Below are positions 1 through 64,000 of a DNA stretch of 64,000 nt, piece by piece. The notes under the pieces are model-generated. The model worked only from the letters and a program-made list of their open reading frames with translations. It had not been told where the DNA came from and made no database searches. Position 1 is the stretch's first letter. Every line of letters begins with the position of its first letter. Source of the DNA: Rhizobium sp. BK313 (lineage in GTDB: Bacteria; Pseudomonadota; Alphaproteobacteria; Rhizobiales; Rhizobiaceae). Position numbers and translations under genes: made by a program. Location: positions 310,001-374,000 of the forward strand of contig NZ_JACHZQ010000004.1 of assembly GCF_014193655.1 (NCBI RefSeq), given 5' to 3'.

Positions 1-449
1 TCGAGCAGATAGGGCGCATCCATGACGTCGCGCATGCCGAGGACGAGCGTCGTGCCGCGCGCCTTCAGATACTGCAGGGTCTCCTCGACCTCACCTTTCA
101 GACCCATCGGCTCTTTGTCGACGATGAAAATGTCTGGCTGGAAGGTCTCCGCCGTGTGACGGATGATCGACTGGCGCATCTTCAGCGTTTCATGAAGATC
201 GACATGGCTTGCCATCGACGTATATTCGCCGTCGCGCAGCTTGATGACGCTCGGCACTTTCACAAAATCGACTCGTGCTCGATAATCGAAAGCACCGGCA
301 ATCGTCGCACCGGAAATGATGAGGACATTCAGCCCACGATAGTCTTCGACAAGCGCGTGCGCGATGGTTCGGCACCGCCTGAGGTGACCGAGACCGAACG
401 TGTCGTGACTATACATGAGGATTCGAGCATCTTCTAAGCGCCGCTTCAT
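1..449 (-). CDS. Glycosyltransferase-like protein, N-terminal part (runs off the window)
   Basis: The first 149 codons read without a stop to the window edge, so the C-terminus is missing. The protein begins MKRRLEDARILMYSHDTFG followed by GLGHLRRC and an AHAL helix. This is the N-terminal Rossmann half of predicted glycosyltransferases of the COG4671/MurG-like kind, where the GxGHLRR loop contacts the substrate. Later segments (LNVLIISGA, FIVDKEP) fit the same fold. A GAGG ribosome site lies about 9 bases before the ATG. It follows the permease stop at 551 by about 100 bases on the same strand, so it could be read through from that operon, although a transporter gives no hint of its acceptor. 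The donor sugar cannot be told from the sequence. Confidence 0.72.
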   Translation of the reverse strand, partial: MKRRLEDARILMYSHDTFGLGHLRRCRTIAHALVEDYRGLNVLIISGATIAGAFDYRARVDFVKVPSVIKLRDGEYTSMASHVDLHETLKMRQSIIRHTAETFQPDIFIVDKEPMGLKGEVEETLQYLKARGTTLVLGMRDVMDAPYLL

Positions 450-550
450 GGGCAAAACCTCAGGAATGAAAGTCATTTTCGCGGGTTGTCAGCAAACGAC
501 GTCCGCGGCCGCTCTTCGAATTGCAATCCATTTCCTGGCCACGCTTTCCG

Positions 551-1726
551 CTATTTGTAGGGATCGGCCGCGTCGCGCAAGCCGTCTCCTAAAAAGTTGA
601 ACGCCAGAATGACCAAAATCACCGGGACCATCGGGAAGAGAAGCCACGGGTAAAATGCAATGACACTGACGCTCCTTGCCTCGGTCAGCAGGATGCCCCA
701 GCTGGTGATCGGGGGGCGAAGACCGAGCCCCAGGAAGCTCAGCGCGGTTTCGCCGAGGATCATGCTGGGGATTGAAATCGTCGCCGTCGCGATCAGATGC
801 GACATGAATCCTGGTACAAGATGACGACCGATAATACGCGGCGAACTTGCACCCATCAATTGTGCAGCAAGTACATAGTCTTCTTCGCGCAAAGACAAGA
901 GCTTGGAACGAACCGCACGTGCCAGTCCGGTCCAATCGAGAATGCCGAGGATGATGGTGATGCCGAAATAAATGATGATGGGGCTCCAGGTCACCGGCAT
1001 GATCGCCGCGAGCGCCATCCACAGGGGCAGGCTCGGCAACGATTGCAGCACTTCGATGACCCGCTGGACGAGAAGGTCGAAGACACCGCCGTGATATCCT
1101 GCCAGCCCGCCGATGACTATCCCCAGCACGAAGCTGATGGCGATGCCGATCAACCCGATCGTCAGGGAAATGCGCGCACCATAGATAATGCGGGACAATA
1201 CGTCGCGCCCCAGGCGGTCGGTGCCGAGCAGGTACATCTGGCCACCGATAGCGGGGCAGACCAAATGGATATCCGCATCCACCAACCCCCAGAAGCGATA
1301 GGGATCGCCACGACAGAAGAAGCGGATCGGCTGCACGTCCTCCGTGTTGTTCGTATAGACCCGCCGCAGCGTGTCGAGATCGAGAGTCATCTTGCGGCCG
1401 TAGACGAAGGGGCCGACGAATTCGCCGTTGTTGAAGAAATGGACCCTCTGCGGCGGCGAATGGATGAAATCGACATTACGGGTGTGCAGGCCGTAGGGCG
1501 CCAGGAACTCCGCAATCAGGATCATGCCATAGAGCAGCAGCAGGAAGATGCCGGAAGCAAGAGCAAGCTTATGTCGCTTGAACTTCCACCACATCAGCCG
1601 CTTTTGCGAGGCCATGTAGTAACGTGCCTGGCCGGCGGACATGGCCTCGAACTGGTCCGGATCGAAGGCGGCGGTGGAAACGTAGTGCTCTAATGGGGCG
1701 CCAGGGCGCGGCAGGGGTGCGTTCAC
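551..1726 (-). CDS. Peptide/opine-type ABC transporter permease (DppC/OppC family)
   Basis: Inner-membrane permease of 391 residues, the second permease of a Dpp/Opp-type importer. It has an N-terminal cytoplasmic stretch, a first membrane helix near residues 48-65, a long periplasmic insertion of about 100 residues, then five more helices. The GTDRLGRDVLSRIIYGAR motif and the EAA-like loop (AAQLMGASSPRIIGRHLVPG) that docks on the ATPase are both present. The start is the GTG at 1724-1726, which overlaps the TGA of the preceding permease (GTGA) and has AGGAG about 8 bases upstream. Family DppC proteins are usually about 300 residues, and the extra length is mostly the loop before GTDRLGRD. 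Last gene of the ATPase, binding protein, permease, permease unit. The substrate is unknown. Confidence 0.88.
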   Translation of the reverse strand: MNAPLPRPGAPLEHYVSTAAFDPDQFEAMSAGQARYYMASQKRLMWWKFKRHKLALASGIFLLLLYGMILIAEFLAPYGLHTRNVDFIHSPPQRVHFFNNGEFVGPFVYGRKMTLDLDTLRRVYTNNTEDVQPIRFFCRGDPYRFWGLVDADIHLVCPAIGGQMYLLGTDRLGRDVLSRIIYGARISLTIGLIGIAISFVLGIVIGGLAGYHGGVFDLLVQRVIEVLQSLPSLPLWMALAAIMPVTWSPIIIYFGITIILGILDWTGLARAVRSKLLSLREEDYVLAAQLMGASSPRIIGRHLVPGFMSHLIATATISIPSMILGETALSFLGLGLRPPITSWGILLTEARSVSVIAFYPWLLFPMVPVILVILAFNFLGDGLRDAADPYK

Positions 1727-2721
1727 TTCGTGCTCCTGCCTTGCAAGCGGATACGTGGGTCGAGGAAGCCGAGGGCGATGTCGGAGATCAATACGCCGAT
1801 AACGTTCAGGAAAGCCAGAAACATCAGGAACGAGCCGGCGAGATACATATCCTGGCTCTGCAATGCCTTGATCAGCATCGGCCCGGTCGTTTCCAAGGAT
1901 AGCACGATGGCGGTGATCTCGGCACCGGAGATGATCGACGGCAGGATCGAGCCGATATCGGCAACGAAGAAATTCAGCGCCATGCGCAGCGGATATTTCA
2001 CCAGCGCCCTGAGCGGATGCAGTCCTTTTGCGCGGGCAGTGATGACATATTGCTTCTGCATCTCGTCGAGCAGGTTGGCGCGCAGGCGGCGGATCATGCC
2101 GGCAGTCCCCGCAGTGCCGACGATGATGACGGGAATCCACAGGTGCGAGAGGATCGAGCGTGCCTTGTCCCAGCTCATCGGTTGCGACAGGTATTTCAGA
2201 TCCATCAGATGGCCGATCGACACGCCGAACCAGATGTTGGCGAAATACATTAGGATCAGCGCCAGCATGAAGTTCGGAATGGCGATGCCGAGCAGGCCCA
2301 GGAAAGTCAGGCCGTAGTCCCCCCAGCTATATTGATGGGTGGCCGAATAGATGCCGATCGGGAAGGCAACTAGCCAGGTCAGCGCAATCGTCGTCATCGA
2401 CACCAGGATGGTCAGCCACAGACGGTCGCCCACCACCTCCGACACCGGCAGCTGATATTCGAAAGAATAGCCGAAATCGCCGTGCAACATGCCGGCGACC
2501 CAATACACGTATTGCACCGCCAGCGGCTTATCGAGACCGTATTCGTGGCGAAGATCCTCGATCTCCTGCATGTTGGCCGTCTCGCCCTGCGCCCGCAGTT
2601 CGGCGATCTGGCTTTCGAAGAAATCGCCCGGCGGCAGTTGGATGATGGTGAAGACCAACATCGAGATGACGAGCAGCGTCGGGATCATCACGGCGCTGCG
2701 CCAGAGAATATATTTAAGCAC
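1723..2721 (-). CDS. Peptide/opine-type ABC transporter permease (DppB/OppB family)
   Basis: First permease (332 residues) of the importer encoded from 6543 down to 551. It opens with the usual DppB start, [19 protein letters not shown], a membrane helix followed by the periplasmic segment PPGDFFESQIA and the HEYGLDKPLAVQYVYWV motif typical of family 5 partners. Five further helices follow, with an EAA-like loop (TARAKGLHPLRALVKYPLR) before the C-terminal helices. The ATG overlaps the end of the binding-protein gene by 8 bases and its TGA overlaps the next permease GTG, so translation is probably coupled. Its place and length are ordinary for the family. The substrate is not predictable from a permease. 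Confidence 0.9.
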   Translation of the reverse strand: MLKYILWRSAVMIPTLLVISMLVFTIIQLPPGDFFESQIAELRAQGETANMQEIEDLRHEYGLDKPLAVQYVYWVAGMLHGDFGYSFEYQLPVSEVVGDRLWLTILVSMTTIALTWLVAFPIGIYSATHQYSWGDYGLTFLGLLGIAIPNFMLALILMYFANIWFGVSIGHLMDLKYLSQPMSWDKARSILSHLWIPVIIVGTAGTAGMIRRLRANLLDEMQKQYVITARAKGLHPLRALVKYPLRMALNFFVADIGSILPSIISGAEITAIVLSLETTGPMLIKALQSQDMYLAGSFLMFLAFLNVIGVLISDIALGFLDPRIRLQGRSTK

Positions 2722-4630
2722 GCGGCGGCTCCTCCTTCAGCCAGAAGGTGTCGGGCATGAAAACCCCGAGATAGCAGGTGGGATCGAAGCCGTAGAGCGC
2801 CTTTTCGGGCACGTTCTGCAGCTGCGTTGCACGTACGATCGGCTGCAGCGTGCCGTTGATGAGCCCGATGGAGAAGACCTGGTCGGTATAGATCGCCAGC
2901 ATCTGATGCCATATCTCGGCCCGCTCGAAGGACGAGGCCGACCTGCCCCATTGCTGCTGCAGCTCGACGAGCTTCACCACCTCCGGCAAGTCCGGCGCCG
3001 TGCCCTGCGTGCCGCCGGAAAGATAGTACATGCCCCAGAGCGGCCATTGCATCTGGTCGTCCATGGTCGGCGCCAACTGGCCAGGGTTCATGTCCGCCGT
3101 CGCCACGCCGTTGTCGAGGCCATACCAGATCGACATCACGATACGTCCGCCCATGGCGCGGCTGCGCAGGATGTCTCGCTGCGAGCTGCGGGTAAACAGG
3201 GCGATGCCGACATTGCGCCAATGGTCGGTGACAAGCTCGAGCACGTCGGTGTCGAGCGTGCTTTCGCCGGCCGTCTCGACCGTGATCTCGGCGCGCCGGC
3301 CGTCCGGCAGCAGGCGGATACCGTCGCTGTCGCGCTTGTCAAGGCCGGCGGCATCGAGCAGGGCGTTGGCCTGATCGGGATCGTGGGCGATCCAGGCGTT
3401 GGCATATTCGGGCTTATAGAGCGGGCTCTCCGGCAGCATGGTGTCAGCGCTTTCGGTGCCGAGGCCATAGAAAACCGCCATGTTGATCTCGTGGCGCTTG
3501 ATCGCCAACGACAGAGCACGGCGCACCCGCACGTCGCGCAGCACCTGCCGCCAGACGGGATCGGCGCTGTTGAGATTCGGCATCAGCGCGACGCGCGAAC
3601 CGCGCGTCGCCTTCCAGAGATCGACCTTAACGGGGTAGCGCTTTTCCGCATCCTTCAGGAACGTATAGTCGTCGAAGTTGATGCCGGTCGCCTGCAGATC
3701 ACTGTCGCCGGTGCCGACCTTGTTCGGGATAATCGCCGACGAGCTGACGTTCAGGATGAAGCGGTCGACATATGGCAATTGCTTGCCGTTTTCATCGACG
3801 CGATGGAAGTAGGGATTGCGCTCGAACACGAATTGCTCTGCCGGCGGTGCGGTCGTGTTGTGCCAGGGGTCCAGTACCGGCAGCTCCGGATTCTCCTGGC
3901 GATAGACACGGGCCATCTTGATGTGCAGATCGGCCACTTTCTTGACGCGATATTGCTTCATCAGCGCCGAGAGGCGGACCTCGTCCTGATATTTCGGATG
4001 GAATTGCCTGAGATAATGGCTAGGGCCGACCACCACCAAGGCTTGCGGCGCGGCAAGATTTGGCAGGAAAAACGGATTGGGCTCGTCCCAGCTGTAGCGT
4101 ACGGTCAACTGATCGACAACTTCGAAGCGCGGCAGGCTGCCATGCGGGCGCAGCTCAAGTGCGCCGCCCCCCGGCGTCAATTTCTTGTTGAGAATGACGT
4201 CTTCCCACCAGTAGCGGAAGTCCTCAGATGTCAGCGGCTGTCCGTCCGACCACTTATGGCCATCGCGTAGCTTGAAGGTGAAGACGGTGTCGTTCTGCGC
4301 CTCGAAGGATTCCAGAATATCCGGCTGCAGCGTCAGCGTCTGATCGTAGCCCACCAGACGGGCATAACCATAGACGTTCATGAGGCGCAGGTCGCTCTGG
4401 CCGCCGATGAGCATGCGCAGCGACCCGCCGTAGCGGCCGGGTTCGCGGCCGAGTGCGGCGAGATTGATGATACGCGGCATCTTCGGCAGGCGCTGCGCCA
4501 GCGGTGGCATTTGGCCGGAGCGCAGCCAGTCGTGCAGGAAATCCGGTTCGTTGTCGGCATCTGCAGCGATCGCCGGCAGCGGCAGTACGGTGGAGGCGAG
4601 AAGGCCGAGAAAAGTGCGACGATCGATCAC
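2714..4630 (-). CDS. ABC transporter substrate-binding protein, family 5
   Basis: Periplasmic binding protein of 638 residues. The N-terminus ([20 protein letters not shown] ending AIAAD) is an export signal with an RR pair that may direct Tat export. The body has the family 5 features: [19 protein letters not shown], then [20 protein letters not shown], and the late [11 protein letters not shown]-type segment. It is about 100 residues longer than DppA, closer in size to YejA-type proteins, and the extra length is in the N-terminal lobe. Its start ATG overlaps the ATPase TGA (ATGA) and its end overlaps the permease start. Opines, peptides and oligosaccharides are all possible ligands for this family. 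Confidence 0.88.
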
Positions 4631-6543
4631 GAGCGCAACTCCTTCGCATCGGCGCCGCGGCGGGCGTGTACGAAATGGCCGCCACCGAGATCGGCATAGG
4701 CAAGCCCGGCCCCGTCACCCTCGGTGAACTGCGGCCCCCAACTCTGCTTGGCGGCCGGACCTTCGGCATTCAACGCGGAGAAATCAAGTGGCCGATCGAG
4801 ATCGGGGAAGGGGACTGCTGCGAGCAGCGAGCGGGTATAGGGATGGACGGGATCGCGCAGGATGATCTCACGCGGGGCGATTTCGACGATGCGGCCGCGA
4901 GCCATGACGGCGATGCGGTCCGCCATGTAGTCGACGACGGCGAGATTGTGCGAGATGAAGAGATAAGTAAGGCCAAGCTCCTTCTGCAAATCCTTAAGAA
5001 GATTGAGGATCTGCGCCTGAACGGAGACATCGAGCGCCGAGACCGGCTCATCGAGGATCAGCAGCTTCGGCCCAAGCGCCAGAGCACGGGCGATGCCGAT
5101 GCGCTGGCGCTGGCCGCCGGAAAAGCTGTGGGGATAGCGGCTCAGATAATGCTGGTCGAGTCCGATCGCCTGCATCAGCCCCTTGACCTTCTCCTTGCGC
5201 TCATCGCTGTCGCCGTGTCCGTGGATCTCAAGGGGTTCGCTCAGAATATTGCGGATCGTCATGCGCGGTGACAAGGACGAAACCGGATCCTGGAACACCA
5301 TCTGGATCTTCGTCCGGAGTGCCATGAGCTCGTCGCCCTTGACAGCCAGCACATCGATCTTGCCTTCGCCGTCATCGAATGTCACCGAGCCGCGGTCCGA
5401 GCTGACGGCACGCATCAGGATCTTGCTGACCGTCGTCTTTCCGCATCCACTTTCTCCGACGAGACCCAGACATTCGCCGCGGCGAATATCGAAGCTGACA
5501 TCGTCGACGGCGCTGAACTTGGTACCTGCCTGCCGCCCGAACAGCCCACTTCCTTTCGAACTGTAGGTTTTGGTGAGATTGCGCACCGTAAGCAGCACCG
5601 GCGGCGCAACGTTGCCGTTGCCGTTGCCATTACCATTGGTTTTGGCGGACTTCTTCTTGCCGGAGAAAGTGCCGAGATTGACGGGCACATCGCGCAACGA
5701 TTTCAGCCGTTCGCCGGGTTTCATGTCGAAATGCGGCACTGCTGACATCAATGCTCTGAGATAACGATGTTGCGGATCGCGGAAGATCGTATCGACCGGC
5801 CCCGCCTCCATGATCTCGCCGTGATAGATGACCACGACCTCATCGGCCATATTGGCGACGACACCGAGATCATGGGTGATCAGCAACATGGCCATGTTGA
5901 ACTTCTGCTGCAGGCCACGCAGCAGACCGAGGATCTGCGCCTGGATCGTGACGTCCAATGCCGTTGTCGGCTCGTCGGCGATCAGAAGCGCAGGATTGCA
6001 GATTAGCGCCATGGCGATCATCGCGCGTTGACGCATACCGCCCGACAATTCGAAAGGATACATATCGAAGGTACGATGCGGATTCTGAAAACCGACGAGG
6101 TTTAGCATCTCCTCGGTCTTCTCGCGCTGCTCGGCCCTGCTGGTGGCGGGATTGTGGATACGAAGCGCCTCGCTGATCTGGTTGCCGACCGTGTGCAGCG
6201 GCGACAGCGAGGTCATTGGCTCCTGAAAAATATTGGCCATGCGCGCACCGCGAAGCTGGCGTATCGCAATGCCGTCACGCGGCAGCTCGAGGATGTCCGT
6301 TGTCTCACCATCGAGCGGATCGGTAAAAAGAATACGGCCGGTCGCCTGCGCCGGCGTTGGCAAAATGCCCATGATCGACTGGCTGATGATCGATTTGCCG
6401 GAACCGGACTCGCCGACCAGCGCGGTTACCTTTCCAGGAAGCACCCGGAGATTGGCATTCTTAACCACACGCAACTTGTCCCCGTAGATCGAGAACGAGA
6501 CGTCGAGGTTCTCAATACGCAACAAATCAGTCCCTGACGCCAT
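4627..6543 (-). CDS. Dual-domain ABC transporter ATPase (DppD-DppF/YejF type)
   Basis: Cytoplasmic ATPase of 638 residues in which both nucleotide-binding domains of an Opp/Dpp importer are fused. Domain 1 has Walker A GESGSGKS (44-51), signature LSGGM (166-170) and Walker B LLIADE (186-191). Domain 2 starts near residue 317 and has Walker A GESGCGKT (363-370), LSGGQRQR and LLILDE. The domains are joined by a low-complexity Asn-Gly linker (about residues 303-311) encoded by a hexanucleotide repeat. First gene of the importer operon, which puts the ATPase ahead of the binding protein, the reverse of the usual order. About 160 non-coding bases precede it, where no convincing promoter was recognised. 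Confidence 0.92.
5611..5628. repeat. Hexanucleotide repeat (GTTGCC x3) in the ATPase linker
   Basis: Three perfect GTTGCC units followed by two degenerate units (ATTACC, ATTGG). On the coding minus strand they give alternating Asn-Gly residues joining the two ATPase domains. Because the unit is six bases, slippage would change linker length without breaking the frame. Confidence 0.8.
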
Positions 6544-6704
6544 GCCGAAGTAGTTCCCGCTTACACGACCTTGATGGCCCCATATGGCACACTAACGTAG
6601 GCCATAACGGGTGTCCAGTTGGTCAAAGCGGGACTGCCACTGTAAAAAAACTGTCGCTTTTCCAGTGATCTATCCAAGGACGCTCAACTAAGTGGTTCCG
6701 ACTA

Positions 6705-8045
6705 TCACTGGATGAACTTCTCGACTGGCGGACGGTTCTCCAACTTCTTGGCATCCCGATGCAACAAGATGACCTGTTCTGCCTCCGAAAGAACGTCTGC
6801 GGCGACATCATGAAAGGCTTCCGTCGTCCCATTGCCTGCCGTGATGGCTTTTGGATGCACGACCGTGAAGCGCTGGCGCACGCCACGTAGTTTCTCTTCG
6901 CCGAGCGTTACCCACTCGCCGCCGGTGTAGCCGGCAAAAGCCTGGCTTGCGACCACCGCCGTCGAATATTTCTTGGTCAGCGACTGCAGCCGCTGCACCT
7001 CATTGACGGCAGCACCGAAAGCGGAAAAGGTCAAGCGGTCCCTAAGCCCGACATTACCAAGCATGACGTTGCCGACATGCAGGCCGATGCCATAACGAAC
7101 TTCGCTCAGGCCGCGTGCCTGACGATCCTTGTTGAGAGCGGCAACCCGGCTCTGCGCATGGAAAACAGCTGATAGCGCCGCTTCGCAAGCGACCTTGGAG
7201 GGGTCTTTGTGCCGGCCACAGGGATAGACGGCGAGGAAGCCGTCGCCCAGAAAACTCAAGATCTCGCCGCCGTTCCGGTTGAACGGCGCAGCGATGGCGT
7301 CGAAGAATTCGTTCAGCGTATCGATATAGGCTTGGCGTCCTTCCTTCTCGGCATAAAGGGTCGACTGCCGCATGTCGCCCATGACGAGAGCGGCGCGGAT
7401 CGTCTCGCCGTCGCCGCGGCGGATCTGGCCGTTCAGCACGCGTTTACCGGCATCGCCACCAAGATAGGTGGTGAGCATATTATTGGCGAGCTTGCCGAGG
7501 ACCGCCATCTTGGCGGCCATGGCGAGGTGATTCTGCATACGCATCAGCGCGCCGATCATTTCCTCACTGAAGCCGCTGATACTGTCGGTCGACCAGGAGC
7601 CCATCATTCCCTGGGCGGAGCCGGCGCCGAAGGTCTGCACGAAGGCGATATAGTCGGTGATCTTCTCCTTGCGCAGGTCCTCGAAAACCGGGAACTCCAG
7701 CGGCCCGTCAACATCGACGCGGCGGCGCAAGTGCAGGAGATTGTTGGAGAGCAGATAATAATAGGGGCTCTGCACGAAGCGCTCCGGCTTGTCGTTCACA
7801 TGCCGATAGCCTTCGATGGTCAGCCCGCCGGAACGCCGCCAGGTGAAGCCCAGCGCGTCGTAGAGCGGATGCAGCATCGAAAAGGTCAGATGCACGCGGG
7901 CGATCGGCAAGCCGGAGGCGGCTATACGTTCACAGAAACCGCGAACGATGCTCTCCAGATTTTCGCCTGTCAGTGCCGACTGTGTCAGCCATTCCGCGAC
8001 CTTGTCGAGAAAAATATCGGAAACACTCGAATGAACGGTCATCAT
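6705..8045 (-). CDS. Atypical class III nucleotidyl cyclase domain protein
   Basis: Soluble protein of 446 residues. Residues 1-200 resemble the N-terminal half found in many rhizobial cyclases (FCERIAASGLPIARVHLT, TWRRSGG), which is probably a sensor. Residues about 215-400 form a class III cyclase domain. The two metal-binding aspartates are present (D224 in VMGDMRQS, D268 in FLGDGF), as are the transition-state Asn348 and Arg352. The residues that normally choose adenine are not: the Lys position is Ser264 and the Asp position is Ala345 (FGAAVNEVQR). It may therefore use another nucleotide, or work poorly. No membrane segments. The ATG at 8045 has AAGGA about 12 bases upstream, and a second ATG follows directly. 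It stands alone downstream of a 351-base gap. Confidence 0.85.
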   Translation of the reverse strand: MMTVHSSVSDIFLDKVAEWLTQSALTGENLESIVRGFCERIAASGLPIARVHLTFSMLHPLYDALGFTWRRSGGLTIEGYRHVNDKPERFVQSPYYYLLSNNLLHLRRRVDVDGPLEFPVFEDLRKEKITDYIAFVQTFGAGSAQGMMGSWSTDSISGFSEEMIGALMRMQNHLAMAAKMAVLGKLANNMLTTYLGGDAGKRVLNGQIRRGDGETIRAALVMGDMRQSTLYAEKEGRQAYIDTLNEFFDAIAAPFNRNGGEILSFLGDGFLAVYPCGRHKDPSKVACEAALSAVFHAQSRVAALNKDRQARGLSEVRYGIGLHVGNVMLGNVGLRDRLTFSAFGAAVNEVQRLQSLTKKYSTAVVASQAFAGYTGGEWVTLGEEKLRGVRQRFTVVHPKAITAGNGTTEAFHDVAADVLSEAEQVILLHRDAKKLENRPPVEKFIQ

Positions 8046-8396
8046 TGCCGTGGCCTATCCTTGCAATCCAAAATGCTCCTCCCCCAGGGCGACACGCCAA
8101 CTACCAAATGATATGGGCGCGGCGATGAGGTCGTGTCCAAGCATATTGGCACGGGTCGGATGAGCGAACCATGCAACAAGCGACGGCACATTTTTCCCAG
8201 AAGCCTCGAATCGCGCCGGCGCCGTGAAAGATTTTGCTGCACCTTCTATGCGTCCTGGCGGACATACGGCACAACCGAAAAGAGCCGCCAGAGTTGCCGG
8301 CTCCCGTTTTGTTCTTCCTTAGATAAGCCCCCCATACCGCTGAAACAATGGCTGAAAACGGCGAAGCTCAAGAAAATTCTGCCGGACAGAAAAACT
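8046..8396. other. 351-base intergenic region without a recognisable gene
   Basis: Separates two minus-strand cyclase-related genes and probably holds the promoter of the downstream cyclase. A 29-codon frame opens on the minus strand near 8143 but has no family resemblance. No clear terminator or operator palindrome was found. Confidence 0.6.
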
Positions 8397-9602
8397 TTAC
8401 AGTGTGCCGGGCGATGCCAGGGGCGCATCCAGCGCCGAGGAAACGGCAGCACGCAGCTTGTCGCGCAACGCCATTGCGGCCATCGCATAACCGCCGCTGG
8501 CACCGTCGATGAAATGCATGTGGTCGCGCATCAGGGGCGTCGGCACGAAGCAGGTCATTAGCGCGCTTTGCTGCCGATGCAGGCCGTAACGGCAAACGCC
8601 GGCAGCTTCGGCTTCGCGCAACCGCGCTTCAATGCGGGAAAGACGCGCGGCATCGACGTCGATGGTCATCTTCAGCCCATCATCGAATTTGCGGAAATCG
8701 GAATTCGCGGCAAGGTCGCGCCGGTAGATCTTGGCGTCGAAGGTTGCCGCGCGGATGCCGAACCTGTCGAGGATATAGACGAGAACGATCTGGGCAGCGA
8801 TCGAAAGCTTGCGCAGCCAGCGATTGCCCGCCGGCGCCGTGGCGCGCGCCTCGATTTCTGCTCCGTCGAAAGCAAGCACCGGCGTCGGACCTTCGACCGG
8901 GACTGGATGGCCACCACGGTTCTGCTCCATGGAAATGGCGATGACATCGGCAACGAGGCGTTGGAATTCCGGGCCATTTCCGGCAGCATCGGGAACGGCG
9001 ATGATCGAGACGATTTCACCATTGCGCGCCTCGATCGGGTTCCATCGGCAGGAAAGACCGGTCAGGTCCGGCCTTGTCTCCTGCGGCGCCGCTTCGACAG
9101 CAAAGCGTCCCGCCTTCATCTGCTTTTCCGCCCAGCTGCCGCCGCCACCGGAAAACATGGCGTAGGAAACGAAGTCGCTGGGGCTGAAACGGGCAACCCG
9201 CACGTCCAGCCCTTCGGCACGGACATCCGTCATCGGCACCAACGCGGTACGCAAGCTGAGCTGCAACTCCTCCATCACCCACGTCCGCACCGCCGCCAGC
9301 GCCTCTCGCACACGACCTTCACCAGAGGGAGGAATGGCTACCAGAGCACCATCACCGCCGAAGACGAAGGGATAGTCCCCCTTGTCCAGCGCGTTCAGCA
9401 CGGCTGAAATCACCCCCGCCCCGGCCATATTGACGGATTTGTAGTGGCCCGAAGCAATCGCCTTTGTCGAGCTGACGATGTCGGCCACCGCCAGAAGCCA
9501 GTCATCGGGAAGCGGCTGATAGTTATTGCTGTCGGTAACGCCTTCAAAACGGGTGAAAACCGGCAAAGTGCGGAAGAAATCGTCGTTCGATAGATCGGCC
9601 AT
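8397..9602 (-). CDS. DUF3095 family protein (cyclase-like)
   Basis: Protein of 401 residues matching the length and layout of the DUF3095 family, whose members are described as adenylate-cyclase-like but lack an assigned reaction. Near the N-terminus VADIVSSTKAI carries an Asp (D41) followed by the ST pair of a cyclase metal site, and FVFGGDGALVAIP carries a second Asp (D84) in a GDG turn. I do not see the later VN-x3-R catalytic segment of a full class III cyclase, so this looks like half a catalytic site plus a long family-specific C-terminal region. The start is taken as MADLSNDD because AAGGGGG lies about 6 bases upstream. An earlier in-frame ATG at 9629 has no such site. No membrane segments. 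Confidence 0.8.
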   Translation of the reverse strand: MADLSNDDFFRTLPVFTRFEGVTDSNNYQPLPDDWLLAVADIVSSTKAIASGHYKSVNMAGAGVISAVLNALDKGDYPFVFGGDGALVAIPPSGEGRVREALAAVRTWVMEELQLSLRTALVPMTDVRAEGLDVRVARFSPSDFVSYAMFSGGGGSWAEKQMKAGRFAVEAAPQETRPDLTGLSCRWNPIEARNGEIVSIIAVPDAAGNGPEFQRLVADVIAISMEQNRGGHPVPVEGPTPVLAFDGAEIEARATAPAGNRWLRKLSIAAQIVLVYILDRFGIRAATFDAKIYRRDLAANSDFRKFDDGLKMTIDVDAARLSRIEARLREAEAAGVCRYGLHRQQSALMTCFVPTPLMRDHMHFIDGASGGYAMAAMALRDKLRAAVSSALDAPLASPGTL

Positions 9603-9748
9603 GATATCCCCCTTATGAATGAGCGCCACAATCGCTTATCCCTACAGCAACTGCATCGAAAAACCAGCGGGCAGTCGACGCGATATGATCTGCCATGCTA
9701 CTCCGGCTGCGGGAGAGACATCACGACGCCAAGGACAAGACATATACG

Positions 9749-10228
9749 ATGAGCCGCCTGGATAGTTTCATCCGCCGCCTGACCGCACAGCGCGACATTC
9801 TCAATGCTGTTGCCGATGAGGTCAAAGCGCTCGACGGTCCCGTGCTGGAGCTCGGGCTCGGCAACGGCCGCACTTTCGATCATCTGCGCGAGCTTTTTCC
9901 CGACCGCCGCGTCGTCGCCTTCGATCGGGCGGCCAATGCCTACGGCTCGTCGATGCCGGAAACCGACAATCTCGTGCTCGGCGAGATCAAGGACACTGCC
10001 AGGGATTTCATCGGCATCGGCGCATCGCTTGCCCATGCCGACATCGGCACCGGTTATGAGGACAAGGACGCCGTGACATTGACCTGGCTGCCTGAAATCA
10101 TGGCCGGCGTTCTCGGCTCGCGCGGACTTGCCGTCAGCGGCCTGCCGCTCGATCATCCCGATCTCGAAGCATTGTCCTTGCCGTCAGGCGTGAAAGAAGG
10201 CCGCTACTTCATTTATCGGCGCAGATAG
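9749..10228 (+). CDS. SAM-dependent methyltransferase, short class I type
   Basis: Small cytoplasmic protein of 159 residues. The SAM-binding glycine loop is clear in VLELGLGNGRTFDHLRELFP, followed by the acidic strand end VVAFDRAA. The start MSRLDSFIRRLTAQRDILN and the overall size fit the Methyltransf_17 (PF12692) family common in Rhizobiales, for which no substrate is established. An AAGGA lies about 13 bases before the chosen ATG. An in-frame start 18 codons earlier exists but would add a poorly folding basic stretch. Divergent from the DUF3095 gene and convergent with the FkbM gene, with only 3 bases between the stop codons. Confidence 0.8.
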   Translation: MSRLDSFIRRLTAQRDILNAVADEVKALDGPVLELGLGNGRTFDHLRELFPDRRVVAFDRAANAYGSSMPETDNLVLGEIKDTARDFIGIGASLAHADIGTGYEDKDAVTLTWLPEIMAGVLGSRGLAVSGLPLDHPDLEALSLPSGVKEGRYFIYRRR

Positions 10229-10231
10229 CCG

Positions 10232-11107
10232 TCAACGCAGGAACAAGACGTCGAACTGCTCGCCCTCAACCGGCAGATCGACGACTTTCATCGGCACACT
10301 GCGGTTTTCGAAAAAAGCCAGGCATTCCGTATAGTAGCCTGCAAGATCGGCGACGAAGGCGATCGTCTGTTCCCTGCCATAAAAGGCGGGCGTGAATTCC
10401 ATGTGGAGCGGCACCTTTCGGGCCATCAGCGCCTGCATCGACCGGATGGCAACGGGCTCGTAGCCCTCGATATCCATCCAGATAAGCCCGACATCGGCAG
10501 CCGCGACGCCGATGTCGTCAAGAATATCGGCGACTGGCCGGACTGGCACGGAAATCTTTTCATCACTGGCACTTTGACGCAACGCGCTGCTTTTGCCGTG
10601 GTTTTTGTGGTTCAGATAGAAGTCGAGCTGCCCTTCGCGGTCGCCAGCGGCGCAATTTATTGCCGTTACCAGATCCTGCATTCCGTTATCGGCGATATTA
10701 AGCGACAGGAGCCGAAAGTTACGAGGATCGGGCTCGACGGTAACGATATGGCGATAGGCGCCGCTCAGAGCAAAATAGCTGGTCTGCGTGCCGATATTGC
10801 CGCCGAGTTCGAGGAGGACGGTGCCTTTTCGCAGCAGGCCGTACTCGCGCAGAACCGTCAGCAGCCGGTCGACATGATCGCGCTCGAAATGCCCCTTGCG
10901 AAAAACTTTGCGGCCGATGTAGTCGGCCGGCGAAAAGCTCAAGACATGATCGCCGCAATCCAGCGTCATGGTCTTCACACGCGGACCGATGGCGCTGATC
11001 AGGATGTCGCGGCCGATGCGGGTATCAAACAGACGGGTGGCAATGCGATCCCGGGTCTTGCGGAGGGCGCGTTTCCAGTGCTTGGCGGTCAAAATCTTGT
11101 CGGACAT
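10232..11107 (-). CDS. FkbM family methyltransferase
   Basis: Protein of 291 residues. The FkbM domain covers about residues 85-270: GTVLLELGGNIGTQTSYFAL is the SAM-binding loop, IVTVEPDPRNFRLLSLNI the acidic strand, and VGLIWMDIEGYEPVAIRSM the family hallmark D-x-E-G-x-E-like motif. FkbM enzymes O-methylate sugars or secondary metabolites, and in rhizobia often modify surface glycans. That would suit the nearby glycosyltransferase and deacetylase, but the link is inference. The start MSDKILTAKHWK is preferred because AGGG sits 9 bases upstream. An ATG three codons earlier lies directly against that site. It follows the cyclase gene on the same strand by about 30 bases and may be co-transcribed with it. 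Confidence 0.86.
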   Translation of the reverse strand: MSDKILTAKHWKRALRKTRDRIATRLFDTRIGRDILISAIGPRVKTMTLDCGDHVLSFSPADYIGRKVFRKGHFERDHVDRLLTVLREYGLLRKGTVLLELGGNIGTQTSYFALSGAYRHIVTVEPDPRNFRLLSLNIADNGMQDLVTAINCAAGDREGQLDFYLNHKNHGKSSALRQSASDEKISVPVRPVADILDDIGVAAADVGLIWMDIEGYEPVAIRSMQALMARKVPLHMEFTPAFYGREQTIAFVADLAGYYTECLAFFENRSVPMKVVDLPVEGEQFDVLFLR

Positions 11108-11136
11108 GGTGGCCATCCCTACACCGCCTGCAGGGC

Positions 11137-12861
11137 CTATGCAAAGCGGCCACTCTCCTCTTTCGGAAGGATATAGACACGCAGAGGCTCGCCGCGGCCG
11201 CGAACGGCAATCTCGCGGCTTTCAATGCCGGCGATGTCGATACCGGAAAGGCTCGCCACGGGCTCGGAGAAGACAAGCGCGCGGTTGAATTCCTTGGCGA
11301 CGCTTTCGAGGCGGCTCGCCACGTTGACTGTGTCGCCGATCGCCGTCACGTTCTTGACATTGCCATAACCCATCGAACCGACCACCGCCGAACCGGTGTG
11401 AACACCGACGACAATTTCGAGCGGGACCGACAGCTCATCGGCTAGCTCATCGCCGAGTTTGTCGATCTCCCTGATGATCTCGGCCGCCGCTTTGAGCGCC
11501 TGCCGGTTGGCCTCCTGCGGCGTGGTGCGCAGGCCGAACAGGGCCATGGCGCCGTCGCCGATGAACTTGTCCATCCGACCGCCATTGTCCTCGATGATGC
11601 GGCCGACGATCGCAAAATAACGGTTGAGCAGGAAGACGATATCGAAGGGCAGGCGCGACTCGGTCAGCGTCGTGAAATGGCGCAGATCGCAGAAAAAGAC
11701 GACGATCTCACGTTCACGGCCGGGGCTTGCCGTCTGGCTGTGGACGGGAATGGTCGATTCCGCCATCGGCGTCAGGAGCGGCACGACACTGATGTTTCCG
11801 GTCGGACGCAATTGGCAGGCGAGGCGGACGTCTGGCGTCGCGCCGATACGGTTCAGCGTCTTTTGCTCCAGAGCTTCGGGCGGCGGCAGATTGTCGACGC
11901 CTTCGATGATCTGGACGCGGCAGGTGGAACATTGGCCCTTGCCGCCGCAGACGGAGTAGTGCGGGATGCCGCCGAGACGGCTTGCCTCGAGTACGGTGAA
12001 ACCGCGAGGCGCATGCACGATTTCGCCGCTCGCATAGCGGATCGTGACCTGATGTTGCCGTTCGCGCAGCCTGCGATGGGTGCGGAAGGCGAAAAGGCCG
12101 ATGATGGACGCGCTGAAGGCACCGTAGAAACCGGCGCGATAGGGCCATATGGCGCTGACCATCTGGCTGCCGGGTATGGATCCGGTTTCGCCATAGCTGC
12201 GCATGTCGCTGTAGTAGCCGCCCCGATAGCCGCGCTCGTCATCCTGCGCTACCTCACGCGATACCGTTCTGCCCATGGCGGCGAAACCGAGCAGGGCGAG
12301 GACCGGCAGAACGATGGCGAAAGAGAACATGAGGGGCGCGATAGCCGTGTACCAGGCGCGATAGCGTAGCCAGAAATGGATGCCGATGCAGCCATGGATC
12401 CAGACGACTACCAGCACGACCGCCTGGCGCACGCCGTTTGCCGGCGACGTGATCCACAGACTGCGGACGATGGCGCGGTAGTTGTCGTGATAGTCGTAGA
12501 CATCGTGCAGAATGCGCGTGCCGATGATGTGGTCGATCAAAAGAACCGGAACCAGCAGGCCTGTGACGATCTGGAAGGCCTCGCCTGCGGGCATGACCAG
12601 GGTGCGGCGCTTGTAGAGCATGCGCAAGACGAGGAGGATATGGACGATTAGAGCGCCGTAGAGAAGGACGGTGCCGACCGGATTGCGCCAGACGGCCAGG
12701 AACCAGTGCTGCGCGTGATCGGCAGCATTCAGCGAGATCAATCCGAGGGAATGATTGGCCAGATGCATGATCACGAACACGAAGATCGTCAAGCCGGAGC
12801 CGAGGCGGAACTTTCGCACAAGACGATCGGAGATGATGGGTTTTCTCGCCTCTGTGGTCAT
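11137..12861 (-). CDS. cyaC: Membrane redox-linked adenylate cyclase, CyaC type
   Basis: Three-part protein of 574 residues. Residues 20-260 hold about six membrane helices of the SdhC/cytochrome-b type with candidate haem ligands His33, His37, His74, His111, His156 and His162. Residues about 270-365 form a plant-type ferredoxin domain with cysteines 305, 311, 314 and 349 (C-x5-C-x2-C...C). Residues about 385-565 form a class III cyclase with metal ligands D392 and D436, adenine-choosing K432 and D510, and catalytic N513 and R517, so it should make cAMP. This is the architecture of S. meliloti CyaC, described as a quinone-responsive di-haem cyclase. The ATG at 12861 is preferred over a GTG nine codons upstream. 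The promoter should lie in the 199 bases shared with the divergent glycosyltransferase gene. Confidence 0.9.
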   Translation of the reverse strand: MTTEARKPIISDRLVRKFRLGSGLTIFVFVIMHLANHSLGLISLNAADHAQHWFLAVWRNPVGTVLLYGALIVHILLVLRMLYKRRTLVMPAGEAFQIVTGLLVPVLLIDHIIGTRILHDVYDYHDNYRAIVRSLWITSPANGVRQAVVLVVVWIHGCIGIHFWLRYRAWYTAIAPLMFSFAIVLPVLALLGFAAMGRTVSREVAQDDERGYRGGYYSDMRSYGETGSIPGSQMVSAIWPYRAGFYGAFSASIIGLFAFRTHRRLRERQHQVTIRYASGEIVHAPRGFTVLEASRLGGIPHYSVCGGKGQCSTCRVQIIEGVDNLPPPEALEQKTLNRIGATPDVRLACQLRPTGNISVVPLLTPMAESTIPVHSQTASPGREREIVVFFCDLRHFTTLTESRLPFDIVFLLNRYFAIVGRIIEDNGGRMDKFIGDGAMALFGLRTTPQEANRQALKAAAEIIREIDKLGDELADELSVPLEIVVGVHTGSAVVGSMGYGNVKNVTAIGDTVNVASRLESVAKEFNRALVFSEPVASLSGIDIAGIESREIAVRGRGEPLRVYILPKEESGRFA

Positions 12862-13060
12862 CAAATCCAATTTAATTTGCCCGTTCACAAAGGAACGGAA
12901 AGCGGTTATCGCCTAATGGTCTAGCTGCAATACCGCATGCTGTCGAGGATGCGGCTTTTGGAGCGAGAGCCTTATTTTCAAGCAACCTGTCGGAATTCGG
13001 GCATTTCCCCTACATTTCCGGTCCAAACTATCACTTAATTGTCAACTATTCGCCCACGCT

Positions 13061-14164
13061 ATGAAGATCGCCTTCTATGCTCCGCTGAAATCGCCCAACA
13101 ATCCGGTGCCGTCGGGCGACCGGCTGATGGCGCGCCTGATCATCGCGGCCTTGGAGATGGCGGGACACACGGTCGAGCTCGCCTCGGAGCTGCGCAGTTT
13201 CACGCCGACGCCGGAGGTTGGACCTCGCGCCGAGATCGCTCGGAAAGCGGAACACGAGACCGAAAGATTGCAGAGGAAATGGCGAAACGAATCGCCGCCG
13301 GATCTCTGGTTCACCTACCATCCCTATTACAAGACGCCGGACCTCATTGGCCCGGTGCTCGCGGCAACACTTGGCATTCCCTACGTCACCGCCGAGGCAT
13401 CCTACGGCAGACGGCACGATGACAGCGGCTGGCGGGAAAATCAGCGTCTGGTCGCCGAAGCCGTACGGCAGGCTGCCGTCAATCTCTGTTTTACCGAGCG
13501 CGACCGGATCGGCCTAGTCGATGCCATCCCCGAGGGGCGCTACGAGCGCTTCCTGCCTTTCATCGATACGGCAGTTTTCGAACCTCTGGCCGAGGAGATC
13601 GCCCCGCATCGACTGATTACCGTTGCGATGATGCGGCGCGGCGACAAGTTCGACAGCTATGCGATGCTCGCGCAGGCGCTGGAGCTGATCCGCGATCGTG
13701 ACTGGACATTGACCATCATCGGTGACGGGCCGATGCGAGGGGAGGTGCGGATGCTGTTCTCCGCCTTCGATAATGAACGCATCACCTGGCTCGGAGAGCG
13801 GGCGGCGCCGGAGATCGTGGCCGAGCTGCGGGCAGGGGGCATCTATGTCTGGCCCGGCTGCGGTGAGGCCTATGGCCTTGCCTATCTCGAGGCACAGGCA
13901 GCCGGTCTTTCCGTCGTAGCGCAGGCAACGGCGGGCGTGCCGGAAGTAGTGACGGCTAATGTTACAGGATTTCTGACACCCGAAGGCGATCTGAAAGCCT
14001 ATGCCGATGCGATTGCATGCCTACTGGACGACGATCAGAAGCGTCGGGCAATGGGTAAGGCGGCCTACCGCTTCGTTCACGAAGAGCGGTCGTTAACCGC
14101 GGCCTCGAAACAACTCGAAACCATTCTGCGGAAGCATTTGGGAGATCCCTACTATGAGCGATAG
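13061..14164 (+). CDS. Glycosyltransferase family 4
   Basis: Protein of 367 residues with a GT-B fold. The N-terminal half begins MKIAFYAPLKSPNNPVPSGDR, with the loop that contacts the acceptor. The C-terminal half has the donor-binding features of GT4 enzymes: ITVAMMRRGDKFDSY, then LTIIGDGPMR, the GEAYGLAYLEAQAAGLSVVA segment (the E-x7-E motif) and GVPEVV. No membrane helix, so it acts at the cytoplasmic face. It overlaps the polysaccharide deacetylase gene by 11 bases, so the two are made together and probably work on the same surface glycan. Acceptor and sugar are unknown. Confidence 0.87.
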   Translation: MKIAFYAPLKSPNNPVPSGDRLMARLIIAALEMAGHTVELASELRSFTPTPEVGPRAEIARKAEHETERLQRKWRNESPPDLWFTYHPYYKTPDLIGPVLAATLGIPYVTAEASYGRRHDDSGWRENQRLVAEAVRQAAVNLCFTERDRIGLVDAIPEGRYERFLPFIDTAVFEPLAEEIAPHRLITVAMMRRGDKFDSYAMLAQALELIRDRDWTLTIIGDGPMRGEVRMLFSAFDNERITWLGERAAPEIVAELRAGGIYVWPGCGEAYGLAYLEAQAAGLSVVAQATAGVPEVVTANVTGFLTPEGDLKAYADAIACLLDDDQKRRAMGKAAYRFVHEERSLTAASKQLETILRKHLGDPYYER

Positions 14165-14903
14165 AGCCGAATGGCAGCCCCTGCGCGATGAATTGCTGCG
14201 CTGGGCCGATGCCGGGCGAAAGGCAAAACTATGGTTTCGCGACGACGACGCCATCGAGCCGACCGCGGCGCTCGACCAGTTGCTGGCGCTCTCGGACCGT
14301 TATTCCGTCCCGGTCGCTCTGGCAGTGATCCCCGCCTATACCGGCGAGCCGCTGGCGGCGCGATTGGCGAACCAGAAAGATCTGACGGTGACCGTACATG
14401 GTTGGACGCATCACAACTATGCGCCGGACGAGACGAAGAAACAGGAACTCGGCCCACATCGCCCACAAGCGATTGTGCTGGAGGAACTTCGCCGCGGCTT
14501 TGACAAGCTGAAAGCGCTCTATCCCACCCAATTTGCGCCGATGCTGGTGCCGCCGTGGAACCGGATCGACAAGGCGCTGCTGCCTGAGCTTGCTCCTTTT
14601 GGATACCGCGCCATTTCCGTTTACGGATTGGCAAAACCGGATCAACCCATTACAGCGATCAATACCCATATCGATATCATGGATTGGCACGGCACGCATG
14701 GCGGGCGAGCGCATGGGGAGCTCGTTGGCTATCTCGTGCGGGAACTGCAAAACCGCTTCGACGGCAATGATGAGCCGATCGGCATTCTCACTCACCATCT
14801 CGTCCATGACACCACGGCCTGGGATTTCATTACAACGCTGTTCGAGGAGACGGTCGCTCACGCGGCCATCGACTGGCGTCGGGTCGGCGACTTCATGGGC
14901 TAA
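14154..14903 (+). CDS. Polysaccharide deacetylase family protein (NodB-like fold)
   Basis: Protein of 249 residues. The metal and catalytic residues of carbohydrate esterase 4-like enzymes are visible: an acidic cluster (D30-D32 in KLWFRDDDAIEP) and H82 with H86/H87 (VHGWTHHNYAP), which gives the H-x3-H zinc pair. VPPWNRID at about 137-144 fits the next family motif, and a late ILTHHLVHD supplies a histidine. No signal peptide, so it would act in the cytoplasm on a precursor, in step with the glycosyltransferase it overlaps. The degree of divergence from true chitooligosaccharide deacetylases leaves the substrate open. Confidence 0.82.
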   Translation: MSDRAEWQPLRDELLRWADAGRKAKLWFRDDDAIEPTAALDQLLALSDRYSVPVALAVIPAYTGEPLAARLANQKDLTVTVHGWTHHNYAPDETKKQELGPHRPQAIVLEELRRGFDKLKALYPTQFAPMLVPPWNRIDKALLPELAPFGYRAISVYGLAKPDQPITAINTHIDIMDWHGTHGGRAHGELVGYLVRELQNRFDGNDEPIGILTHHLVHDTTAWDFITTLFEETVAHAAIDWRRVGDFMG

Positions 14904-14910
14904 CTGCGGG

Positions 14911-14961
14911 AAGCATGATCTAATCCCGAGCCGCTTCTTTGCGCTTTTGGGATCGGTGCTT
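14911..14961. repeat. Degenerate rhizobial intergenic palindromic repeat
   Basis: Begins AAGCATGATC and ends GATCGGTGCTT, with inner ATCCC/GGGAT arms and a CCGCTTC...GCGCTTTT middle. This resembles the short palindromic repeats scattered between genes in Rhizobiaceae (RIME/REP-like), whose core as I remember it is AAGCATGATC...CCGCTTC...GATCATGCTT. It fills the space between two convergent genes and its last base falls in the stop codon of the hydrolase gene, so it could also act as a two-way terminator. Confidence 0.6.
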
Positions 14962-15791
14962 CAGAGTTCGAGCAACTGACCGTCAAAGGCGGCAAAGGCG
15001 CCCGCGAAGCTTACCCGCGCATCCCTCTGCATGTCGTCCAGCTCCTTGTCGGTGCGTGCCGGTGCATGGTGGAAGAGTGCAAGACGCTTTGCCCCTGCTT
15101 TTTTTGCCAGTTTGACGCCTTCCTGCCAGGTGGAATGTCCGAAGCCCAGATGTTTCGGCATCTCCGGCTCGGTGTACGTCGTGTCGTAGATGGCAAGATC
15201 GGCATTCATCATCAGCGAAAGGGCTGCTTCATCCAGCCGACCGGCCATGTGCTCAGTATCGTAGACCAGGGCAATGACCCGGCCCGCCCATTCGATGCGG
15301 TAGCCGATACAGCCGCCTGGATGGTTCAGTTTGGCGGTGTGGATGACGATGCCCGGATGAGGTTTGAGCGTATCGCCGGCTGCAAAATCACGAAATCTCA
15401 TCGTCGCACGACAGATGTCAGGCTCCACCGGAAACCAAGGCGGCCGCATGAACTGGCCGATCAGTTGTCGTGTGGTCGTCTTGCCGGCAAGATGCCCTGT
15501 CCAAAGATCGACGCTGACCTTGGGATCGTAGATCGGATTGAAGAAAGGCAAACCGATGATGTGGTCGTAATGCGAGTGAGTGAAGAAGACATCGACGTCG
15601 CGAACACCTTCTTGCGCAAGCGACAATGCCGCTTCCCGCGCTCCGGTCCCGGCGTCAAAAATAATATGCCTGCCGTCATGTCGCAATTCGATGCAGGATG
15701 TATTCCCACCGTAACGCTCGAATTCCGGTCCCGATACGGGGATACTTCCCCGCACACCCCAGAATTTAAGCTCGAAACTATCGTTTTTCAT
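14961..15791 (-). CDS. Metallo-beta-lactamase-fold hydrolase
   Basis: Soluble protein of 276 residues. The start FELKFWGVRGSIPVSG and the phosphodiesterase-like layout place it with the PhnP/RNase Z-like branch of the metallo-beta-lactamase fold. The metal motif H-x-H-x-D-H is at residues 72-77 (THSHYDHIIG), further ligands are likely in LNHPGGCIGYRI and the Asp of LVYDTEHM, and a late LFHHAPAR supplies the last histidines. Enzymes of this branch cleave phosphodiesters, including cyclic nucleotides in some cases. Three cyclase-like genes lie 2-9 kb away, so cyclic-nucleotide breakdown is a reasonable but unproven idea. It starts on the minus strand, divergent from the cytochrome c gene. Confidence 0.83.
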   Translation of the reverse strand: MKNDSFELKFWGVRGSIPVSGPEFERYGGNTSCIELRHDGRHIIFDAGTGAREAALSLAQEGVRDVDVFFTHSHYDHIIGLPFFNPIYDPKVSVDLWTGHLAGKTTTRQLIGQFMRPPWFPVEPDICRATMRFRDFAAGDTLKPHPGIVIHTAKLNHPGGCIGYRIEWAGRVIALVYDTEHMAGRLDEAALSLMMNADLAIYDTTYTEPEMPKHLGFGHSTWQEGVKLAKKAGAKRLALFHHAPARTDKELDDMQRDARVSFAGAFAAFDGQLLEL

Positions 15792-16063
15792 AGAAGTTTT
15801 GACACCATTCCCCTTTCCGTCAACGTAAGCACACTTTTCTTATCGTGCGAAGCCAGCAATTTTCGCAAAAGTCACACTCCCGTGAAAACTAAATCCCGCC
15901 GTTTCATCAACGCAGATGCTCCGGTTAATGTTCAGCAACGGGTCGCACAGAACTAATATAGGTATGAGGCGACAAAAAAAGATGAAGCTTCGAGCAACAA
16001 GTGATAGACCTCGACCCTATGGGGTGTTCGGTGTCGGGGGACATACGAAAGTTCACACCTGTA

Positions 16064-17455
16064 ATGCGTGTCATTCGATTCCTATCAGTCCTGGTGATCC
16101 TTGCGATCATCGCCGCCGTTGGATTTTTCGCGCTCACCTCGCACGCGGAAATCCCCGCCGAGGAAGCATCGGCCCATTCTCAATTCGACGCGCAACTCAT
16201 TGCGCATGGCGAAGCTTTGGCCTCGGTCGGCAATTGCATCGCCTGTCATACCGTCCCCGGCAAACAGGCTTTTGCCGGCGGACTTGCGATACCGACCCCG
16301 TTCGGAACGCTCTATTCCACCAACATAACGCCTGATCCGGAGACCGGCATCGGCCGCTGGAGCGAGGCGGCCTTCAATCGCGCCATGCGAGAAGGCGTCG
16401 ATCGCGAGGGAAACAACCTCTACCCGGCCTTTCCGTTCGACCATTTCACCCATGTGACGGACGAGGACAATCGCGCGCTTTATGCCTATCTGATGACGCG
16501 CGCGCCTGTACACGCCGTTGCGCCGGCAAACCAGCTGCCGTTCCCCCTGACGCTACGGCCGTTGCTGGCCGGCTGGAAGCTGTTGTTCTTCCGTGAGGGT
16601 GCATTCACGCCGGATCCGGCTCAGAGCGACGCCTGGAACCGTGGCGCCTATCTTGCCGAAGGCCTCGGCCATTGCGGCGCATGCCATACGCCGCGCAACA
16701 GTCTCGGCGCCGAGGATGCGAGCCGGCATTTCGCCGGCGGCGAAGCGGAAGGCTGGCATGCGTTTGCGATCAACGCTGCTTCGGCAGCACCCATCCCTTG
16801 GGATAAGGACAGCATCGCCTTCTACCTGCGTCATGGCTGGCACCAGTTCCATGGCGTCGCCGGCGGGCCGATGGCCGAAGTGACCGGCAATCTCGGCTCG
16901 TTGCCGGACAGCGACATCGACGCAATCGCCACTTATGTCGCCTCCAACATGGGCCAGCCTTCAGCAGACAAGACGGCCAAGGCGGATGAGCTGCGCAAGG
17001 CCTTCTCCGGCGATCAAGGCGAGCTCATAAAAGTTTCTACGGAGCAGAACCCCACTGTGGCCAAGACCGCATCGATGCCGGGCGCTGCGATCTACATGGC
17101 CACCTGTTCCACCTGCCACGAGAGCGGGCGGCCGCCGCCCTTCGGCGGCATGAATTTCGGCCTCAGCACCGCAATCCATGCACCCAGTCCACAGAATGCC
17201 ATCAACATCGCGCTTTACGGCCTGCCGCCGGCCGATGGCCAGCCGAGCGCCGTCATGCCGGCTTTCGGCGGTTCGCTCAACGACGCGCAGATCGCCGATC
17301 TGCTCGTCTACCTCCGTGCACGCTTTACCGACCAAGGCCCTTGGCAGGACGTGGCAAGTCTCGTCGCCAAGACGCGGTCCGGTAAGATCAAAGTTACGGT
17401 CGTCCCATCCGACGGCATCGAACGGGCACCCCTGAACGTGGGTGCGAAGGAGTAA
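16064..17455 (+). CDS. Tri-haem cytochrome c subunit of a molybdenum hydroxylase
   Basis: Protein of 463 residues with an N-terminal membrane anchor (MRVIRFLSVLVILAIIAAVG) and a periplasmic body carrying three c-type haem motifs: CIACH (58-62), CGACH (203-207) and CSTCH (347-351). Such proteins take electrons from periplasmic molybdenum hydroxylases to the respiratory chain. It is followed after 2 bases by the 2Fe-2S subunit and then the molybdopterin subunit, so the three form one complex. In-frame starts at 16001 (GTG) and 16019 (ATG) would place a polar stretch before the anchor. No ribosome site is strong, so the start is uncertain. Confidence 0.88.
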   Translation: MRVIRFLSVLVILAIIAAVGFFALTSHAEIPAEEASAHSQFDAQLIAHGEALASVGNCIACHTVPGKQAFAGGLAIPTPFGTLYSTNITPDPETGIGRWSEAAFNRAMREGVDREGNNLYPAFPFDHFTHVTDEDNRALYAYLMTRAPVHAVAPANQLPFPLTLRPLLAGWKLLFFREGAFTPDPAQSDAWNRGAYLAEGLGHCGACHTPRNSLGAEDASRHFAGGEAEGWHAFAINAASAAPIPWDKDSIAFYLRHGWHQFHGVAGGPMAEVTGNLGSLPDSDIDAIATYVASNMGQPSADKTAKADELRKAFSGDQGELIKVSTEQNPTVAKTASMPGAAIYMATCSTCHESGRPPPFGGMNFGLSTAIHAPSPQNAINIALYGLPPADGQPSAVMPAFGGSLNDAQIADLLVYLRARFTDQGPWQDVASLVAKTRSGKIKVTVVPSDGIERAPLNVGAKE

Positions 17456-17457
17456 CC

Positions 17458-17940
17458 ATGACAATCACGCTCACAGTCAATGGCAAGGACCATGACGTCG
17501 AGGCGGACCCCGATACGCCGCTTCTTTATGTGCTCAGAAACGATCTGGCGCTCAACGGCGCGAAATTCGGCTGCGGCCTTGGCCAATGCGGCGCCTGCAC
17601 CGTCATGGTCGACGAGCAGGCCGTCCTCTCTTGCGTGACGCCAATCACGCTTCTGCAGGGCAAGGCGATCACGACGGTCGAAGGGCTCGGCACCATCGAC
17701 AATCCCGGACCGATGCAGGCCGCTTTCATCGAGGAGCAGGCGGCGCAGTGCGGTTACTGCATCGCCGGCATGATGATGGCCGCTGAAGCGTTGCTCAAGC
17801 GAAATCCGGATCCGAGCGACGACGATATTCGCGCAGCGCTACGTACCAATCTCTGTCGCTGCGGCACGCACATGCGCATCATGGCGGCAATCCGCCGCGC
17901 AGCACGGCCACAGTCGCAGCCGATGAAGAGGACGGGCTGA
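17458..17940 (+). CDS. 2Fe-2S subunit of a xanthine-dehydrogenase-family enzyme
   Basis: Protein of 160 residues with two iron-sulphur centres. The plant-type cluster uses C39, C44, C47 and C59 (FGCGLGQCGACTVMVDEQ), and the second uses C98, C101, C133 and C135 (QCGYC and NLCRCGTH). These are the standard ligands of the small subunit of aldehyde oxidase, isoquinoline oxidoreductase (IorA) and nicotinate dehydrogenase. It has no signal of its own and would be exported bound to the Tat-targeted large subunit. The stop codon overlaps the next start by 1 base (TGATG). Confidence 0.93.
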   Translation: MTITLTVNGKDHDVEADPDTPLLYVLRNDLALNGAKFGCGLGQCGACTVMVDEQAVLSCVTPITLLQGKAITTVEGLGTIDNPGPMQAAFIEEQAAQCGYCIAGMMMAAEALLKRNPDPSDDDIRAALRTNLCRCGTHMRIMAAIRRAARPQSQPMKRTG

Positions 17941-20189
17941 TGGACACTCTCAACAAAATGGAAATCACCCGCCGCGGCCTGCTGGCTGGAACCGGCTTCC
18001 TGATGGTCAGCTTCTCCGTCAGCGGCGCCCTCGGCCAGGAGGCCAGCCAACCAGCGGAGGCTCCGGCGGCGAAAGGCCCGCCCTTGCCGGGTGGCCTTGC
18101 CGACGATCCCTATCTGGATTCCTGGATAAAGATTGGTGCCGACAGCCACATCACCGTTTTCACAGGCAAGGCCGAGCTGGGGCAGGGCATCAAAACCGCG
18201 CTGATTCAGCTCGCCGCGGAGGAACTGCAGGTCGAGCCTGCCGACATCGAGATGATTACCGCCGATACCGGACGCACGCCGAACGAAGGCTATACGGCCG
18301 GCAGCCAGTCGATCACCGGAAGCGGCGTCGCCATTCGCAACGCGGCAGCGCAGGTGCGAGATCTTCTGATTGCCCAGGCCGCCAGCCGATTTGGGCTCGA
18401 CGCAAATACATTGCAGGCCAAGGGCAAGACTATTGTCACAGCCGACGGCCACTCCGTCGGCTATGGCGAACTGGTTTCAGGGCAAATTCTGCATCTGAAA
18501 GCGCAGCCGCAATCGAGGCTGACGCCGCCCAGCGCGTTGCGCTACATCGGCAAATCGATGCAACGCGTCGATATCCCTGACAAAGTCACCGGCGGCGTTG
18601 CTTACGTTCAGGATCTGAAGCTAGACGGCATGCTGCATGCCCGGCTGGTGCGGCCGCCGAGCTATGGCGCAAAGCTTCAAGACTTCGATCAGTCGAGTAT
18701 CGCTTCCATGCCTGGGGTCGTCTCGGTCATACGCGATGGTAATTTCCTCGCCGTCGTGGCTGAGCAAGAGTTCCAAGCAATCAAAGCGATGCGCGAACTG
18801 ACCACTCTGGCGAAATGGGAAGAAAAACCGTCTTTGCCTGAGCAGGCCAATCTGCCCGCGGTTCTCGAAAGTCTCGAGCGGGAGGTCGGCACGGTCGCGC
18901 AATCCGGCACGCCGACCTTCAACGGCCCGAAGATCTTCGAGGCGACCTATACGCGCCCGTATACCAGCCACGGCTCGATCGGCCCGTCGTGCTCCGTTGC
19001 TCTGATGGATGCCGACGGCAGCGTCAAGGTCTGGACCCATACGCAAGGCGTCTATCCCGATCGCGGGGCGATCGCCGATCTGCTCGGGCTGCCGAACGAG
19101 AAAGTCCGGGCCATCCACATGCCCAGCGCCGGCTGCTACGGCCATAACGGCGCCGACGATGCGGCCGGCGATGCGGCGCTGATTGCGTCCAAGCTTCCCG
19201 GCCGGCCGATTCGGCTACAATGGATGCGCGAGCAGGAGCATAGCTGGGAGCCCTTCGGTCCGGCCATGGTGACAAAGGTCAAGGCCTCGCTCGACGCGAA
19301 CGGCAAGATCGATAACTGGACATACGATCTCTGGAGCAACACACACTCGACGCGTCCGGGCAAGGCGGGCGAACTGATCGCCGGTCGATTGAAGGAAAAT
19401 CCTGTCGCGCCACTGCCGGTGAAAATGGAAATAACGCCTCTGGGCAACGGCGATCGCAATGCCGATCCGCTCTATGTCATCCCGAACAGGCGCATCCTCT
19501 GGCATTTCGTGGCGCAGATGCCCGTGCGCGTCTCGGCGCTCAGGGGATTGGGCGCCTACGCCAATGTTTTCTCCATCGAGAGCACGATGGACGAGTTGTC
19601 GCGCATCGCCAATGTCGATCCGGTCGAGTTCCGGCTTCGCCATCTGGCCGATCCGCGTGCCCGCGACGTGGTGCAGATGGCAGCGGACAAGTTCGGTTGG
19701 AGCAACAGCAAACTTCCCGACGGACACGGCCGCGGTTTCGCCTTTGCGCGTTACAAGAACCATGCCGCCTATCTCGCTATCGCCGTGGAAGCCAAGGTTG
19801 AGCGCGAGACGGGCAGGGCGCAGGTTCTTCGCGCCGTCGCGGCGATCGACAGCGGCCAGGTCATTAACCCCGATGGCATCCGCAATCAGACGGAAGGCGG
19901 CATCCTGCAATCGATGAGTTGGACGCTTTACGAAGCCGTGACCTTCGACGATACGCGCATTACCAGCACCGATTGGTCGCGCTATCCGATCCTGCGTTTC
20001 GCCAGCGTGCCGGAGACCGTCGATGTTCACATCATCGACCGGCCGGATCAACCTTTCCTCGGTACCGGCGAAGCGGCGCAGGGGCCGACGTCGGCAGCCG
20101 TCGCCAACGCCATTCGCGACATCGTCGGTAAGCGGCTGTACGACCTGCCGCTGACGCGCGAGCGGATCAAGGCGGCAATTACGGTCTAG
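17940..20189 (+). CDS. Molybdopterin-binding subunit of an aldehyde oxidase/IorB-type dehydrogenase
   Basis: Large catalytic subunit, 749 residues. A twin-arginine signal (EITRRGLLAGTGFLMVSFS) sends the folded complex to the periplasm. The cofactor motifs of the xanthine oxidase family are present: FTGKAELGQGIKTALIQLA near the start, RGLGAYANVFSIESTMDEL, and the C-terminal GEAAQGPTSAAVANAI with the catalytic Glu711. Together with the cytochrome and iron-sulphur subunits it should hydroxylate an aldehyde or N-heterocycle and pass electrons to cytochrome c. The organisation matches IorAB or nicotinate dehydrogenase-like enzymes. The substrate cannot be called. No chaperone (XdhC/CoxF-like) gene is next to it. 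Confidence 0.9.
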   Translation: MDTLNKMEITRRGLLAGTGFLMVSFSVSGALGQEASQPAEAPAAKGPPLPGGLADDPYLDSWIKIGADSHITVFTGKAELGQGIKTALIQLAAEELQVEPADIEMITADTGRTPNEGYTAGSQSITGSGVAIRNAAAQVRDLLIAQAASRFGLDANTLQAKGKTIVTADGHSVGYGELVSGQILHLKAQPQSRLTPPSALRYIGKSMQRVDIPDKVTGGVAYVQDLKLDGMLHARLVRPPSYGAKLQDFDQSSIASMPGVVSVIRDGNFLAVVAEQEFQAIKAMRELTTLAKWEEKPSLPEQANLPAVLESLEREVGTVAQSGTPTFNGPKIFEATYTRPYTSHGSIGPSCSVALMDADGSVKVWTHTQGVYPDRGAIADLLGLPNEKVRAIHMPSAGCYGHNGADDAAGDAALIASKLPGRPIRLQWMREQEHSWEPFGPAMVTKVKASLDANGKIDNWTYDLWSNTHSTRPGKAGELIAGRLKENPVAPLPVKMEITPLGNGDRNADPLYVIPNRRILWHFVAQMPVRVSALRGLGAYANVFSIESTMDELSRIANVDPVEFRLRHLADPRARDVVQMAADKFGWSNSKLPDGHGRGFAFARYKNHAAYLAIAVEAKVERETGRAQVLRAVAAIDSGQVINPDGIRNQTEGGILQSMSWTLYEAVTFDDTRITSTDWSRYPILRFASVPETVDVHIIDRPDQPFLGTGEAAQGPTSAAVANAIRDIVGKRLYDLPLTRERIKAAITV

Positions 20190-20243
20190 TAATTTACTGC
20201 ATGGTGGTCGAAAGCCATTTCAGACTTTTGAAGAGCATGCCCT

Positions 20244-20270
20244 GGTGGAGGCGGCAGAACCGCCTTCACC
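20244..20270 (+). terminator. Hairpin after the molybdenum hydroxylase operon
   Basis: An 11-base-pair stem with one G-U pair (GGTGGAGGCGG, loop CAGAA, CCGCCTTCACC) 55 bases after the stop. It has no following T-run, so it is a weak intrinsic terminator or an mRNA-end stabiliser. Confidence 0.5.
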
Positions 20271-20307
20271 CTTAACGCGCACCCGATGTCACAGGGTTGC
20301 AATCAAA

Positions 20308-20337
20308 CTGTCGCAAAACTGTCATCCAGCCTGTCTA
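20308..20337 (+). promoter_or_regulatory. PHO box (PhoB operator) before the AfuA/PhnS-type importer
   Basis: Two direct repeats CTGTCGC and CTGTCAT separated by AAAA (20308-20325), then a third partial copy CTGTCTA (20331-20337). This agrees closely with the PhoB consensus of CTGTCAT repeats at an 11-base period. TCTAAAT just downstream could serve as the -10. The start codon of the ATPase gene is 40 bases further on. Phosphate-starvation control of the downstream operon is therefore likely. Confidence 0.75.
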
Positions 20338-20377
20338 AATGTCGCCGTAATTTAATCCGCACGACATTTGGTCGCCA

Positions 20378-21469
<1,092 letters not shown>

Positions 21470-21485
21470 AGGGAGTTTTCGAGGA

Positions 21486-22442
21486 ATGTTTAAATCGATC
21501 AAGAGCATGGCACTTGCCGCCGTGACAGCCATGATGATGGCCGGCGTCGCGCATGCCGACATTACCGTTTATACTGCTGGTCCGCAGGACCTCATCGACA
21601 AGCTCGCCTCCGGCTTCACGACGCAGACCGGTATCAAGGTCAAGGTCTTCCAGGCAACGACCGGCAAGGTCATGGCTCGCATCGAATCGGAAGCCGCCAA
21701 CCCGGTTGTCGACGTCCTGATTTCCGCCTCCTGGGATACGGCAACCGATTTTGCCAAGCGCGGCTGGCTCGTTGCCTATACCAGCCCGAACGCCGCCAAG
21801 GTGCCGGACTTCTTGAAGACCGATACCGCCGTCGCCCAGGGCGTGTCCGCCCTCGGTATTGCCTGGAACCCGAAGAGCAACACGCCGAAGCCGACCGAAT
21901 GGGCAGACCTCACCAAGCCGGACTACAAGGACCTGGTCAACATTCCAGACCCTGCTCAGTCCGGCTCGTCCTTCGAACTGACTGCTGCCCTGCAGGGAAT
22001 GGACGGCTGGAAGCTGTTCGATGACCTCAAGGCCAACGGCGCGATCGTCGCCGGTGCCAATGCCGACGCGCTGAATCCGGTTCTGCAGGGCGCCAAGGCT
22101 GCCGTTTTCGGCGCCGTCGACTACATCGCCATGGGCAGCAAGGCAAACGGCGAAAGCATCGACGTGATCTTCCCGGCCTCCGGCACGGTTATCGCGCCGC
22201 GCCCGGCCATGATCCTCAACTGGTCGAAGCACCAGGACGAAGCCAAGAAGTTCATCGACTACATGCTGTCAGACGAAGGTCAGAAGGCTGTCGCCGACGA
22301 TTATCTGATGCCCTCGCGCACGGACATTCCGGCCAATCGTCCGCTGATCAGCGATCTCAAGGTGCTGAAGTATGACACCAAGGCGATCTACGGCAAGCGC
22401 AAGGACACGCTGAAGGAATTCGCGGACAAGTTCGCGAAGTAA
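21486..22442 (+). CDS. Periplasmic binding protein, AfuA/FbpA/PhnS type
   Basis: Protein of 318 residues with a clear Sec signal (MFKSIKSMALAAVTAMMMAG, cleaved after VAHA). The mature part starts DITVYTAGPQDLIDKLASGF and includes TGKVMARIESEAANPVVDV and SDEGQKAVADDYLMPSR, hallmarks of family 1 binding proteins that take iron(III) or phosphorylated organic ligands. The usual tyrosine pair of iron-binding FbpA near the C-terminus is not evident. Combined with the PHO box this favours a phosphorus source such as a sugar phosphate (the known ligand of AfuA) or aminoethylphosphonate rather than iron. The ATG follows GAGGA closely, with GGGAG about 12 bases upstream. Confidence 0.85.
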   Translation: MFKSIKSMALAAVTAMMMAGVAHADITVYTAGPQDLIDKLASGFTTQTGIKVKVFQATTGKVMARIESEAANPVVDVLISASWDTATDFAKRGWLVAYTSPNAAKVPDFLKTDTAVAQGVSALGIAWNPKSNTPKPTEWADLTKPDYKDLVNIPDPAQSGSSFELTAALQGMDGWKLFDDLKANGAIVAGANADALNPVLQGAKAAVFGAVDYIAMGSKANGESIDVIFPASGTVIAPRPAMILNWSKHQDEAKKFIDYMLSDEGQKAVADDYLMPSRTDIPANRPLISDLKVLKYDTKAIYGKRKDTLKEFADKFAK

Positions 22443-22454
22443 GGTCTGAACAGG

Positions 22455-24134
22455 ATGAAGGCGAACGGCATCAGCGGCGCAGCACCGGCAGCGTGGCTCG
22501 CGACAGCGGGTCTCGTGCTGGTGGTCGTGGTGCCGTTCGCGGCTATCGTCCTGCAGGCGATTTTCCCGGAGATCGGGCAGGGCTCCTTTGCGGCGCCCTT
22601 CTCGCAATTTTTCGCGACACTTGGTGATAGCGCGCTGTTGACGATGAGCCGCAACACCCTGATCCTCGGTTTCAGCGTCGTCCTATTGTCGGCGCTGCTG
22701 GCTGTGCCGCTTGGTGTGTGCCGGGCGCTCTACAAGGTGCCTTTTGCCGCCTTTTGGGATGTGGTTCTGCTCGTCCCGTTCATGATCCCGCCCTACATCG
22801 CCACGCTCGGCTGGATCATGACGCTGCAGCCTCGCGGCTATCTGCAGCAGTTAGCCGGCTTCAACCTCGCTCCGGTATTGTTTTCACTTTTCGGCATGAC
22901 CTTCGTCATGGCGATGAACACGTTTCCGGTCGTCTATTTCGCGGTCTCGCGGACGGTTGAAGCGGTGGGCTCGCGTTATGCGGATATCGGCCGCGTCTTC
23001 GGCGCTTCGCCAGCGCGCTCCTTCTGGCGCATCACTCTGCCGCTCTCGGCCCCCGGGCTTGCCGGCAGCCTGATGCTGGTCTTCGCAGCCGCGATCGAGG
23101 AATATGGTACACCGGCCGCCCTTGGCGGACGCACAAAATTCCAGGTGCTGGTCACCGGCATCGATCTGCGCGTTTCCGATTGGCCGATCGACCTGCCGGG
23201 CGCGGCTATCCTGTCAATCGTGCTGGTCACCATGTCGCTCGCGACATTCCTGCTGCAGCGCTGGATCCTCGCCCGACGCTCCTATGAGACCATGGGCGGC
23301 AAGCCGCAAAACAAGGACAAACGGCAGCTCGGTGCCCTCGGCATTCCCGTTCTCATAGCCTTTGCCGTCGTCGCTTTTCTCGCGACCGGCGTGCCGTTGC
23401 TCGCCATTTTGGCCACTGCTTCGTCCAGGACCATCTCCAGTGGGCTTACGATTGGCAATCTCGGCTTCGGCAATTTCGTCGCCGTCTTCAAAGACAGCGC
23501 CGGCGCGCTGCAGGCGCTTGGAAACAGCATTGCACTCGGCGTGGGCACAGCTCTTCTGACCGGCCTTATCGGCGTGCTCGCCGCCTACACCACCGTCAAG
23601 ACGCGTTATCGCGGCCGAATGCTACTGGACATCATGACGATCCTGCCGAACGCGTTGCCGGGCATCGTCGTCGCCGTAGGATTGATCCTCGCATGGAATA
23701 TGCCAGGCCTGCCGTTCACGCCCTACAATACTGGCTTCATACTGCTGCTCGCCTATTGCTGCCTGCTGCTGCCGCAGCCGGTGCGCTACACGACGGCCGC
23801 TTTCCAACAGATTGGCGACAATCTGGAGGCAGCGGCCCGCGTCTGCGGCGCCGGCAGCTTCACCGCATTCCGCCGCATCATGTTGCCGCTTGTGTTTCCG
23901 AGCCTCGCGACCTCGATGCTACTCGTTTTTGCCGTCGCTTCGCGCGAACTCGTCGCCTCCGTCGTGGTCGCCCCTGTGGGCATGCAGACCATAGCAACCT
24001 TCATCTGGCGGCAATTCGAACAGGGTTCGATCGGCCTTGGCATGGCGATGGCTTTCATCACCATCGTCATCACCACTCTATTGCCGCTTTGCCTGATCGG
24101 CGTTATGCGCCGGGTCAGCGTCATTCAGGACTGA
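22455..24134 (+). CDS. Fused ABC transporter permease, AfuB/PhnU2 type
   Basis: Inner-membrane protein of 559 residues made of two permease halves in one chain with about 12 membrane helices. Each half has an EAA loop: IGRVFGASPARSFWRITLPL near residue 180 and LEAAARVCGAGSFTAFRRIM near 460. Fused permeases of this size are typical of SfuB/AfuB iron or sugar-phosphate importers and of the PhnU2 permease proposed for 2-aminoethylphosphonate. It starts 12 bases after the binding-protein stop and ends 16 bases before a convergent gene, so the operon has just three genes. Confidence 0.88.
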   Translation: MKANGISGAAPAAWLATAGLVLVVVVPFAAIVLQAIFPEIGQGSFAAPFSQFFATLGDSALLTMSRNTLILGFSVVLLSALLAVPLGVCRALYKVPFAAFWDVVLLVPFMIPPYIATLGWIMTLQPRGYLQQLAGFNLAPVLFSLFGMTFVMAMNTFPVVYFAVSRTVEAVGSRYADIGRVFGASPARSFWRITLPLSAPGLAGSLMLVFAAAIEEYGTPAALGGRTKFQVLVTGIDLRVSDWPIDLPGAAILSIVLVTMSLATFLLQRWILARRSYETMGGKPQNKDKRQLGALGIPVLIAFAVVAFLATGVPLLAILATASSRTISSGLTIGNLGFGNFVAVFKDSAGALQALGNSIALGVGTALLTGLIGVLAAYTTVKTRYRGRMLLDIMTILPNALPGIVVAVGLILAWNMPGLPFTPYNTGFILLLAYCCLLLPQPVRYTTAAFQQIGDNLEAAARVCGAGSFTAFRRIMLPLVFPSLATSMLLVFAVASRELVASVVVAPVGMQTIATFIWRQFEQGSIGLGMAMAFITIVITTLLPLCLIGVMRRVSVIQD

Positions 24135-24150
24135 TCGACACCGAAAGCCA

Positions 24151-24936
24151 TCAGGCCGAAAGCGGCGCGACCGGCTCGTGTGAAAAGCCCGCGGCATCCA
24201 GCGCCTTGCGGACAAGGCCGGACGCTTTGGCATCGTTCATGAAGGCGGTCACAAACGAAAGGGCAGCAGGTTTGTCCTTGCCGACCGCAATCGCGATTCC
24301 GGTCTGCTGAAAGCCTCCATCGAGCACAAGCGCGTCAGAGAACTTGGGCAGCAACGTGTGAAATGCATCCCGCGACAGGGCCAGAGCCTCGGCTTGTCCG
24401 GTCAGCAGAAGATCGACCGCCGCGGCGATCGATTCCTGCGCCGTCGGCACGGTCTTGGTCAGGCTGCGCGTAGAAGCACGAATGGTCGTCGTATTGGCAA
24501 TGCCGACAACCCGGATTCCTTCACGATCGACCTCGGCAAGCGTCCTGATACCGGATGTGCCGGTGACGAGATACGTGCTTTCGAGCAGGTAATAGGCCGG
24601 ACCAAAGGCCACTTTTTTGCGGCGTTCCTCATCGACCGGCATGAAGGTGACATCGATCGCGCCTTTCTCCAGCGCTTCAGTGCAAGCGCCGGAGTTCATG
24701 AAGATGACGATATCCAGGGACGCGTCGAGCTGGGACGCCAGCGCCTCGGCAAAATCGACGGTCACACCCTTGACTTCTTCACCTTCGCGCATGGCAAAAA
24801 GCACAGACGGGGCAGGGGCAGCGATGATCCCAACCCTCAGTTTTCCAGTCGGGGTCAGCTCCGCGAAGGCGGCATCGCGATCAAGCGGCATATGGGCATT
24901 GTCTATGGTTTCATTCATCAGATCGGACCGTCGCAT
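24151..24936 (-). CDS. Family 3 solute-binding-like protein without a signal peptide
   Basis: Protein of 261 residues with the two-lobe layout of amino-acid-binding proteins: LRVGIIAAPAPSVLFAMREG, then VKGVTVDFAEALASQLDASL, GAIDVTFMPVDEERRKKVAFGPAYY and a C-terminal GKDKPAALSFVTAFMNDAKASG. The N-terminus (MRRSDLMNETIDNAHMPLD) is polar and has no export signal, whether the start is 24936 or the ATG at 24918. The start codon shares a base with the preceding stop (TGATG), so it is coupled to an aspartoacylase-like enzyme. Either it acts in the cytoplasm as a ligand sensor or ligand-delivery protein, or the exported form has been lost. No transporter genes accompany it. Confidence 0.75.
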   Translation of the reverse strand: MRRSDLMNETIDNAHMPLDRDAAFAELTPTGKLRVGIIAAPAPSVLFAMREGEEVKGVTVDFAEALASQLDASLDIVIFMNSGACTEALEKGAIDVTFMPVDEERRKKVAFGPAYYLLESTYLVTGTSGIRTLAEVDREGIRVVGIANTTTIRASTRSLTKTVPTAQESIAAAVDLLLTGQAEALALSRDAFHTLLPKFSDALVLDGGFQQTGIAIAVGKDKPAALSFVTAFMNDAKASGLVRKALDAAGFSHEPVAPLSA

Positions 24937-25865
24937 CACGCGGTAACCGGCGTGCCGACGCCGATGAGCGCCTCGCCCTGGTTCACCGACAGGCTCGTCA
25001 GCCGGTAGAGGATGAAGCCCGCCTTTTCCGATTGAATGCTCGCGAGAACTTCGCCGAACACATTCTTGATTTCGCCCAGCAATTCGCCAACACCAACGAC
25101 CTCGGTCAGGTCCTTGCGAGGATACCAGAGGCCCGTGACCGGCGCGGTCGGCACCCACATGGTCACCACCTTGGTTGCCTCCGTGGTATTCTTCGGAGCA
25201 TCGGATACCATGCCGAGATGCTGCATCACTCGGCGGACGCCGTCCGTCAACTGCGTCACGGTCGCTTCGCCCCAAAGGCCGTTGCCGCTTACTTCCGGGA
25301 GGATGCTCGGGATGCCGAGCTTGCCTGAGGCATCGACCGTGTAACCGGCGCCGCCGGCTGCGACCAGCACGGGAATGCCGAAGGCAGCGGCCATGGCCTG
25401 GGATTTTTCCGATCCCGCCGGGAAGATCGTGAATGGCTCCAAACCCTCGTCCAGATCGCCGCCATGCATGTCGATATAAGCGTCGACCTGCGGATAGACC
25501 TTCGTCACCAGCCAGTGCGCCAGCCGCTCGCTGGTCGAACCGTCCGGCTTGCCGGGGAACATGCGGTTCAGGTTCTTACCGTCCTGCGGCATGATGTAGA
25601 TGTTGCGCTTGTGGAAGCCTTGGACGTTGAGGATCGGCAGGATCACCAGGGTTCCTTTGATCTCCTCCGGCTTGATCCGCATCGTCCTCACAGCAGCCTC
25701 GACCGAGCAGAATTCCGACCCGTGCACGCCAGCCGTGATCAAGAGCGTCGGACCAGGCTCCGCGCTCTCGATGATCGCGAAGGGGATCGCGGTTTCATCG
25801 ACCGGGGTGACATGGCCGAACTCGGCGCGAGCTTTTCCGGTGCGAAGAGCGGGCAGATTTTCCAT
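24936..25865 (-). CDS. Succinylglutamate desuccinylase/aspartoacylase family hydrolase
   Basis: Zinc amidohydrolase of 309 residues in the AstE/AspA branch of the M14-like fold. The zinc ligands are visible: H48 and E51 in ITAGVHGSEFCSVEA, then H134 in AYIDMHGGDLDEG, with the substrate-binding segment GKNLNRMFPG near 97-105. Family enzymes remove an acyl group from an amino acid or act on related amides. The C-terminal part (from about residue 230) is the beta-barrel extension seen in family members. The ATG at 25865 is chosen with AGAGG about 10 bases upstream. It forms a two-gene unit with the signal-less binding protein, which suggests that protein may sense or supply its substrate. Confidence 0.85.
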   Translation of the reverse strand: MENLPALRTGKARAEFGHVTPVDETAIPFAIIESAEPGPTLLITAGVHGSEFCSVEAAVRTMRIKPEEIKGTLVILPILNVQGFHKRNIYIMPQDGKNLNRMFPGKPDGSTSERLAHWLVTKVYPQVDAYIDMHGGDLDEGLEPFTIFPAGSEKSQAMAAAFGIPVLVAAGGAGYTVDASGKLGIPSILPEVSGNGLWGEATVTQLTDGVRRVMQHLGMVSDAPKNTTEATKVVTMWVPTAPVTGLWYPRKDLTEVVGVGELLGEIKNVFGEVLASIQSEKAGFILYRLTSLSVNQGEALIGVGTPVTA

Positions 25866-26317
25866 GGCGCAACAGCCTCTCAAAATGTGTGTGGGATTTA
25901 TGTCTGGCGTATCGGAGAGCCGCACGGAAACGTGCGAGAGATTGCGTCAGGATAAGCACCGTCTTGCAGTGACGACAAGGCCTTTGCGTGGCTAGGATGG
26001 GATTATTAAGCAGCGCGCACGTATAGCCGGCCACGGAAGAGAAGCCGCTCCAAATTCAAGTCTCTATTCCCGCTGCTGGAAACACTTGGTATCGGCTCGA
26101 GCATTCAAAACAACACCAATTGATACCCGAAACAGAATTAGCAATGTTCTGTAAATAGTTGTTTATTCGTTATTTTTTGCAGAAGTTTCCGCATTCGAAT
26201 ATTTCCAGGCTGCACCAAAAAGGCAAAATCAGGCTTGCTCAAATCAGAATAGATGATAACGTTTCAATTAAATTGAATGAAAATGACAAAACCGTCATCC
26301 TGGGGAGGAGACCAATC
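25866..26317. other. 452-base AT-rich divergent promoter region
   Basis: Lies between a minus-strand hydrolase gene and a plus-strand importer operon, so it must hold both promoters. The half next to the importer is strikingly AT-rich. It contains an ACAGAA/TTCTGT inverted repeat (26130-26150) and the AACGTT/TTCAATT elements described separately. No open frame with family resemblance was seen, and an in-frame extension of the binding protein upstream of 26318 looks non-coding. Confidence 0.6.
26258..26277 (+). promoter_or_regulatory. Candidate LacI-type operator before the glycoside importer
   Basis: AACGTT (26258-26263), a common core of LacI-family operators, touches a perfect 15-base palindrome TTCAATTAAATTGAA (26263-26277). 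The pair lies about 40 bases before the ribosome site GGGGAGGAG at 26302-26310. A LacI-family regulator gene lies in the same operon, so self-regulation is plausible but unproven. Confidence 0.4.
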
Positions 26318-27625
26318 ATGACAAGTAAAGCTATAGCTGCGTCCAGAATCCGCCGCCGCACCTTGCTTGCCGGCGCCGGCAGTGCCGTCATGCTGGCCAT
26401 GACGTCCAAGCTGCAAGCGCAGGAGTCGATCAGCGGTGAACTGGTAATCCTGAATTGGCTCGGCGGCACGGAGCTGGACATGATGCATGCTATTCAGAAG
26501 GGATTCCTCGCCAAACATCCGGGCGTAACTATTCGCGAAGTGGCTGTGACCGTCCAGGGCGATGCCCGCGGCGGCATCCGCGCCGCGCTGATGAGCGGCG
26601 AAGTGGTGGATGTCATCATCAACACATGGCCCGCCTTCCGCAAGGAACTGGCCGATGCCGGCACGCTGCGGCCGATCGACGACCAATGGAAAGCGTTCGG
26701 TTGGGATAAGCTCGTCAGCAAGTCCTGGCGTGATCTGGGTTCGATCAGTGGTGCCACCTATGGCCTGACCTATACCTACGGCGACCGTTCCGGCATCTGG
26801 TTCAAGAAGGAGCACCTGGCAAAGGCCGGTATCACCGAGCCGCCAAAGACATGGGATGAATTTCTCGCCACCTTCCCTAAGCTGACGCAGGCAGGCTTTA
26901 CCGCACCCGTCGCCATACCCGGCAAATATTGGGCGCATGCGGAATGGTTCGAGAGCCTGCTTCTGCGCACCGCCGGTGTCGAAACGGCAACGAAACTCGC
27001 CGCACACGAAATTCCCTGGACCGATCCCGCCGTGAAAACGGCGCTGATGAAATATGCCGACATGCTGAATGCCGGTTGCTGCGGTGCGCCGAACATCATG
27101 CTTGCCAATGACTGGGACGGCGAGGCGGATCAGATCTTTCAGGCCAATGCCAAGAACTATCTGCTGATCGGCATGTGGATGAACAACCGCGCGAAAAACG
27201 ACTATAAACTCATTGAAGGAAAGGACTATTCTCTCTTCCAGTTCCCAGCTCTCGGCATGGGTCACGACGATACGTCCAGCGTCGACGCGAAGGAGTTCCT
27301 GGTAACCTCGAACGGCGCCAATCCGAAGGCCGCCGATGCCTTCCTCGATTATTGGACCAGCGCCGAAGCCGCCAATGTGCTCGCCAAGACCGGCTATGCC
27401 TCGCCGAGCAGCGCCACCGATGCCTCCCTCTATGGGGAAGCGCAGCAGGTGGCGACGAAGGCGGTCGCGAGCTCCAAGCTTCAGTTCGTGCTTGGCGATC
27501 TGCTGCCGGGCGATCTGGTCGATGAATATCGGGTACAGTTGCAAAAGTTCCTGCAGAACCCGACCGCGGCCAATGTCGATACGGTCTTGGCGGCAATCGA
27601 AACCAAGGCCGGGAGCTCCTACTGA
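26318..27625 (+). CDS. ABC sugar-type substrate-binding protein (family 1)
   Basis: Periplasmic protein of 435 residues. The signal (SRIRRRTLLAGAGSAVMLAM) carries an RRR motif and may use the Tat path. The mature part begins ISGELVILNWLGGTELDMMH and has the usual segments of carbohydrate-binding proteins: GEVVDVIINTWPAF, TYGDRSGIWFKKEHLAKAGI and PPKTWDEFLATFPKLTQ. The start is fixed by a strong ribosome site (GGGGAGGAG, 7 bases upstream). It is first of an operon with two permeases, a glycoside hydrolase, a LacI regulator and an ATPase, so the ligand is probably an oligosaccharide or glycoside released or broken down by that hydrolase. Confidence 0.9.
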   Translation: MTSKAIAASRIRRRTLLAGAGSAVMLAMTSKLQAQESISGELVILNWLGGTELDMMHAIQKGFLAKHPGVTIREVAVTVQGDARGGIRAALMSGEVVDVIINTWPAFRKELADAGTLRPIDDQWKAFGWDKLVSKSWRDLGSISGATYGLTYTYGDRSGIWFKKEHLAKAGITEPPKTWDEFLATFPKLTQAGFTAPVAIPGKYWAHAEWFESLLLRTAGVETATKLAAHEIPWTDPAVKTALMKYADMLNAGCCGAPNIMLANDWDGEADQIFQANAKNYLLIGMWMNNRAKNDYKLIEGKDYSLFQFPALGMGHDDTSSVDAKEFLVTSNGANPKAADAFLDYWTSAEAANVLAKTGYASPSSATDASLYGEAQQVATKAVASSKLQFVLGDLLPGDLVDEYRVQLQKFLQNPTAANVDTVLAAIETKAGSSY

Positions 27626-28599
27626 TGGCCGGTCCCGCTCTCTCCCCAGCGAGGGGAGCGGCGGGCGTGCAGCAGAGCCCATCGCCGAGGATCGGCAGCC
27701 AACTCAGACAGGCGACCGTTCATCGGCGGCAGCTCGGACAAACGCCCGCCGCTCTCATCCTGATAGCGCCCGTCATCGTGCTTTTCGCGATCGCGGTCAT
27801 CTATCCGCTGGAGGAGACCATCCGGCTGAGCTTCTGGGACATACAGGGGCTGAAGAAGCCATCCTTCATCGGCTACGGCAACTATATCAAGCTGTTTGCT
27901 GATCCGGCCTTCCGCAATACGTTGGTGACGACGCTGATCTTCACGCTCGGCACGACAGTCGTCTCGGTCGGCATCGGTTGGTTGCTGGCGATGCTCTGCG
28001 CGTTTGCGCCGCGCGAGACGGCGATCTTTCGCGTCATGATCTTCGCGGCCTTCGGTATTTCGGAGGCGGTGTCCGGCTATATCTGGATCGGCATCTACCG
28101 CCCGGACAGCGGCGGCCTGTTGAACTCGATCATCCAATGGTTCGGCATGCCGGGCTTTGCCCATGCCTGGCTGGGTGACGCAAACACCGCCCTTTGGGCG
28201 CTGATGGTCGCAGCCGCGTGGAGCGGGGTCGGCCTGCCGCTGATGCTGATCTTCGCCGCGATCCAGGCCATCCCGAAATCGGTGCTCGAAGCTGCCTATA
28301 TGGACGGCGCCAAGCCGCTATCCACCATGCGCCATATCATGGCGCCGCTGTCGATGCCCGGGGTTCGCGTCGCCGTCTTCATCAATCTGCTGACGGCCCT
28401 GCGCGCCTTCGACATCATCTACATCTTGACGGGCGGCGGGCCGGTGCGTTCGACCGAGACAGTCGGCTACTTCATGTATCGGGAATCCATGACCCAATTC
28501 AAACTGGGTTACGGCGCGGCTGCCACGGTCGTGCTTCTGATTGCGGTGCTGATCATTTCCATCCCGGCAATTCTCCAGAGAACGGCAGGTGCGCGATGA
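27625..28599 (+). CDS. ABC sugar transporter permease, MalF/UgpA type
   Basis: Inner-membrane permease of 324 residues with six membrane helices. The cytoplasmic N-terminus (about 40 residues) is followed by AALILIAPVIVLFAIAVIYP. The EAA loop that meets the ATPase is LEAAYMDGAKPLSTMRHIMAPL, in the usual place before the fifth helix. The start overlaps the binding-protein stop by one base (TGATG) and the end overlaps the next permease (ATGA), so the permeases are translationally coupled. Confidence 0.92.
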   Translation: MAGPALSPARGAAGVQQSPSPRIGSQLRQATVHRRQLGQTPAALILIAPVIVLFAIAVIYPLEETIRLSFWDIQGLKKPSFIGYGNYIKLFADPAFRNTLVTTLIFTLGTTVVSVGIGWLLAMLCAFAPRETAIFRVMIFAAFGISEAVSGYIWIGIYRPDSGGLLNSIIQWFGMPGFAHAWLGDANTALWALMVAAAWSGVGLPLMLIFAAIQAIPKSVLEAAYMDGAKPLSTMRHIMAPLSMPGVRVAVFINLLTALRAFDIIYILTGGGPVRSTETVGYFMYRESMTQFKLGYGAAATVVLLIAVLIISIPAILQRTAGAR

Positions 28600-29417
28600 T
28601 CGGCCGGCCTCCGAAATGGATCGTCATCGTCGTGGGTGTCGTCGCCTTCATCTGGGTGATCCCGATCATCGGCATTGTCGTCACCTCGTTGCGGCCTGCG
28701 GGCAGCTCCGCGCTCGGCTGGTGGCGTTTCGAGCATTTCGATCTAACGCTCGACGCCTGGATCCGCGTCTGGGACAAATATCCGTTGGCGCAGTCGCTTT
28801 GGGTAACGGTGCAGACCGCAGGCATTGCGACGCTTGCCACAATGATCCTGACGCCGGCGGCGGCCTACGCCTTCCATTTTCTCAAATTTCCGCTGCGCCG
28901 CACGCTGCTGATCCTGATCATCAACGCCTTCGTACTGCCGCAGCAGGTGGTGATCATCCCGCTGTTTACGCTCTGGCGCGACATGGGTCTCATCGACAAC
29001 ATCCTGTCGGTGCTGATCCCTTATGTCGGCCTCTCCTTCGCCTGGTCGATCTTCCTCGTCAAAAACTTCTTCGAGGATTTTCCCTACGAGCTGATCGAGG
29101 CGGCCAAGGTCGACGGCTGCGGCCCGCTCTCGACGTTTCGCCACATCGTTCTGCCGAACAGCCTGTCGCCAATCTTCGCCGTCGGCATTCTGCAGTTCCT
29201 CTGGACCTGGAACGCACTGCTGCTGCCGATGTTGTTCCTGCGATCGAACATCCCGCTGCCCGTGCTGCTTGCCCGCATCTCCGGCAGCTACGACACCAAT
29301 TGGGATCTCCGATCGGTTGCCGCAATTTTCACCACCATCATGCCTCTCGCCGTCTTTCTCGTCTTTCAACGTCAATTCGCCGCCGGCTCACAAACCAAGA
29401 CCGGAGCAAAGGAATAA
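28596..29417 (+). CDS. ABC sugar transporter permease, MalG/UgpE type
   Basis: Second inner-membrane permease, 273 residues and about six helices. Its EAA loop is LIEAAKVDGCGPLSTFRHIV, and the C-terminal PLAVFLVFQRQFAAG is the standard end of MalG-type proteins, here carrying a short extra tail (SQTKTGAKE). The ATG overlaps the preceding TGA. The glycoside hydrolase gene follows after 2 bases. It pairs with the MalF-type permease to form the membrane channel of the glycoside importer. Confidence 0.92.
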   Translation: MIGRPPKWIVIVVGVVAFIWVIPIIGIVVTSLRPAGSSALGWWRFEHFDLTLDAWIRVWDKYPLAQSLWVTVQTAGIATLATMILTPAAAYAFHFLKFPLRRTLLILIINAFVLPQQVVIIPLFTLWRDMGLIDNILSVLIPYVGLSFAWSIFLVKNFFEDFPYELIEAAKVDGCGPLSTFRHIVLPNSLSPIFAVGILQFLWTWNALLLPMLFLRSNIPLPVLLARISGSYDTNWDLRSVAAIFTTIMPLAVFLVFQRQFAAGSQTKTGAKE

Positions 29418-29419
29418 TC

Positions 29420-31471
29420 ATGCCTGCCACGACCAATAAGCCGCTGCGTTATCGCCAGATCCATCTCGATTTTCATACCTCGGAGCATATCCCTGGCATC
29501 GGCGCCGACTTCGATCCCGATGATTTCGTCGATACGCTCAAGAAGTCGCATGTGGATTCGATCACCATCTTCGCCAAGTGTCATCACGGCTGGTCCTATT
29601 ATCCGACCAAGGTGGGCAAGCCGCATCCGCAGCTCGCTCGGCCGGATCTCCTGGGCGACATGGTGAAAGCACTTGCTGCCGCCGATATTGAGAGCCCGAT
29701 CTATATCTCGGTGCAATGGGACGAGTTGTCGGCGCGCGAGCATCCGGAATGGCGTGCGATGAGCGCCTCCAATCGCTATCACCACGCTTTGCCGGCCGAC
29801 CCCTCCAGCGGCAAACAACTCAGCCCTGCCTGGCACACACTCTGCCTCAATCACGAAGGACTTCGAAAATACATCCTCGAGCAGGCGCGCGAAGTGGCCC
29901 AGCAATACCAGACGCAAGGACTGTTCTTCGACATCATCCTGACACCCGACTGCGTCTGCCCGGCCTGCGTCGAGCGCATGCAATGCAATGGCCTAGACCC
30001 GGAGAATGCGGCCGACCGGTTGAAGAACGACGAAGCGGTCAACGAGCAATTCCGCCGCGAAACCAGCGAAGCGCTGTTTGCCGAATTTCCGGGCCTGCGC
30101 GTCTTCTACAATTGCGGCCATATCCACAAGCAGGGACCGGAGCGCTTCTCAACCTATTCGCATCTGGAGCTGGAGAGCCTACCGACGGGCGGATGGGGCT
30201 ATGATCACTTCCCCTCCAGCGCCCGCTATGCAGCGACGCTCGGCATGGATTTCCTCGCCCATACCGGCAAGTTCCACACCTCCTGGGGCGAGTTCGGCGG
30301 CTTCAAACATCCGGATGCGCTCGAATACGAATGCGCCCAGATGGTGGCGCTCGGCTCGAAATGCCTGGTCGGCGACCAGCTTCATCCGAATGGCGCCATC
30401 AATCCCGATACCTACAGATCCGTCGCGCCGGCCTATGCCCGCGTCGAAAAGCTCGAGCCCTTCCTCGAAGGGGCAAAGCAGATCTCCGAAATCGCCATTC
30501 TCTCCGCCGAGCACATGTCACCATCGGGCGCGCGCAACCATCCGAGCGACGACGGCGCAGCGCAAATGCTGCAGGAGCTGAAACGGCCTTTCGACGTAAT
30601 CGATGTTTCGGCCCGTTTCGAAAATTACCGCTTGCTGATCCTTCCCGACGAAATCCCGGTCAATGGCGCCCTTGCCACGCGCCTCAAGGCCTATCTTGCC
30701 GGTGGCGGCAAACTCATCGCCTCCTGGCATTCCGGCCTCGGCGAAAACGGCGCCTTTGCGATCGACATGGGCATTACCCGTGCTGGCGGAGCCGTGGCAT
30801 TTAGGCCGAGTTACGTCAAGGCGGGCAAAGCCCTCGACCCGGATATGCCGGAAAGCGCCTTTGTCTTCTACGACGACGCCGAAACCGTGAACGCAGGCGA
30901 AGCCACCGTGCTAGCGGAGATTTATCCGTCCTACTTCAATCGTTCCTACAAGCAATACTCCTCCCATCAGCACGCGCCGGACGACCCGGCAGCCGCATCG
31001 TTGGGTGCGGCAGTGACGGAACACAATGGTGCCGCCTATATCGCCTATCCGATCTTCCGGCTCTACAGGGCGATGGGCCAGCCGCTCTACAAATATGTCG
31101 TGCGTGGCCTGCTCGATCGTTTGATTCCCGATCCGGCCATGGTGACCGACCTGCCATCCTCCGGGCGGGCGACGCTGACCCGGCAGATTGGCCAGCACCG
31201 CCATATCCTGCACCTGCTTTATGGCCCGCCTCAGATCCGCGGCAAGGACGTACGTGGCGATGATGGCTCGACACGAGTGATGGAGATGATTGAGGACATT
31301 CCGTCGATCGGCCCCGTGACCGCAAAGGTCCGCCTACCGTCCACCCCGAGCCGTGTCTATGACGCGCTGACGGGCACTGATGTGGCCTGGAACACGGAAG
31401 ACGATGGTACCGTCAGCGTCACCGTACCGCGCCTGCGCATTCATACTGCCGTGGTCTTCGAGGGGACCTGA
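29420..31471 (+). CDS. Glycoside hydrolase-like protein (GHL6 plus beta-galactosidase trimerisation domain)
   Basis: Cytoplasmic protein of 683 residues without a signal peptide. Residues about 10-330 look like the GHL6 (hypothetical glycoside hydrolase 6) TIM barrel: RYRQIHLDFHTSEHIPGIG, then FAKCHHGWSYYPTKVG, a cysteine cluster in CVCPACVERM that may bind metal, and YNCGHIHKQG. Residues about 370-580 resemble the beta-galactosidase trimerisation domain (glutamine-amidotransferase-like: EIAILSAEHMSP, YRLLILPDEIPVN). A beta-sandwich-like tail follows. No biochemically defined activity is known to me for this architecture. Being inside an importer operon, it probably splits the imported glycoside. 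Its location, cytoplasmic rather than exported, fits that order. Confidence 0.78.
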   Translation: MPATTNKPLRYRQIHLDFHTSEHIPGIGADFDPDDFVDTLKKSHVDSITIFAKCHHGWSYYPTKVGKPHPQLARPDLLGDMVKALAAADIESPIYISVQWDELSAREHPEWRAMSASNRYHHALPADPSSGKQLSPAWHTLCLNHEGLRKYILEQAREVAQQYQTQGLFFDIILTPDCVCPACVERMQCNGLDPENAADRLKNDEAVNEQFRRETSEALFAEFPGLRVFYNCGHIHKQGPERFSTYSHLELESLPTGGWGYDHFPSSARYAATLGMDFLAHTGKFHTSWGEFGGFKHPDALEYECAQMVALGSKCLVGDQLHPNGAINPDTYRSVAPAYARVEKLEPFLEGAKQISEIAILSAEHMSPSGARNHPSDDGAAQMLQELKRPFDVIDVSARFENYRLLILPDEIPVNGALATRLKAYLAGGGKLIASWHSGLGENGAFAIDMGITRAGGAVAFRPSYVKAGKALDPDMPESAFVFYDDAETVNAGEATVLAEIYPSYFNRSYKQYSSHQHAPDDPAAASLGAAVTEHNGAAYIAYPIFRLYRAMGQPLYKYVVRGLLDRLIPDPAMVTDLPSSGRATLTRQIGQHRHILHLLYGPPQIRGKDVRGDDGSTRVMEMIEDIPSIGPVTAKVRLPSTPSRVYDALTGTDVAWNTEDDGTVSVTVPRLRIHTAVVFEGT

Positions 31472-31611
31472 TGGTCAGCTCTCTGGTGAGGCCGACGCAA
31501 ACTTCGCCTGCAGCTCGCGCATATGGCGGGCTGCAAGCGACTGGGCTATACGACGGGCAAAGGCGCCTGAGCGCTTCTACCCTCATTAGCCAGCTTTGGA
31601 GCCAGCTTCAC

Positions 31612-32649
31612 ATGTCAGAGACAACGGATCGAACAACGGCCAAGCGGCGCAGCGCGACCATCATCGATGTCGCCAAGGCCGCCAATGTCGCTGTTGGCAC
31701 CGTGTCGCGCTATCTCAACGGCCAGATCATCCGCCGCTCGAACCGCGAGCAGATCGAAACCGCGATCCACGATCTCGGCTATCGGCGCAACGCCGCCGCC
31801 GCTTCGATCCGCACCGATCTCACCCATATGATCGGCTTCCTGGTGCCGACCTTCGACGAATTTCATGCACGCATGCTGGAGCATCTGGCCCGCTCCGTAC
31901 GCCAGACCGGGCGGGCGCTGCTCACCTATTGCCATGGCGGCGATCCACGCATCGTCGCCGAGGCGCTTGATTTCTTCGCCGCCCAGCGTGTCGATGCGCT
32001 GGTTATGGACGGGACGGCGGAGGTCTATCACCGCGTTGACGATCTCATTACCCATGATGTGCCGATCATCTTCTACAACAACGACGTCAAAGGGCTCGCT
32101 GCCGATCGAGTGATGGTCGAAAATCAGAAGGCAAGCTATCGTATTGTCACGCATTTGATCGATCTCGGCCATCAGCGCATCGGCATGTTGACGGGCAATC
32201 CCGCCAACTCCTCGGCCGTCGAACGCCTCACCGGTTATGAACAAGCGCTTATCGAATACGGATTGCCGATGGATCCTGCGCTGACCGTGCGCGGCAATTG
32301 GGTATATGAGGGCGGATATCAGGCGACTAAACGCCTGATGCAGCTTGAGACGCCACCAACTGCGATCTTCGCTGCCAACTACAATATGGCGATGGGAGCA
32401 CTAGGCTGGTTCAAGGAGAACGGCCTGCGGGTACCGACCGACATTTCCCTAGTCAGCTTTGACGACGTCGAAATTTTCCGCCTTCTTGATGCCGGGATTA
32501 CCGCGGTGGCGCAGCCGGTCGCCAAGATCGCCGATACGATTACCGACATTCTAGTGGAGCGCCTGGCCGACCCTTCTGGCAGCCATAACCGCACCACACT
32601 TCTGGAATGCGACATCATCCTGCGAGGCTCGACGCGCCGACTGACATAG
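31612..32649 (+). CDS. LacI-family transcriptional regulator
   Basis: Protein of 345 residues. The N-terminal helix-turn-helix is at about 17-36 (IIDVAKAANVAVGTVSRYLN), with the hinge helix in IRRSNREQIETAIHDLGYRRN. The rest is a periplasmic-binding-protein-like sensor (IGFLVPTFDEFHARMLEH, ALVMDGTAEVYHR, SLVSFDDVEIFRLLD). The ATG at 31612 has GGAG 10 bases upstream. An in-frame reading further upstream is rejected because the helix-turn-helix should sit close to the N-terminus. It lies between the hydrolase and the ATPase, so it probably controls this operon in answer to the imported sugar. Confidence 0.9.
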   Translation: MSETTDRTTAKRRSATIIDVAKAANVAVGTVSRYLNGQIIRRSNREQIETAIHDLGYRRNAAAASIRTDLTHMIGFLVPTFDEFHARMLEHLARSVRQTGRALLTYCHGGDPRIVAEALDFFAAQRVDALVMDGTAEVYHRVDDLITHDVPIIFYNNDVKGLAADRVMVENQKASYRIVTHLIDLGHQRIGMLTGNPANSSAVERLTGYEQALIEYGLPMDPALTVRGNWVYEGGYQATKRLMQLETPPTAIFAANYNMAMGALGWFKENGLRVPTDISLVSFDDVEIFRLLDAGITAVAQPVAKIADTITDILVERLADPSGSHNRTTLLECDIILRGSTRRLT

Positions 32650-32679
32650 AGACTGAAGGGACAGTGTAGGGAGGAAGCC

Positions 32680-33753
32680 ATGGCCAGCCTGGAATTGCAG
32701 AACATCGACAAGTCCTACGGCGCGCTGCGCGTCATCGAGGGCCTGAACCTTGCCGTGGATGATGGCTCTTTCACCGTTTTCGTCGGCCCATCCGGTTGCG
32801 GAAAATCAACGCTGCTCCGGATGATCGCCGGGCTGGAGGAGATCACCGGCGGCGATCTCCTGATCGACGGGCGGCAGATGAACAAGGCCGATCCGATCCA
32901 GCGCGGCATCGCCATGGTATTTCAGAACTATGCGCTCTATCCGCATATGACGGTGGAGCAGAATATCGGTTTTTCGCTGCGCATGGCCGGCGTCGGCAAG
33001 GCCGAGATCGCCCGCAGCGTCGCTGCGGCCGCCGCCACATTGCAGATCGAGCCACTCTTGAAGCGCAAGCCGGCGCAGCTTTCCGGCGGCCAGCGCCAGC
33101 GTGTGGCCATCGGGCGGGCGATCGTGCGCGATCCCGCCGTCTTCCTATTCGATGAGCCGCTCTCCAATCTCGATGCCGAATTGCGCGTCTCCATGCGCGT
33201 CGAAATCGCCAAGCTGCATCGCAAGATCGGCGCGACGATGATCTACGTCACCCACGATCAGACGGAGGCGATGACGCTTGCCGATAAGATCGTCGTCATG
33301 CGCAGCGGCCAGATCGAACAGGCGGGCACGCCAGACACGCTCTATCGAGACCCGGACAACCTATTCGTTGCCGGTTTCATCGGCTCGCCGCGGATGAATT
33401 TTCTTGAGGGAACACTCGGTTCCGATGGCACGGTGACGCTCGCGACGGGCGGCTCGTTCCGATCTGGCATTGCCGGTCTGAGCCAGCCGGTCAAGGTCGG
33501 CATCCGACCGGAACATTTCACCGAAACCGGTGAAGCCGACGGCAAAATCAATATGCGTATCGACGTCATCGAAAATCTCGGCGGCACGCGTTACCTCTAC
33601 GGCACACTTGCCTCCGGCGACAGCGTCATCGTTGAGGATCGGTCAGAAGAAGGAATCCGCAATGCCGAGACGATCACGATAGGTTTCAGCGCCAGGAAGG
33701 CGCTGCTTTTTGGCGCGGATGGCAAACGCATTCGGTCACAGACCAGACACTAG
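32680..33753 (+). CDS. ABC sugar transporter ATPase, UgpC/MsmK type
   Basis: ATPase of 357 residues with Walker A GPSGCGKS (36-43), signature LSGGQRQR, Walker B FLFDEP and switch histidine in [10 protein letters not shown]. The C-terminal part from about residue 240 is a MalK-like OB/TOBE regulatory domain ([10 protein letters not shown]). It completes the importer started at 26318: binding protein, two permeases, hydrolase, regulator, ATPase. It ends 3 bases from a convergent peptidase stop. Confidence 0.93.
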
Positions 33754-33756
33754 CGA

Positions 33757-35502
33757 CTACACCGCCGGAAAATCACTGTTTTCGGCCAGGCGCCTGTAGG
33801 CTTCGACCGCAAAGAGTACTGTGCGGGTCTGTGCCTCATGGCAATCGATGAACGTCTGGTCGTAGACCGTCTCATCGGTCGCCTCGGTGATGATCGTCAG
33901 CGGCGCCTGGTAGAGGGAGCTGACCTGCTTCAACACGGGAATGCCGTAGCGCACCTCGAACGGCGCGTTCGGCATATGTAGCCGGACACATTCGATCTGC
34001 TTGGCGTTGAAGTCGACGAGATTCTTGTCTTCCGCCAATCGCCGCGCCACTTCGTCAAGCAACGTCTCGCCGATCGTTTCCCAGCCGGGATGGGTGCAGA
34101 TGATCAGGAAAAAGCCCTTCGGGATCGTCCAAAGCTCGAATCCGCGCGGCAGGTAGCCGGACATCGGTCGTGTCCATTCATGTGAAGGATAGCCGTGCAG
34201 ATTGAGATGGAGCTTTGCGGAAGACAGTGCCAGGGCCGCCATCCGTGCATCGCGCTCATAGGCGGGGGCGGGGACGGTGAAGGAAAGATCGTCGCCGAAG
34301 GCCGTATAGCGGGCGGCGTGATGCATATGGAACGGGTTTTCGACGATCAGGCGCTGATGCAGTTCATAGCCGTCGACATTCTCGACGGGGACGATGGCAA
34401 AATGCGAATTGGGATCGGCGGCAAGCGCCTGCGCGGCTCTCAAGGCACCGACCGGACCGCTGGTCTCATTGGCGTGCTGGCCGGACGAGATGAGAACGGC
34501 GGGACCGGGGCCTTTGTGGTAACGCCCGAGCACTTCGCGACCTTCTCGCGAGATGGCTTTGATCGGCTCGCCCTCGATTTTTGATAGTTCGTTTCGAATC
34601 TGGCCAATCTTCAGCGGGCGGCTGGCGGTTTCGATCGCGCTTTCCGGACCGGTGGTCTCTGAATGCTCGCCAAAATTCTCGACGGTCATCACAATCCGCG
34701 GATCTGCCTTTGCGGCACGGATATCCGGCACCACCTGGCCGGGTCTCGCGCCGCCTCTGCCGGCCATCGCACCCATCTCCGCATTCAGGCATTCGCGCAC
34801 GGCGAAGAACAGGTCTTCATGCATAGCTTCGCGTAGGCTGATGCTTTCGCTGCAGAAATCCAGATCGCGATCATTGGCTGGCAGATCGACCGCAATCCGA
34901 AGCCGGTCGAAATACGGCTGCTGCCGCTCCCAATGATGCTGCTTGACCGCATTGATGGCCGCGAGGAACAGGATCTCGAAATCTGCCTTCAGGCGCTGTC
35001 CGGCATCTGCAATGCCGACCGCCCTCCGCCAGCCGCAGCAACGCAAGACAGGCGCGCCGACATGATCGTCCTCGACGATATTCGGTGCGAAGACGGCATG
35101 CGTGCTTGTTTCGCCGCTCTTCGTTACCAGCGTAACGTCATAGACGAGATCGAGATCGTTGGGGCGGAAGGATATTTCGGCATCGCCGACGAGTGCGGCC
35201 AGCGGATAGGCTTCGATCAAGAAACGATGGGGATCGGCAGCGGCATGAACCGGATAGCCGACTTCGATCCGGGTGAGGGAGGAAACATCAACCTCTTCCA
35301 GGAAGAAATAGACCAGCGGCTTGTAGGCGCTGCGGATGCGCGCCTTTATGCCGGCGGCGGCGAGCTTTTCCTCCGCTGCCTTGCGTGAGGGGCCGTCGTC
35401 GAACAGCCATGCCTCGACCGGCTGACTCGGCGGGCTGGAAAGCAACAGGGAGACCAGCGCATCGAGCGTACGCGGGACATCGAGATTGAGAATCGTGGTC
35501 AT
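33757..35502 (-). CDS. M14-family zinc carboxypeptidase with a long N-terminal region
   Basis: Protein of 581 residues without a signal peptide. The M14 peptidase domain lies in the C-terminal half (from about 300), with zinc ligands H343 and E346 (SSGQHANETSGP) and a third histidine at H436 (LHLNLHGYPSHEW). The first 300 residues have no recognised family and no membrane helix. They may set substrate choice. It is the last gene of the MarR-ATPase-binding protein-permease-permease operon (its ATG overlaps the permease TGA), so it probably trims or opens a peptide or gamma-amide brought in by the importer. Confidence 0.83.
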   Translation of the reverse strand: MTTILNLDVPRTLDALVSLLLSSPPSQPVEAWLFDDGPSRKAAEEKLAAAGIKARIRSAYKPLVYFFLEEVDVSSLTRIEVGYPVHAAADPHRFLIEAYPLAALVGDAEISFRPNDLDLVYDVTLVTKSGETSTHAVFAPNIVEDDHVGAPVLRCCGWRRAVGIADAGQRLKADFEILFLAAINAVKQHHWERQQPYFDRLRIAVDLPANDRDLDFCSESISLREAMHEDLFFAVRECLNAEMGAMAGRGGARPGQVVPDIRAAKADPRIVMTVENFGEHSETTGPESAIETASRPLKIGQIRNELSKIEGEPIKAISREGREVLGRYHKGPGPAVLISSGQHANETSGPVGALRAAQALAADPNSHFAIVPVENVDGYELHQRLIVENPFHMHHAARYTAFGDDLSFTVPAPAYERDARMAALALSSAKLHLNLHGYPSHEWTRPMSGYLPRGFELWTIPKGFFLIICTHPGWETIGETLLDEVARRLAEDKNLVDFNAKQIECVRLHMPNAPFEVRYGIPVLKQVSSLYQAPLTIITEATDETVYDQTFIDCHEAQTRTVLFAVEAYRRLAENSDFPAV

Positions 35503-36359
35503 TTTTCCCTCGTCGGATCGAGATAGTCGCGGAGCCAGTCGCCGAGCAGATTGAGCCCGAGAACAGTGAACATGATGGCAAAGCCCGGAAAGACGCTAAC
35601 CCACCAGGCCGATTGCACATACGTACGACCATCGGCCAGCATACCGCCCCAGCTCGGAATTGTCGCATCGACGCCGAGGCCGACGAAGGTCAAGCTGCTT
35701 TCAAGCAGGATATTATTCGCGACGTTGAGCGTCATTAGCACGATCACCGGGCCGATGATATTCGGCAAGATATGCTTGAAGATGATACGGCCCCTGCCGA
35801 CACCGATCGCCCGCGCCGACTGAATGAATTCGCGGTCGCGTAGCGACAGCACCTGACCCCGCACCAGGCGGGCATGTTGCACCCACTGCGCAATGATCAT
35901 CAGCACGATCAAAATGGAAAGGCCAGGTCCGACGATGGCGATGAAGGTGAGTGCCATCAGCATGAAGGGCATTGCGAGCTGGACGTCGGCGATCCGCATC
36001 AGGACCATGTCGGCGACGCCGCGGAAATAACCGGCGATCAACCCGGCTGTCGTGCCGACAAGAGTGGCTCCGCCGACCGACAATATGCCGACGATCAGCG
36101 AGATCTTGCCTCCGGCTGCGATGCGGGCCAGCACATCACGGCCAAGCGGATCGGTGCCGAATATATGCTTCAGGCTGACGAAGGGCGGCAGCAGTCGGGC
36201 GCGCAGATCCATCATGTCCGCCGTACCGTGAAAGATCACGTCGGAGAACACGACCAGCACGACCATGCTGGTGGTAAAGACAATGCCGAGGATCAGCTCC
36301 AACGGTGTATGGCGAAAGAGAGAAGCGCGCTTTGCGGAAGAGGTGGCCATGTCAGTCAC
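35499..36359 (-). CDS. Peptide-type ABC transporter permease (DppC family)
   Basis: Permease of 286 residues with six membrane helices. The family motif HIFGTDPLGRDVLARIAAGGK is at about 68-90 and the EAA loop (SARAIGVGRGRIIFKHILPN) is near 185-205. The start ATG overlaps the DppB TGA and the end overlaps the peptidase start, both as ATGA. Length and layout are ordinary for DppC, unlike the longer one at 551-1726. Confidence 0.92.
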   Translation of the reverse strand: MTDMATSSAKRASLFRHTPLELILGIVFTTSMVVLVVFSDVIFHGTADMMDLRARLLPPFVSLKHIFGTDPLGRDVLARIAAGGKISLIVGILSVGGATLVGTTAGLIAGYFRGVADMVLMRIADVQLAMPFMLMALTFIAIVGPGLSILIVLMIIAQWVQHARLVRGQVLSLRDREFIQSARAIGVGRGRIIFKHILPNIIGPVIVLMTLNVANNILLESSLTFVGLGVDATIPSWGGMLADGRTYVQSAWWVSVFPGFAIMFTVLGLNLLGDWLRDYLDPTREK

Positions 36360-37279
36360 TTCCTTCCGATACGGGGATCGATGATGCCGTAGGCAAGATC
36401 GATTGCAAGATTGGTGAGCACGATCATCAGCGCCAGCACGGTAATCGTTCCCTGCAACACCGGATAGTCGCGCGCCGAAATCGCGTCGAAAGCGAGGCTG
36501 CCCATGCCCGGCCAGTTGAACACCCGCTCAACGATGACGACGCCGCCGAGCAGATCGCCGAACTGCAGGCCAACGAACGTCAGAAGCGGGATCAGGCAAT
36601 TGCGAAGGGCGTGCTTATAGAGCACGACACGATCCTTCAGACCCTTGGCGCGCGAAACGAGGATATATTGGGTCGAGAGCGTTTCGAGCATCGCCGAGCG
36701 CACGATGCGGACATTGATGGCAGACAGGATGAGTGCCAGCGTCAAGCAGGGCAGGACGATACCCTGATAGACGAGGAAACCGCTTGACGGCAGCCATTCC
36801 AATTTGATCGAGAAGATCAGCACCAGCATGATCGCCAGCCAGAAATTCGGGAAGGAAAGCCCGATCAGCGAGAAGATGCGGATGATCTGATCCGACCATG
36901 AGCCAGCCTTGACTGCGGCGTGGATGCCGAGCGGGATGGAGATCAGGAAGGAAATGACCAGCGACAGGAAAGAGAGCAGCAGCGTGGCGGGCAGGGCCTG
37001 CGCGATGAGCGTCCAGACCGGCGTGCCGCCGAAGAAACTATTGCCGAAATCGCCTTTTATGACGCCCCCGAGGAAGTTCAGATATTGCATATGGAACGGC
37101 TGATCGAGACCAAGACCGGCACGGATGCGCTGCAGATCCGCTTCGCTGATAGCCCCGCCACCGCTCACAAGCATGGCCGTGGGATCGCCGGACAGGCGGA
37201 TCGCATAGGACACAAGCAGCGTAACGGCGATCACGACGAACAGCGCCTGAAACAGACGTTTCAAGATATAGACTGGCAT
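36356..37279 (-). CDS. Peptide-type ABC transporter permease (DppB family)
   Basis: Permease of 307 residues. The typical start MPVYILKRLFQALFVVIAVT, the ADLQRIRAGLGLDQPFHMQYL segment and the EAA loop (VSRAKGLKDRVVLYKHALRN) are present, with six helices. It follows the binding protein after 62 bases that contain a strong hairpin, the usual place for lowering permease output relative to the binding protein. Confidence 0.92.
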   Translation of the reverse strand: MPVYILKRLFQALFVVIAVTLLVSYAIRLSGDPTAMLVSGGGAISEADLQRIRAGLGLDQPFHMQYLNFLGGVIKGDFGNSFFGGTPVWTLIAQALPATLLLSFLSLVISFLISIPLGIHAAVKAGSWSDQIIRIFSLIGLSFPNFWLAIMLVLIFSIKLEWLPSSGFLVYQGIVLPCLTLALILSAINVRIVRSAMLETLSTQYILVSRAKGLKDRVVLYKHALRNCLIPLLTFVGLQFGDLLGGVVIVERVFNWPGMGSLAFDAISARDYPVLQGTITVLALMIVLTNLAIDLAYGIIDPRIGRK

Positions 37280-37300
37280 AATTGGCCCCTGCTGAAACGA

Positions 37301-37328
37301 TGACTGCCCGCCTGTCAGCGGGCAGTCA
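37301..37328 (-). promoter_or_regulatory. Intercistronic hairpin between binding-protein and permease genes
   Basis: A perfect 11-base-pair stem TGACTGCCCGC / GCGGGCAGTCA with a 6-base loop. It lies just after the binding-protein stop (37342) and before the permease start (37279). Read on the minus strand it is followed by only a short T-rich stretch (TCGTTTCAG), so it looks like partial termination or 3'-end protection that favours the binding-protein message. Confidence 0.7.
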
Positions 37329-37341
37329 TACCGGGTTCGAC

Positions 37342-38865
37342 TTATTCAACAGTGGTGTCGAGGAAGCGGAAGCGGATATCGGGCGTCGGCGGCAGATTGT
37401 GGACGCGCTTGTTGATCGCATAGAGCGTATTGCTGTTATAGAGCGGGATCTCATAAGCCTGATCGGCGGTATAATCGGCGATCTGGTTCAGGATCTTCTT
37501 ACGTTCGTCGACATTGTAGGTCGCGCGCTGCGCCTCCAGCATCTGATCGAGTTTGGCGTCCTTGATGTAGGGATTCCAGAACTGGCCGCTGTGATAGAGC
37601 AGGTAGGCCGTATTGTCGAAATCGAAGGTCCAGCCGCCCCACTGATATTGATAGAGCGGGCCGGTTTTGCCGTGCGGCACCAGGTCGGTGTAATAGACGT
37701 TGGATTCGTAGGACTTCAGCGAAACGTTGATGCCGACGGCCTGCAGATAGGCGGCAACCGTCTGTGCGACTTCGCGGAACGTGGCGTTCGTGCCGATGAA
37801 GGACAGTTCGACGTTGGTGCCGGGCTTGACGCCGGCCTTGTCGAGCGCGGCCTTGGCGGCGGCCGGATCGAAAGGCAGCGGCTTCAGGTTAGGATCATAG
37901 CCGAAGGACAGCGAGCTCTGCAGGCTGGCAATCGGCTTGCCGTTGCCCTGCAGGATTTGCTCGATGATCGCATCGCGATCGATTGCCTCGATCATCGCCT
38001 TGCGAACGGCCGGGTCCTTGGTGATGCCGTCGGCGCTGTTGAAACGCAACATGACAACGTCGGGGCCGGTGATGCTTTCCACTTCCAGCTTCGGATCGCT
38101 TTTGATCGTGTCGATCAGGCTGATTGGCACCAGCGTCGCGATGTCTATACCGCCCGACTGCAGCTCGGATACCTGCGTCGCGGCCTCCGGAATGAAGCGG
38201 TAGACAAGGCCGCCGAGCTTCGGTGCTCCGCCCCAGTAGTCCGGGTTGGCTTCCAGCGTCAGGCTGACCTTGGGCTTATAGTCGACGAACTTGAACGGGC
38301 CGGTCCCGACCGGATGGAGATTGAAATAGGTATCACCCTTTTCCTGAATATATTTCGGCGGCACGATCATCGCGCCGTAGCCGGCGAGTTTGGTGATCAG
38401 CACCGGGTCCGGGTTTTTCAGGATAAAATCGACCGTATAGTCATCAACAACGTTGACCGAACCGATCGAGGTATAGTTCGCCTGCTGCGGGCCCTTGGCG
38501 CCTTCAGGGCCGAGGAGCCGGTCGAAGGTGAACTTGACCGCGGCAGCATTGAAATCTTCGCCGTCGTGGAACTTGACGCCCTTGCGCAGCGTGAAGCGGA
38601 TGCGCTTGTTGTCATCCAGGAATTGCCAGCTGGTGGCTAGGCCGGGATAGAGTTTCAGATCGGGGCCGCGCAGGACCAGACCGTCATAGAGGTTGCTGCC
38701 GATACGGCCCCAGGTCAGGGTGAAGGTATCGATCGGGTCCCAGCTGCCGTCGTCTATTTCAAGCGCGACGGTCAAGGTGCCGGCGGCATGCGCTGATGTC
38801 GTCGCGATCGGCAGAAGCGATAGCGCGGCAGCAAAAAGAAGATTGCGATATCCTGTCAGTTTCAT
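37342..38865 (-). CDS. ABC transporter substrate-binding protein, family 5
   Basis: Periplasmic protein of 507 residues. The signal is MKLTGYRNLLFAAALSLLPI, cleaved around AHA-A. The mature body carries SWDPIDTFTLTWGRIGSNLY, RKGVKFHDGEDFNAAAVKF and the late TQVSELQSGGIDIATLVP typical of dipeptide-binding proteins. AGGGGA lies about 8 bases before the ATG. The length is standard for DppA. Its operon ends in an M14 carboxypeptidase, so a short peptide or amino-acid conjugate is the likely ligand. Confidence 0.92.
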   Translation of the reverse strand: MKLTGYRNLLFAAALSLLPIATTSAHAAGTLTVALEIDDGSWDPIDTFTLTWGRIGSNLYDGLVLRGPDLKLYPGLATSWQFLDDNKRIRFTLRKGVKFHDGEDFNAAAVKFTFDRLLGPEGAKGPQQANYTSIGSVNVVDDYTVDFILKNPDPVLITKLAGYGAMIVPPKYIQEKGDTYFNLHPVGTGPFKFVDYKPKVSLTLEANPDYWGGAPKLGGLVYRFIPEAATQVSELQSGGIDIATLVPISLIDTIKSDPKLEVESITGPDVVMLRFNSADGITKDPAVRKAMIEAIDRDAIIEQILQGNGKPIASLQSSLSFGYDPNLKPLPFDPAAAKAALDKAGVKPGTNVELSFIGTNATFREVAQTVAAYLQAVGINVSLKSYESNVYYTDLVPHGKTGPLYQYQWGGWTFDFDNTAYLLYHSGQFWNPYIKDAKLDQMLEAQRATYNVDERKKILNQIADYTADQAYEIPLYNSNTLYAINKRVHNLPPTPDIRFRFLDTTVE

Positions 38866-38921
38866 TGTTTTGTTCCCCTAAGTATTTTTGTGGCTATGCA
38901 ATTCGGGTGGGTGGTCTGTCC

Positions 38922-40760
38922 TTATGGGAGGGCTGCGGACAGCTTCTGCGGCTCGGCCGCAACGAAGTGAGAGGGCGAGAATCGGCGATATTCGAGAAGC
39001 GCCGGCTCGTCGCCGATTTTCCTGACCGGGCTCGGAATAGCGCCGGTCAAAAGCAAGGTATCAATGCTGCGATCGGGATCGGGGATCGGGATCGCGGAGA
39101 GCAATTTGCGCGTATAGGGATGCTGCGGATTCTCGAAGATCTCCCGCCGCGTACCGATCTCGACGATCTGGCCGAGATACATGACGGCGACGCGATGGCT
39201 GATCTTTTCGACGACGGCCATATCATGGGTGATGAACAGGTAGGAAAGCCCGCGCTCCCTCTGCAATTCCAGCAGCAGGTCGAGAATCTGCGCCTGGATC
39301 GAGACATCAAGCGCCGAGACGGACTCATCGGCGATGATCAGTTCGGGATCGCTGGCAAGCGCGCGCGCAATGCAGACGCGCTGGCGCTGGCCACCCGAAA
39401 GCTCATGCGGAAACCGCGTCCGGTAGTCGCGCGGCAGGCCGACGCGATCCAGCAGATCATTGGTGCGCGCCTCAATTGCCGCCCTGGTCGGCAATAGCTT
39501 GTGAACGACCATCGGCTCGGCAATGCTGGCACCGACCCGCTGACGCGGATCGAGCGCGGCATAGGGGTCCTGAAAGATATATTGGATCTTCTGCAGCAGC
39601 GAGTGTCTCTCGCGCGCTTGCATTTCGGCGATGTCACGTCCGCGGAAACGTATCTTGCCGCCGGTCGGCTGCATGATCTGCTGAAGCATGCGGCCGGTTG
39701 TTGATTTGCCGCTGCCGGATTCGCCGACCAGTGCCAGCGTCTCGCCCGCTGATATCTCGAAGGAGATGCCTTCGACCGCGTGCACGCGATGCGTCACCCG
39801 GCCGAACATGTTTTTCTGCGCCTGAAACCGGGCGGTCAGTCCGTCGACCTGAAGAAGCGGCGGCTTGGCGTCTGAGCGTTTGGCATCCAGTGCATCGCTG
39901 TTGGGCGCGGGCTTCCCGGACATGCTGCCGAGCCGCGGTACGGCCGCGAGCAACGCCTGCGTATAGGCATGTTGAGGATTGGAGAACAAGGCTCGCACCG
40001 GCGCGTCCTCCAGTTTTTCGCCATGGCGCATGACGATGACGTCGTCCGCCATTTCGGCGACCACACCCATGTCGTGGGTGATGAAGATCACCGCCATCCC
40101 GAGCTCGCGCTGCAATTCTCTGATGATGTTAAGGATCTGCGCTTGAATGGTGACATCGAGCGCCGTGGTCGGCTCGTCGGCGATCAAAAGCTGTGGTCGG
40201 CAAGAGAGTGCCATGGCGATCATGACGCGCTGGCGCATGCCGCCGGACAGTTGATGCGGATAACGCTTCATCATCGCATCGGCGTCGGGAATGCGGACTT
40301 TCTCCAGCGTGTCACGGGCAATGCGATTGGCCTCGGCACGCGATGTCCTCTGATGCAGCAACACCGCCTCGGTGATCTGGTCGCCGATCGAAAAGACCGG
40401 ATCAAGCGAGGTCATCGGCTCCTGGAAGATCATCGCGATCTCGCCACCGCGGATCTGCCGGATGCGTTCGGGGTTTGCCTTGAGAAGATCGAGCGGCCCG
40501 GTGCGGCTTCGGAAGATCGCCTCGCCGCCGCTGATGCGACCACCAGAATAGTCGGTGAGGCGCATGATCGCCCTTGATGTCACCGATTTGCCGGAGCCGG
40601 ACTCGCCGACGATGGCAAGCGTCTTGCCGGCATGGACATCGAAACTGAGCGACTTCACAGCCTGGAAGTCATCGAATCTCTGGGGAAAGTCTACCGACAG
40701 CGAGCGAACCGAAAGAACGGGGGCAGAAGGGTCGCTTCGGGTCTCGGTCGGTAGGGTCAT
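38922..40760 (-). CDS. Dual-domain ABC transporter ATPase (DppD-DppF type)
   Basis: Fused ATPase of 612 residues. Both halves are complete: Walker A GESGSGKS twice, LSGGMRQR in the first half and LSGGQRQR in the second, each with a Walker B followed by ALDV. The linker around residue 290 is Asp/Ala-rich rather than the Asn-Gly type of the ATPase at 4627-6543. The ATG overlaps the TGA of the MarR gene (ATGA), so regulator and transporter are translated together. An upstream in-frame reading past 40760 is only a shadow of the regulator gene. Confidence 0.92.
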
Positions 40761-41287
40761 AGGGTTGCCGCTGACCTCGCTGCCTGTTCGTAATAGCCCG
40801 ACAGTGCTCTCAAATGCGATGCGATGTCGGAAAGATCGTCCTGAGAGAGGCCGGAAACCTTGGTCGCCTCGACCAGCAGCCGCTCGCGGATTTCGGAGTA
40901 GCGCGTCAGCGCTTCCAGGCCCTTGTCTGTGACCTGGATCATCTTTTCCTTGCCGGCCTTGCCGGTCTTGACGAGACCGGCAGCCTCCAGCTTCTTTACG
41001 GCGTAGTTGGCGACATGGGTGTCTTCGATGTCGAGCACAAGGCAGAGATCGGACAGTGTCTTTGGCCGTCCGCGGTGTCGCACCGAATGGATGATCAGGA
41101 TCTCGACCGGTGACAGGCTGGGGACACCGGCAGCCGCCATGCAACGAACCATCCAGCGGTTAAAGGCATGCGAGAAAAGGATCAATCCATACTCAAGTTC
41201 GGAGAGGGCCGGAGAACTGCCACCCGCCAGATGAGCGGACGACACGATCAATTCGCGGGGAGATTTTCGTTCCTTCGGCTTATCCAA
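40757..41287 (-). CDS. MarR-family winged-helix regulator
   Basis: Protein of 176 residues. The winged helix covers about residues 50-125: SPVEILIIHSVRHRG, then KTLSDLCLVLDIEDTHVANYA as the recognition region and KLEAAGLVKTGKAGKEKMI as the wing. It lies first in the peptide-importer operon and overlaps the ATPase start. A 16-base palindrome lies 55-70 bases upstream of its start codon, which suggests self-control of the whole operon. A ligand, possibly the imported peptide or its product, is unknown. Confidence 0.87.
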   Translation of the reverse strand: MDKPKERKSPRELIVSSAHLAGGSSPALSELEYGLILFSHAFNRWMVRCMAAAGVPSLSPVEILIIHSVRHRGRPKTLSDLCLVLDIEDTHVANYAVKKLEAAGLVKTGKAGKEKMIQVTDKGLEALTRYSEIRERLLVEATKVSGLSQDDLSDIASHLRALSGYYEQAARSAATL

Positions 41288-41341
41288 AGAGCTCTCACAT
41301 AACCGGATTGAAGTACGTCAGGCAGACTATCCGACAAAGAC

Positions 41342-41357
41342 AATTTGTCAACAAATT
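41342..41357. promoter_or_regulatory. Palindrome before the marR operon, candidate MarR operator
   Basis: AATTTGT-CA-ACAAATT: perfect 7-base arms with a 2-base spacer, the size and symmetry usual for MarR operators. It lies upstream of the start at 41287 and downstream of the convergent-end side of the oxoprolinase gene, so it can only serve the marR operon. Confidence 0.6.
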
Positions 41358-41437
41358 ATCGCTAAGATTCAACTATGATTGGCCGGCTTTTTTGCGGTGC
41401 ACACGGCCGCGTTTGAGCCGACTGCGGAGGCACATTT

Positions 41438-44400
41438 CTATGCCTCCGGCTTGCCGTAGCCGCCACCGGTCGGCGTGACGACGGTGAAGGCCTCGCCTGC
41501 GTACAGCACCGTATGGGCGGCGCCGATCAGCTCCTCGATCGTGCCGTCGTTGCGCCGGACATAGTTGCGGCCGGTCTGACCCGGTTCACCGCCCTTGACA
41601 CCGAACGGTGCGACGCGCCGATGGCCGGAGAGCACGGCAAATTCCAGCTTCTCGCGGGTTCGGATCGTGCGTTGCGTACCGTTGCCGGCGTTCCATTTGC
41701 CACGCCCGCCGGAATTCGGGCGAATGTGGAAATCCTCCAGCACCACGGGAAAGCGTGTTTCTAGAATTTCCGGGTCGGTCAGGCGCGAATTGGTCATGTG
41801 TGTGTGCACCGCATCGGCGCCGTTGAAGCCCGGACCTGCTGGAGCTCCGGAGCAGATCGTCTCGTAATATTGATAGGCGTCGTTGCCGAAAGTAAGATTA
41901 TTCATCGTCCCCTGGGCAGCGGCAAGTGTGCCGACCGCACCGAACAGGCAGTTGGTGACGGCCTGGCTGACCTCGACATTGCCCGCGACCACAGCGGCCG
42001 GATATTTCGGCGTCAACATTGTGCCCTCCGGAATGATGATCCGGACCGGCCTCAGGCAACCGGCATTCATCGGAATATCGGCCTCGACGAGGACGCGGAA
42101 GACGTAGAGAACGGCGGCGCGCGTTACCGGCCGCGGAGCATTGAAATTGTCAGCGCGCTGCTCCGAAGTACCGGTGAAATCCACCGTCGCCTCGCGCTTG
42201 TTCCTGTCGATGGAAATCTTGACGACGATCTTGCAGCCCTGATCCATCTCATAGCTGAACTCGCCATCCGGCAGGCGATCGAGAACGCGGCGGACGCTTT
42301 CGGCCGCATTGTCCTGGACATGGCCCATATAGGCGTCGACCACGTCTTCGCCGAAATGGACGATCATCTTCTTCAGCTCGGCGACGCCCTTCTCATTGGC
42401 GGCGACCTGCGCCTTCAAGTCGTTGACGTTCTGCGCCAGCGTCCGCACCGGATAGCGGGCGCCCGTCAGCAGCCTCGCCAGCTCGTCTTCGCAGAAACGG
42501 CCGCGATCGAGGAGCTTGAAATTGTCGATATAGACCCCTTCCTCTTCGATATGGGTGGCAAGAGGCGACATGGAACCAGGCGAGATGCCGCCAATATCGG
42601 CGTGATGGCCACGGCTGGCGACCCAGAAACGAATGTCCTTGCCGGCATCGTCGAAGACCGGCGTGCAGACGGTGAGGTCCGGCAGATGCGTGCCGCCATT
42701 ATAGGGCGCATTGATCAGAAAGACGTCGCCGGGGTGGATGACCGGGTTCTCACGGATGGCAGTCGCGACCGAGGCATCCATGGAACCGAGATGCACAGGC
42801 ATGTGCGGCGCGTTGGCGACGAGATTGCCCTCGGCATCGAAGACGGCACAGGAGAAATCCAGCCGCTCCTTGATATTGACGGAATAGGCGGTGTTCTGCA
42901 GCGTCACCCCCATCTGCTCGGCGATGGACATGAAGAGATTGTTGAAAATCTCCAGCATCACTGGATCGGCCTTGGTGCCGATGGCGGTGCGCTCCGGTAG
43001 CGCCTTGATGCGGCTTAGGATGATGTGATCCTTCGCCGTAAGCTTCGCCTGCCAGCCATCTTCGATGACGATCGTCTGGTTCGGCTCGATGATGATGGCC
43101 GGTCCGGTCACTGTCTGGCCGGGCAGAATCGCCTCGCGCAGCACGACGGCCGCATCGTGGCTTTCGCCCTGGGAATGGAAGGATGTGCGACGGGCCGCAT
43201 CGGCTTCGCCCTTGCCTGCCTCTTTCCGCTCGATGTCGATCTCGGCCGCCGCACCTCCGATCGTCTCGACTTCGACCGCCTCGACTACCAGCGGCTTATC
43301 CTCGGCGACGAAACCGAAGCGGCGCTTGTGCAGCACTTCGAATTCACTGCGCAGCCGCGCTGGATCGTCGATCTCGGGGAAGGTAACCTCGACCGCCAGC
43401 ATCGTATCCGTGCCGGCGTAACGGATGTGAGCGCGCTGGACCGTGCGGATATCGACCGCAGCCACGCCCTGCGCCTGCAATTCCGGTATACATTCGCCCT
43501 GCAGCTCCTTGCCCAATGCGGCAATGGCTGCCGGCGCGGCATGGTCGAGCGATACGCCGAGCGCCTTCTGTCGCGTAGCCCTGATATCGGCGAGGCCCAT
43601 GCCATAGGCCGAGAGCAGGCCGGACATCGGATGCAGCAGAATGCTTTTCATGCCAAGCGCGTCAGCAACCAGGCAGGCATGTTGTCCGCCGGCGCCGCCG
43701 AAGCAGTTGAGGGCGTAGCGCGTCACGTCATAGCCGCGCTGCACCGAAATCTTCTTGATTGCTTCGACCATATTGGCAACGGCGATACGGATGAAACCGT
43801 CAGCCACTTCCTGCGGGCTGCGGCCGTCGCCGATCTCGGCTGCCAGCTCGGCGAACTTGCCGCGCACCGTTTCGACATCCAGCGGCTGGTCCTGGTTCGG
43901 CCCGAAGATCGCCGGGAAGAATTCCGGCAGCAGCTTGCCGGTCATGACGTTGGCATCGGTTACCGCTAGCGGTCCGCCGTTGCGATAACAGGCGGGGCCG
44001 GGAAAAGCGCCAGCAGAATCCGGGCCGACGCGGAAACGATCGCCGTCGAAATGCAGGATCGAGCCGCCGCCGGCAGCCACCGTGTGGATCAGCATCATCG
44101 GTGCCCGAACGCGGACACCGGCGACTTCCGTCTCGAAAGCACGCTCATACTCGCCGTCGAAATGCGCCACGTCCGTCGAGGTGCCGCCCATATCGAAACC
44201 GATGACATTGGCGAACCCGGCCTGCTCGCCGGTCTTGGCGAGGCCGACCACACCGCCTGCCGGGCCGGAGAGGATGGCGTCCTTGCCCTGGAACATGTCG
44301 GCAGCGGTCAGCCCACCGGACGACATCATGAACATGACACGCGCGCCTGTGCGAGCAATATCAAGCTCTTCCGAGACCTGGTTAATGTAACGGCCGAGCA

Positions 44401-45064
44401 CAGGCGAGAGATAGGCATCCACTACGGCCGTGTCGCCACGGCCAACCAGCTTGATCAGCGGCGAGACCTCGTGGCTGACCGAGACTTGCTCGAAATCGAG
44501 GCGTCTTGCGATCTTGGCAACGGCTGCTTCATGCGCCGGGAATCGATAGGCATGCATGAAGACGATCGCGATGGCGCGGTAGCCTTTGGCGCGCAGATCC
44601 CGCAGTGCCGCTTCTGCCGCCTGCTCGTCCAGGGCAAACTCCACCGTGCCATCGGCAAGCACGCGCTCCTCGATCTCCACCACTTCATCGTAGAGCGCTT
44701 CGGGCTTAATGATTTCGGTCGCAAAGATTTTCTTGCGTTCCTGATAGCCGATGCGCAGCGCGTCGCGGAATCCCCTGGTCGTCAATAGCGCAAGACGCTC
44801 GCCCTTACGCTCCAGGAGCGCGTTGGTGGCGACCGTCGTGCCCATGCGAACCTCGCCGATCAAGCCGGCCGGGATCGGCTCGCCATTCGTCAGACCGAGG
44901 TGCAGGCGGATGCCGTAGACGGCGGCGTCGCGATAGGCGTCGGGATTTTCCGACAGCACCTTGCGGGCGTGCAATTCTCCTGCGGGATCGCGTCCGACGA
45001 TGTCGGTGAAAGTGCCACCGCGATCGATCCAGAAATCCCAACGACCCGCTGCGCTGCCTGACAA
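41438..45064 (-). CDS. 5-oxoprolinase/hydantoinase, HyuA-HyuB fusion
   Basis: Cytoplasmic enzyme of 1208 residues that couples ATP to opening a 5-oxoproline or hydantoin-type ring. The N-terminal half (about 1-675) is the HyuA/oxoprolinase ATP-binding part with [33 protein letters not shown] and [11 protein letters not shown]. The C-terminal half (from about 680, [16 protein letters not shown]) is HyuB-like, with [15 protein letters not shown] and [10 protein letters not shown]. Full-length eukaryotic and bacterial OPLAH-type proteins are also single chains of about 1200-1290 residues. The start is taken as TTG at 45064, because GGAGG sits 5 bases before it and the product [17 protein letters not shown] fits homologues. 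TTG at 45079 and GTG at 45076 are the alternatives. It follows a liv-type importer, which may bring in its substrate. Confidence 0.9.
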
Positions 45065-45108
45065 GACCGCCTCCACCAAAACCGCTCAAACATTCACTAA
45101 GAAAATAT

Positions 45109-45132
45109 CGATAAATCGTCGACGTTTTATCG
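45109..45132. promoter_or_regulatory. Near-perfect 24-base palindrome before the oxoprolinase gene
   Basis: Outer arms CGATAAA and TTTATCG enclose CGTCGACG, itself a palindrome. The only unpaired positions are one T on each side, so 22 of 24 bases pair. It lies 45-68 bases upstream of the TTG start, in the usual place for a repressor or activator site. The GTCGAC centre would suit a GntR-type protein, but no such gene is nearby. Confidence 0.62.
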
Positions 45133-45220
45133 TCAACAATGAATCCTGATCAAGGCAGGTTTAACTGCATGGTGAGGATAGGCCACAAAACCGTGCCGGC
45201 GGCAATGTCGGAGGATTTGT

Positions 45221-45937
45221 TTAGTGCAGGCCGCCGACGCCGAGCAGGCGCTCGACGACAACATGATCCTGGGCGAGGGCGCCGGGCGTCCCCTGCCACG
45301 CGAGCCGTCCACGCTCGAGGATGATTACCTGATCCGCAAAATCCAATGCGCTCTGAATGCGCTGTTCGACCAAGAGGATCGTCATATCGCCGGTCTTGGC
45401 AAGATTGGCGAAAGCGGCCATTAGCTCTTCGCAGATCACTGGCGCCAACCCTTCCAGCGGCTCGTCGAGGAGGAGCACGGAGGGACGGCCAAGGATCGTC
45501 CGGGCCGTCGACAGCATCTGCTGTTCTCCGCCGGAGAGCTGGTTGCCGAGATTTCTGCGGCGTTCCTTGAGGCGCGGAAACATGTCGTAGGCTTCCTGCA
45601 AGGCAGTCTTCGGACGGCCTTTCAAGCCGACCGAGAGATTTTCCTCGACCGTCAGCGTCGGGAAAACATCCCGCGTCTGAGGCACGTAGCCGAGACCGTG
45701 ATGCGCCCGTCTGGCGCTCGGCAGGCCGGTGACGTCAGCGGCGCCCAGGCGGATACGACCGTCATAGCGGCGCGTCTGGCCGGCGAGCGTTGCAAGCAGC
45801 GTCGTCTTGCCCATGCCGTTACGGCCAAGCACGGCAAGCCGCGCGCCGGCGGGAACGGAAAACGAGACATTTTCCAGCACCCGCGTCGGCCCATAGCCGG
45901 CGCACAGATTTTCCACTTCAAGCGGCGTGGCCGGCAT
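45221..45937 (-). CDS. livF: Branched-chain amino acid-type ABC transporter ATPase (LivF)
   Basis: ATPase of 238 residues, the usual LivF length. Walker A GRNGMGKT, the short signature LSGGEQQM and Walker B VLLLDEP are present, and EGLAPVICEEL after the Walker B is a LivF hallmark. The start MPATPLEVENLCAGYG overlaps the LivG end by 20 bases. Last gene of the livKHMGF-type operon and 157 bases before the oxoprolinase start. The transported compound is not fixed by the ATPase. Confidence 0.9.
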   Translation of the reverse strand: MPATPLEVENLCAGYGPTRVLENVSFSVPAGARLAVLGRNGMGKTTLLATLAGQTRRYDGRIRLGAADVTGLPSARRAHHGLGYVPQTRDVFPTLTVEENLSVGLKGRPKTALQEAYDMFPRLKERRRNLGNQLSGGEQQMLSTARTILGRPSVLLLDEPLEGLAPVICEELMAAFANLAKTGDMTILLVEQRIQSALDFADQVIILERGRLAWQGTPGALAQDHVVVERLLGVGGLH

Positions 45938-46682
45938 TGGCGTAGCTCCCCAGATAGGCCTCGCGCACCCGCGCATCCTTTGTGACTTCGGCGGGCGAGC
46001 CGTCGAAGATGATAGTGCCGGCGGCCAGCACGACGACACGCTTGGCGAAGCGGAAGACCAGATCCATGTCATGCTCGATCATCAGCACGGCGAGATCATC
46101 GGGCAGATCGGCCAACGCCTTCTCGATGCGGCCGGTATCACTCTGCGGCACACCGGCGGCGGGCTCGTCGAGCAACAGCACCTTCGGCTTCAACGCCATG
46201 GCGACGGCGATCTCCAGCAGTCGCTGCTGGCCATAGGCGATTTCGCTAACCTTGCGATGCATCAGATCGCCAAGACCGAGTGTGCCAAGCAGATCTTCGG
46301 TTTCGGCCATGACATCACGCATGGCCAGGAAATTGCCGAACATCCGGCCGGAGCGGCCGGAGCGCTGCAGGACGGCAAGGCCGATATGCTCGGCCGACGT
46401 CATATCCTGAAAGAGCCGCGTCACCTGGAACGACCGCACCAGCCCGCGCCGGACGCGACCGATGGCGCCGACCCTTGTCACCATCTCGCCGCCGAGACGG
46501 ACTTCACCGGAATCCGGCCGCAGATTGCCGGTGACCAGATTGACGAAAGTGGTTTTGCCCGCGCCGTTCGGACCGATCAATGCCACACGATCGCCCGGCG
46601 CCATCGAGAGGCTGACATCGTTGGTCACGGTCAGCCCGCCAAAAGCTTTCTTCAAATGATCAACCTCGAAGATCGCGCTCAT
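45918..46682 (-). CDS. livG: Branched-chain amino acid-type ABC transporter ATPase (LivG)
   Basis: ATPase of 254 residues with Walker A GPNGAGKT, signature variant AYGQQRLLEIA in place of LSGGQ (normal for LivG), and Walker B VLLLDEPAAG followed by IEHDMDLVF. Start MSAIFEVDHLKKAFGG overlaps the LivM TGA (ATGA). An in-frame longer reading enters the LivM gene and is not supported. Confidence 0.92.
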   Translation of the reverse strand: MSAIFEVDHLKKAFGGLTVTNDVSLSMAPGDRVALIGPNGAGKTTFVNLVTGNLRPDSGEVRLGGEMVTRVGAIGRVRRGLVRSFQVTRLFQDMTSAEHIGLAVLQRSGRSGRMFGNFLAMRDVMAETEDLLGTLGLGDLMHRKVSEIAYGQQRLLEIAVAMALKPKVLLLDEPAAGVPQSDTGRIEKALADLPDDLAVLMIEHDMDLVFRFAKRVVVLAAGTIIFDGSPAEVTKDARVREAYLGSYANAGHAA

Positions 46683-47683
46683 GAACGGCCCCCCTGTCGG
46701 CGGGCGACATAAGCGGCAGCCGTGCCGTAGATGCCCTTCGGCGCGAACAGCACCACGAGGATCAGCAGCAGGCCGACGATGGTCAGCCAATGGAAGGGAT
46801 TGGCGGCCGAAACATAATCTTCGAACAGCATGAAAAGCACCGTGCCGGCGAGTGCCCCGAACAATGAGCCAGTGCCGCCGAGCACGAGCATGACCAGGGC
46901 TTCGGCCGACTGTGTGAAGGATAGACTGTCGAGTCCGACCACCTGGGTGGAGATGGCGTTTAGCGCACCGCCGACACCCGCGACGGCGCCGGAAATGACA
47001 TACATCTTGATCAACGCTGCTTTCGGCGAGGCGCCCATGGCACGGATGCGCAGGGGATCTTCCTTAATGCCACGGCAGAGCATGCCGAAAGGGGATCGCA
47101 CAAGAAAACGCAGTAATATCAACACGATTAGCAGAAGTACTACGGCATAGATATAAGCCGTATGCCCATAGAGATCGAATTCGAACAGGCCGAACAACGG
47201 ATCGGTGGAGATGCCGGAAAGTCCGTCACTGCCGCCGGTCCAATCAGACGCCTTGTTGGCAAATTCATGAAAGAGATAGATCAGCGCGATCGACAGCACC
47301 AGTTGCGGCAGGCCCTGTGCTCTGAGGATGACGATGCCGCAGACCAGTCCGGCGACCGCGCCGCCGACAATGCCAGCAAGCGTCATGATCAGAGGATCGT
47401 TGATGCCGTAGTGCGCCGATACGATACCTGCGGCATAGGCGCCGGCCCCGAAGAGAGCCGCATGACCGAGCGTCGCCACCCCGCAATAGCCGGTTACCAG
47501 ATCGAGCGACAAGACCAAAAGGGCGATGGCGATCAATCGCGTCAGAAGTGCGAGATTCTCCGGAAACAGCAAATAACCGGCCGCCGCCAGCACAAAAATG
47601 ACCGCTACGGCAATAGCGTCGCGCCCGAGCGCGCGGCGTTTGCTGGCGGCGGCGATGGCCTCTCGATCCATGGTCAATGCCAT
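46679..47683 (-). CDS. livM: Branched-chain amino acid-type ABC transporter permease (LivM)
   Basis: Inner-membrane permease of 334 residues with about nine helices. LVTGYCGVATLGHAALFGAGAYAAG is the conserved LivM segment, and the docking loop is in RAMGASPKAALIKMYVIS. The C-terminus ends FAPKGIYGTAAAYV as in family members. The start MALTMDREAIAAASKRR lies 1 base after the LivH stop, with GGAAGGG upstream. Confidence 0.92.
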   Translation of the reverse strand: MALTMDREAIAAASKRRALGRDAIAVAVIFVLAAAGYLLFPENLALLTRLIAIALLVLSLDLVTGYCGVATLGHAALFGAGAYAAGIVSAHYGINDPLIMTLAGIVGGAVAGLVCGIVILRAQGLPQLVLSIALIYLFHEFANKASDWTGGSDGLSGISTDPLFGLFEFDLYGHTAYIYAVVLLLIVLILLRFLVRSPFGMLCRGIKEDPLRIRAMGASPKAALIKMYVISGAVAGVGGALNAISTQVVGLDSLSFTQSAEALVMLVLGGTGSLFGALAGTVLFMLFEDYVSAANPFHWLTIVGLLLILVVLFAPKGIYGTAAAYVARRQGGRS

Positions 47684-47684
47684 A

Positions 47685-48548
47685 TCATATCGCCCTTCCG
47701 GCGAGGCCGCGCGGGAAGACACAGACGATCGCGATCACGGCAAGATAGAAGAAGAATTCGCCATATTCCGGCATCAGGTAACGGCCCGTCGTATCAATGC
47801 AGCCAAGGATGAGACAGGCAAGTAGCGCCCCGGAAATGGAGCCGGCTCCGCCGACCGAAACGACCACAAGGAAGGTCACCATATACCGCAGGGCATAATA
47901 GGGCTCGACCGGCAAGAGCTCTGCACCGACAACGCCGCCGAAAGCGGCAAGCCCGACGGCAACGGCGAAGCTGACGGCATAAACGATCTCCGTGCGCACA
48001 CCGAGGGCCGCCGCCATCGAGGCATTATCGACCGAGGCGCGGAGTTTTATGCCGAACGAGGTCTTCTCGATCGTGTACCACAACGCCAATGCAACGATGA
48101 GCCCGCAAACGATCGCAAAGAGGCGATGCGTGCCGATGGTGCGGAAGCCGAGATTGACGGAGCCCTGCAGCTCGCCCGGCAAAGGAATGGTCTTCAAAGT
48201 CGGACCGAAGACATAGTTGGCGATACCGATGATGCAGAAGGTAATGCCGATGGTCATCAGCACCTGCGTCAATTCCGGTGCACCGTAGATGCGGCGGTAA
48301 AGCAGCCGCTCGATCGGGATGGAGATGATCACCGTTCCCACGACAGCGAGCAGCACCGCAGCCGCATAGCCCATGCCAAGATCACGCGCCGCATAGGAGG
48401 CGATATAGCCGCCGATCATGGCGAAGGCGCCATGCGCCAGGTTGACGACGCGCATCAGCCCCATGGTGATGGACAGGCCGATGGAAATCACGAACAGCAC
48501 CATGCCGTAGGCGAGGGCATCCACTGCTATGCTAAGCACGGTTTGCAT
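47685..48548 (-). CDS. livH: Branched-chain amino acid-type ABC transporter permease (LivH)
   Basis: Inner-membrane permease of 287 residues, about eight helices, with the family segment MGLMRVVNLAHGAFAMIGGYIA and the docking loop LRASVDNASMAAALGVRTEIV. The 108 bases between LivK and this gene hold no perfect hairpin, but GGACCAG occurs twice (direct repeat) just before the start. Together with LivM it forms the membrane channel. Confidence 0.92.
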   Translation of the reverse strand: MQTVLSIAVDALAYGMVLFVISIGLSITMGLMRVVNLAHGAFAMIGGYIASYAARDLGMGYAAAVLLAVVGTVIISIPIERLLYRRIYGAPELTQVLMTIGITFCIIGIANYVFGPTLKTIPLPGELQGSVNLGFRTIGTHRLFAIVCGLIVALALWYTIEKTSFGIKLRASVDNASMAAALGVRTEIVYAVSFAVAVGLAAFGGVVGAELLPVEPYYALRYMVTFLVVVSVGGAGSISGALLACLILGCIDTTGRYLMPEYGEFFFYLAVIAIVCVFPRGLAGRAI

Positions 48549-48656
48549 GATGCTGGTCCGATTATCTTTTCTGGTCCTACCTTAATCCTCCTTGACCGGA
48601 ACGGACGTAAGCCGCCCGCTCCGTAAGCATCCGCGAGGATTGGGCCAAGGCCGACC

Positions 48657-49829
48657 TTATTTCGCCGCGGCAAGGCCCGGATCGCCCTGCTTTTCGAAGG
48701 TCTGGATTTCCTTGTTGATGTATGTGCCATCGGCAGCCTTGGCGACCTCGCGCAGATAGATGTTCTGCGTGATATGCCGGCTGTCCGGATCGATGGTGAC
48801 CGGGCCGCGCGGGCTGACCCAGGAGAGGCCCTTTACCGCATCGACGGCCTTCTGGGCATCCTGCTTGCCGCCGGTCGCCTCGATCATCTTGTAGATGACA
48901 TACATGCCGTCGAAGGCGCCGACCGCCGGGAAGGTGAGCTCGGCCGGATTGCCGATCGCCTTATCGGCGGCAGCGACAAAGGCCTTGTTTTCCGGAGAGT
49001 CGTGCGAGACCGAATAATGGAAGGTCGTCTGCATGCCGAGTGCTGCGTCGCCGAGCGCCGGCAGGTCGGATTCCTGCGTCAGGTCGCCAGGCGAAAACAG
49101 TTTGATGCCGGCACCCTTCAGGCCGTTTTCATTATAGGCCTTGACGAAACCGAGCGTGGTAGGACCGGAGGGCAGGAAGGCAAAGACCCCCTGGGCGCCG
49201 GAATCCTTGATGCGCTGCATGATCGGGCTGAAATCATTGGTCGACAACGGCATGCGGACGGACTCAACGACCTGACCTCCTGCCTTCTCGAAGCCCGCCT
49301 TGAAGGCATTTTCGGCATCGATGCCCGGACCGTAATCGCTGACGACCGAGATGACTTTGTTGACGCCACTGTCATGCGCGACCTTGGCGATCGGCGTCGA
49401 GGTCTGCCAGGTCGTGAAAGAGGTGCGCACGACAAGCGGGCTCTTGGTGACGATCGCCGAAGTTGCGGCGTTCATGATCACCATCGGTACGTTGGCCTGC
49501 TTGAGGATCGGCGTCACGGCCATGGCGTCCGGTGTGAAATAGAAGCCGGCGAGATATTGCACATGCTCCTTGACGACCAGTTCTTGCGCCGAGGATTTCG
49601 ATTGCGCCGGGTCGGCCTGTGGCACATCGCGATAGATCACCTCGATCTCGTTGTCGCCGACCTTGTTGCCATGCACTGCCATGTAGGCATCGATCCCGGC
49701 CTTGAAATTCTTACCCTGCAGGGCGAATGGGCCGGAAAACGGACCGATGACGCCGATCTTGATCGTATCGGCATAGGCCGCGCTGCCCATGGCGATAGCC
49801 GCAACTGCGGCCAAAACGAACCGTCTCAT
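48657..49829 (-). CDS. ABC transporter substrate-binding protein, LivK/HAAT family
   Basis: Periplasmic protein of 390 residues. Signal MRRFVLAAVAAIAMGSAAYA, then TIKIGVIGPFSGPFALQGKN and GIDAYMAVHGNKVGDNEIEV, the type I Leu/Ile/Val-binding fold. It has EVIYRDVPQADPAQSKSSAQ, as in proteins of this family that bind aromatic or amide ligands rather than Leu. GGGAGGAG lies 5 bases before the ATG. Because an oxoprolinase follows the operon and a protocatechuate pathway precedes it, pyroglutamate-like amides or aromatic acids are both possible. Confidence 0.9.
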   Translation of the reverse strand: MRRFVLAAVAAIAMGSAAYADTIKIGVIGPFSGPFALQGKNFKAGIDAYMAVHGNKVGDNEIEVIYRDVPQADPAQSKSSAQELVVKEHVQYLAGFYFTPDAMAVTPILKQANVPMVIMNAATSAIVTKSPLVVRTSFTTWQTSTPIAKVAHDSGVNKVISVVSDYGPGIDAENAFKAGFEKAGGQVVESVRMPLSTNDFSPIMQRIKDSGAQGVFAFLPSGPTTLGFVKAYNENGLKGAGIKLFSPGDLTQESDLPALGDAALGMQTTFHYSVSHDSPENKAFVAAADKAIGNPAELTFPAVGAFDGMYVIYKMIEATGGKQDAQKAVDAVKGLSWVSPRGPVTIDPDSRHITQNIYLREVAKAADGTYINKEIQTFEKQGDPGLAAAK

Positions 49830-49926
49830 ATTTTCTCCTCCCGCAGCCAGTCTACTCCTGGACCAGCTTGTTTTAATGAACCTCTATAACTGCCAATCTG
49901 GCATACGAAATGGTAATGTAAAATGA

Positions 49927-49942
49927 AATAAGAGCTCTTATT
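49927..49942. promoter_or_regulatory. 16-base perfect palindrome between pcaB and the liv operon
   Basis: AATAAGAGCTCTTATT, in the 150 bases before the binding-protein gene and after the pcaB stop on the same strand. It has no loop, which favours a protein-binding operator of the liv operon over a terminator. The TTC/GAA flanks extend the symmetry with a one-base offset. Confidence 0.5.
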
Positions 49943-49980
49943 CATAATCTAGAAGTTATGCTTTGTTTCTGGATTTCGGC

Positions 49981-51030
49981 TTAAGACGCCGCTCCCAATC
50001 GTTTTACGCTGCCGATCAGCTCACGCGCCAATCGCAGTGAAGCGGCCGTCGCCATCACCATCGGTGGCAACAACAACCATTCCAGCGTCCAGGCGGCGCC
50101 CGAGCGCTCCTGCTCGTGCACCATGGATTGATGGATGCCGGAAAGCTGAACGGCATTGAAGCGCGCGAGTGACACCAACGCCTCGGCGGCGACCGGGTTC
50201 TGCTTGTGTGGCATAGCCGAAGAACCGCCGCCCCCAGCGAGTTCGATTTCGTCACCGGCCTGCGCGAGAAGGGCGATATCCTGGCCGACTTTTCCAAGGC
50301 TTCCTGAGATCAGTGAGAACAGACCCGCCAACTCGGCGATCCCACTGCGCTGGTTCTGCCATTGTGGCTCGTCGGTGAGATCCAGCTCCTGCGCCAATGA
50401 CGCGCGAACGGCCGCGGCCTGCTGCCCTAGTTTTTCCAGCGTGCCGGCCGCGCCGCCGAATTGGAGAGGAAAAGTCTCCTGCGTCAGCCGATCACGATAT
50501 TTGTCGAGTGGATCACGCCAGGCGCGCAACCGGTCGGACACCGTGATCGGAATGGCAGCTTGCATGCGGGTATGACTCATCAGGCGATTCGAACCGCACT
50601 GCTTATCGAGTTTTCCGAGCGCCGCCGTAACGGCGAAAAGACGGCCAGTGAACAGGAAGGCGACCGCCTTAAGCCGAATCATCAGGCTGGTGTCGATGAC
50701 ATCTTGGCTGGTAGCACCGAAATGCAGATGCTGCGCGGCCTCTCCGCCAACCGTCTTGCGCAGTTGCTTCACGAGATCCGGGACGACGACTCCATCTATT
50801 GCCGTCGCGGACTTCAGGCTGGCTATATCGGACCGGAACGTGCCGCAGACGTCCGCGATCCGCTGCGCCGCCTCCTGCGGAACAACGCCATGCCGCGCCT
50901 CCGCTTTCGCCAGTGCCGTCTCGAAGGCAAGCATCGCCCGGATATCGGCATCTACTGAAAAATAAGCCGAAACTTCCTCGTCGCCGAGGAGGCCGGAAAG
51001 AAACGGGTGATCGAACGGGGAAATGCTCAT
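49981..51030 (-). CDS. pcaB: 3-carboxy-cis,cis-muconate cycloisomerase
   Basis: Enzyme of 349 residues in the fumarase/aspartase superfamily that closes 3-carboxymuconate to gamma-carboxymuconolactone. The superfamily signature GSSAMPHKQNP is at 269-279, and HFGATSQD at 103-110 holds the other active-site segment. It is shorter than the roughly 450 residues of many PcaB proteins, as seen in rhizobial relatives that lack the C-terminal extension. Fifth gene of the pcaDCHGB operon, 3 bases after pcaG. Confidence 0.93.
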   Translation of the reverse strand: MSISPFDHPFLSGLLGDEEVSAYFSVDADIRAMLAFETALAKAEARHGVVPQEAAQRIADVCGTFRSDIASLKSATAIDGVVVPDLVKQLRKTVGGEAAQHLHFGATSQDVIDTSLMIRLKAVAFLFTGRLFAVTAALGKLDKQCGSNRLMSHTRMQAAIPITVSDRLRAWRDPLDKYRDRLTQETFPLQFGGAAGTLEKLGQQAAAVRASLAQELDLTDEPQWQNQRSGIAELAGLFSLISGSLGKVGQDIALLAQAGDEIELAGGGGSSAMPHKQNPVAAEALVSLARFNAVQLSGIHQSMVHEQERSGAAWTLEWLLLPPMVMATAASLRLARELIGSVKRLGAAS

Positions 51031-51033
51031 GGC

Positions 51034-51648
51034 CTATATATCGAGGAAAACCGTTTCCTTGTCGCCCTGCAAATGCACGTCGAACGTATAGACCGGTCCT
51101 TCCTGGCCGGCGACGAGGGTGGCGACACGGTCGCGATGTTCGATGCGGGCAAGCAATGGATCCTCCGAATTGGCTGCCGCTTCATCCGGAAAATACATGC
51201 GCGTATGCAAGCCGATATTGATGCCACGTGCGACGATCCAGAGGGTAATATGCGGCGCCATCCGGCGTCCGTCCTTATAGGGAACGCGACCGGGCTTCAC
51301 TGTCTCGAAGCTAAAGACGCCGTCTTCGGCGCTGGTCGGGCAGCGGCCCCAGCCGGTGAAGTTTGGATCGGCTGTTCCGCGCATTTCCGCAGGGCTGTTG
51401 TAGAGCCCGGCGCTGTCGGCCTGCCAGATCTCGACGACGGCATCCTTCACCAGCGTGTCGGCGCCATCGAAAATCCGGCCCCTGACCGTGATGCGCTCTC
51501 CAAGCGTCTTGTCGTTGATCATGGATGTGCCGAGATCGGCCTCATAGACGCCACCGATACCGCAAAAATTCGGAGTTAGACCGATATGGACATAGGGGCC
51601 GGCCGTCTGCGACGGCGTTTCCTTGAGATAGCCGAGTTCCTGCACCAT
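51034..51648 (-). CDS. pcaG: Protocatechuate 3,4-dioxygenase, alpha subunit
   Basis: Subunit of 204 residues that pairs with PcaH. It has the catechol-dioxygenase beta-sandwich segments GLTPNFCGIGGVYE, VVEIWQADSAGLYN, FTGWGRCPT and APHITLWIVARGIN. The iron is held by PcaH, so the alpha chain lacks its His pair. The start codon overlaps the pcaH stop by one base (TGATG), as expected for subunits made in equal amounts. Confidence 0.95.
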   Translation of the reverse strand: MVQELGYLKETPSQTAGPYVHIGLTPNFCGIGGVYEADLGTSMINDKTLGERITVRGRIFDGADTLVKDAVVEIWQADSAGLYNSPAEMRGTADPNFTGWGRCPTSAEDGVFSFETVKPGRVPYKDGRRMAPHITLWIVARGINIGLHTRMYFPDEAAANSEDPLLARIEHRDRVATLVAGQEGPVYTFDVHLQGDKETVFLDI

Positions 51649-52397
51649 CAGTTGCCCTCCAGCCGGTTTTCGAACAAGGTCGAGCGACGGCCGCGCAGTA
51701 CGATGTCGAATTTATAGGCGCGCGCATCCATCGGGATAGTATTGCCCCAGTCGAGCGGCGCGATGAGCTGCTCTATGGCTTTCCTATCGGGTATCGTGCC
51801 GACGATCGGACATTTCCAAATCATCGGATCGCCCTCGAAATACATCTGCGTTATCAGCCGCTGCGCAAAACCGTGGCCGAAGATCGAGAAATGAATATGT
51901 GCCGGCCGCCAGTCGTTGACGCCGTTTGGCCAGGGGTAGGCGCCCGGCCTAATGGTGCGGAAGGCGTAATGACCGTCCTCGTCGGTGATGGCGCGGCCGC
52001 AACCGCCAAAGTTCGGATCGATGGCGGCGAGATAGGTCTCTTTCTTGTGGCGATAGCGCCCGCCGGCATTGGCCTGCCAAAATTCGAGCAGAACGCCCGG
52101 AACCGGCCGGCCGCGCTCATCAAGGACGCGCCCGTGCACGATAATGCGTTCGCCGATCGCGCTTTCTCCCGACTTGGCGAAGTTATGGATCAGGTCGTTG
52201 TCCAGTTCGCCGAGAATCGAATGTCCAAACACCGGTCCGGTGATTTCGGAGATCGTTCCGTCCAGCGACAAGAGAGCCCTCTGCGGCGAACGCAGCACCG
52301 AGGTCTTGTAACCGGGCGTGAAGGCCGGCGCATGCCAAGCGCGATCGCGGGCGAAAAAGACGCCGGTTTCCGGCTTACTGTTGCTTTTGTCAGACAC
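51648..52397 (-). CDS. pcaH: Protocatechuate 3,4-dioxygenase, beta subunit
   Basis: Catalytic iron-binding subunit, 249 residues, that opens protocatechuate between C3 and C4. The four iron ligands are in the spacing known from the Pseudomonas enzyme (39, 13 and 2 residues apart): Tyr115 (GGRYRHK), Tyr154 (PGAYPW), His167 and His169 (RPAHIHFS). Second segment [11 protein letters not shown] and C-terminal Asp/Arg residues are in the usual places. Third gene of the operon, 12 bases after pcaC. Confidence 0.97.
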
Positions 52398-52409
52398 ATC
52401 TGCCTCGCT

Positions 52410-52814
52410 TCAAGCCGCCTTTTCGGCGTCCATCTGTTCGAAAACCTGTTTGGCGATCTTGATCGCGTGATTGGCGGCCGGCACGCCGGCATAGATCGCC
52501 ACATGCAGTAGCGCCTCGCACACATCGTCGCGTGTCGCGCCGGTATTGCTCGTGGCGCGAACATGCATCGCCACCTCGTCATCCTGACCAAGCGCTGCCA
52601 AAAGCGCGATCGTCACGATCGAGCGCTCGCGCTTGCTGAGCGTCGGGCGCGACCAGACGTGGCCCCAGGCAGCCTCCGTGATCAGCTCCTGGAACGGCCG
52701 GTCGAAATCCGTCGATCCCGACTGGGTGCGGTCGACATGACTGTCACCAAGAACGGCGCGTCGCGTCGCCATGCCCTGTAGGTAGCGCTCGGACGGGGCG
52801 AGGGGATCATTCAT
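52410..52814 (-). CDS. pcaC: 4-carboxymuconolactone decarboxylase
   Basis: Protein of 134 residues of the CMD/AhpD-like fold that decarboxylates gamma-carboxymuconolactone to the enol-lactone. FDRPFQELITEAAWGHVWSR at about 37-56 and the following LSKRERSIVTIALLAALGQ are the family signatures. The length is normal for the stand-alone form. The ATG overlaps the pcaD stop (ATGA). Confidence 0.95.
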   Translation of the reverse strand: MNDPLAPSERYLQGMATRRAVLGDSHVDRTQSGSTDFDRPFQELITEAAWGHVWSRPTLSKRERSIVTIALLAALGQDDEVAMHVRATSNTGATRDDVCEALLHVAIYAGVPAANHAIKIAKQVFEQMDAEKAA

Positions 52815-53620
52815 GGGCGTTTTTCTCCATGCAAGGCGAAATCGATGAAAGCGCGGATGACAGCGGTCAGTGCCTCGGGCTGTTCGACGCAGGGAATGTG
52901 CCCTGCGTCCTTAATCACCTCGTAACGCGCATTAGGGATGAGCTTGGCGGTCGACAACACCAGTTCCGGTGACGTCGAGCCATCCTGATCGCCGACGATG
53001 CAGATGGTCGGCACAGCGATCCTTTTCGCCGCCTCAGTGAAATCGGCATCCCGAAGAGCGGCACAGGTGGCAACATAGCCTTCCACCGGCTGGCGGATCA
53101 GCATGTTGCGGTAGCCACCAAAGGCAGTGTTTTCTGGGCGACGAAAGGCTGGCGTGAACCAGCGCTCGAGCACGCCGTTAGCAATCGGTTCGATACCCTC
53201 GGCCTCGACCTGGGCGATGCGGCTGTCCCAGCTCTCGGCGGTGCCGATCTTATGGGCCGTATCGCAAAGGATCAGCGCCCGCACCAAATCCGGCCGCCGC
53301 TGATAAAGCGACTGCGCAATCAGGCCGCCAACCGAGAGGCCGCAGATCATGGCATCCTTCACAGCAAGCAGGTCAAGCAGCCCCGCAAGATCGGTGGCAT
53401 GATCCTCGATCGTGTAGGGCATCTGGCCGAGATCGGAGAGGCCGTGGCCGCGCTTGTCGTAAAGCACGATGGCAAAATCGCCCGCGAGCCGCACGATCAC
53501 GTCACGCCAGATACGGAAATCGGTGCCGAGTGAATTGGCAAAGACAAGCACCGGCTTGTCGCCGGCAGCACCGATGATCTGGTAGTGGATCGTGACGTCG
53601 TTAATACGGGCAAACTGCAC
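52811..53620 (-). CDS. pcaD: 3-oxoadipate enol-lactonase
   Basis: Alpha/beta hydrolase of 269 residues that opens the enol-lactone to beta-ketoadipate. The nucleophile Ser96 is in CGLSVGGLIAQ, with the acid probably Asp213 (VGDQDG) and the base His241 (DAGHIPCVEQPE). The start is a GTG at 53620 with GAGGAG 7 bases upstream. Readings from further upstream cross the promoter. First gene of pcaDCHGB, transcribed away from pcaQ. Confidence 0.94.
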   Translation of the reverse strand: MQFARINDVTIHYQIIGAAGDKPVLVFANSLGTDFRIWRDVIVRLAGDFAIVLYDKRGHGLSDLGQMPYTIEDHATDLAGLLDLLAVKDAMICGLSVGGLIAQSLYQRRPDLVRALILCDTAHKIGTAESWDSRIAQVEAEGIEPIANGVLERWFTPAFRRPENTAFGGYRNMLIRQPVEGYVATCAALRDADFTEAAKRIAVPTICIVGDQDGSTSPELVLSTAKLIPNARYEVIKDAGHIPCVEQPEALTAVIRAFIDFALHGEKRP

Positions 53621-53690
53621 TGGAAATCTCCTCGACAACAAGATTGGAGGTTTAATCTGGTTAGGTAAAATGATATTTCCTGGCCTTTCA

Positions 53691-53706
53691 ATAACTCCGG
53701 GGTTAT
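53691..53706. promoter_or_regulatory. PcaQ operator candidate
   Basis: ATAAC-TCCGGG-GTTAT (minus strand ATAACC-CCGG-AGTTAT) agrees with the PcaQ consensus known from S. meliloti (ATAACC-N4-GGTTAA) in 10 of 12 fixed positions. It lies 71 bases upstream of the pcaD GTG and just before pcaQ, so it can serve both activation of pcaD and self-control. The start ATG of the longer pcaQ reading falls inside it. Confidence 0.75.
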
Positions 53707-53713
53707 GAAAACC

Positions 53714-54640
53714 ATGATCGACTCCCGCGTCAAATTCCGCCATCTACAGACCTTTGTCGAGGTCGCGCGACAGAAAAGCGTGATCAAGGCGGCGGAGTTG
53801 TTGCATGTCAGCCAGCCTGCGGTGACCAAGACCATCCGGGAACTGGAAGAGGCGCTGGGCGTCGATGTTTTCGAACGCGACGGGCGCGGCATCAAGATCA
53901 CCCGCTATGGTGAAGTCTTTCTCCGCCATGCCGGGGCGGCGCTGACTGCGCTCAGACAGGGCTTCGATTCCATTTCGCAGGAACGTTCCGGCGAAGCGCC
54001 GCCGATCCGGATCGGTGCCTTGCCGACAGTCTCGACGTGGATCATGCCGCGGGCGATGGAACTGTTTCTAAAGGAAGAGACCTGGAGCCGCATCAAGATC
54101 GTCACCGGTGAAAACGCGGTGTTGCTGGAGCAACTGCGCATCGGTGACCTCGATCTCGTCGTCGGCCGCCTGGCCGGTCCCGACAAGATGACGGGCTTTT
54201 CCTTCGAGCATCTTTATTCCGAACAGGTGGTCTTCGCGGTGCGGGCAGGGCATCCGCTGCTCGCGGCGAAACAATCGCTGTTTTCCAATCTCGGCAAATA
54301 CACGATCCTGATGCCGACGCGCGGCTCGATCATCCGGCCTTTCGTCGAGAGCTTCCTGATCGCCAACGGAGTCGCCAGCCTGCCGAATCAGATCGAGACC
54401 GTATCGGATTCGTTCGGCCGCGCCTTCGTGCGGTCGAGCGACGCCATTTGGATCATCTCGACAGGCGTCGTCGCCAGTGATGTCAAGGATGGCTTGCTTG
54501 ACCTGCTGCCGATCGACACCAGCGAAACGAGAGGCCCCGTCGGGCTCACCATGCGCACCGACGCCATCCCCACCATGCCGCTGTCGATCCTGATGCAGAC
54601 GATCCGCGAGGCGGCGAAAGAGGTGGCAAAAAGGAGCTAG
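53714..54640 (+). CDS. pcaQ: LysR-type activator of the pca operon
   Basis: Regulator of 308 residues. The N-terminal helix-turn-helix is at about 22-41 (SVIKAAELLHVSQPAVTKTI), followed by the LysR sensor domain (RIGALPTVSTWIMPRAMELF, GDLDLVVGRLAGP). In relatives PcaQ activates pcaDCHGB when beta-carboxymuconate or the lactone builds up. The ATG at 53714 is preferred over one at 53705, because the latter is inside the operator and the product MIDSRVKFRHLQTF matches known PcaQ starts. Convergent with pobA, 6 bases apart. Confidence 0.94.
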   Translation: MIDSRVKFRHLQTFVEVARQKSVIKAAELLHVSQPAVTKTIRELEEALGVDVFERDGRGIKITRYGEVFLRHAGAALTALRQGFDSISQERSGEAPPIRIGALPTVSTWIMPRAMELFLKEETWSRIKIVTGENAVLLEQLRIGDLDLVVGRLAGPDKMTGFSFEHLYSEQVVFAVRAGHPLLAAKQSLFSNLGKYTILMPTRGSIIRPFVESFLIANGVASLPNQIETVSDSFGRAFVRSSDAIWIISTGVVASDVKDGLLDLLPIDTSETRGPVGLTMRTDAIPTMPLSILMQTIREAAKEVAKRS

Positions 54641-54646
54641 CTCGTC

Positions 54647-56819
<2,173 letters not shown>

Positions 56820-56825
56820 CTCGGC

Positions 56826-57581
56826 TTAGCGCAGAACCGGCCGCAACATCCTCTGGGTTTCCCGCAGCAGCGGCAGATAACGTTCCGCCATATCGGCAGC
56901 GGCAACATAGGCCGCCGGCGCGCCGATGTTGATGGCTGCAACTGTCTGCCCGCGATCGTTCTCCACCGGAACGGCGATGGAGCAGAGGCCGATTTCCAGT
57001 TCCTGGTCGATAACGGCGTAACCCTGAGCCCGCACCCGGCGAAATTCGGCCATCAACGCCTCCGGATCCGTCTTGGTGTTCGGCGTGTTGGCCTTGAGCT
57101 CCGTGCGGGCAAGCACGGCGCGCGCCTCGTTTTCCGGCAAGGCACTCAGCAGGACGCGGCCCATGGAGGCGCAATAGGCGGGCAGGCGGCTACCGGGTGT
57201 GAGATTGATCGACATCACCCGGCGTTGTGACGCTCGGGCAATATAGACGATTTCAGTGCCGTCCAGCACCGAAGCCGAGGCGTTGTGACCGGCGCGCTCC
57301 GCAAGCTGGTCGAGATAGGGCTGGATGATTGTCGGAAGCGGCGTTGCCGAGAGATAGGCATGGCCAAGCCGCAGGATCTTCGGCGTCAGCGCGAAGAATT
57401 TTCCGTCGTAGTCCGCATAGCCGAGTTCGGCGAGCGTCAGCAGTGAGCGGCGCACCGTGGCGCGATCGAGCCCCGTCAGCTTCGCTGCCTCGGCGATCGA
57501 CAGCTTCTGGCGTGTTTCACCGAAAGCTTCGATCGTTTTCAAACCCTTGGCAAAACCACTTACGAAATCGGTTTCACGCAT
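56826..57581 (-). CDS. pcaR: IclR-type regulator of pcaIJF
   Basis: Regulator of 251 residues. The winged helix is at about 12-75 (LSIAEAAKLTGLDRATVRRSL as the recognition part), followed by the IclR effector domain with NASASVLDGTEIVYIARA and SMGRVLLSALPENEARAVL. PcaR proteins respond to beta-ketoadipate. It is divergent from pcaI, with a large inverted repeat in the shared gap. PcaU- and PobR-type IclR proteins of other bacteria are close relatives, but the position fixes this one as pcaR. Confidence 0.93.
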   Translation of the reverse strand: MRETDFVSGFAKGLKTIEAFGETRQKLSIAEAAKLTGLDRATVRRSLLTLAELGYADYDGKFFALTPKILRLGHAYLSATPLPTIIQPYLDQLAERAGHNASASVLDGTEIVYIARASQRRVMSINLTPGSRLPAYCASMGRVLLSALPENEARAVLARTELKANTPNTKTDPEALMAEFRRVRAQGYAVIDQELEIGLCSIAVPVENDRGQTVAAINIGAPAAYVAAADMAERYLPLLRETQRMLRPVLR

Positions 57582-57601
57582 TGTCTCCCTCCAAGTCGAG
57601 G

Positions 57602-57646
57602 TATTTTGTGCGATATACGAACAAAAGTCAAATATCGCACAAAATA
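57602..57646. promoter_or_regulatory. PcaR operator: 15-base inverted repeat between pcaR and pcaI
   Basis: Perfect arms TATTTTGTGCGATAT (57602-57616) and ATATCGCACAAAATA (57632-57646) with a 15-base spacer. The left arm plus spacer contains GTGCGATATACGAAC (57608-57622), which matches 13 of 15 bases of the PcaR site I recall from Pseudomonas putida. It lies about 67 bases before pcaI and 20 before pcaR, the expected place for activation of pcaIJF and self-repression. Confidence 0.78.
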
Positions 57647-57712
57647 TTTGACGACGGTCGCTCGGAGGCGCTTATTTGCGTCTACAGACATGGAATATTT
57701 TTGGGAGGCCCT

Positions 57713-58564
57713 ATGGCGAAGATCGTATCGCTTTCGGAAGCGGTGGCGGAAAATGTGCGAGATGGCGATAGCGTCGCCATGGAGGGGTTTACCCATCTGA
57801 TCCCCTATGCCGCTGGGCATGAAGTCATCCGCCAGGGCAAGAAGGATCTCTATCTGATCCGCATGACGCCGGACATTCTCTACGATCAGTTGATCGGAGT
57901 GGGAGCGGCGCGTGGGATGAAATTTTCCTGGGGCGGCAATCCCGGCGTCGGCTCGCTGCATCGTTTCCGCGATGCCGTCGAAAACCAATGGCCGAGGGCG
58001 CTGGAGATCGAGGAACATTCGCATGCGGCGATGGCCAATGCCTATGAGGCGGGTGCGGCAAACCTGCCGTTTGCCATGCTGCGCGGCTATATCGGAGCCG
58101 ACCTGCCGAAGGTCAATCCGAACATCAGAAGTGTAAACTGCCCCTTCACCGGCGAGGTGCTCGCCGCCGTTCCTGCGATCCGCCCGGATGTCACGATCAT
58201 TCACGCGCTGCGTGCCGACCGGAAGGGCAATGTCTTGCTCGAAGGCATTGTTGGCGTGCAGAAGGAGGCGGTGCTTGCTGCCAAGCGCTCGATCGTCACC
58301 GTAGAGGAGATCGTCGACGAACTGAACCCGCCATCGCCGAATTCCGTCGTGCTGCCCACCTGGGCCGTGACCTCGGTGGCGCATGTGCCGGGCGGGGCCT
58401 TCCCTTCCTATGCGCAGGGCTATTACGCCCGCTCGAACGCATTCTATATCGCCTGGGATGAAATTGCCCGCGATCGCAACAGCTTCCAGGCCTGGATCAA
58501 GGAGAATGTCATGGAGGCTGGGCCGGAAGATTTCGCCAAATATGCAAAAAAGACCGCGGCGTGA
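57713..58564 (+). CDS. pcaI: 3-oxoadipate CoA-transferase, subunit A
   Basis: Subunit of 283 residues of the class I CoA-transferase that moves CoA from succinyl-CoA to beta-ketoadipate. VSLSEAVAENVRDGDSVAM at the start, the SFWGG-like FSWGGNPGVGSLHRFRD and GNVLLEGIVGVQKEAVLAA are family segments. This larger form resembles the glutaconate CoA-transferase-like subtype. GGGAGG is 5 bases before the ATG. Readings from further upstream run through the operator and are not used. pcaJ follows after 10 bases. Confidence 0.92.
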   Translation: MAKIVSLSEAVAENVRDGDSVAMEGFTHLIPYAAGHEVIRQGKKDLYLIRMTPDILYDQLIGVGAARGMKFSWGGNPGVGSLHRFRDAVENQWPRALEIEEHSHAAMANAYEAGAANLPFAMLRGYIGADLPKVNPNIRSVNCPFTGEVLAAVPAIRPDVTIIHALRADRKGNVLLEGIVGVQKEAVLAAKRSIVTVEEIVDELNPPSPNSVVLPTWAVTSVAHVPGGAFPSYAQGYYARSNAFYIAWDEIARDRNSFQAWIKENVMEAGPEDFAKYAKKTAA

Positions 58565-58574
58565 GGAGGCACAC

Positions 58575-59345
58575 ATGACGGATTTCACCCCCACGGAAAT
58601 GATGACCATAGCCGCCGCCCGCGCGCTCACCAATGACGACGTCTGCTTCGTCGGCATCGGCGCGCCGTCGGCTGCCTGCAACGTCGCGCGGTTGACGCAT
58701 GCGCCTGACATTACCCTCATCTACGAAAGCGGCACGGTCGGCACCAAGCCGGATGTGCTGCCGCTCTCGATCGGCGATGGCGAGCTTTGTGATACCGCGC
58801 TCTTCACCGTGTCGGTGCCCGAGATGTTCCGCTACTGGCTGCAGGGCGGGCGCATCACCACCGGTTTCCTCGGTGGCGCGCAGATCGACAAATTCGCCAA
58901 TCTGAACACCACCGTCGTCGGTCCTTACGATCACCCGAAAGTCCGTCTGCCGGGCGGGGGCGGGGCGCCGGAAATTGCCAGCAATTGCGGCCAGATCTTC
59001 ATCACCATGGCGCTTTCCAAACGCGGCTTTGTCGAAAAGCTGCCCTTCATCACCTCGATGGGCCACGGTGAGGGCGGCAATCATCGCGAGCGACTTGGCA
59101 TGAAGACGAAAGGCCCGACTCGGGTTATCACCGATCTCTGCATTCTCGAGCCTGATCCGGTAACCAGGGAGCTGACCGTTGTTTCGATCCACAAGGGTGT
59201 CACCCGGGAGCAGATATCGGAGAATTGCGGCTGGGCGATCAAGTTTGCCGACGAGGTGATCGAGACACCGGTGCCCACCGAAACCGAACTCTCCGTTCTG
59301 CGCGATATCAATGCGCGTACCAAGAAAGCACATGAGGCAGCCTGA
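58575..59345 (+). CDS. pcaJ: 3-oxoadipate CoA-transferase, subunit B
   Basis: Subunit of 256 residues carrying the catalytic glutamate, probably Glu51 in LIYESGTVGTKPD. Other family segments are DVCFVGIGAPSAACNVARL and the CoA-binding LPGGGGAPEIASN. Ribosome site GAGGAGG lies 5 bases before the ATG. The stop overlaps the pcaF start by one base (TGATG). Confidence 0.93.
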   Translation: MTDFTPTEMMTIAAARALTNDDVCFVGIGAPSAACNVARLTHAPDITLIYESGTVGTKPDVLPLSIGDGELCDTALFTVSVPEMFRYWLQGGRITTGFLGGAQIDKFANLNTTVVGPYDHPKVRLPGGGGAPEIASNCGQIFITMALSKRGFVEKLPFITSMGHGEGGNHRERLGMKTKGPTRVITDLCILEPDPVTRELTVVSIHKGVTREQISENCGWAIKFADEVIETPVPTETELSVLRDINARTKKAHEAA

Positions 59346-60550
59346 TGAACGAAGCCTTTATCTGTGACTACATCCGCACGCCGATCGGCCGTTTCGGCGG
59401 TTCGCTCTCCTCCGTCCGCGCCGACGATCTCGGCGCAGTGCCCCTGAAGGCGCTGATCGCGCGCAATGGTTCCATCGATTGGGAAGCAGTCGACGACGTG
59501 GTCTATGGCTGCGCCAACCAGGCAGGCGAGGATAACAGAAACGTCGCCCGTATGGCGGCATTGCTCGCCGGCTTGCCGGTTTCGGTCTCGGGCACGACGA
59601 TCAACCGCCTGTGCGGCTCCGGCATGGATGCCGTCATCACTGCGGCGCGTGCCATTCGCTCGGGCGAGGCTGAGCTGATGATCGCCGGTGGCGTCGAGAG
59701 CATGTCGCGTGCGCCCTTCGTCATTCCGAAGGCCGACAGCGCCTTTTCCCGCAACGCAGAAATCTATGACACCACCATCGGCTGGCGCTTCATTAATCCT
59801 CTGATGAAAAAGCAATATGGCGTTGATTCCATGCCGGAAACCGGCGAGAATGTCGCCGAGGATTACAAGGTCAGCCGCGAGGATCAGGACGCCTTCGCGG
59901 TCCGCTCGCAGGCCAAAGCTGCGGCCGCGCAGGAAAATGGTCGTCTCGCCAAGGAGATCACGGCTGTGACCATTCCTCAGCGCAAGGGCGATGCCATCAT
60001 CGTTGGCAAGGACGAACACCCCCGCGCAACGACGATGGAAGCGCTGGCAAAGCTCGGCACTCCCTTCAAGAAGGAGGGCGGTACAGTGACTGCCGGCAAC
60101 GCCTCCGGTGTTAATGACGGCGCCGCAGCGCTGATCATCGCTTCGGAAGCTGCGGCGAAGAAATATGGCCTAACGCCGATCGCCCGCATCCTCGGCGGGG
60201 CTGCCGCCGGGGTGCCGCCGCGTATCATGGGCATCGGCCCGATCCCGGCATCGCGCAAGCTGATGTCTCGCCTCGGCTTAAAGCAAGAGCAGTTCGATGT
60301 GATCGAGCTCAACGAAGCCTTCGCCTCGCAGGGCCTTGCCGTGCTGCGCGAGCTCGGCATCGCCGACGACGATGCCCGTGTCAATCGCAATGGCGGCGCC
60401 ATCTCGCTCGGCCATCCACTCGGCATGTCCGGCGCTCGCATCACCGGCACGGCGGCATTGGAACTGAAGGAGACCGGCGGCCGCTATTCGCTCTCGACCA
60501 TGTGCATCGGTGTCGGCCAGGGCATCGCGATCGCGCTCGAGCGGGTCTGA
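59345..60550 (+). CDS. pcaF: 3-oxoadipyl-CoA thiolase
   Basis: Thiolase of 401 residues that splits beta-ketoadipyl-CoA to succinyl-CoA and acetyl-CoA, the last step of the pathway. The nucleophile Cys90 is in INRLCGSGMDAV, with His357 (LGHPLGMSGARI) and Cys387 (TMCIGVGQG) completing the active site. The length is that of PcaF. An intrinsic terminator follows at 60575. Confidence 0.95.
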   Translation: MNEAFICDYIRTPIGRFGGSLSSVRADDLGAVPLKALIARNGSIDWEAVDDVVYGCANQAGEDNRNVARMAALLAGLPVSVSGTTINRLCGSGMDAVITAARAIRSGEAELMIAGGVESMSRAPFVIPKADSAFSRNAEIYDTTIGWRFINPLMKKQYGVDSMPETGENVAEDYKVSREDQDAFAVRSQAKAAAAQENGRLAKEITAVTIPQRKGDAIIVGKDEHPRATTMEALAKLGTPFKKEGGTVTAGNASGVNDGAAALIIASEAAAKKYGLTPIARILGGAAAGVPPRIMGIGPIPASRKLMSRLGLKQEQFDVIELNEAFASQGLAVLRELGIADDDARVNRNGGAISLGHPLGMSGARITGTAALELKETGGRYSLSTMCIGVGQGIAIALERV

Positions 60551-60574
60551 CAGCATCACAGGAATTTGACGGGC

Positions 60575-60608
60575 GACGGCCGGGATTTTTCCCGGCCGTC
60601 CCCCTTTT
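60575..60608 (+). terminator. Intrinsic terminator of pcaIJF
   Basis: A perfect 10-base-pair stem GACGGCCGGG / CCCGGCCGTC with a 6-base loop (ATTTTT), followed by CCCCTTTT. It starts 25 bases after the pcaF stop. Confidence 0.85.
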
Positions 60609-60706
60609 GTTTGCGCTGCATGCATTGCCTGATCGCGGTTTTGACTGATATTACCAATGCCAATTGCTTTAATCCCTTAGGTTTTTGACATTCAGGAGGA
60701 GCTGTC

Positions 60707-61501
60707 ATGGCAGAACTCGCGCAACTACTCGCTTCCATCCGTATTCCCGATCTCGCCGGCAAGCGGGTGTTGATAACAGGCGCATCGACCGGCATCGGTG
60801 CGGCCCTCGCCCGCGCTTTTGCCCAGCAAGGCATGAAGGTCGGAATCCACTTCAACGCCAGCCGGGAGCCGGCCGAAAAGCTGGCAGCCGAGATCACTGC
60901 CGGTGGCGGCCAAGTGCATCTGATCCAGGGTGACGTTTCCAAGGATGGCGAGACCGAACGCGTCGTCAACGAGACGGCGGAGGCTTTCGGCGGCCTCGAC
61001 GGCTTGGTGAACAATGCCGGTGGCATGCTCGGCCGCGTGCCTACCTCGGCGATGTCAGATGAACACTATGAGCGCGTGATGAACCTCAACGCCCGCTCGG
61101 TCCTTGCTGCGACCCGTGCCGCACATCCATATCTCAAGAAGCAGGGTGGCTTCATCATCAACACCACCTCGATTGCCGCCCGCAACGGCGGCGGCAATGG
61201 CGCGATCCTCTACGCGGCATCCAAGGGCTTCGTTTCGACCATCACCCATGGCCACGCCAAGGAATTCGTCGCCGACAAGATCCGTGTCAATGCCGTGGCG
61301 CCGGGCGTCATCGCCACGCCCTTCCATGAGCGCTATACCAACGAAGAGCAGATGGAACTGCAGCGCAAGACCATCCCGATGGGCTTTGTCGGCACCTCGG
61401 AGGATTGTGTCGGCGCCTATCTCTTCCTCGCTTCGCCGACCCTTTCCGGCTACATCACCGGCCAGGTCATCGAGGTCAATGGCGGCCAACTGATGCCGTG
61501 A
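60707..61501 (+). CDS. Short-chain dehydrogenase/reductase
   Basis: NAD(P)-dependent oxidoreductase of 264 residues. The cofactor-binding loop TGASTGIG is at 24-31, NNAGG at 102-106, and the catalytic Ser155, Tyr169 and Lys173 (YAASK) are in place. The PGVIATPFHERYT segment after it forms the substrate lid. Ribosome site AGGAGGAG 5 bases before the ATG. It lies alone between two terminator-like hairpins, so it is probably not part of the pca unit. Substrate unknown (sugar or acyl alcohol are both common for the family). Confidence 0.9.
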   Translation: MAELAQLLASIRIPDLAGKRVLITGASTGIGAALARAFAQQGMKVGIHFNASREPAEKLAAEITAGGGQVHLIQGDVSKDGETERVVNETAEAFGGLDGLVNNAGGMLGRVPTSAMSDEHYERVMNLNARSVLAATRAAHPYLKKQGGFIINTTSIAARNGGGNGAILYAASKGFVSTITHGHAKEFVADKIRVNAVAPGVIATPFHERYTNEEQMELQRKTIPMGFVGTSEDCVGAYLFLASPTLSGYITGQVIEVNGGQLMP

Positions 61502-61525
61502 CGGAGAGCCGGCAATCGACTTTTT

Positions 61526-61556
61526 GCGCCGGGCAATGGTAACCTTTGCCCGGCGC
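61526..61556 (+). terminator. Hairpin after the SDR gene
   Basis: An 11-base-pair stem GCGCCGGGCAA / TTGCCCGGCGC, loop of 9 bases that itself contains GGTAACC. No T-run follows on the plus strand, but GACT/AGTC outside may extend the stem. Likely a terminator or transcript-end hairpin between the SDR and ligD-like genes. Confidence 0.6.
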
Positions 61557-61601
61557 AGTCGTTTAGAACGACGTGAACATCTACGATGGAGCGTACGCGG
61601 C

Positions 61602-62486
61602 ATGGCAAAGACGCCCACTCAGGATCTTGAGACCTCCGTGCAATTGACGCATCCGGAGCGGATCTATTGGCCCGATGATGGCGTCAGCAAACAGGATCTT
61701 GTCGATTATTACGCGCTTGCCTGGCGGCGCATGGCGCCCTTCGTCATCGACCGGCCCCTAGCGCTGCTGCGCTGCCCGGATGGCATAAAGGGGCCGCGTT
61801 TCTTCCAGAAGCATGCATGGAAGGGCATCAATCCGCATATTGAAGAGATTGTCGATCCCGAGGACAAGGATGGTGAAAAACTGTTGCGGATCAGGGATTT
61901 CGACGGCCTTGTTGCGTTGGCCCAATCCGCCGCCCTCGAAATCCATCCCTGGGGCACGACGACGGCGCACTGGGAAAAGCCGGACATGATCATCATGGAC
62001 CTAGACCCCAGCGAGGATGTTGCCTGGAGTGCGGTCATTATGGCGGCGAAGGAAATAAAGGAACGGTTCCTGGCTTTGGGCCTTGCCTCCTTCGTCAAGA
62101 CGTCAGGCGGCAAGGGATTGCATGTCGTGGCCCCTCTCAAACCGAAGGCGACGTGGCCGGATGTCAAAGCTGCCGCCGAAGCGATCGCGGACGGCATGAG
62201 CGCCGACAATCCCGAAAAATATCTCTCCGTCGCCGCAAAGGCGAAACGGGTCGGCCACATCTTCATCGACTATCTGCGCAATGGCCGCGGCAACACTGCC
62301 GTCGCGCCCTATTCGACGCGCGCGAGGCCGGGGGCGGCGATTTCGATGCCACTCGCATGGGACGAATTGACCGACCGCACCGGCCCATCTTCATTCACGG
62401 TAAAAAATGCCGCACCGCGGCTGGGCGAACGATCCGCCGATCCCTGGACCGATTTCTTCGAAGCGGCTGAGCCACTGAAAAGCTAG
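61602..62486 (+). CDS. Free-standing LigD-type polymerase/primase domain
   Basis: Protein of 294 residues equal to the polymerase (archaeo-eukaryotic primase-like) domain of the end-joining ligase LigD, with no ligase or nuclease domain. Catalytic metal ligands are D133 and D135 (IIMDLDPSED) with a third probably D223 (HIFIDYLRNGRGNTAVA). H174 (SGGKGLHVV) is the family nucleotide-binding histidine. In other bacteria this domain adds nucleotides at breaks held by Ku. No Ku, ligase or nuclease gene is in the window, so its partner must be elsewhere, as rhizobia often carry several ligD copies. It overlaps the convergent methyltransferase by 4 bases. Confidence 0.88.
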   Translation: MAKTPTQDLETSVQLTHPERIYWPDDGVSKQDLVDYYALAWRRMAPFVIDRPLALLRCPDGIKGPRFFQKHAWKGINPHIEEIVDPEDKDGEKLLRIRDFDGLVALAQSAALEIHPWGTTTAHWEKPDMIIMDLDPSEDVAWSAVIMAAKEIKERFLALGLASFVKTSGGKGLHVVAPLKPKATWPDVKAAAEAIADGMSADNPEKYLSVAAKAKRVGHIFIDYLRNGRGNTAVAPYSTRARPGAAISMPLAWDELTDRTGPSSFTVKNAAPRLGERSADPWTDFFEAAEPLKS

Positions 62487-63067
62487 CCATACGCGACGAA
62501 TGGCACCAGCGCCGGGGTCTTGGCTTTGTAGTCTGCATAGGCCTGACCGAATGTCTCGCTCATCCAGCGCTCCTCGATGCGGACACGACGCAGAACGGCA
62601 TAGAGCATGAACGCGATCGCAAGCATCGCACCGATATGGCCGCGGGCAAGCGCTGAGCCGATGATGGCAAGCAGCAGGCCGGAATAGATCGGATGGCGAA
62701 CGATCGCGTATGGGCCGGTGCGGATCAGCGCGTGATCCTCCTTAACGGTGATCACGCCGCTCCAATTGCGGCCGAGGTGATAACGCGCCCAGACGGCGAA
62801 GGCGAGGCCGATGACGGTCAGCGCCGCACCAACGCCGTAATAAGTCAGATTTTGCGGCACGAGCTGGAACGAGAGGGGGCCGAGCCAGGATGGCCGCACC
62901 GCCAGCAGAAAAGCGCCGATCCAGATGGGTGCAGTGTTCGATAGCCGCGACAACGGATCCTCGCTCCGCGTCGTCTTCTTGACGCGGAACGATGCGGCAA
63001 ACCAGATCAATGCCCAGATGCCCCAGCAGACCGGCAGGAACAGGGCCAGCAATGTTGCTTCGCTCAT
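62483..63067 (-). CDS. ICMT/PEMT-like membrane methyltransferase
   Basis: Membrane protein of 194 residues with about four to five helices. The C-terminal half has the isoprenylcysteine carboxyl methyltransferase-like motif: ARYHLGRNWSG, then LIRTGPYAIVRHPIYSGLL, the SAM-binding RHP segment, and EERWMSETFGQAYADYKA. In bacteria such proteins methylate lipids or small hydrophobic compounds, and the substrate cannot be named here. Its ATG overlaps the glutathione transferase stop (ATGA), so the two are co-expressed. Confidence 0.85.
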   Translation of the reverse strand: MSEATLLALFLPVCWGIWALIWFAASFRVKKTTRSEDPLSRLSNTAPIWIGAFLLAVRPSWLGPLSFQLVPQNLTYYGVGAALTVIGLAFAVWARYHLGRNWSGVITVKEDHALIRTGPYAIVRHPIYSGLLLAIIGSALARGHIGAMLAIAFMLYAVLRRVRIEERWMSETFGQAYADYKAKTPALVPFVAYG

Positions 63068-63801
63068 GCCGCGTTCTTATCCAACTCGGGATAGTGCCGG
63101 AAGATACCATCCTTGTTGAAGGGAATGCGGCGCTCGGATTTGAGATAGCGGGCGATGTTCGGCCGTTTCTCGACGGCATCATGCAGAGCCGTCAGATGCG
63201 GGTACTGGGTGGCCAGATGCGCTGTCGCCCGAGGGAAGGCGTAACGCAGTCCTTCGAACACCTGGAACAACGACAGATCGACATAGGTCAGCCGATCGCC
63301 GAATATGTGCGCCGGCCCTTGCGGATTTTGTCGCAGGACACGCTCGAAATAGCCGAGAAATTTCGGCATGCGGTTATCGATGAACTCGGCGGCGCGGGCC
63401 TTGGCCTCTTCCTTCTGCTCCTCGTAATATTTCGAGGTGGCGATCGGGTGGTGCGTATCGTGCACTTCGGCAACGAGATCGGTAATCGTCAATTGCAGGC
63501 CGTTCACGACATGACGCAGCCCCTGATCCTCTGGCGTAAGACCAAATTTTGGACCGAGATACATCAGGATATTAGCGACATGAGAGATGACGAGATCGCC
63601 ATCTTTCAGGAAAGGCGGAGCCAGCGGAATATGCGGCTCGGATTTGCTCTTCATCATCGCTATCATGGCATGAACGCCTTGACCCTCGCTCGCCAGACCG
63701 CGGCAGACGTCGATATAGCCGGCACCGGCTTCTTCGAGCGCCAGACGCACAAACTCGCCGCGGCCCTGGATGCTGTCCCAATAGTAAAGCTCATAAGGCA
63801 T
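63064..63801 (-). CDS. Glutathione S-transferase family protein
   Basis: Protein of 245 residues with an N-terminal thioredoxin-like domain (MPYELYYWDSIQGRGEFVRL, where the Tyr or the SIQGR Ser may activate glutathione) and an all-helical C-terminal domain with the folding motif around IFGDRLTYVDLSLFQVFEGL. The N-terminal sequence recalls fungal and eukaryotic sigma-like glutathione transferases rather than classical bacterial beta-class ones. Partner gene is the ICMT-like methyltransferase. Substrate unknown. Confidence 0.86.
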   Translation of the reverse strand: MPYELYYWDSIQGRGEFVRLALEEAGAGYIDVCRGLASEGQGVHAMIAMMKSKSEPHIPLAPPFLKDGDLVISHVANILMYLGPKFGLTPEDQGLRHVVNGLQLTITDLVAEVHDTHHPIATSKYYEEQKEEAKARAAEFIDNRMPKFLGYFERVLRQNPQGPAHIFGDRLTYVDLSLFQVFEGLRYAFPRATAHLATQYPHLTALHDAVEKRPNIARYLKSERRIPFNKDGIFRHYPELDKNAA

Positions 63802-63834
63802 TCAAAAATCCTTCCGTCCCATATACCGTCACGG

Positions 63835-64000
63835 CTATTTCGGCTCGCGACCAAAATCCTTGCGCAGCTCATCCTTGGCGGCTTCGAGCGTCTGCTTCTG
63901 CCGCTTGCCGAGATGGCTGCCGGCGCGATTGATGTAGAAACTTAGCATCGACATTGCAGAACGGAAGGGACTGGACTTGCGGCGATTGCTCGCTTCTGCC
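63835..64000 (-). CDS. DUF3175 family protein, C-terminal part (start beyond the window)
   Basis: 55 codons open to the window edge and end in TAG at 63835. The residues include AEASNRRKSSPFRSAMSML, then SFYINRAGSHLGKRQKQTL and EAAKDELRKDFGREPK. This is the C-terminal segment of the small basic DUF3175 family (about 100 residues), which has no known role. Short distance (33 bases) to the glutathione transferase start suggests possible co-transcription. Confidence 0.8.
   Translation of the reverse strand, partial: AEASNRRKSSPFRSAMSMLSFYINRAGSHLGKRQKQTLEAAKDELRKDFGREPK

Follow-up and report, generated by a model that had tools for sequence, protein, structure and literature searches.

Only a small number of enzymes underlie the rules by which class III nucleotidyl cyclases select among ATP, GTP and pyrimidines. 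Class IIIb adenylyl cyclases have Ser or Thr at the N-7 site and retain the selecting Lys; among adenylyl cyclases, we take OaPAC (5x4t) and CyaC (1wc0) to belong to this class, and Rv0386 (Gln/Asn) and Rv1900c (Asn/Asp) are mycobacterial class III enzymes that naturally lack the canonical pair. The guanylyl cyclases described in two reports have Glu at the lysine position, and Cya2 – the guanylyl cyclase of Synechocystis – has Glu and Gly as its selecting pair (PMC4215837, PMC4886424). A Tyr of Cya2, at a site equivalent to A167 of Ma1120 (PMC4215837), has been proposed to touch the 2-amino group of guanine (PMC4886424), and the K101E variant of Ma1120 loses 62% of its adenylyl cyclase activity at pH 9, keeping the rest (PMC4215837). 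For the pyrimidine cyclases of Pycsar, PMC11224242 gives F100, R142 and Q144 as the CTP contacts of EaPycC and Y50, D94 and R97 as the UTP contacts of BcPycC.

The cyclase discussed here lies in a window of 64,000 nucleotides (the whole stretch of DNA analysed) from Rhizobium sp. BK313, whose 8.0-Mb genome contains 30 class III cyclase matches. The gene and the parts of its product are:

6705..8045, minus strand: class III nucleotidyl cyclase gene, an intact open reading frame of 446 residues with a PF00211 match and a fold match
about residues 10–160, minus strand: N-terminal alpha/beta domain (structure model)
residues 161–195, minus strand: long helix leading into the catalytic domain (structure model)
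about residues 213–396, minus strand: catalytic domain (Pfam and structure model)
after the catalytic domain, minus strand: variable C-terminal tail

Judged by profile and alignment, this gene is a genuine member of the class III nucleotidyl cyclase family: PF00211 matches residues 220–369 (E 2.1e-8) with 34.4 bits against a cut-off of 21.9. The structure model has low confidence (pLDDT 59 on average, and below 50 at residues 263–268 and 326–347), so that no distances were taken from it; at this low confidence, the modelled catalytic domain matches CyaC (1wc5; Z 17.7, rmsd 4.6 over 177 residues) and Pseudomonas aeruginosa CyaB (Z 17.7). The N-terminal domain matched no Pfam family significantly – the best, DUF6345, reached E 0.14 in one of four relatives – and the order of its helices and strands, taken by itself, makes a GAF-like domain a candidate reading. 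The closest named orthologues are from Rhizobium.

A preliminary description of this DNA had the four catalytic residues D224, D268, N348 and R352 kept, which the alignments bear out, and the selecting Lys and Asp replaced by Ser264 and Ala345, of which the first half stands and the second is displaced by four residues. The positions concerned are:

7374..7376, minus strand: Asp224, metal ligand 1; 87/87 orthologues and 126/126 members of the wider family
7254..7256, minus strand: Ser264, the selecting-lysine position; 87/87 orthologues, aligned with OaPAC and Cya2
7242..7244, minus strand: Asp268, metal ligand 2; 87/87 orthologues
7029..7031, minus strand: Thr339, covarying partner of 264 (Asp where 264 is Lys, Glu where it is Arg)
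7023..7025, minus strand: Ser341, the true second selecting position; 87/87 orthologues, aligned with OaPAC and Cya2
7011..7013, minus strand: Ala345, not a selecting position; Ala in 30 and Ser in 57 of 87 orthologues
7002..7004, minus strand: Asn348, transition-state residue; 87/87 orthologues
6993..6995, minus strand: Gln351, aligned with the Tyr of Cya2 for which a guanine contact is proposed
6990..6992, minus strand: Arg352, transition-state residue; 87/87 orthologues

In HMMER alignments, Ser264 pairs with Lys in OaPAC and with Glu in Cya2; Ser341 pairs in the same alignments with Thr in OaPAC and with Gly in Cya2. Ser341 lies seven residues ahead of the catalytic Asn348, and the numbering of Ma1120 (D157, with the Asn site at 164) has the same spacing of seven (PMC4215837). 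Because the alignments and this spacing put the second selecting residue at Ser341, the choice of Ala345 was a register error, and Ala345 is ruled out as the aspartate position; in terms of the common GDtVN motif, residue 345 falls on its second D-type position, and it is His in a Lys/Asp cyclase of the host genome (L001). Read from these alignments, the pocket change is S264/T339/S341, not S264/A345. Where a canonical adenylyl cyclase has Lys (264) and Asp (341), this protein thus has Ser twice, and where guanylyl cyclases have Glu at the lysine position (PMC4215837, PMC4886424), it has Ser264. All 87 distinct orthologues have the Ser that class IIIb admits at 341, and all 87 have Ser264 in place of the class IIIb Lys.

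Every one of the 37 genus genomes searched (its own and 36 others) has the gene, near full length in 36 of them (residues 1–4 to 443–446) and as residues 1–347 in the fragmented assembly G003. The orthologue set was drawn from 117 matched loci, 111 of them at 70% identity or more, which gave 87 distinct sequences; the selecting positions 264 and 341 are as invariant in them as the catalytic residues, position 345 varies, and residue 351 is Gln in 63 and Glu in 24. Eighteen further relatives at 43–63% identity, some of the same taxonomic family and others from elsewhere in the order, all have S264; of the 17 whose sequence reaches position 341, 16 have S341, the exception (L187) having Thr, and the remaining sequence (L191) is partial. 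The catalytic domain has a dN/dS of 0.03–0.10 in five orthologue comparisons, three of which are rough (dS above 1). As the invariant residues and this low ratio indicate, the cyclase is not decaying. The earlier proposal of changed base selection rather than decay, with non-random residues in relatives, is therefore supported for S264 and S341 and is strengthened by the covariation of 264 with 339 described below; it fails for Ala345, which was in the wrong register.

The pocket was compared across a family set of 126 sequences (effective number 97 at 70% identity), picked by similarity to the cyclase (E 1e-60 or better) together with five paralogues from its own genome and the orthologous loci; assembled in this way, the set does not sample class III at random, and some listed matches were left out. 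Three duplicates (L031, L230 and L263) and the partial L191 were dropped, and L189 gave no usable row. Nine residues occur at position 264 in this set: K, S, D, N, R, L, E, T and A. The common 264–341 pairs are K-T (62), S-S (25), D-S (8), and S-T, N-S, R-T and R-S (5 each), followed by L-T (3), E-S and N-T (2 each) and, once each, D-G, T-S, A-T and E-G. Thr341 thus accompanies Lys264 in 62/62 rows, and in the other 64 rows position 264 is S, D, N, R, L or a further residue. The pairing of 264 with 339 is K-D in 61/62, R-E in 9/10, S-T in 22/30 and N-S in 5/7. The catalytic D, D, N and R are intact in 123/126 sequences, namely 62/62 Lys rows and 61/64 others.

By corrected mutual information over the 126 sequences, 264–339 is the top pair (15.3 sd), and 339–341 (9.8 sd) and 264–341 (8.0 sd) are also within the top ten. 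Position 264 covaries at 6–7 sd with 228, 240, 172, 347, 334 and 55 as well, a list that includes positions of the N-terminal domain, and part of its signal may be explained by kinship. A quick maximum-likelihood tree was built with columns 264, 339 and 341 left out; the fewest changes on it are 17 at 264, 21 at 339 and 8 at 341. Branches on which two positions change together were counted on a single parsimony reconstruction, in which ties were resolved arbitrarily, for 62,835 pairs of 355 positions. The pair 264–339 shares 10 such branches against 1.4 expected, rank 3 of all pairs, with two unrelated pairs (380–394 and 12–239) above it; 264–341 shares 2 against 0.5, which is not significant, and 339–341 shares 1 against 0.7. 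On this quick tree, Lys264 was gained or lost only four times and 339 moved along in a mean of 3.9 of 4 independent pairs, a number too small for a sign test to reach 0.05; for basic versus acidic residues, one independent pair lies on well-supported branches. The link between 264 and 339 therefore appears to hold beyond kinship, and the charge-matched K-D and R-E pairs suggest that the two residues are in contact; the link between 264 and 341 is weakened by the tree-based count and may be inherited. Position 339 is not a universal partner of Lys264, since beyond this family three of the host's own paralogues (L008, L010 and L006) have Lys with other residues there.

Residue 351 is Gln or Glu in 15/30 Ser264 rows versus 0/62 Lys rows, counts that are not independent, as the Ser264 rows include eight of the cyclase and its closest orthologues. 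Among other variants, Asp264 occurs in nine members (L144, L190, L192, L198, L207, L209, L213, L214 and L245); eight of them have Tyr222, which would give them two of the three BcPycC UTP contacts, with Gly at the third site, but Tyr222 is also found in 16/62 Lys264 rows, which makes the combination a lead only. Two members, L207 (D-K-G at 264/339/341) and L299 (E-N-G), come near the E-K-G of Cya2 and are candidate guanylyl cyclases.

The genes on either side of the cyclase are:

551..2140, minus strand: ABC permease; OppC-type models whose matches begin at residue 160 or so at the earliest, below their curated cut-offs
1723..2721, minus strand: ABC permease; Opp-type permease models, all below curated cut-offs
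2714..4630, minus strand: ABC substrate-binding protein, SBP family 5 (Pfam)
4627..6543, minus strand: double ATPase of an oligopeptide-type ABC transporter (ABC_tran), next downstream
8397..9629, minus strand: DUF3095 protein, next upstream (PF11294, E 1.1e-131)

The true start of the permease at 551..2140 is probably inside that reading frame. Each of the 80 named orthologous loci has an ABC ATPase homologue on the same strand, with its start 141–186 bases downstream of the cyclase, and a DUF3095 gene stands upstream in 75 of them; one of the other five (L114) spans merely 380 bases upstream. The model of the DUF3095 protein (pLDDT 81) matches tandem adenylyl cyclase cores: it resembles the C1–C2 core of AC8, AC9 and sAC, with Z 12.5 and rmsd 4.5 over 261 residues for adenylyl cyclase 8 (AC8), and the ATP-binding protein 6yii, and scores lower against the Cas10-type Csm1 (Z 9.0). 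A tandem class III cyclase-like fold is thus predicted for it, in which Asp41 and Asp84 – invariant in 56 aligned rows – would by their position be putative metal ligands. A profile comparison of the DUF3095 and cyclase alignments, both shallow, gave a probability of 0.1; a sequence search of the PDB returned no matches for DUF3095, and a search of the open-licence literature found no mention of it. The idea that DUF3095 is an obligate partner is weakened: among 66 wider loci, with flanks of at most about 4 kb, only 8 have it upstream, and in the 11 other genomes of the class with both a listed cyclase relative and DUF3095 (at most five candidates scored in each, and some of the assemblies drafts), none of the listed places is adjacent.

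A further class III cyclase about 3 kb upstream (11137–12888, minus strand), with a 2Fe-2S ferredoxin domain and membrane helices seen by eye, joins DUF3095 and the cyclase, so that three cyclase-fold genes are clustered. Beyond it, a glycosyltransferase (13061–14164, plus strand) and an MBL-fold hydrolase (14961–15791, minus strand) have homologues of 56–57% identity near the orthologue on pSymB of Sinorhizobium meliloti, and the conserved neighbourhood is therefore wider than the ABC operon.

That orthologue (WQP24298.1) is 63% identical to the cyclase and, like the R. etli CIAT 652 protein named 'cyaAa' (78% identity) and the Mesorhizobium orthologue, has S-T-S at 264/339/341. ABC genes follow the orthologue in CIAT 652, Mesorhizobium WSM1497 and S. 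meliloti ml47, in the last with a polysaccharide lyase in between. Nucleotide-sugar dehydrogenase and glycosyltransferase or deacetylase genes lie near the orthologues in the same three strains; the dehydrogenase in the R. etli and S. meliloti clusters, and the lyase in S. meliloti, set these apart from the BK313 locus. On plasmid pA of CIAT 652, two annotated cyclases, cyaa and cyaCa, are found near the orthologue, and in WSM1497 (L325, 1–1176) a PF00027 cyclic-nucleotide-binding protein and an MBL-fold hydrolase – possibly a receptor and a phosphodiesterase – are found 5–6 kb from it. The pSymB orthologue is intact in strain 2011 (L326) and split over two frames in strain 1021 (L327, 6459–7813), either through a record error or as a strain difference; the split may have hidden it from studies of that strain. 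The tag SMb20776, considered as the S. meliloti orthologue, is that of CyaK and was discarded. Queries of the open-licence literature, which did not include the orthologue's locus tag, found no report on the cyclase. The receptor Clr of S. meliloti answers to both cAMP and cGMP, and PMC10127613 reports that no dominant guanylyl cyclase activity has been found among the cyclases of this species; PMC13001267 reports a strain of it from which all 28 annotated class III cyclases are missing.

The reading that we prefer, at a probability of about 50%, is that of a competent IIIb-like homodimer with a rebuilt, uncharged pocket, a changed or relaxed purine choice, a signal-relaying N-terminus and a link to the ABC transporter. 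Two-metal chemistry would proceed through D224 and D268, with N348 and R352 as the transition-state pair, and the base would be read by S264, T339 and S341 together with Gln or Glu351, in place of the K-D-T of adenylyl relatives. The pocket seems to have been rebuilt as a unit, and Gln/Glu351 alongside S-T-S favours an altered purine pocket, most likely one that selects differently or less strictly among purines (GTP, or ATP together with GTP). Signal relay is the probable task of the N-terminal domain, and the fixed site before the oligopeptide-type ABC operon suggests that either this signal or the enzyme's output has to do with uptake by the transporter.

The substrate may be GTP, both purines, or ATP held by other contacts. 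Gln/Glu351 and Ser341 speak for GTP, and the lack of Glu264 and of a reported dominant guanylyl cyclase in S. meliloti against it; a GTP preference becomes less likely if the pSymB orthologue was among the cyclases tested in PMC10127613. A broader and rather improbable proposal is that the S-T-S clade is a separate rhizobial cyclase with a base preference of its own, possibly the dedicated source of cGMP so far missing for Clr, within an alphaproteobacterial family re-engineered repeatedly through 264 and 339.

The different substrate of the preliminary description is one reading of the pocket, and Ser341 itself fits an ordinary class IIIb adenylyl cyclase, in which Ser or Thr at the N-7 site is normal; OaPAC has Thr. 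This is the basis of the strongest rival, to which we give appreciable though clearly lesser weight: ATP would be held by the backbone and Ser341, and Lys264 would be dispensable in this family. Seven of the 30 class III domains of the host genome have no Lys at the 264 site, three of them, the cyclase included, having Ser, and a dominant guanylyl cyclase is not known in S. meliloti (PMC10127613). Since Ma1120 K101E still makes cAMP at pH 9, pocket residues alone are no proof of an altered choice. What tells against an ordinary adenylyl cyclase is that Ser264 is invariant and coordinated with 339, and that 351 differs, where drift would give mixed residues.

It is unlikely that the protein is a pseudo-cyclase that binds nucleotide, or acts as a partner or regulator, without turnover. 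The neighbouring DUF3095 protein, with its second class III-like fold, makes partner roles conceivable, and Asn348 is lost in three distant relatives without Lys (Ile in L203 and L205, His in L213); against this stand the metal, Asn and Arg residues in all 87 orthologues and in 61 of the 64 non-Lys relatives, and the strong purifying selection.

A pyrimidine cyclase making cCMP or cUMP, as Pycsar PycC does, is very improbable, for residues 222, 264, 266 and 267 are Met, Ser, Leu and Gly here instead of the published CTP and UTP contacts (PMC11224242; the EaPycC contacts were mapped by spacing to the metal Asp and those of BcPycC by way of EaPycC), which disfavours the pyrimidine substrate suggested earlier. 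PADLOC models of PycC do hit the catalytic domain, PDLC00734 with the best E (6.9e-15), but that model scores two K/T paralogues and the neighbouring cyclase above it, so that the match looks generic, and with these three controls scoring higher, Pycsar membership was rejected; on PycC models two and three, paralogue L030 scores below the cyclase. No PycTM or PycTIR gene is among the immediate neighbours, which are the ABC transporter genes and DUF3095.

The family offers many natural pocket variants, since position 264 may be K, S, D, N, R, L, E or another residue while the catalytic residues stay intact and 339 covaries with it, and specificity rules become directly testable in them. The orthologue on pSymB makes the question testable in S. 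meliloti, where Clr answers to both nucleotides and no dominant cGMP maker is known (PMC10127613).

Among known systems, paralogues in the host genome such as L014, L019 and L030 resemble the cyclase over nearly their whole length, N-terminus included, at about 33% identity, and differ in having Lys264, Asp339 and Thr341. OaPAC and CyaC have the fold and the catalytic set in common with it; OaPAC has K-D-T where the cyclase has the uncharged S-T-S, Ser at the 341 site being a conservative alternative to Thr. Rv0386 and Rv1900c have other residues and another architecture, and Rv1900c (1ybt) is a weak sequence match (E 0.11). Pycsar PycC has the class III fold in common (7r65; Z 16.5, rmsd 3.3 over 170 residues, on the weak model), without its pyrimidine contacts being present in the cyclase. 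The best sequence match in the PDB is Cya2 (2w01), which is like the cyclase in its catalytic residues, in a non-lysine residue at 264 and in a polar residue just before the catalytic Arg (Tyr in Cya2, Gln in the cyclase), and differs from it in reading E-K-G at 264/339/341 where the cyclase reads S-T-S.
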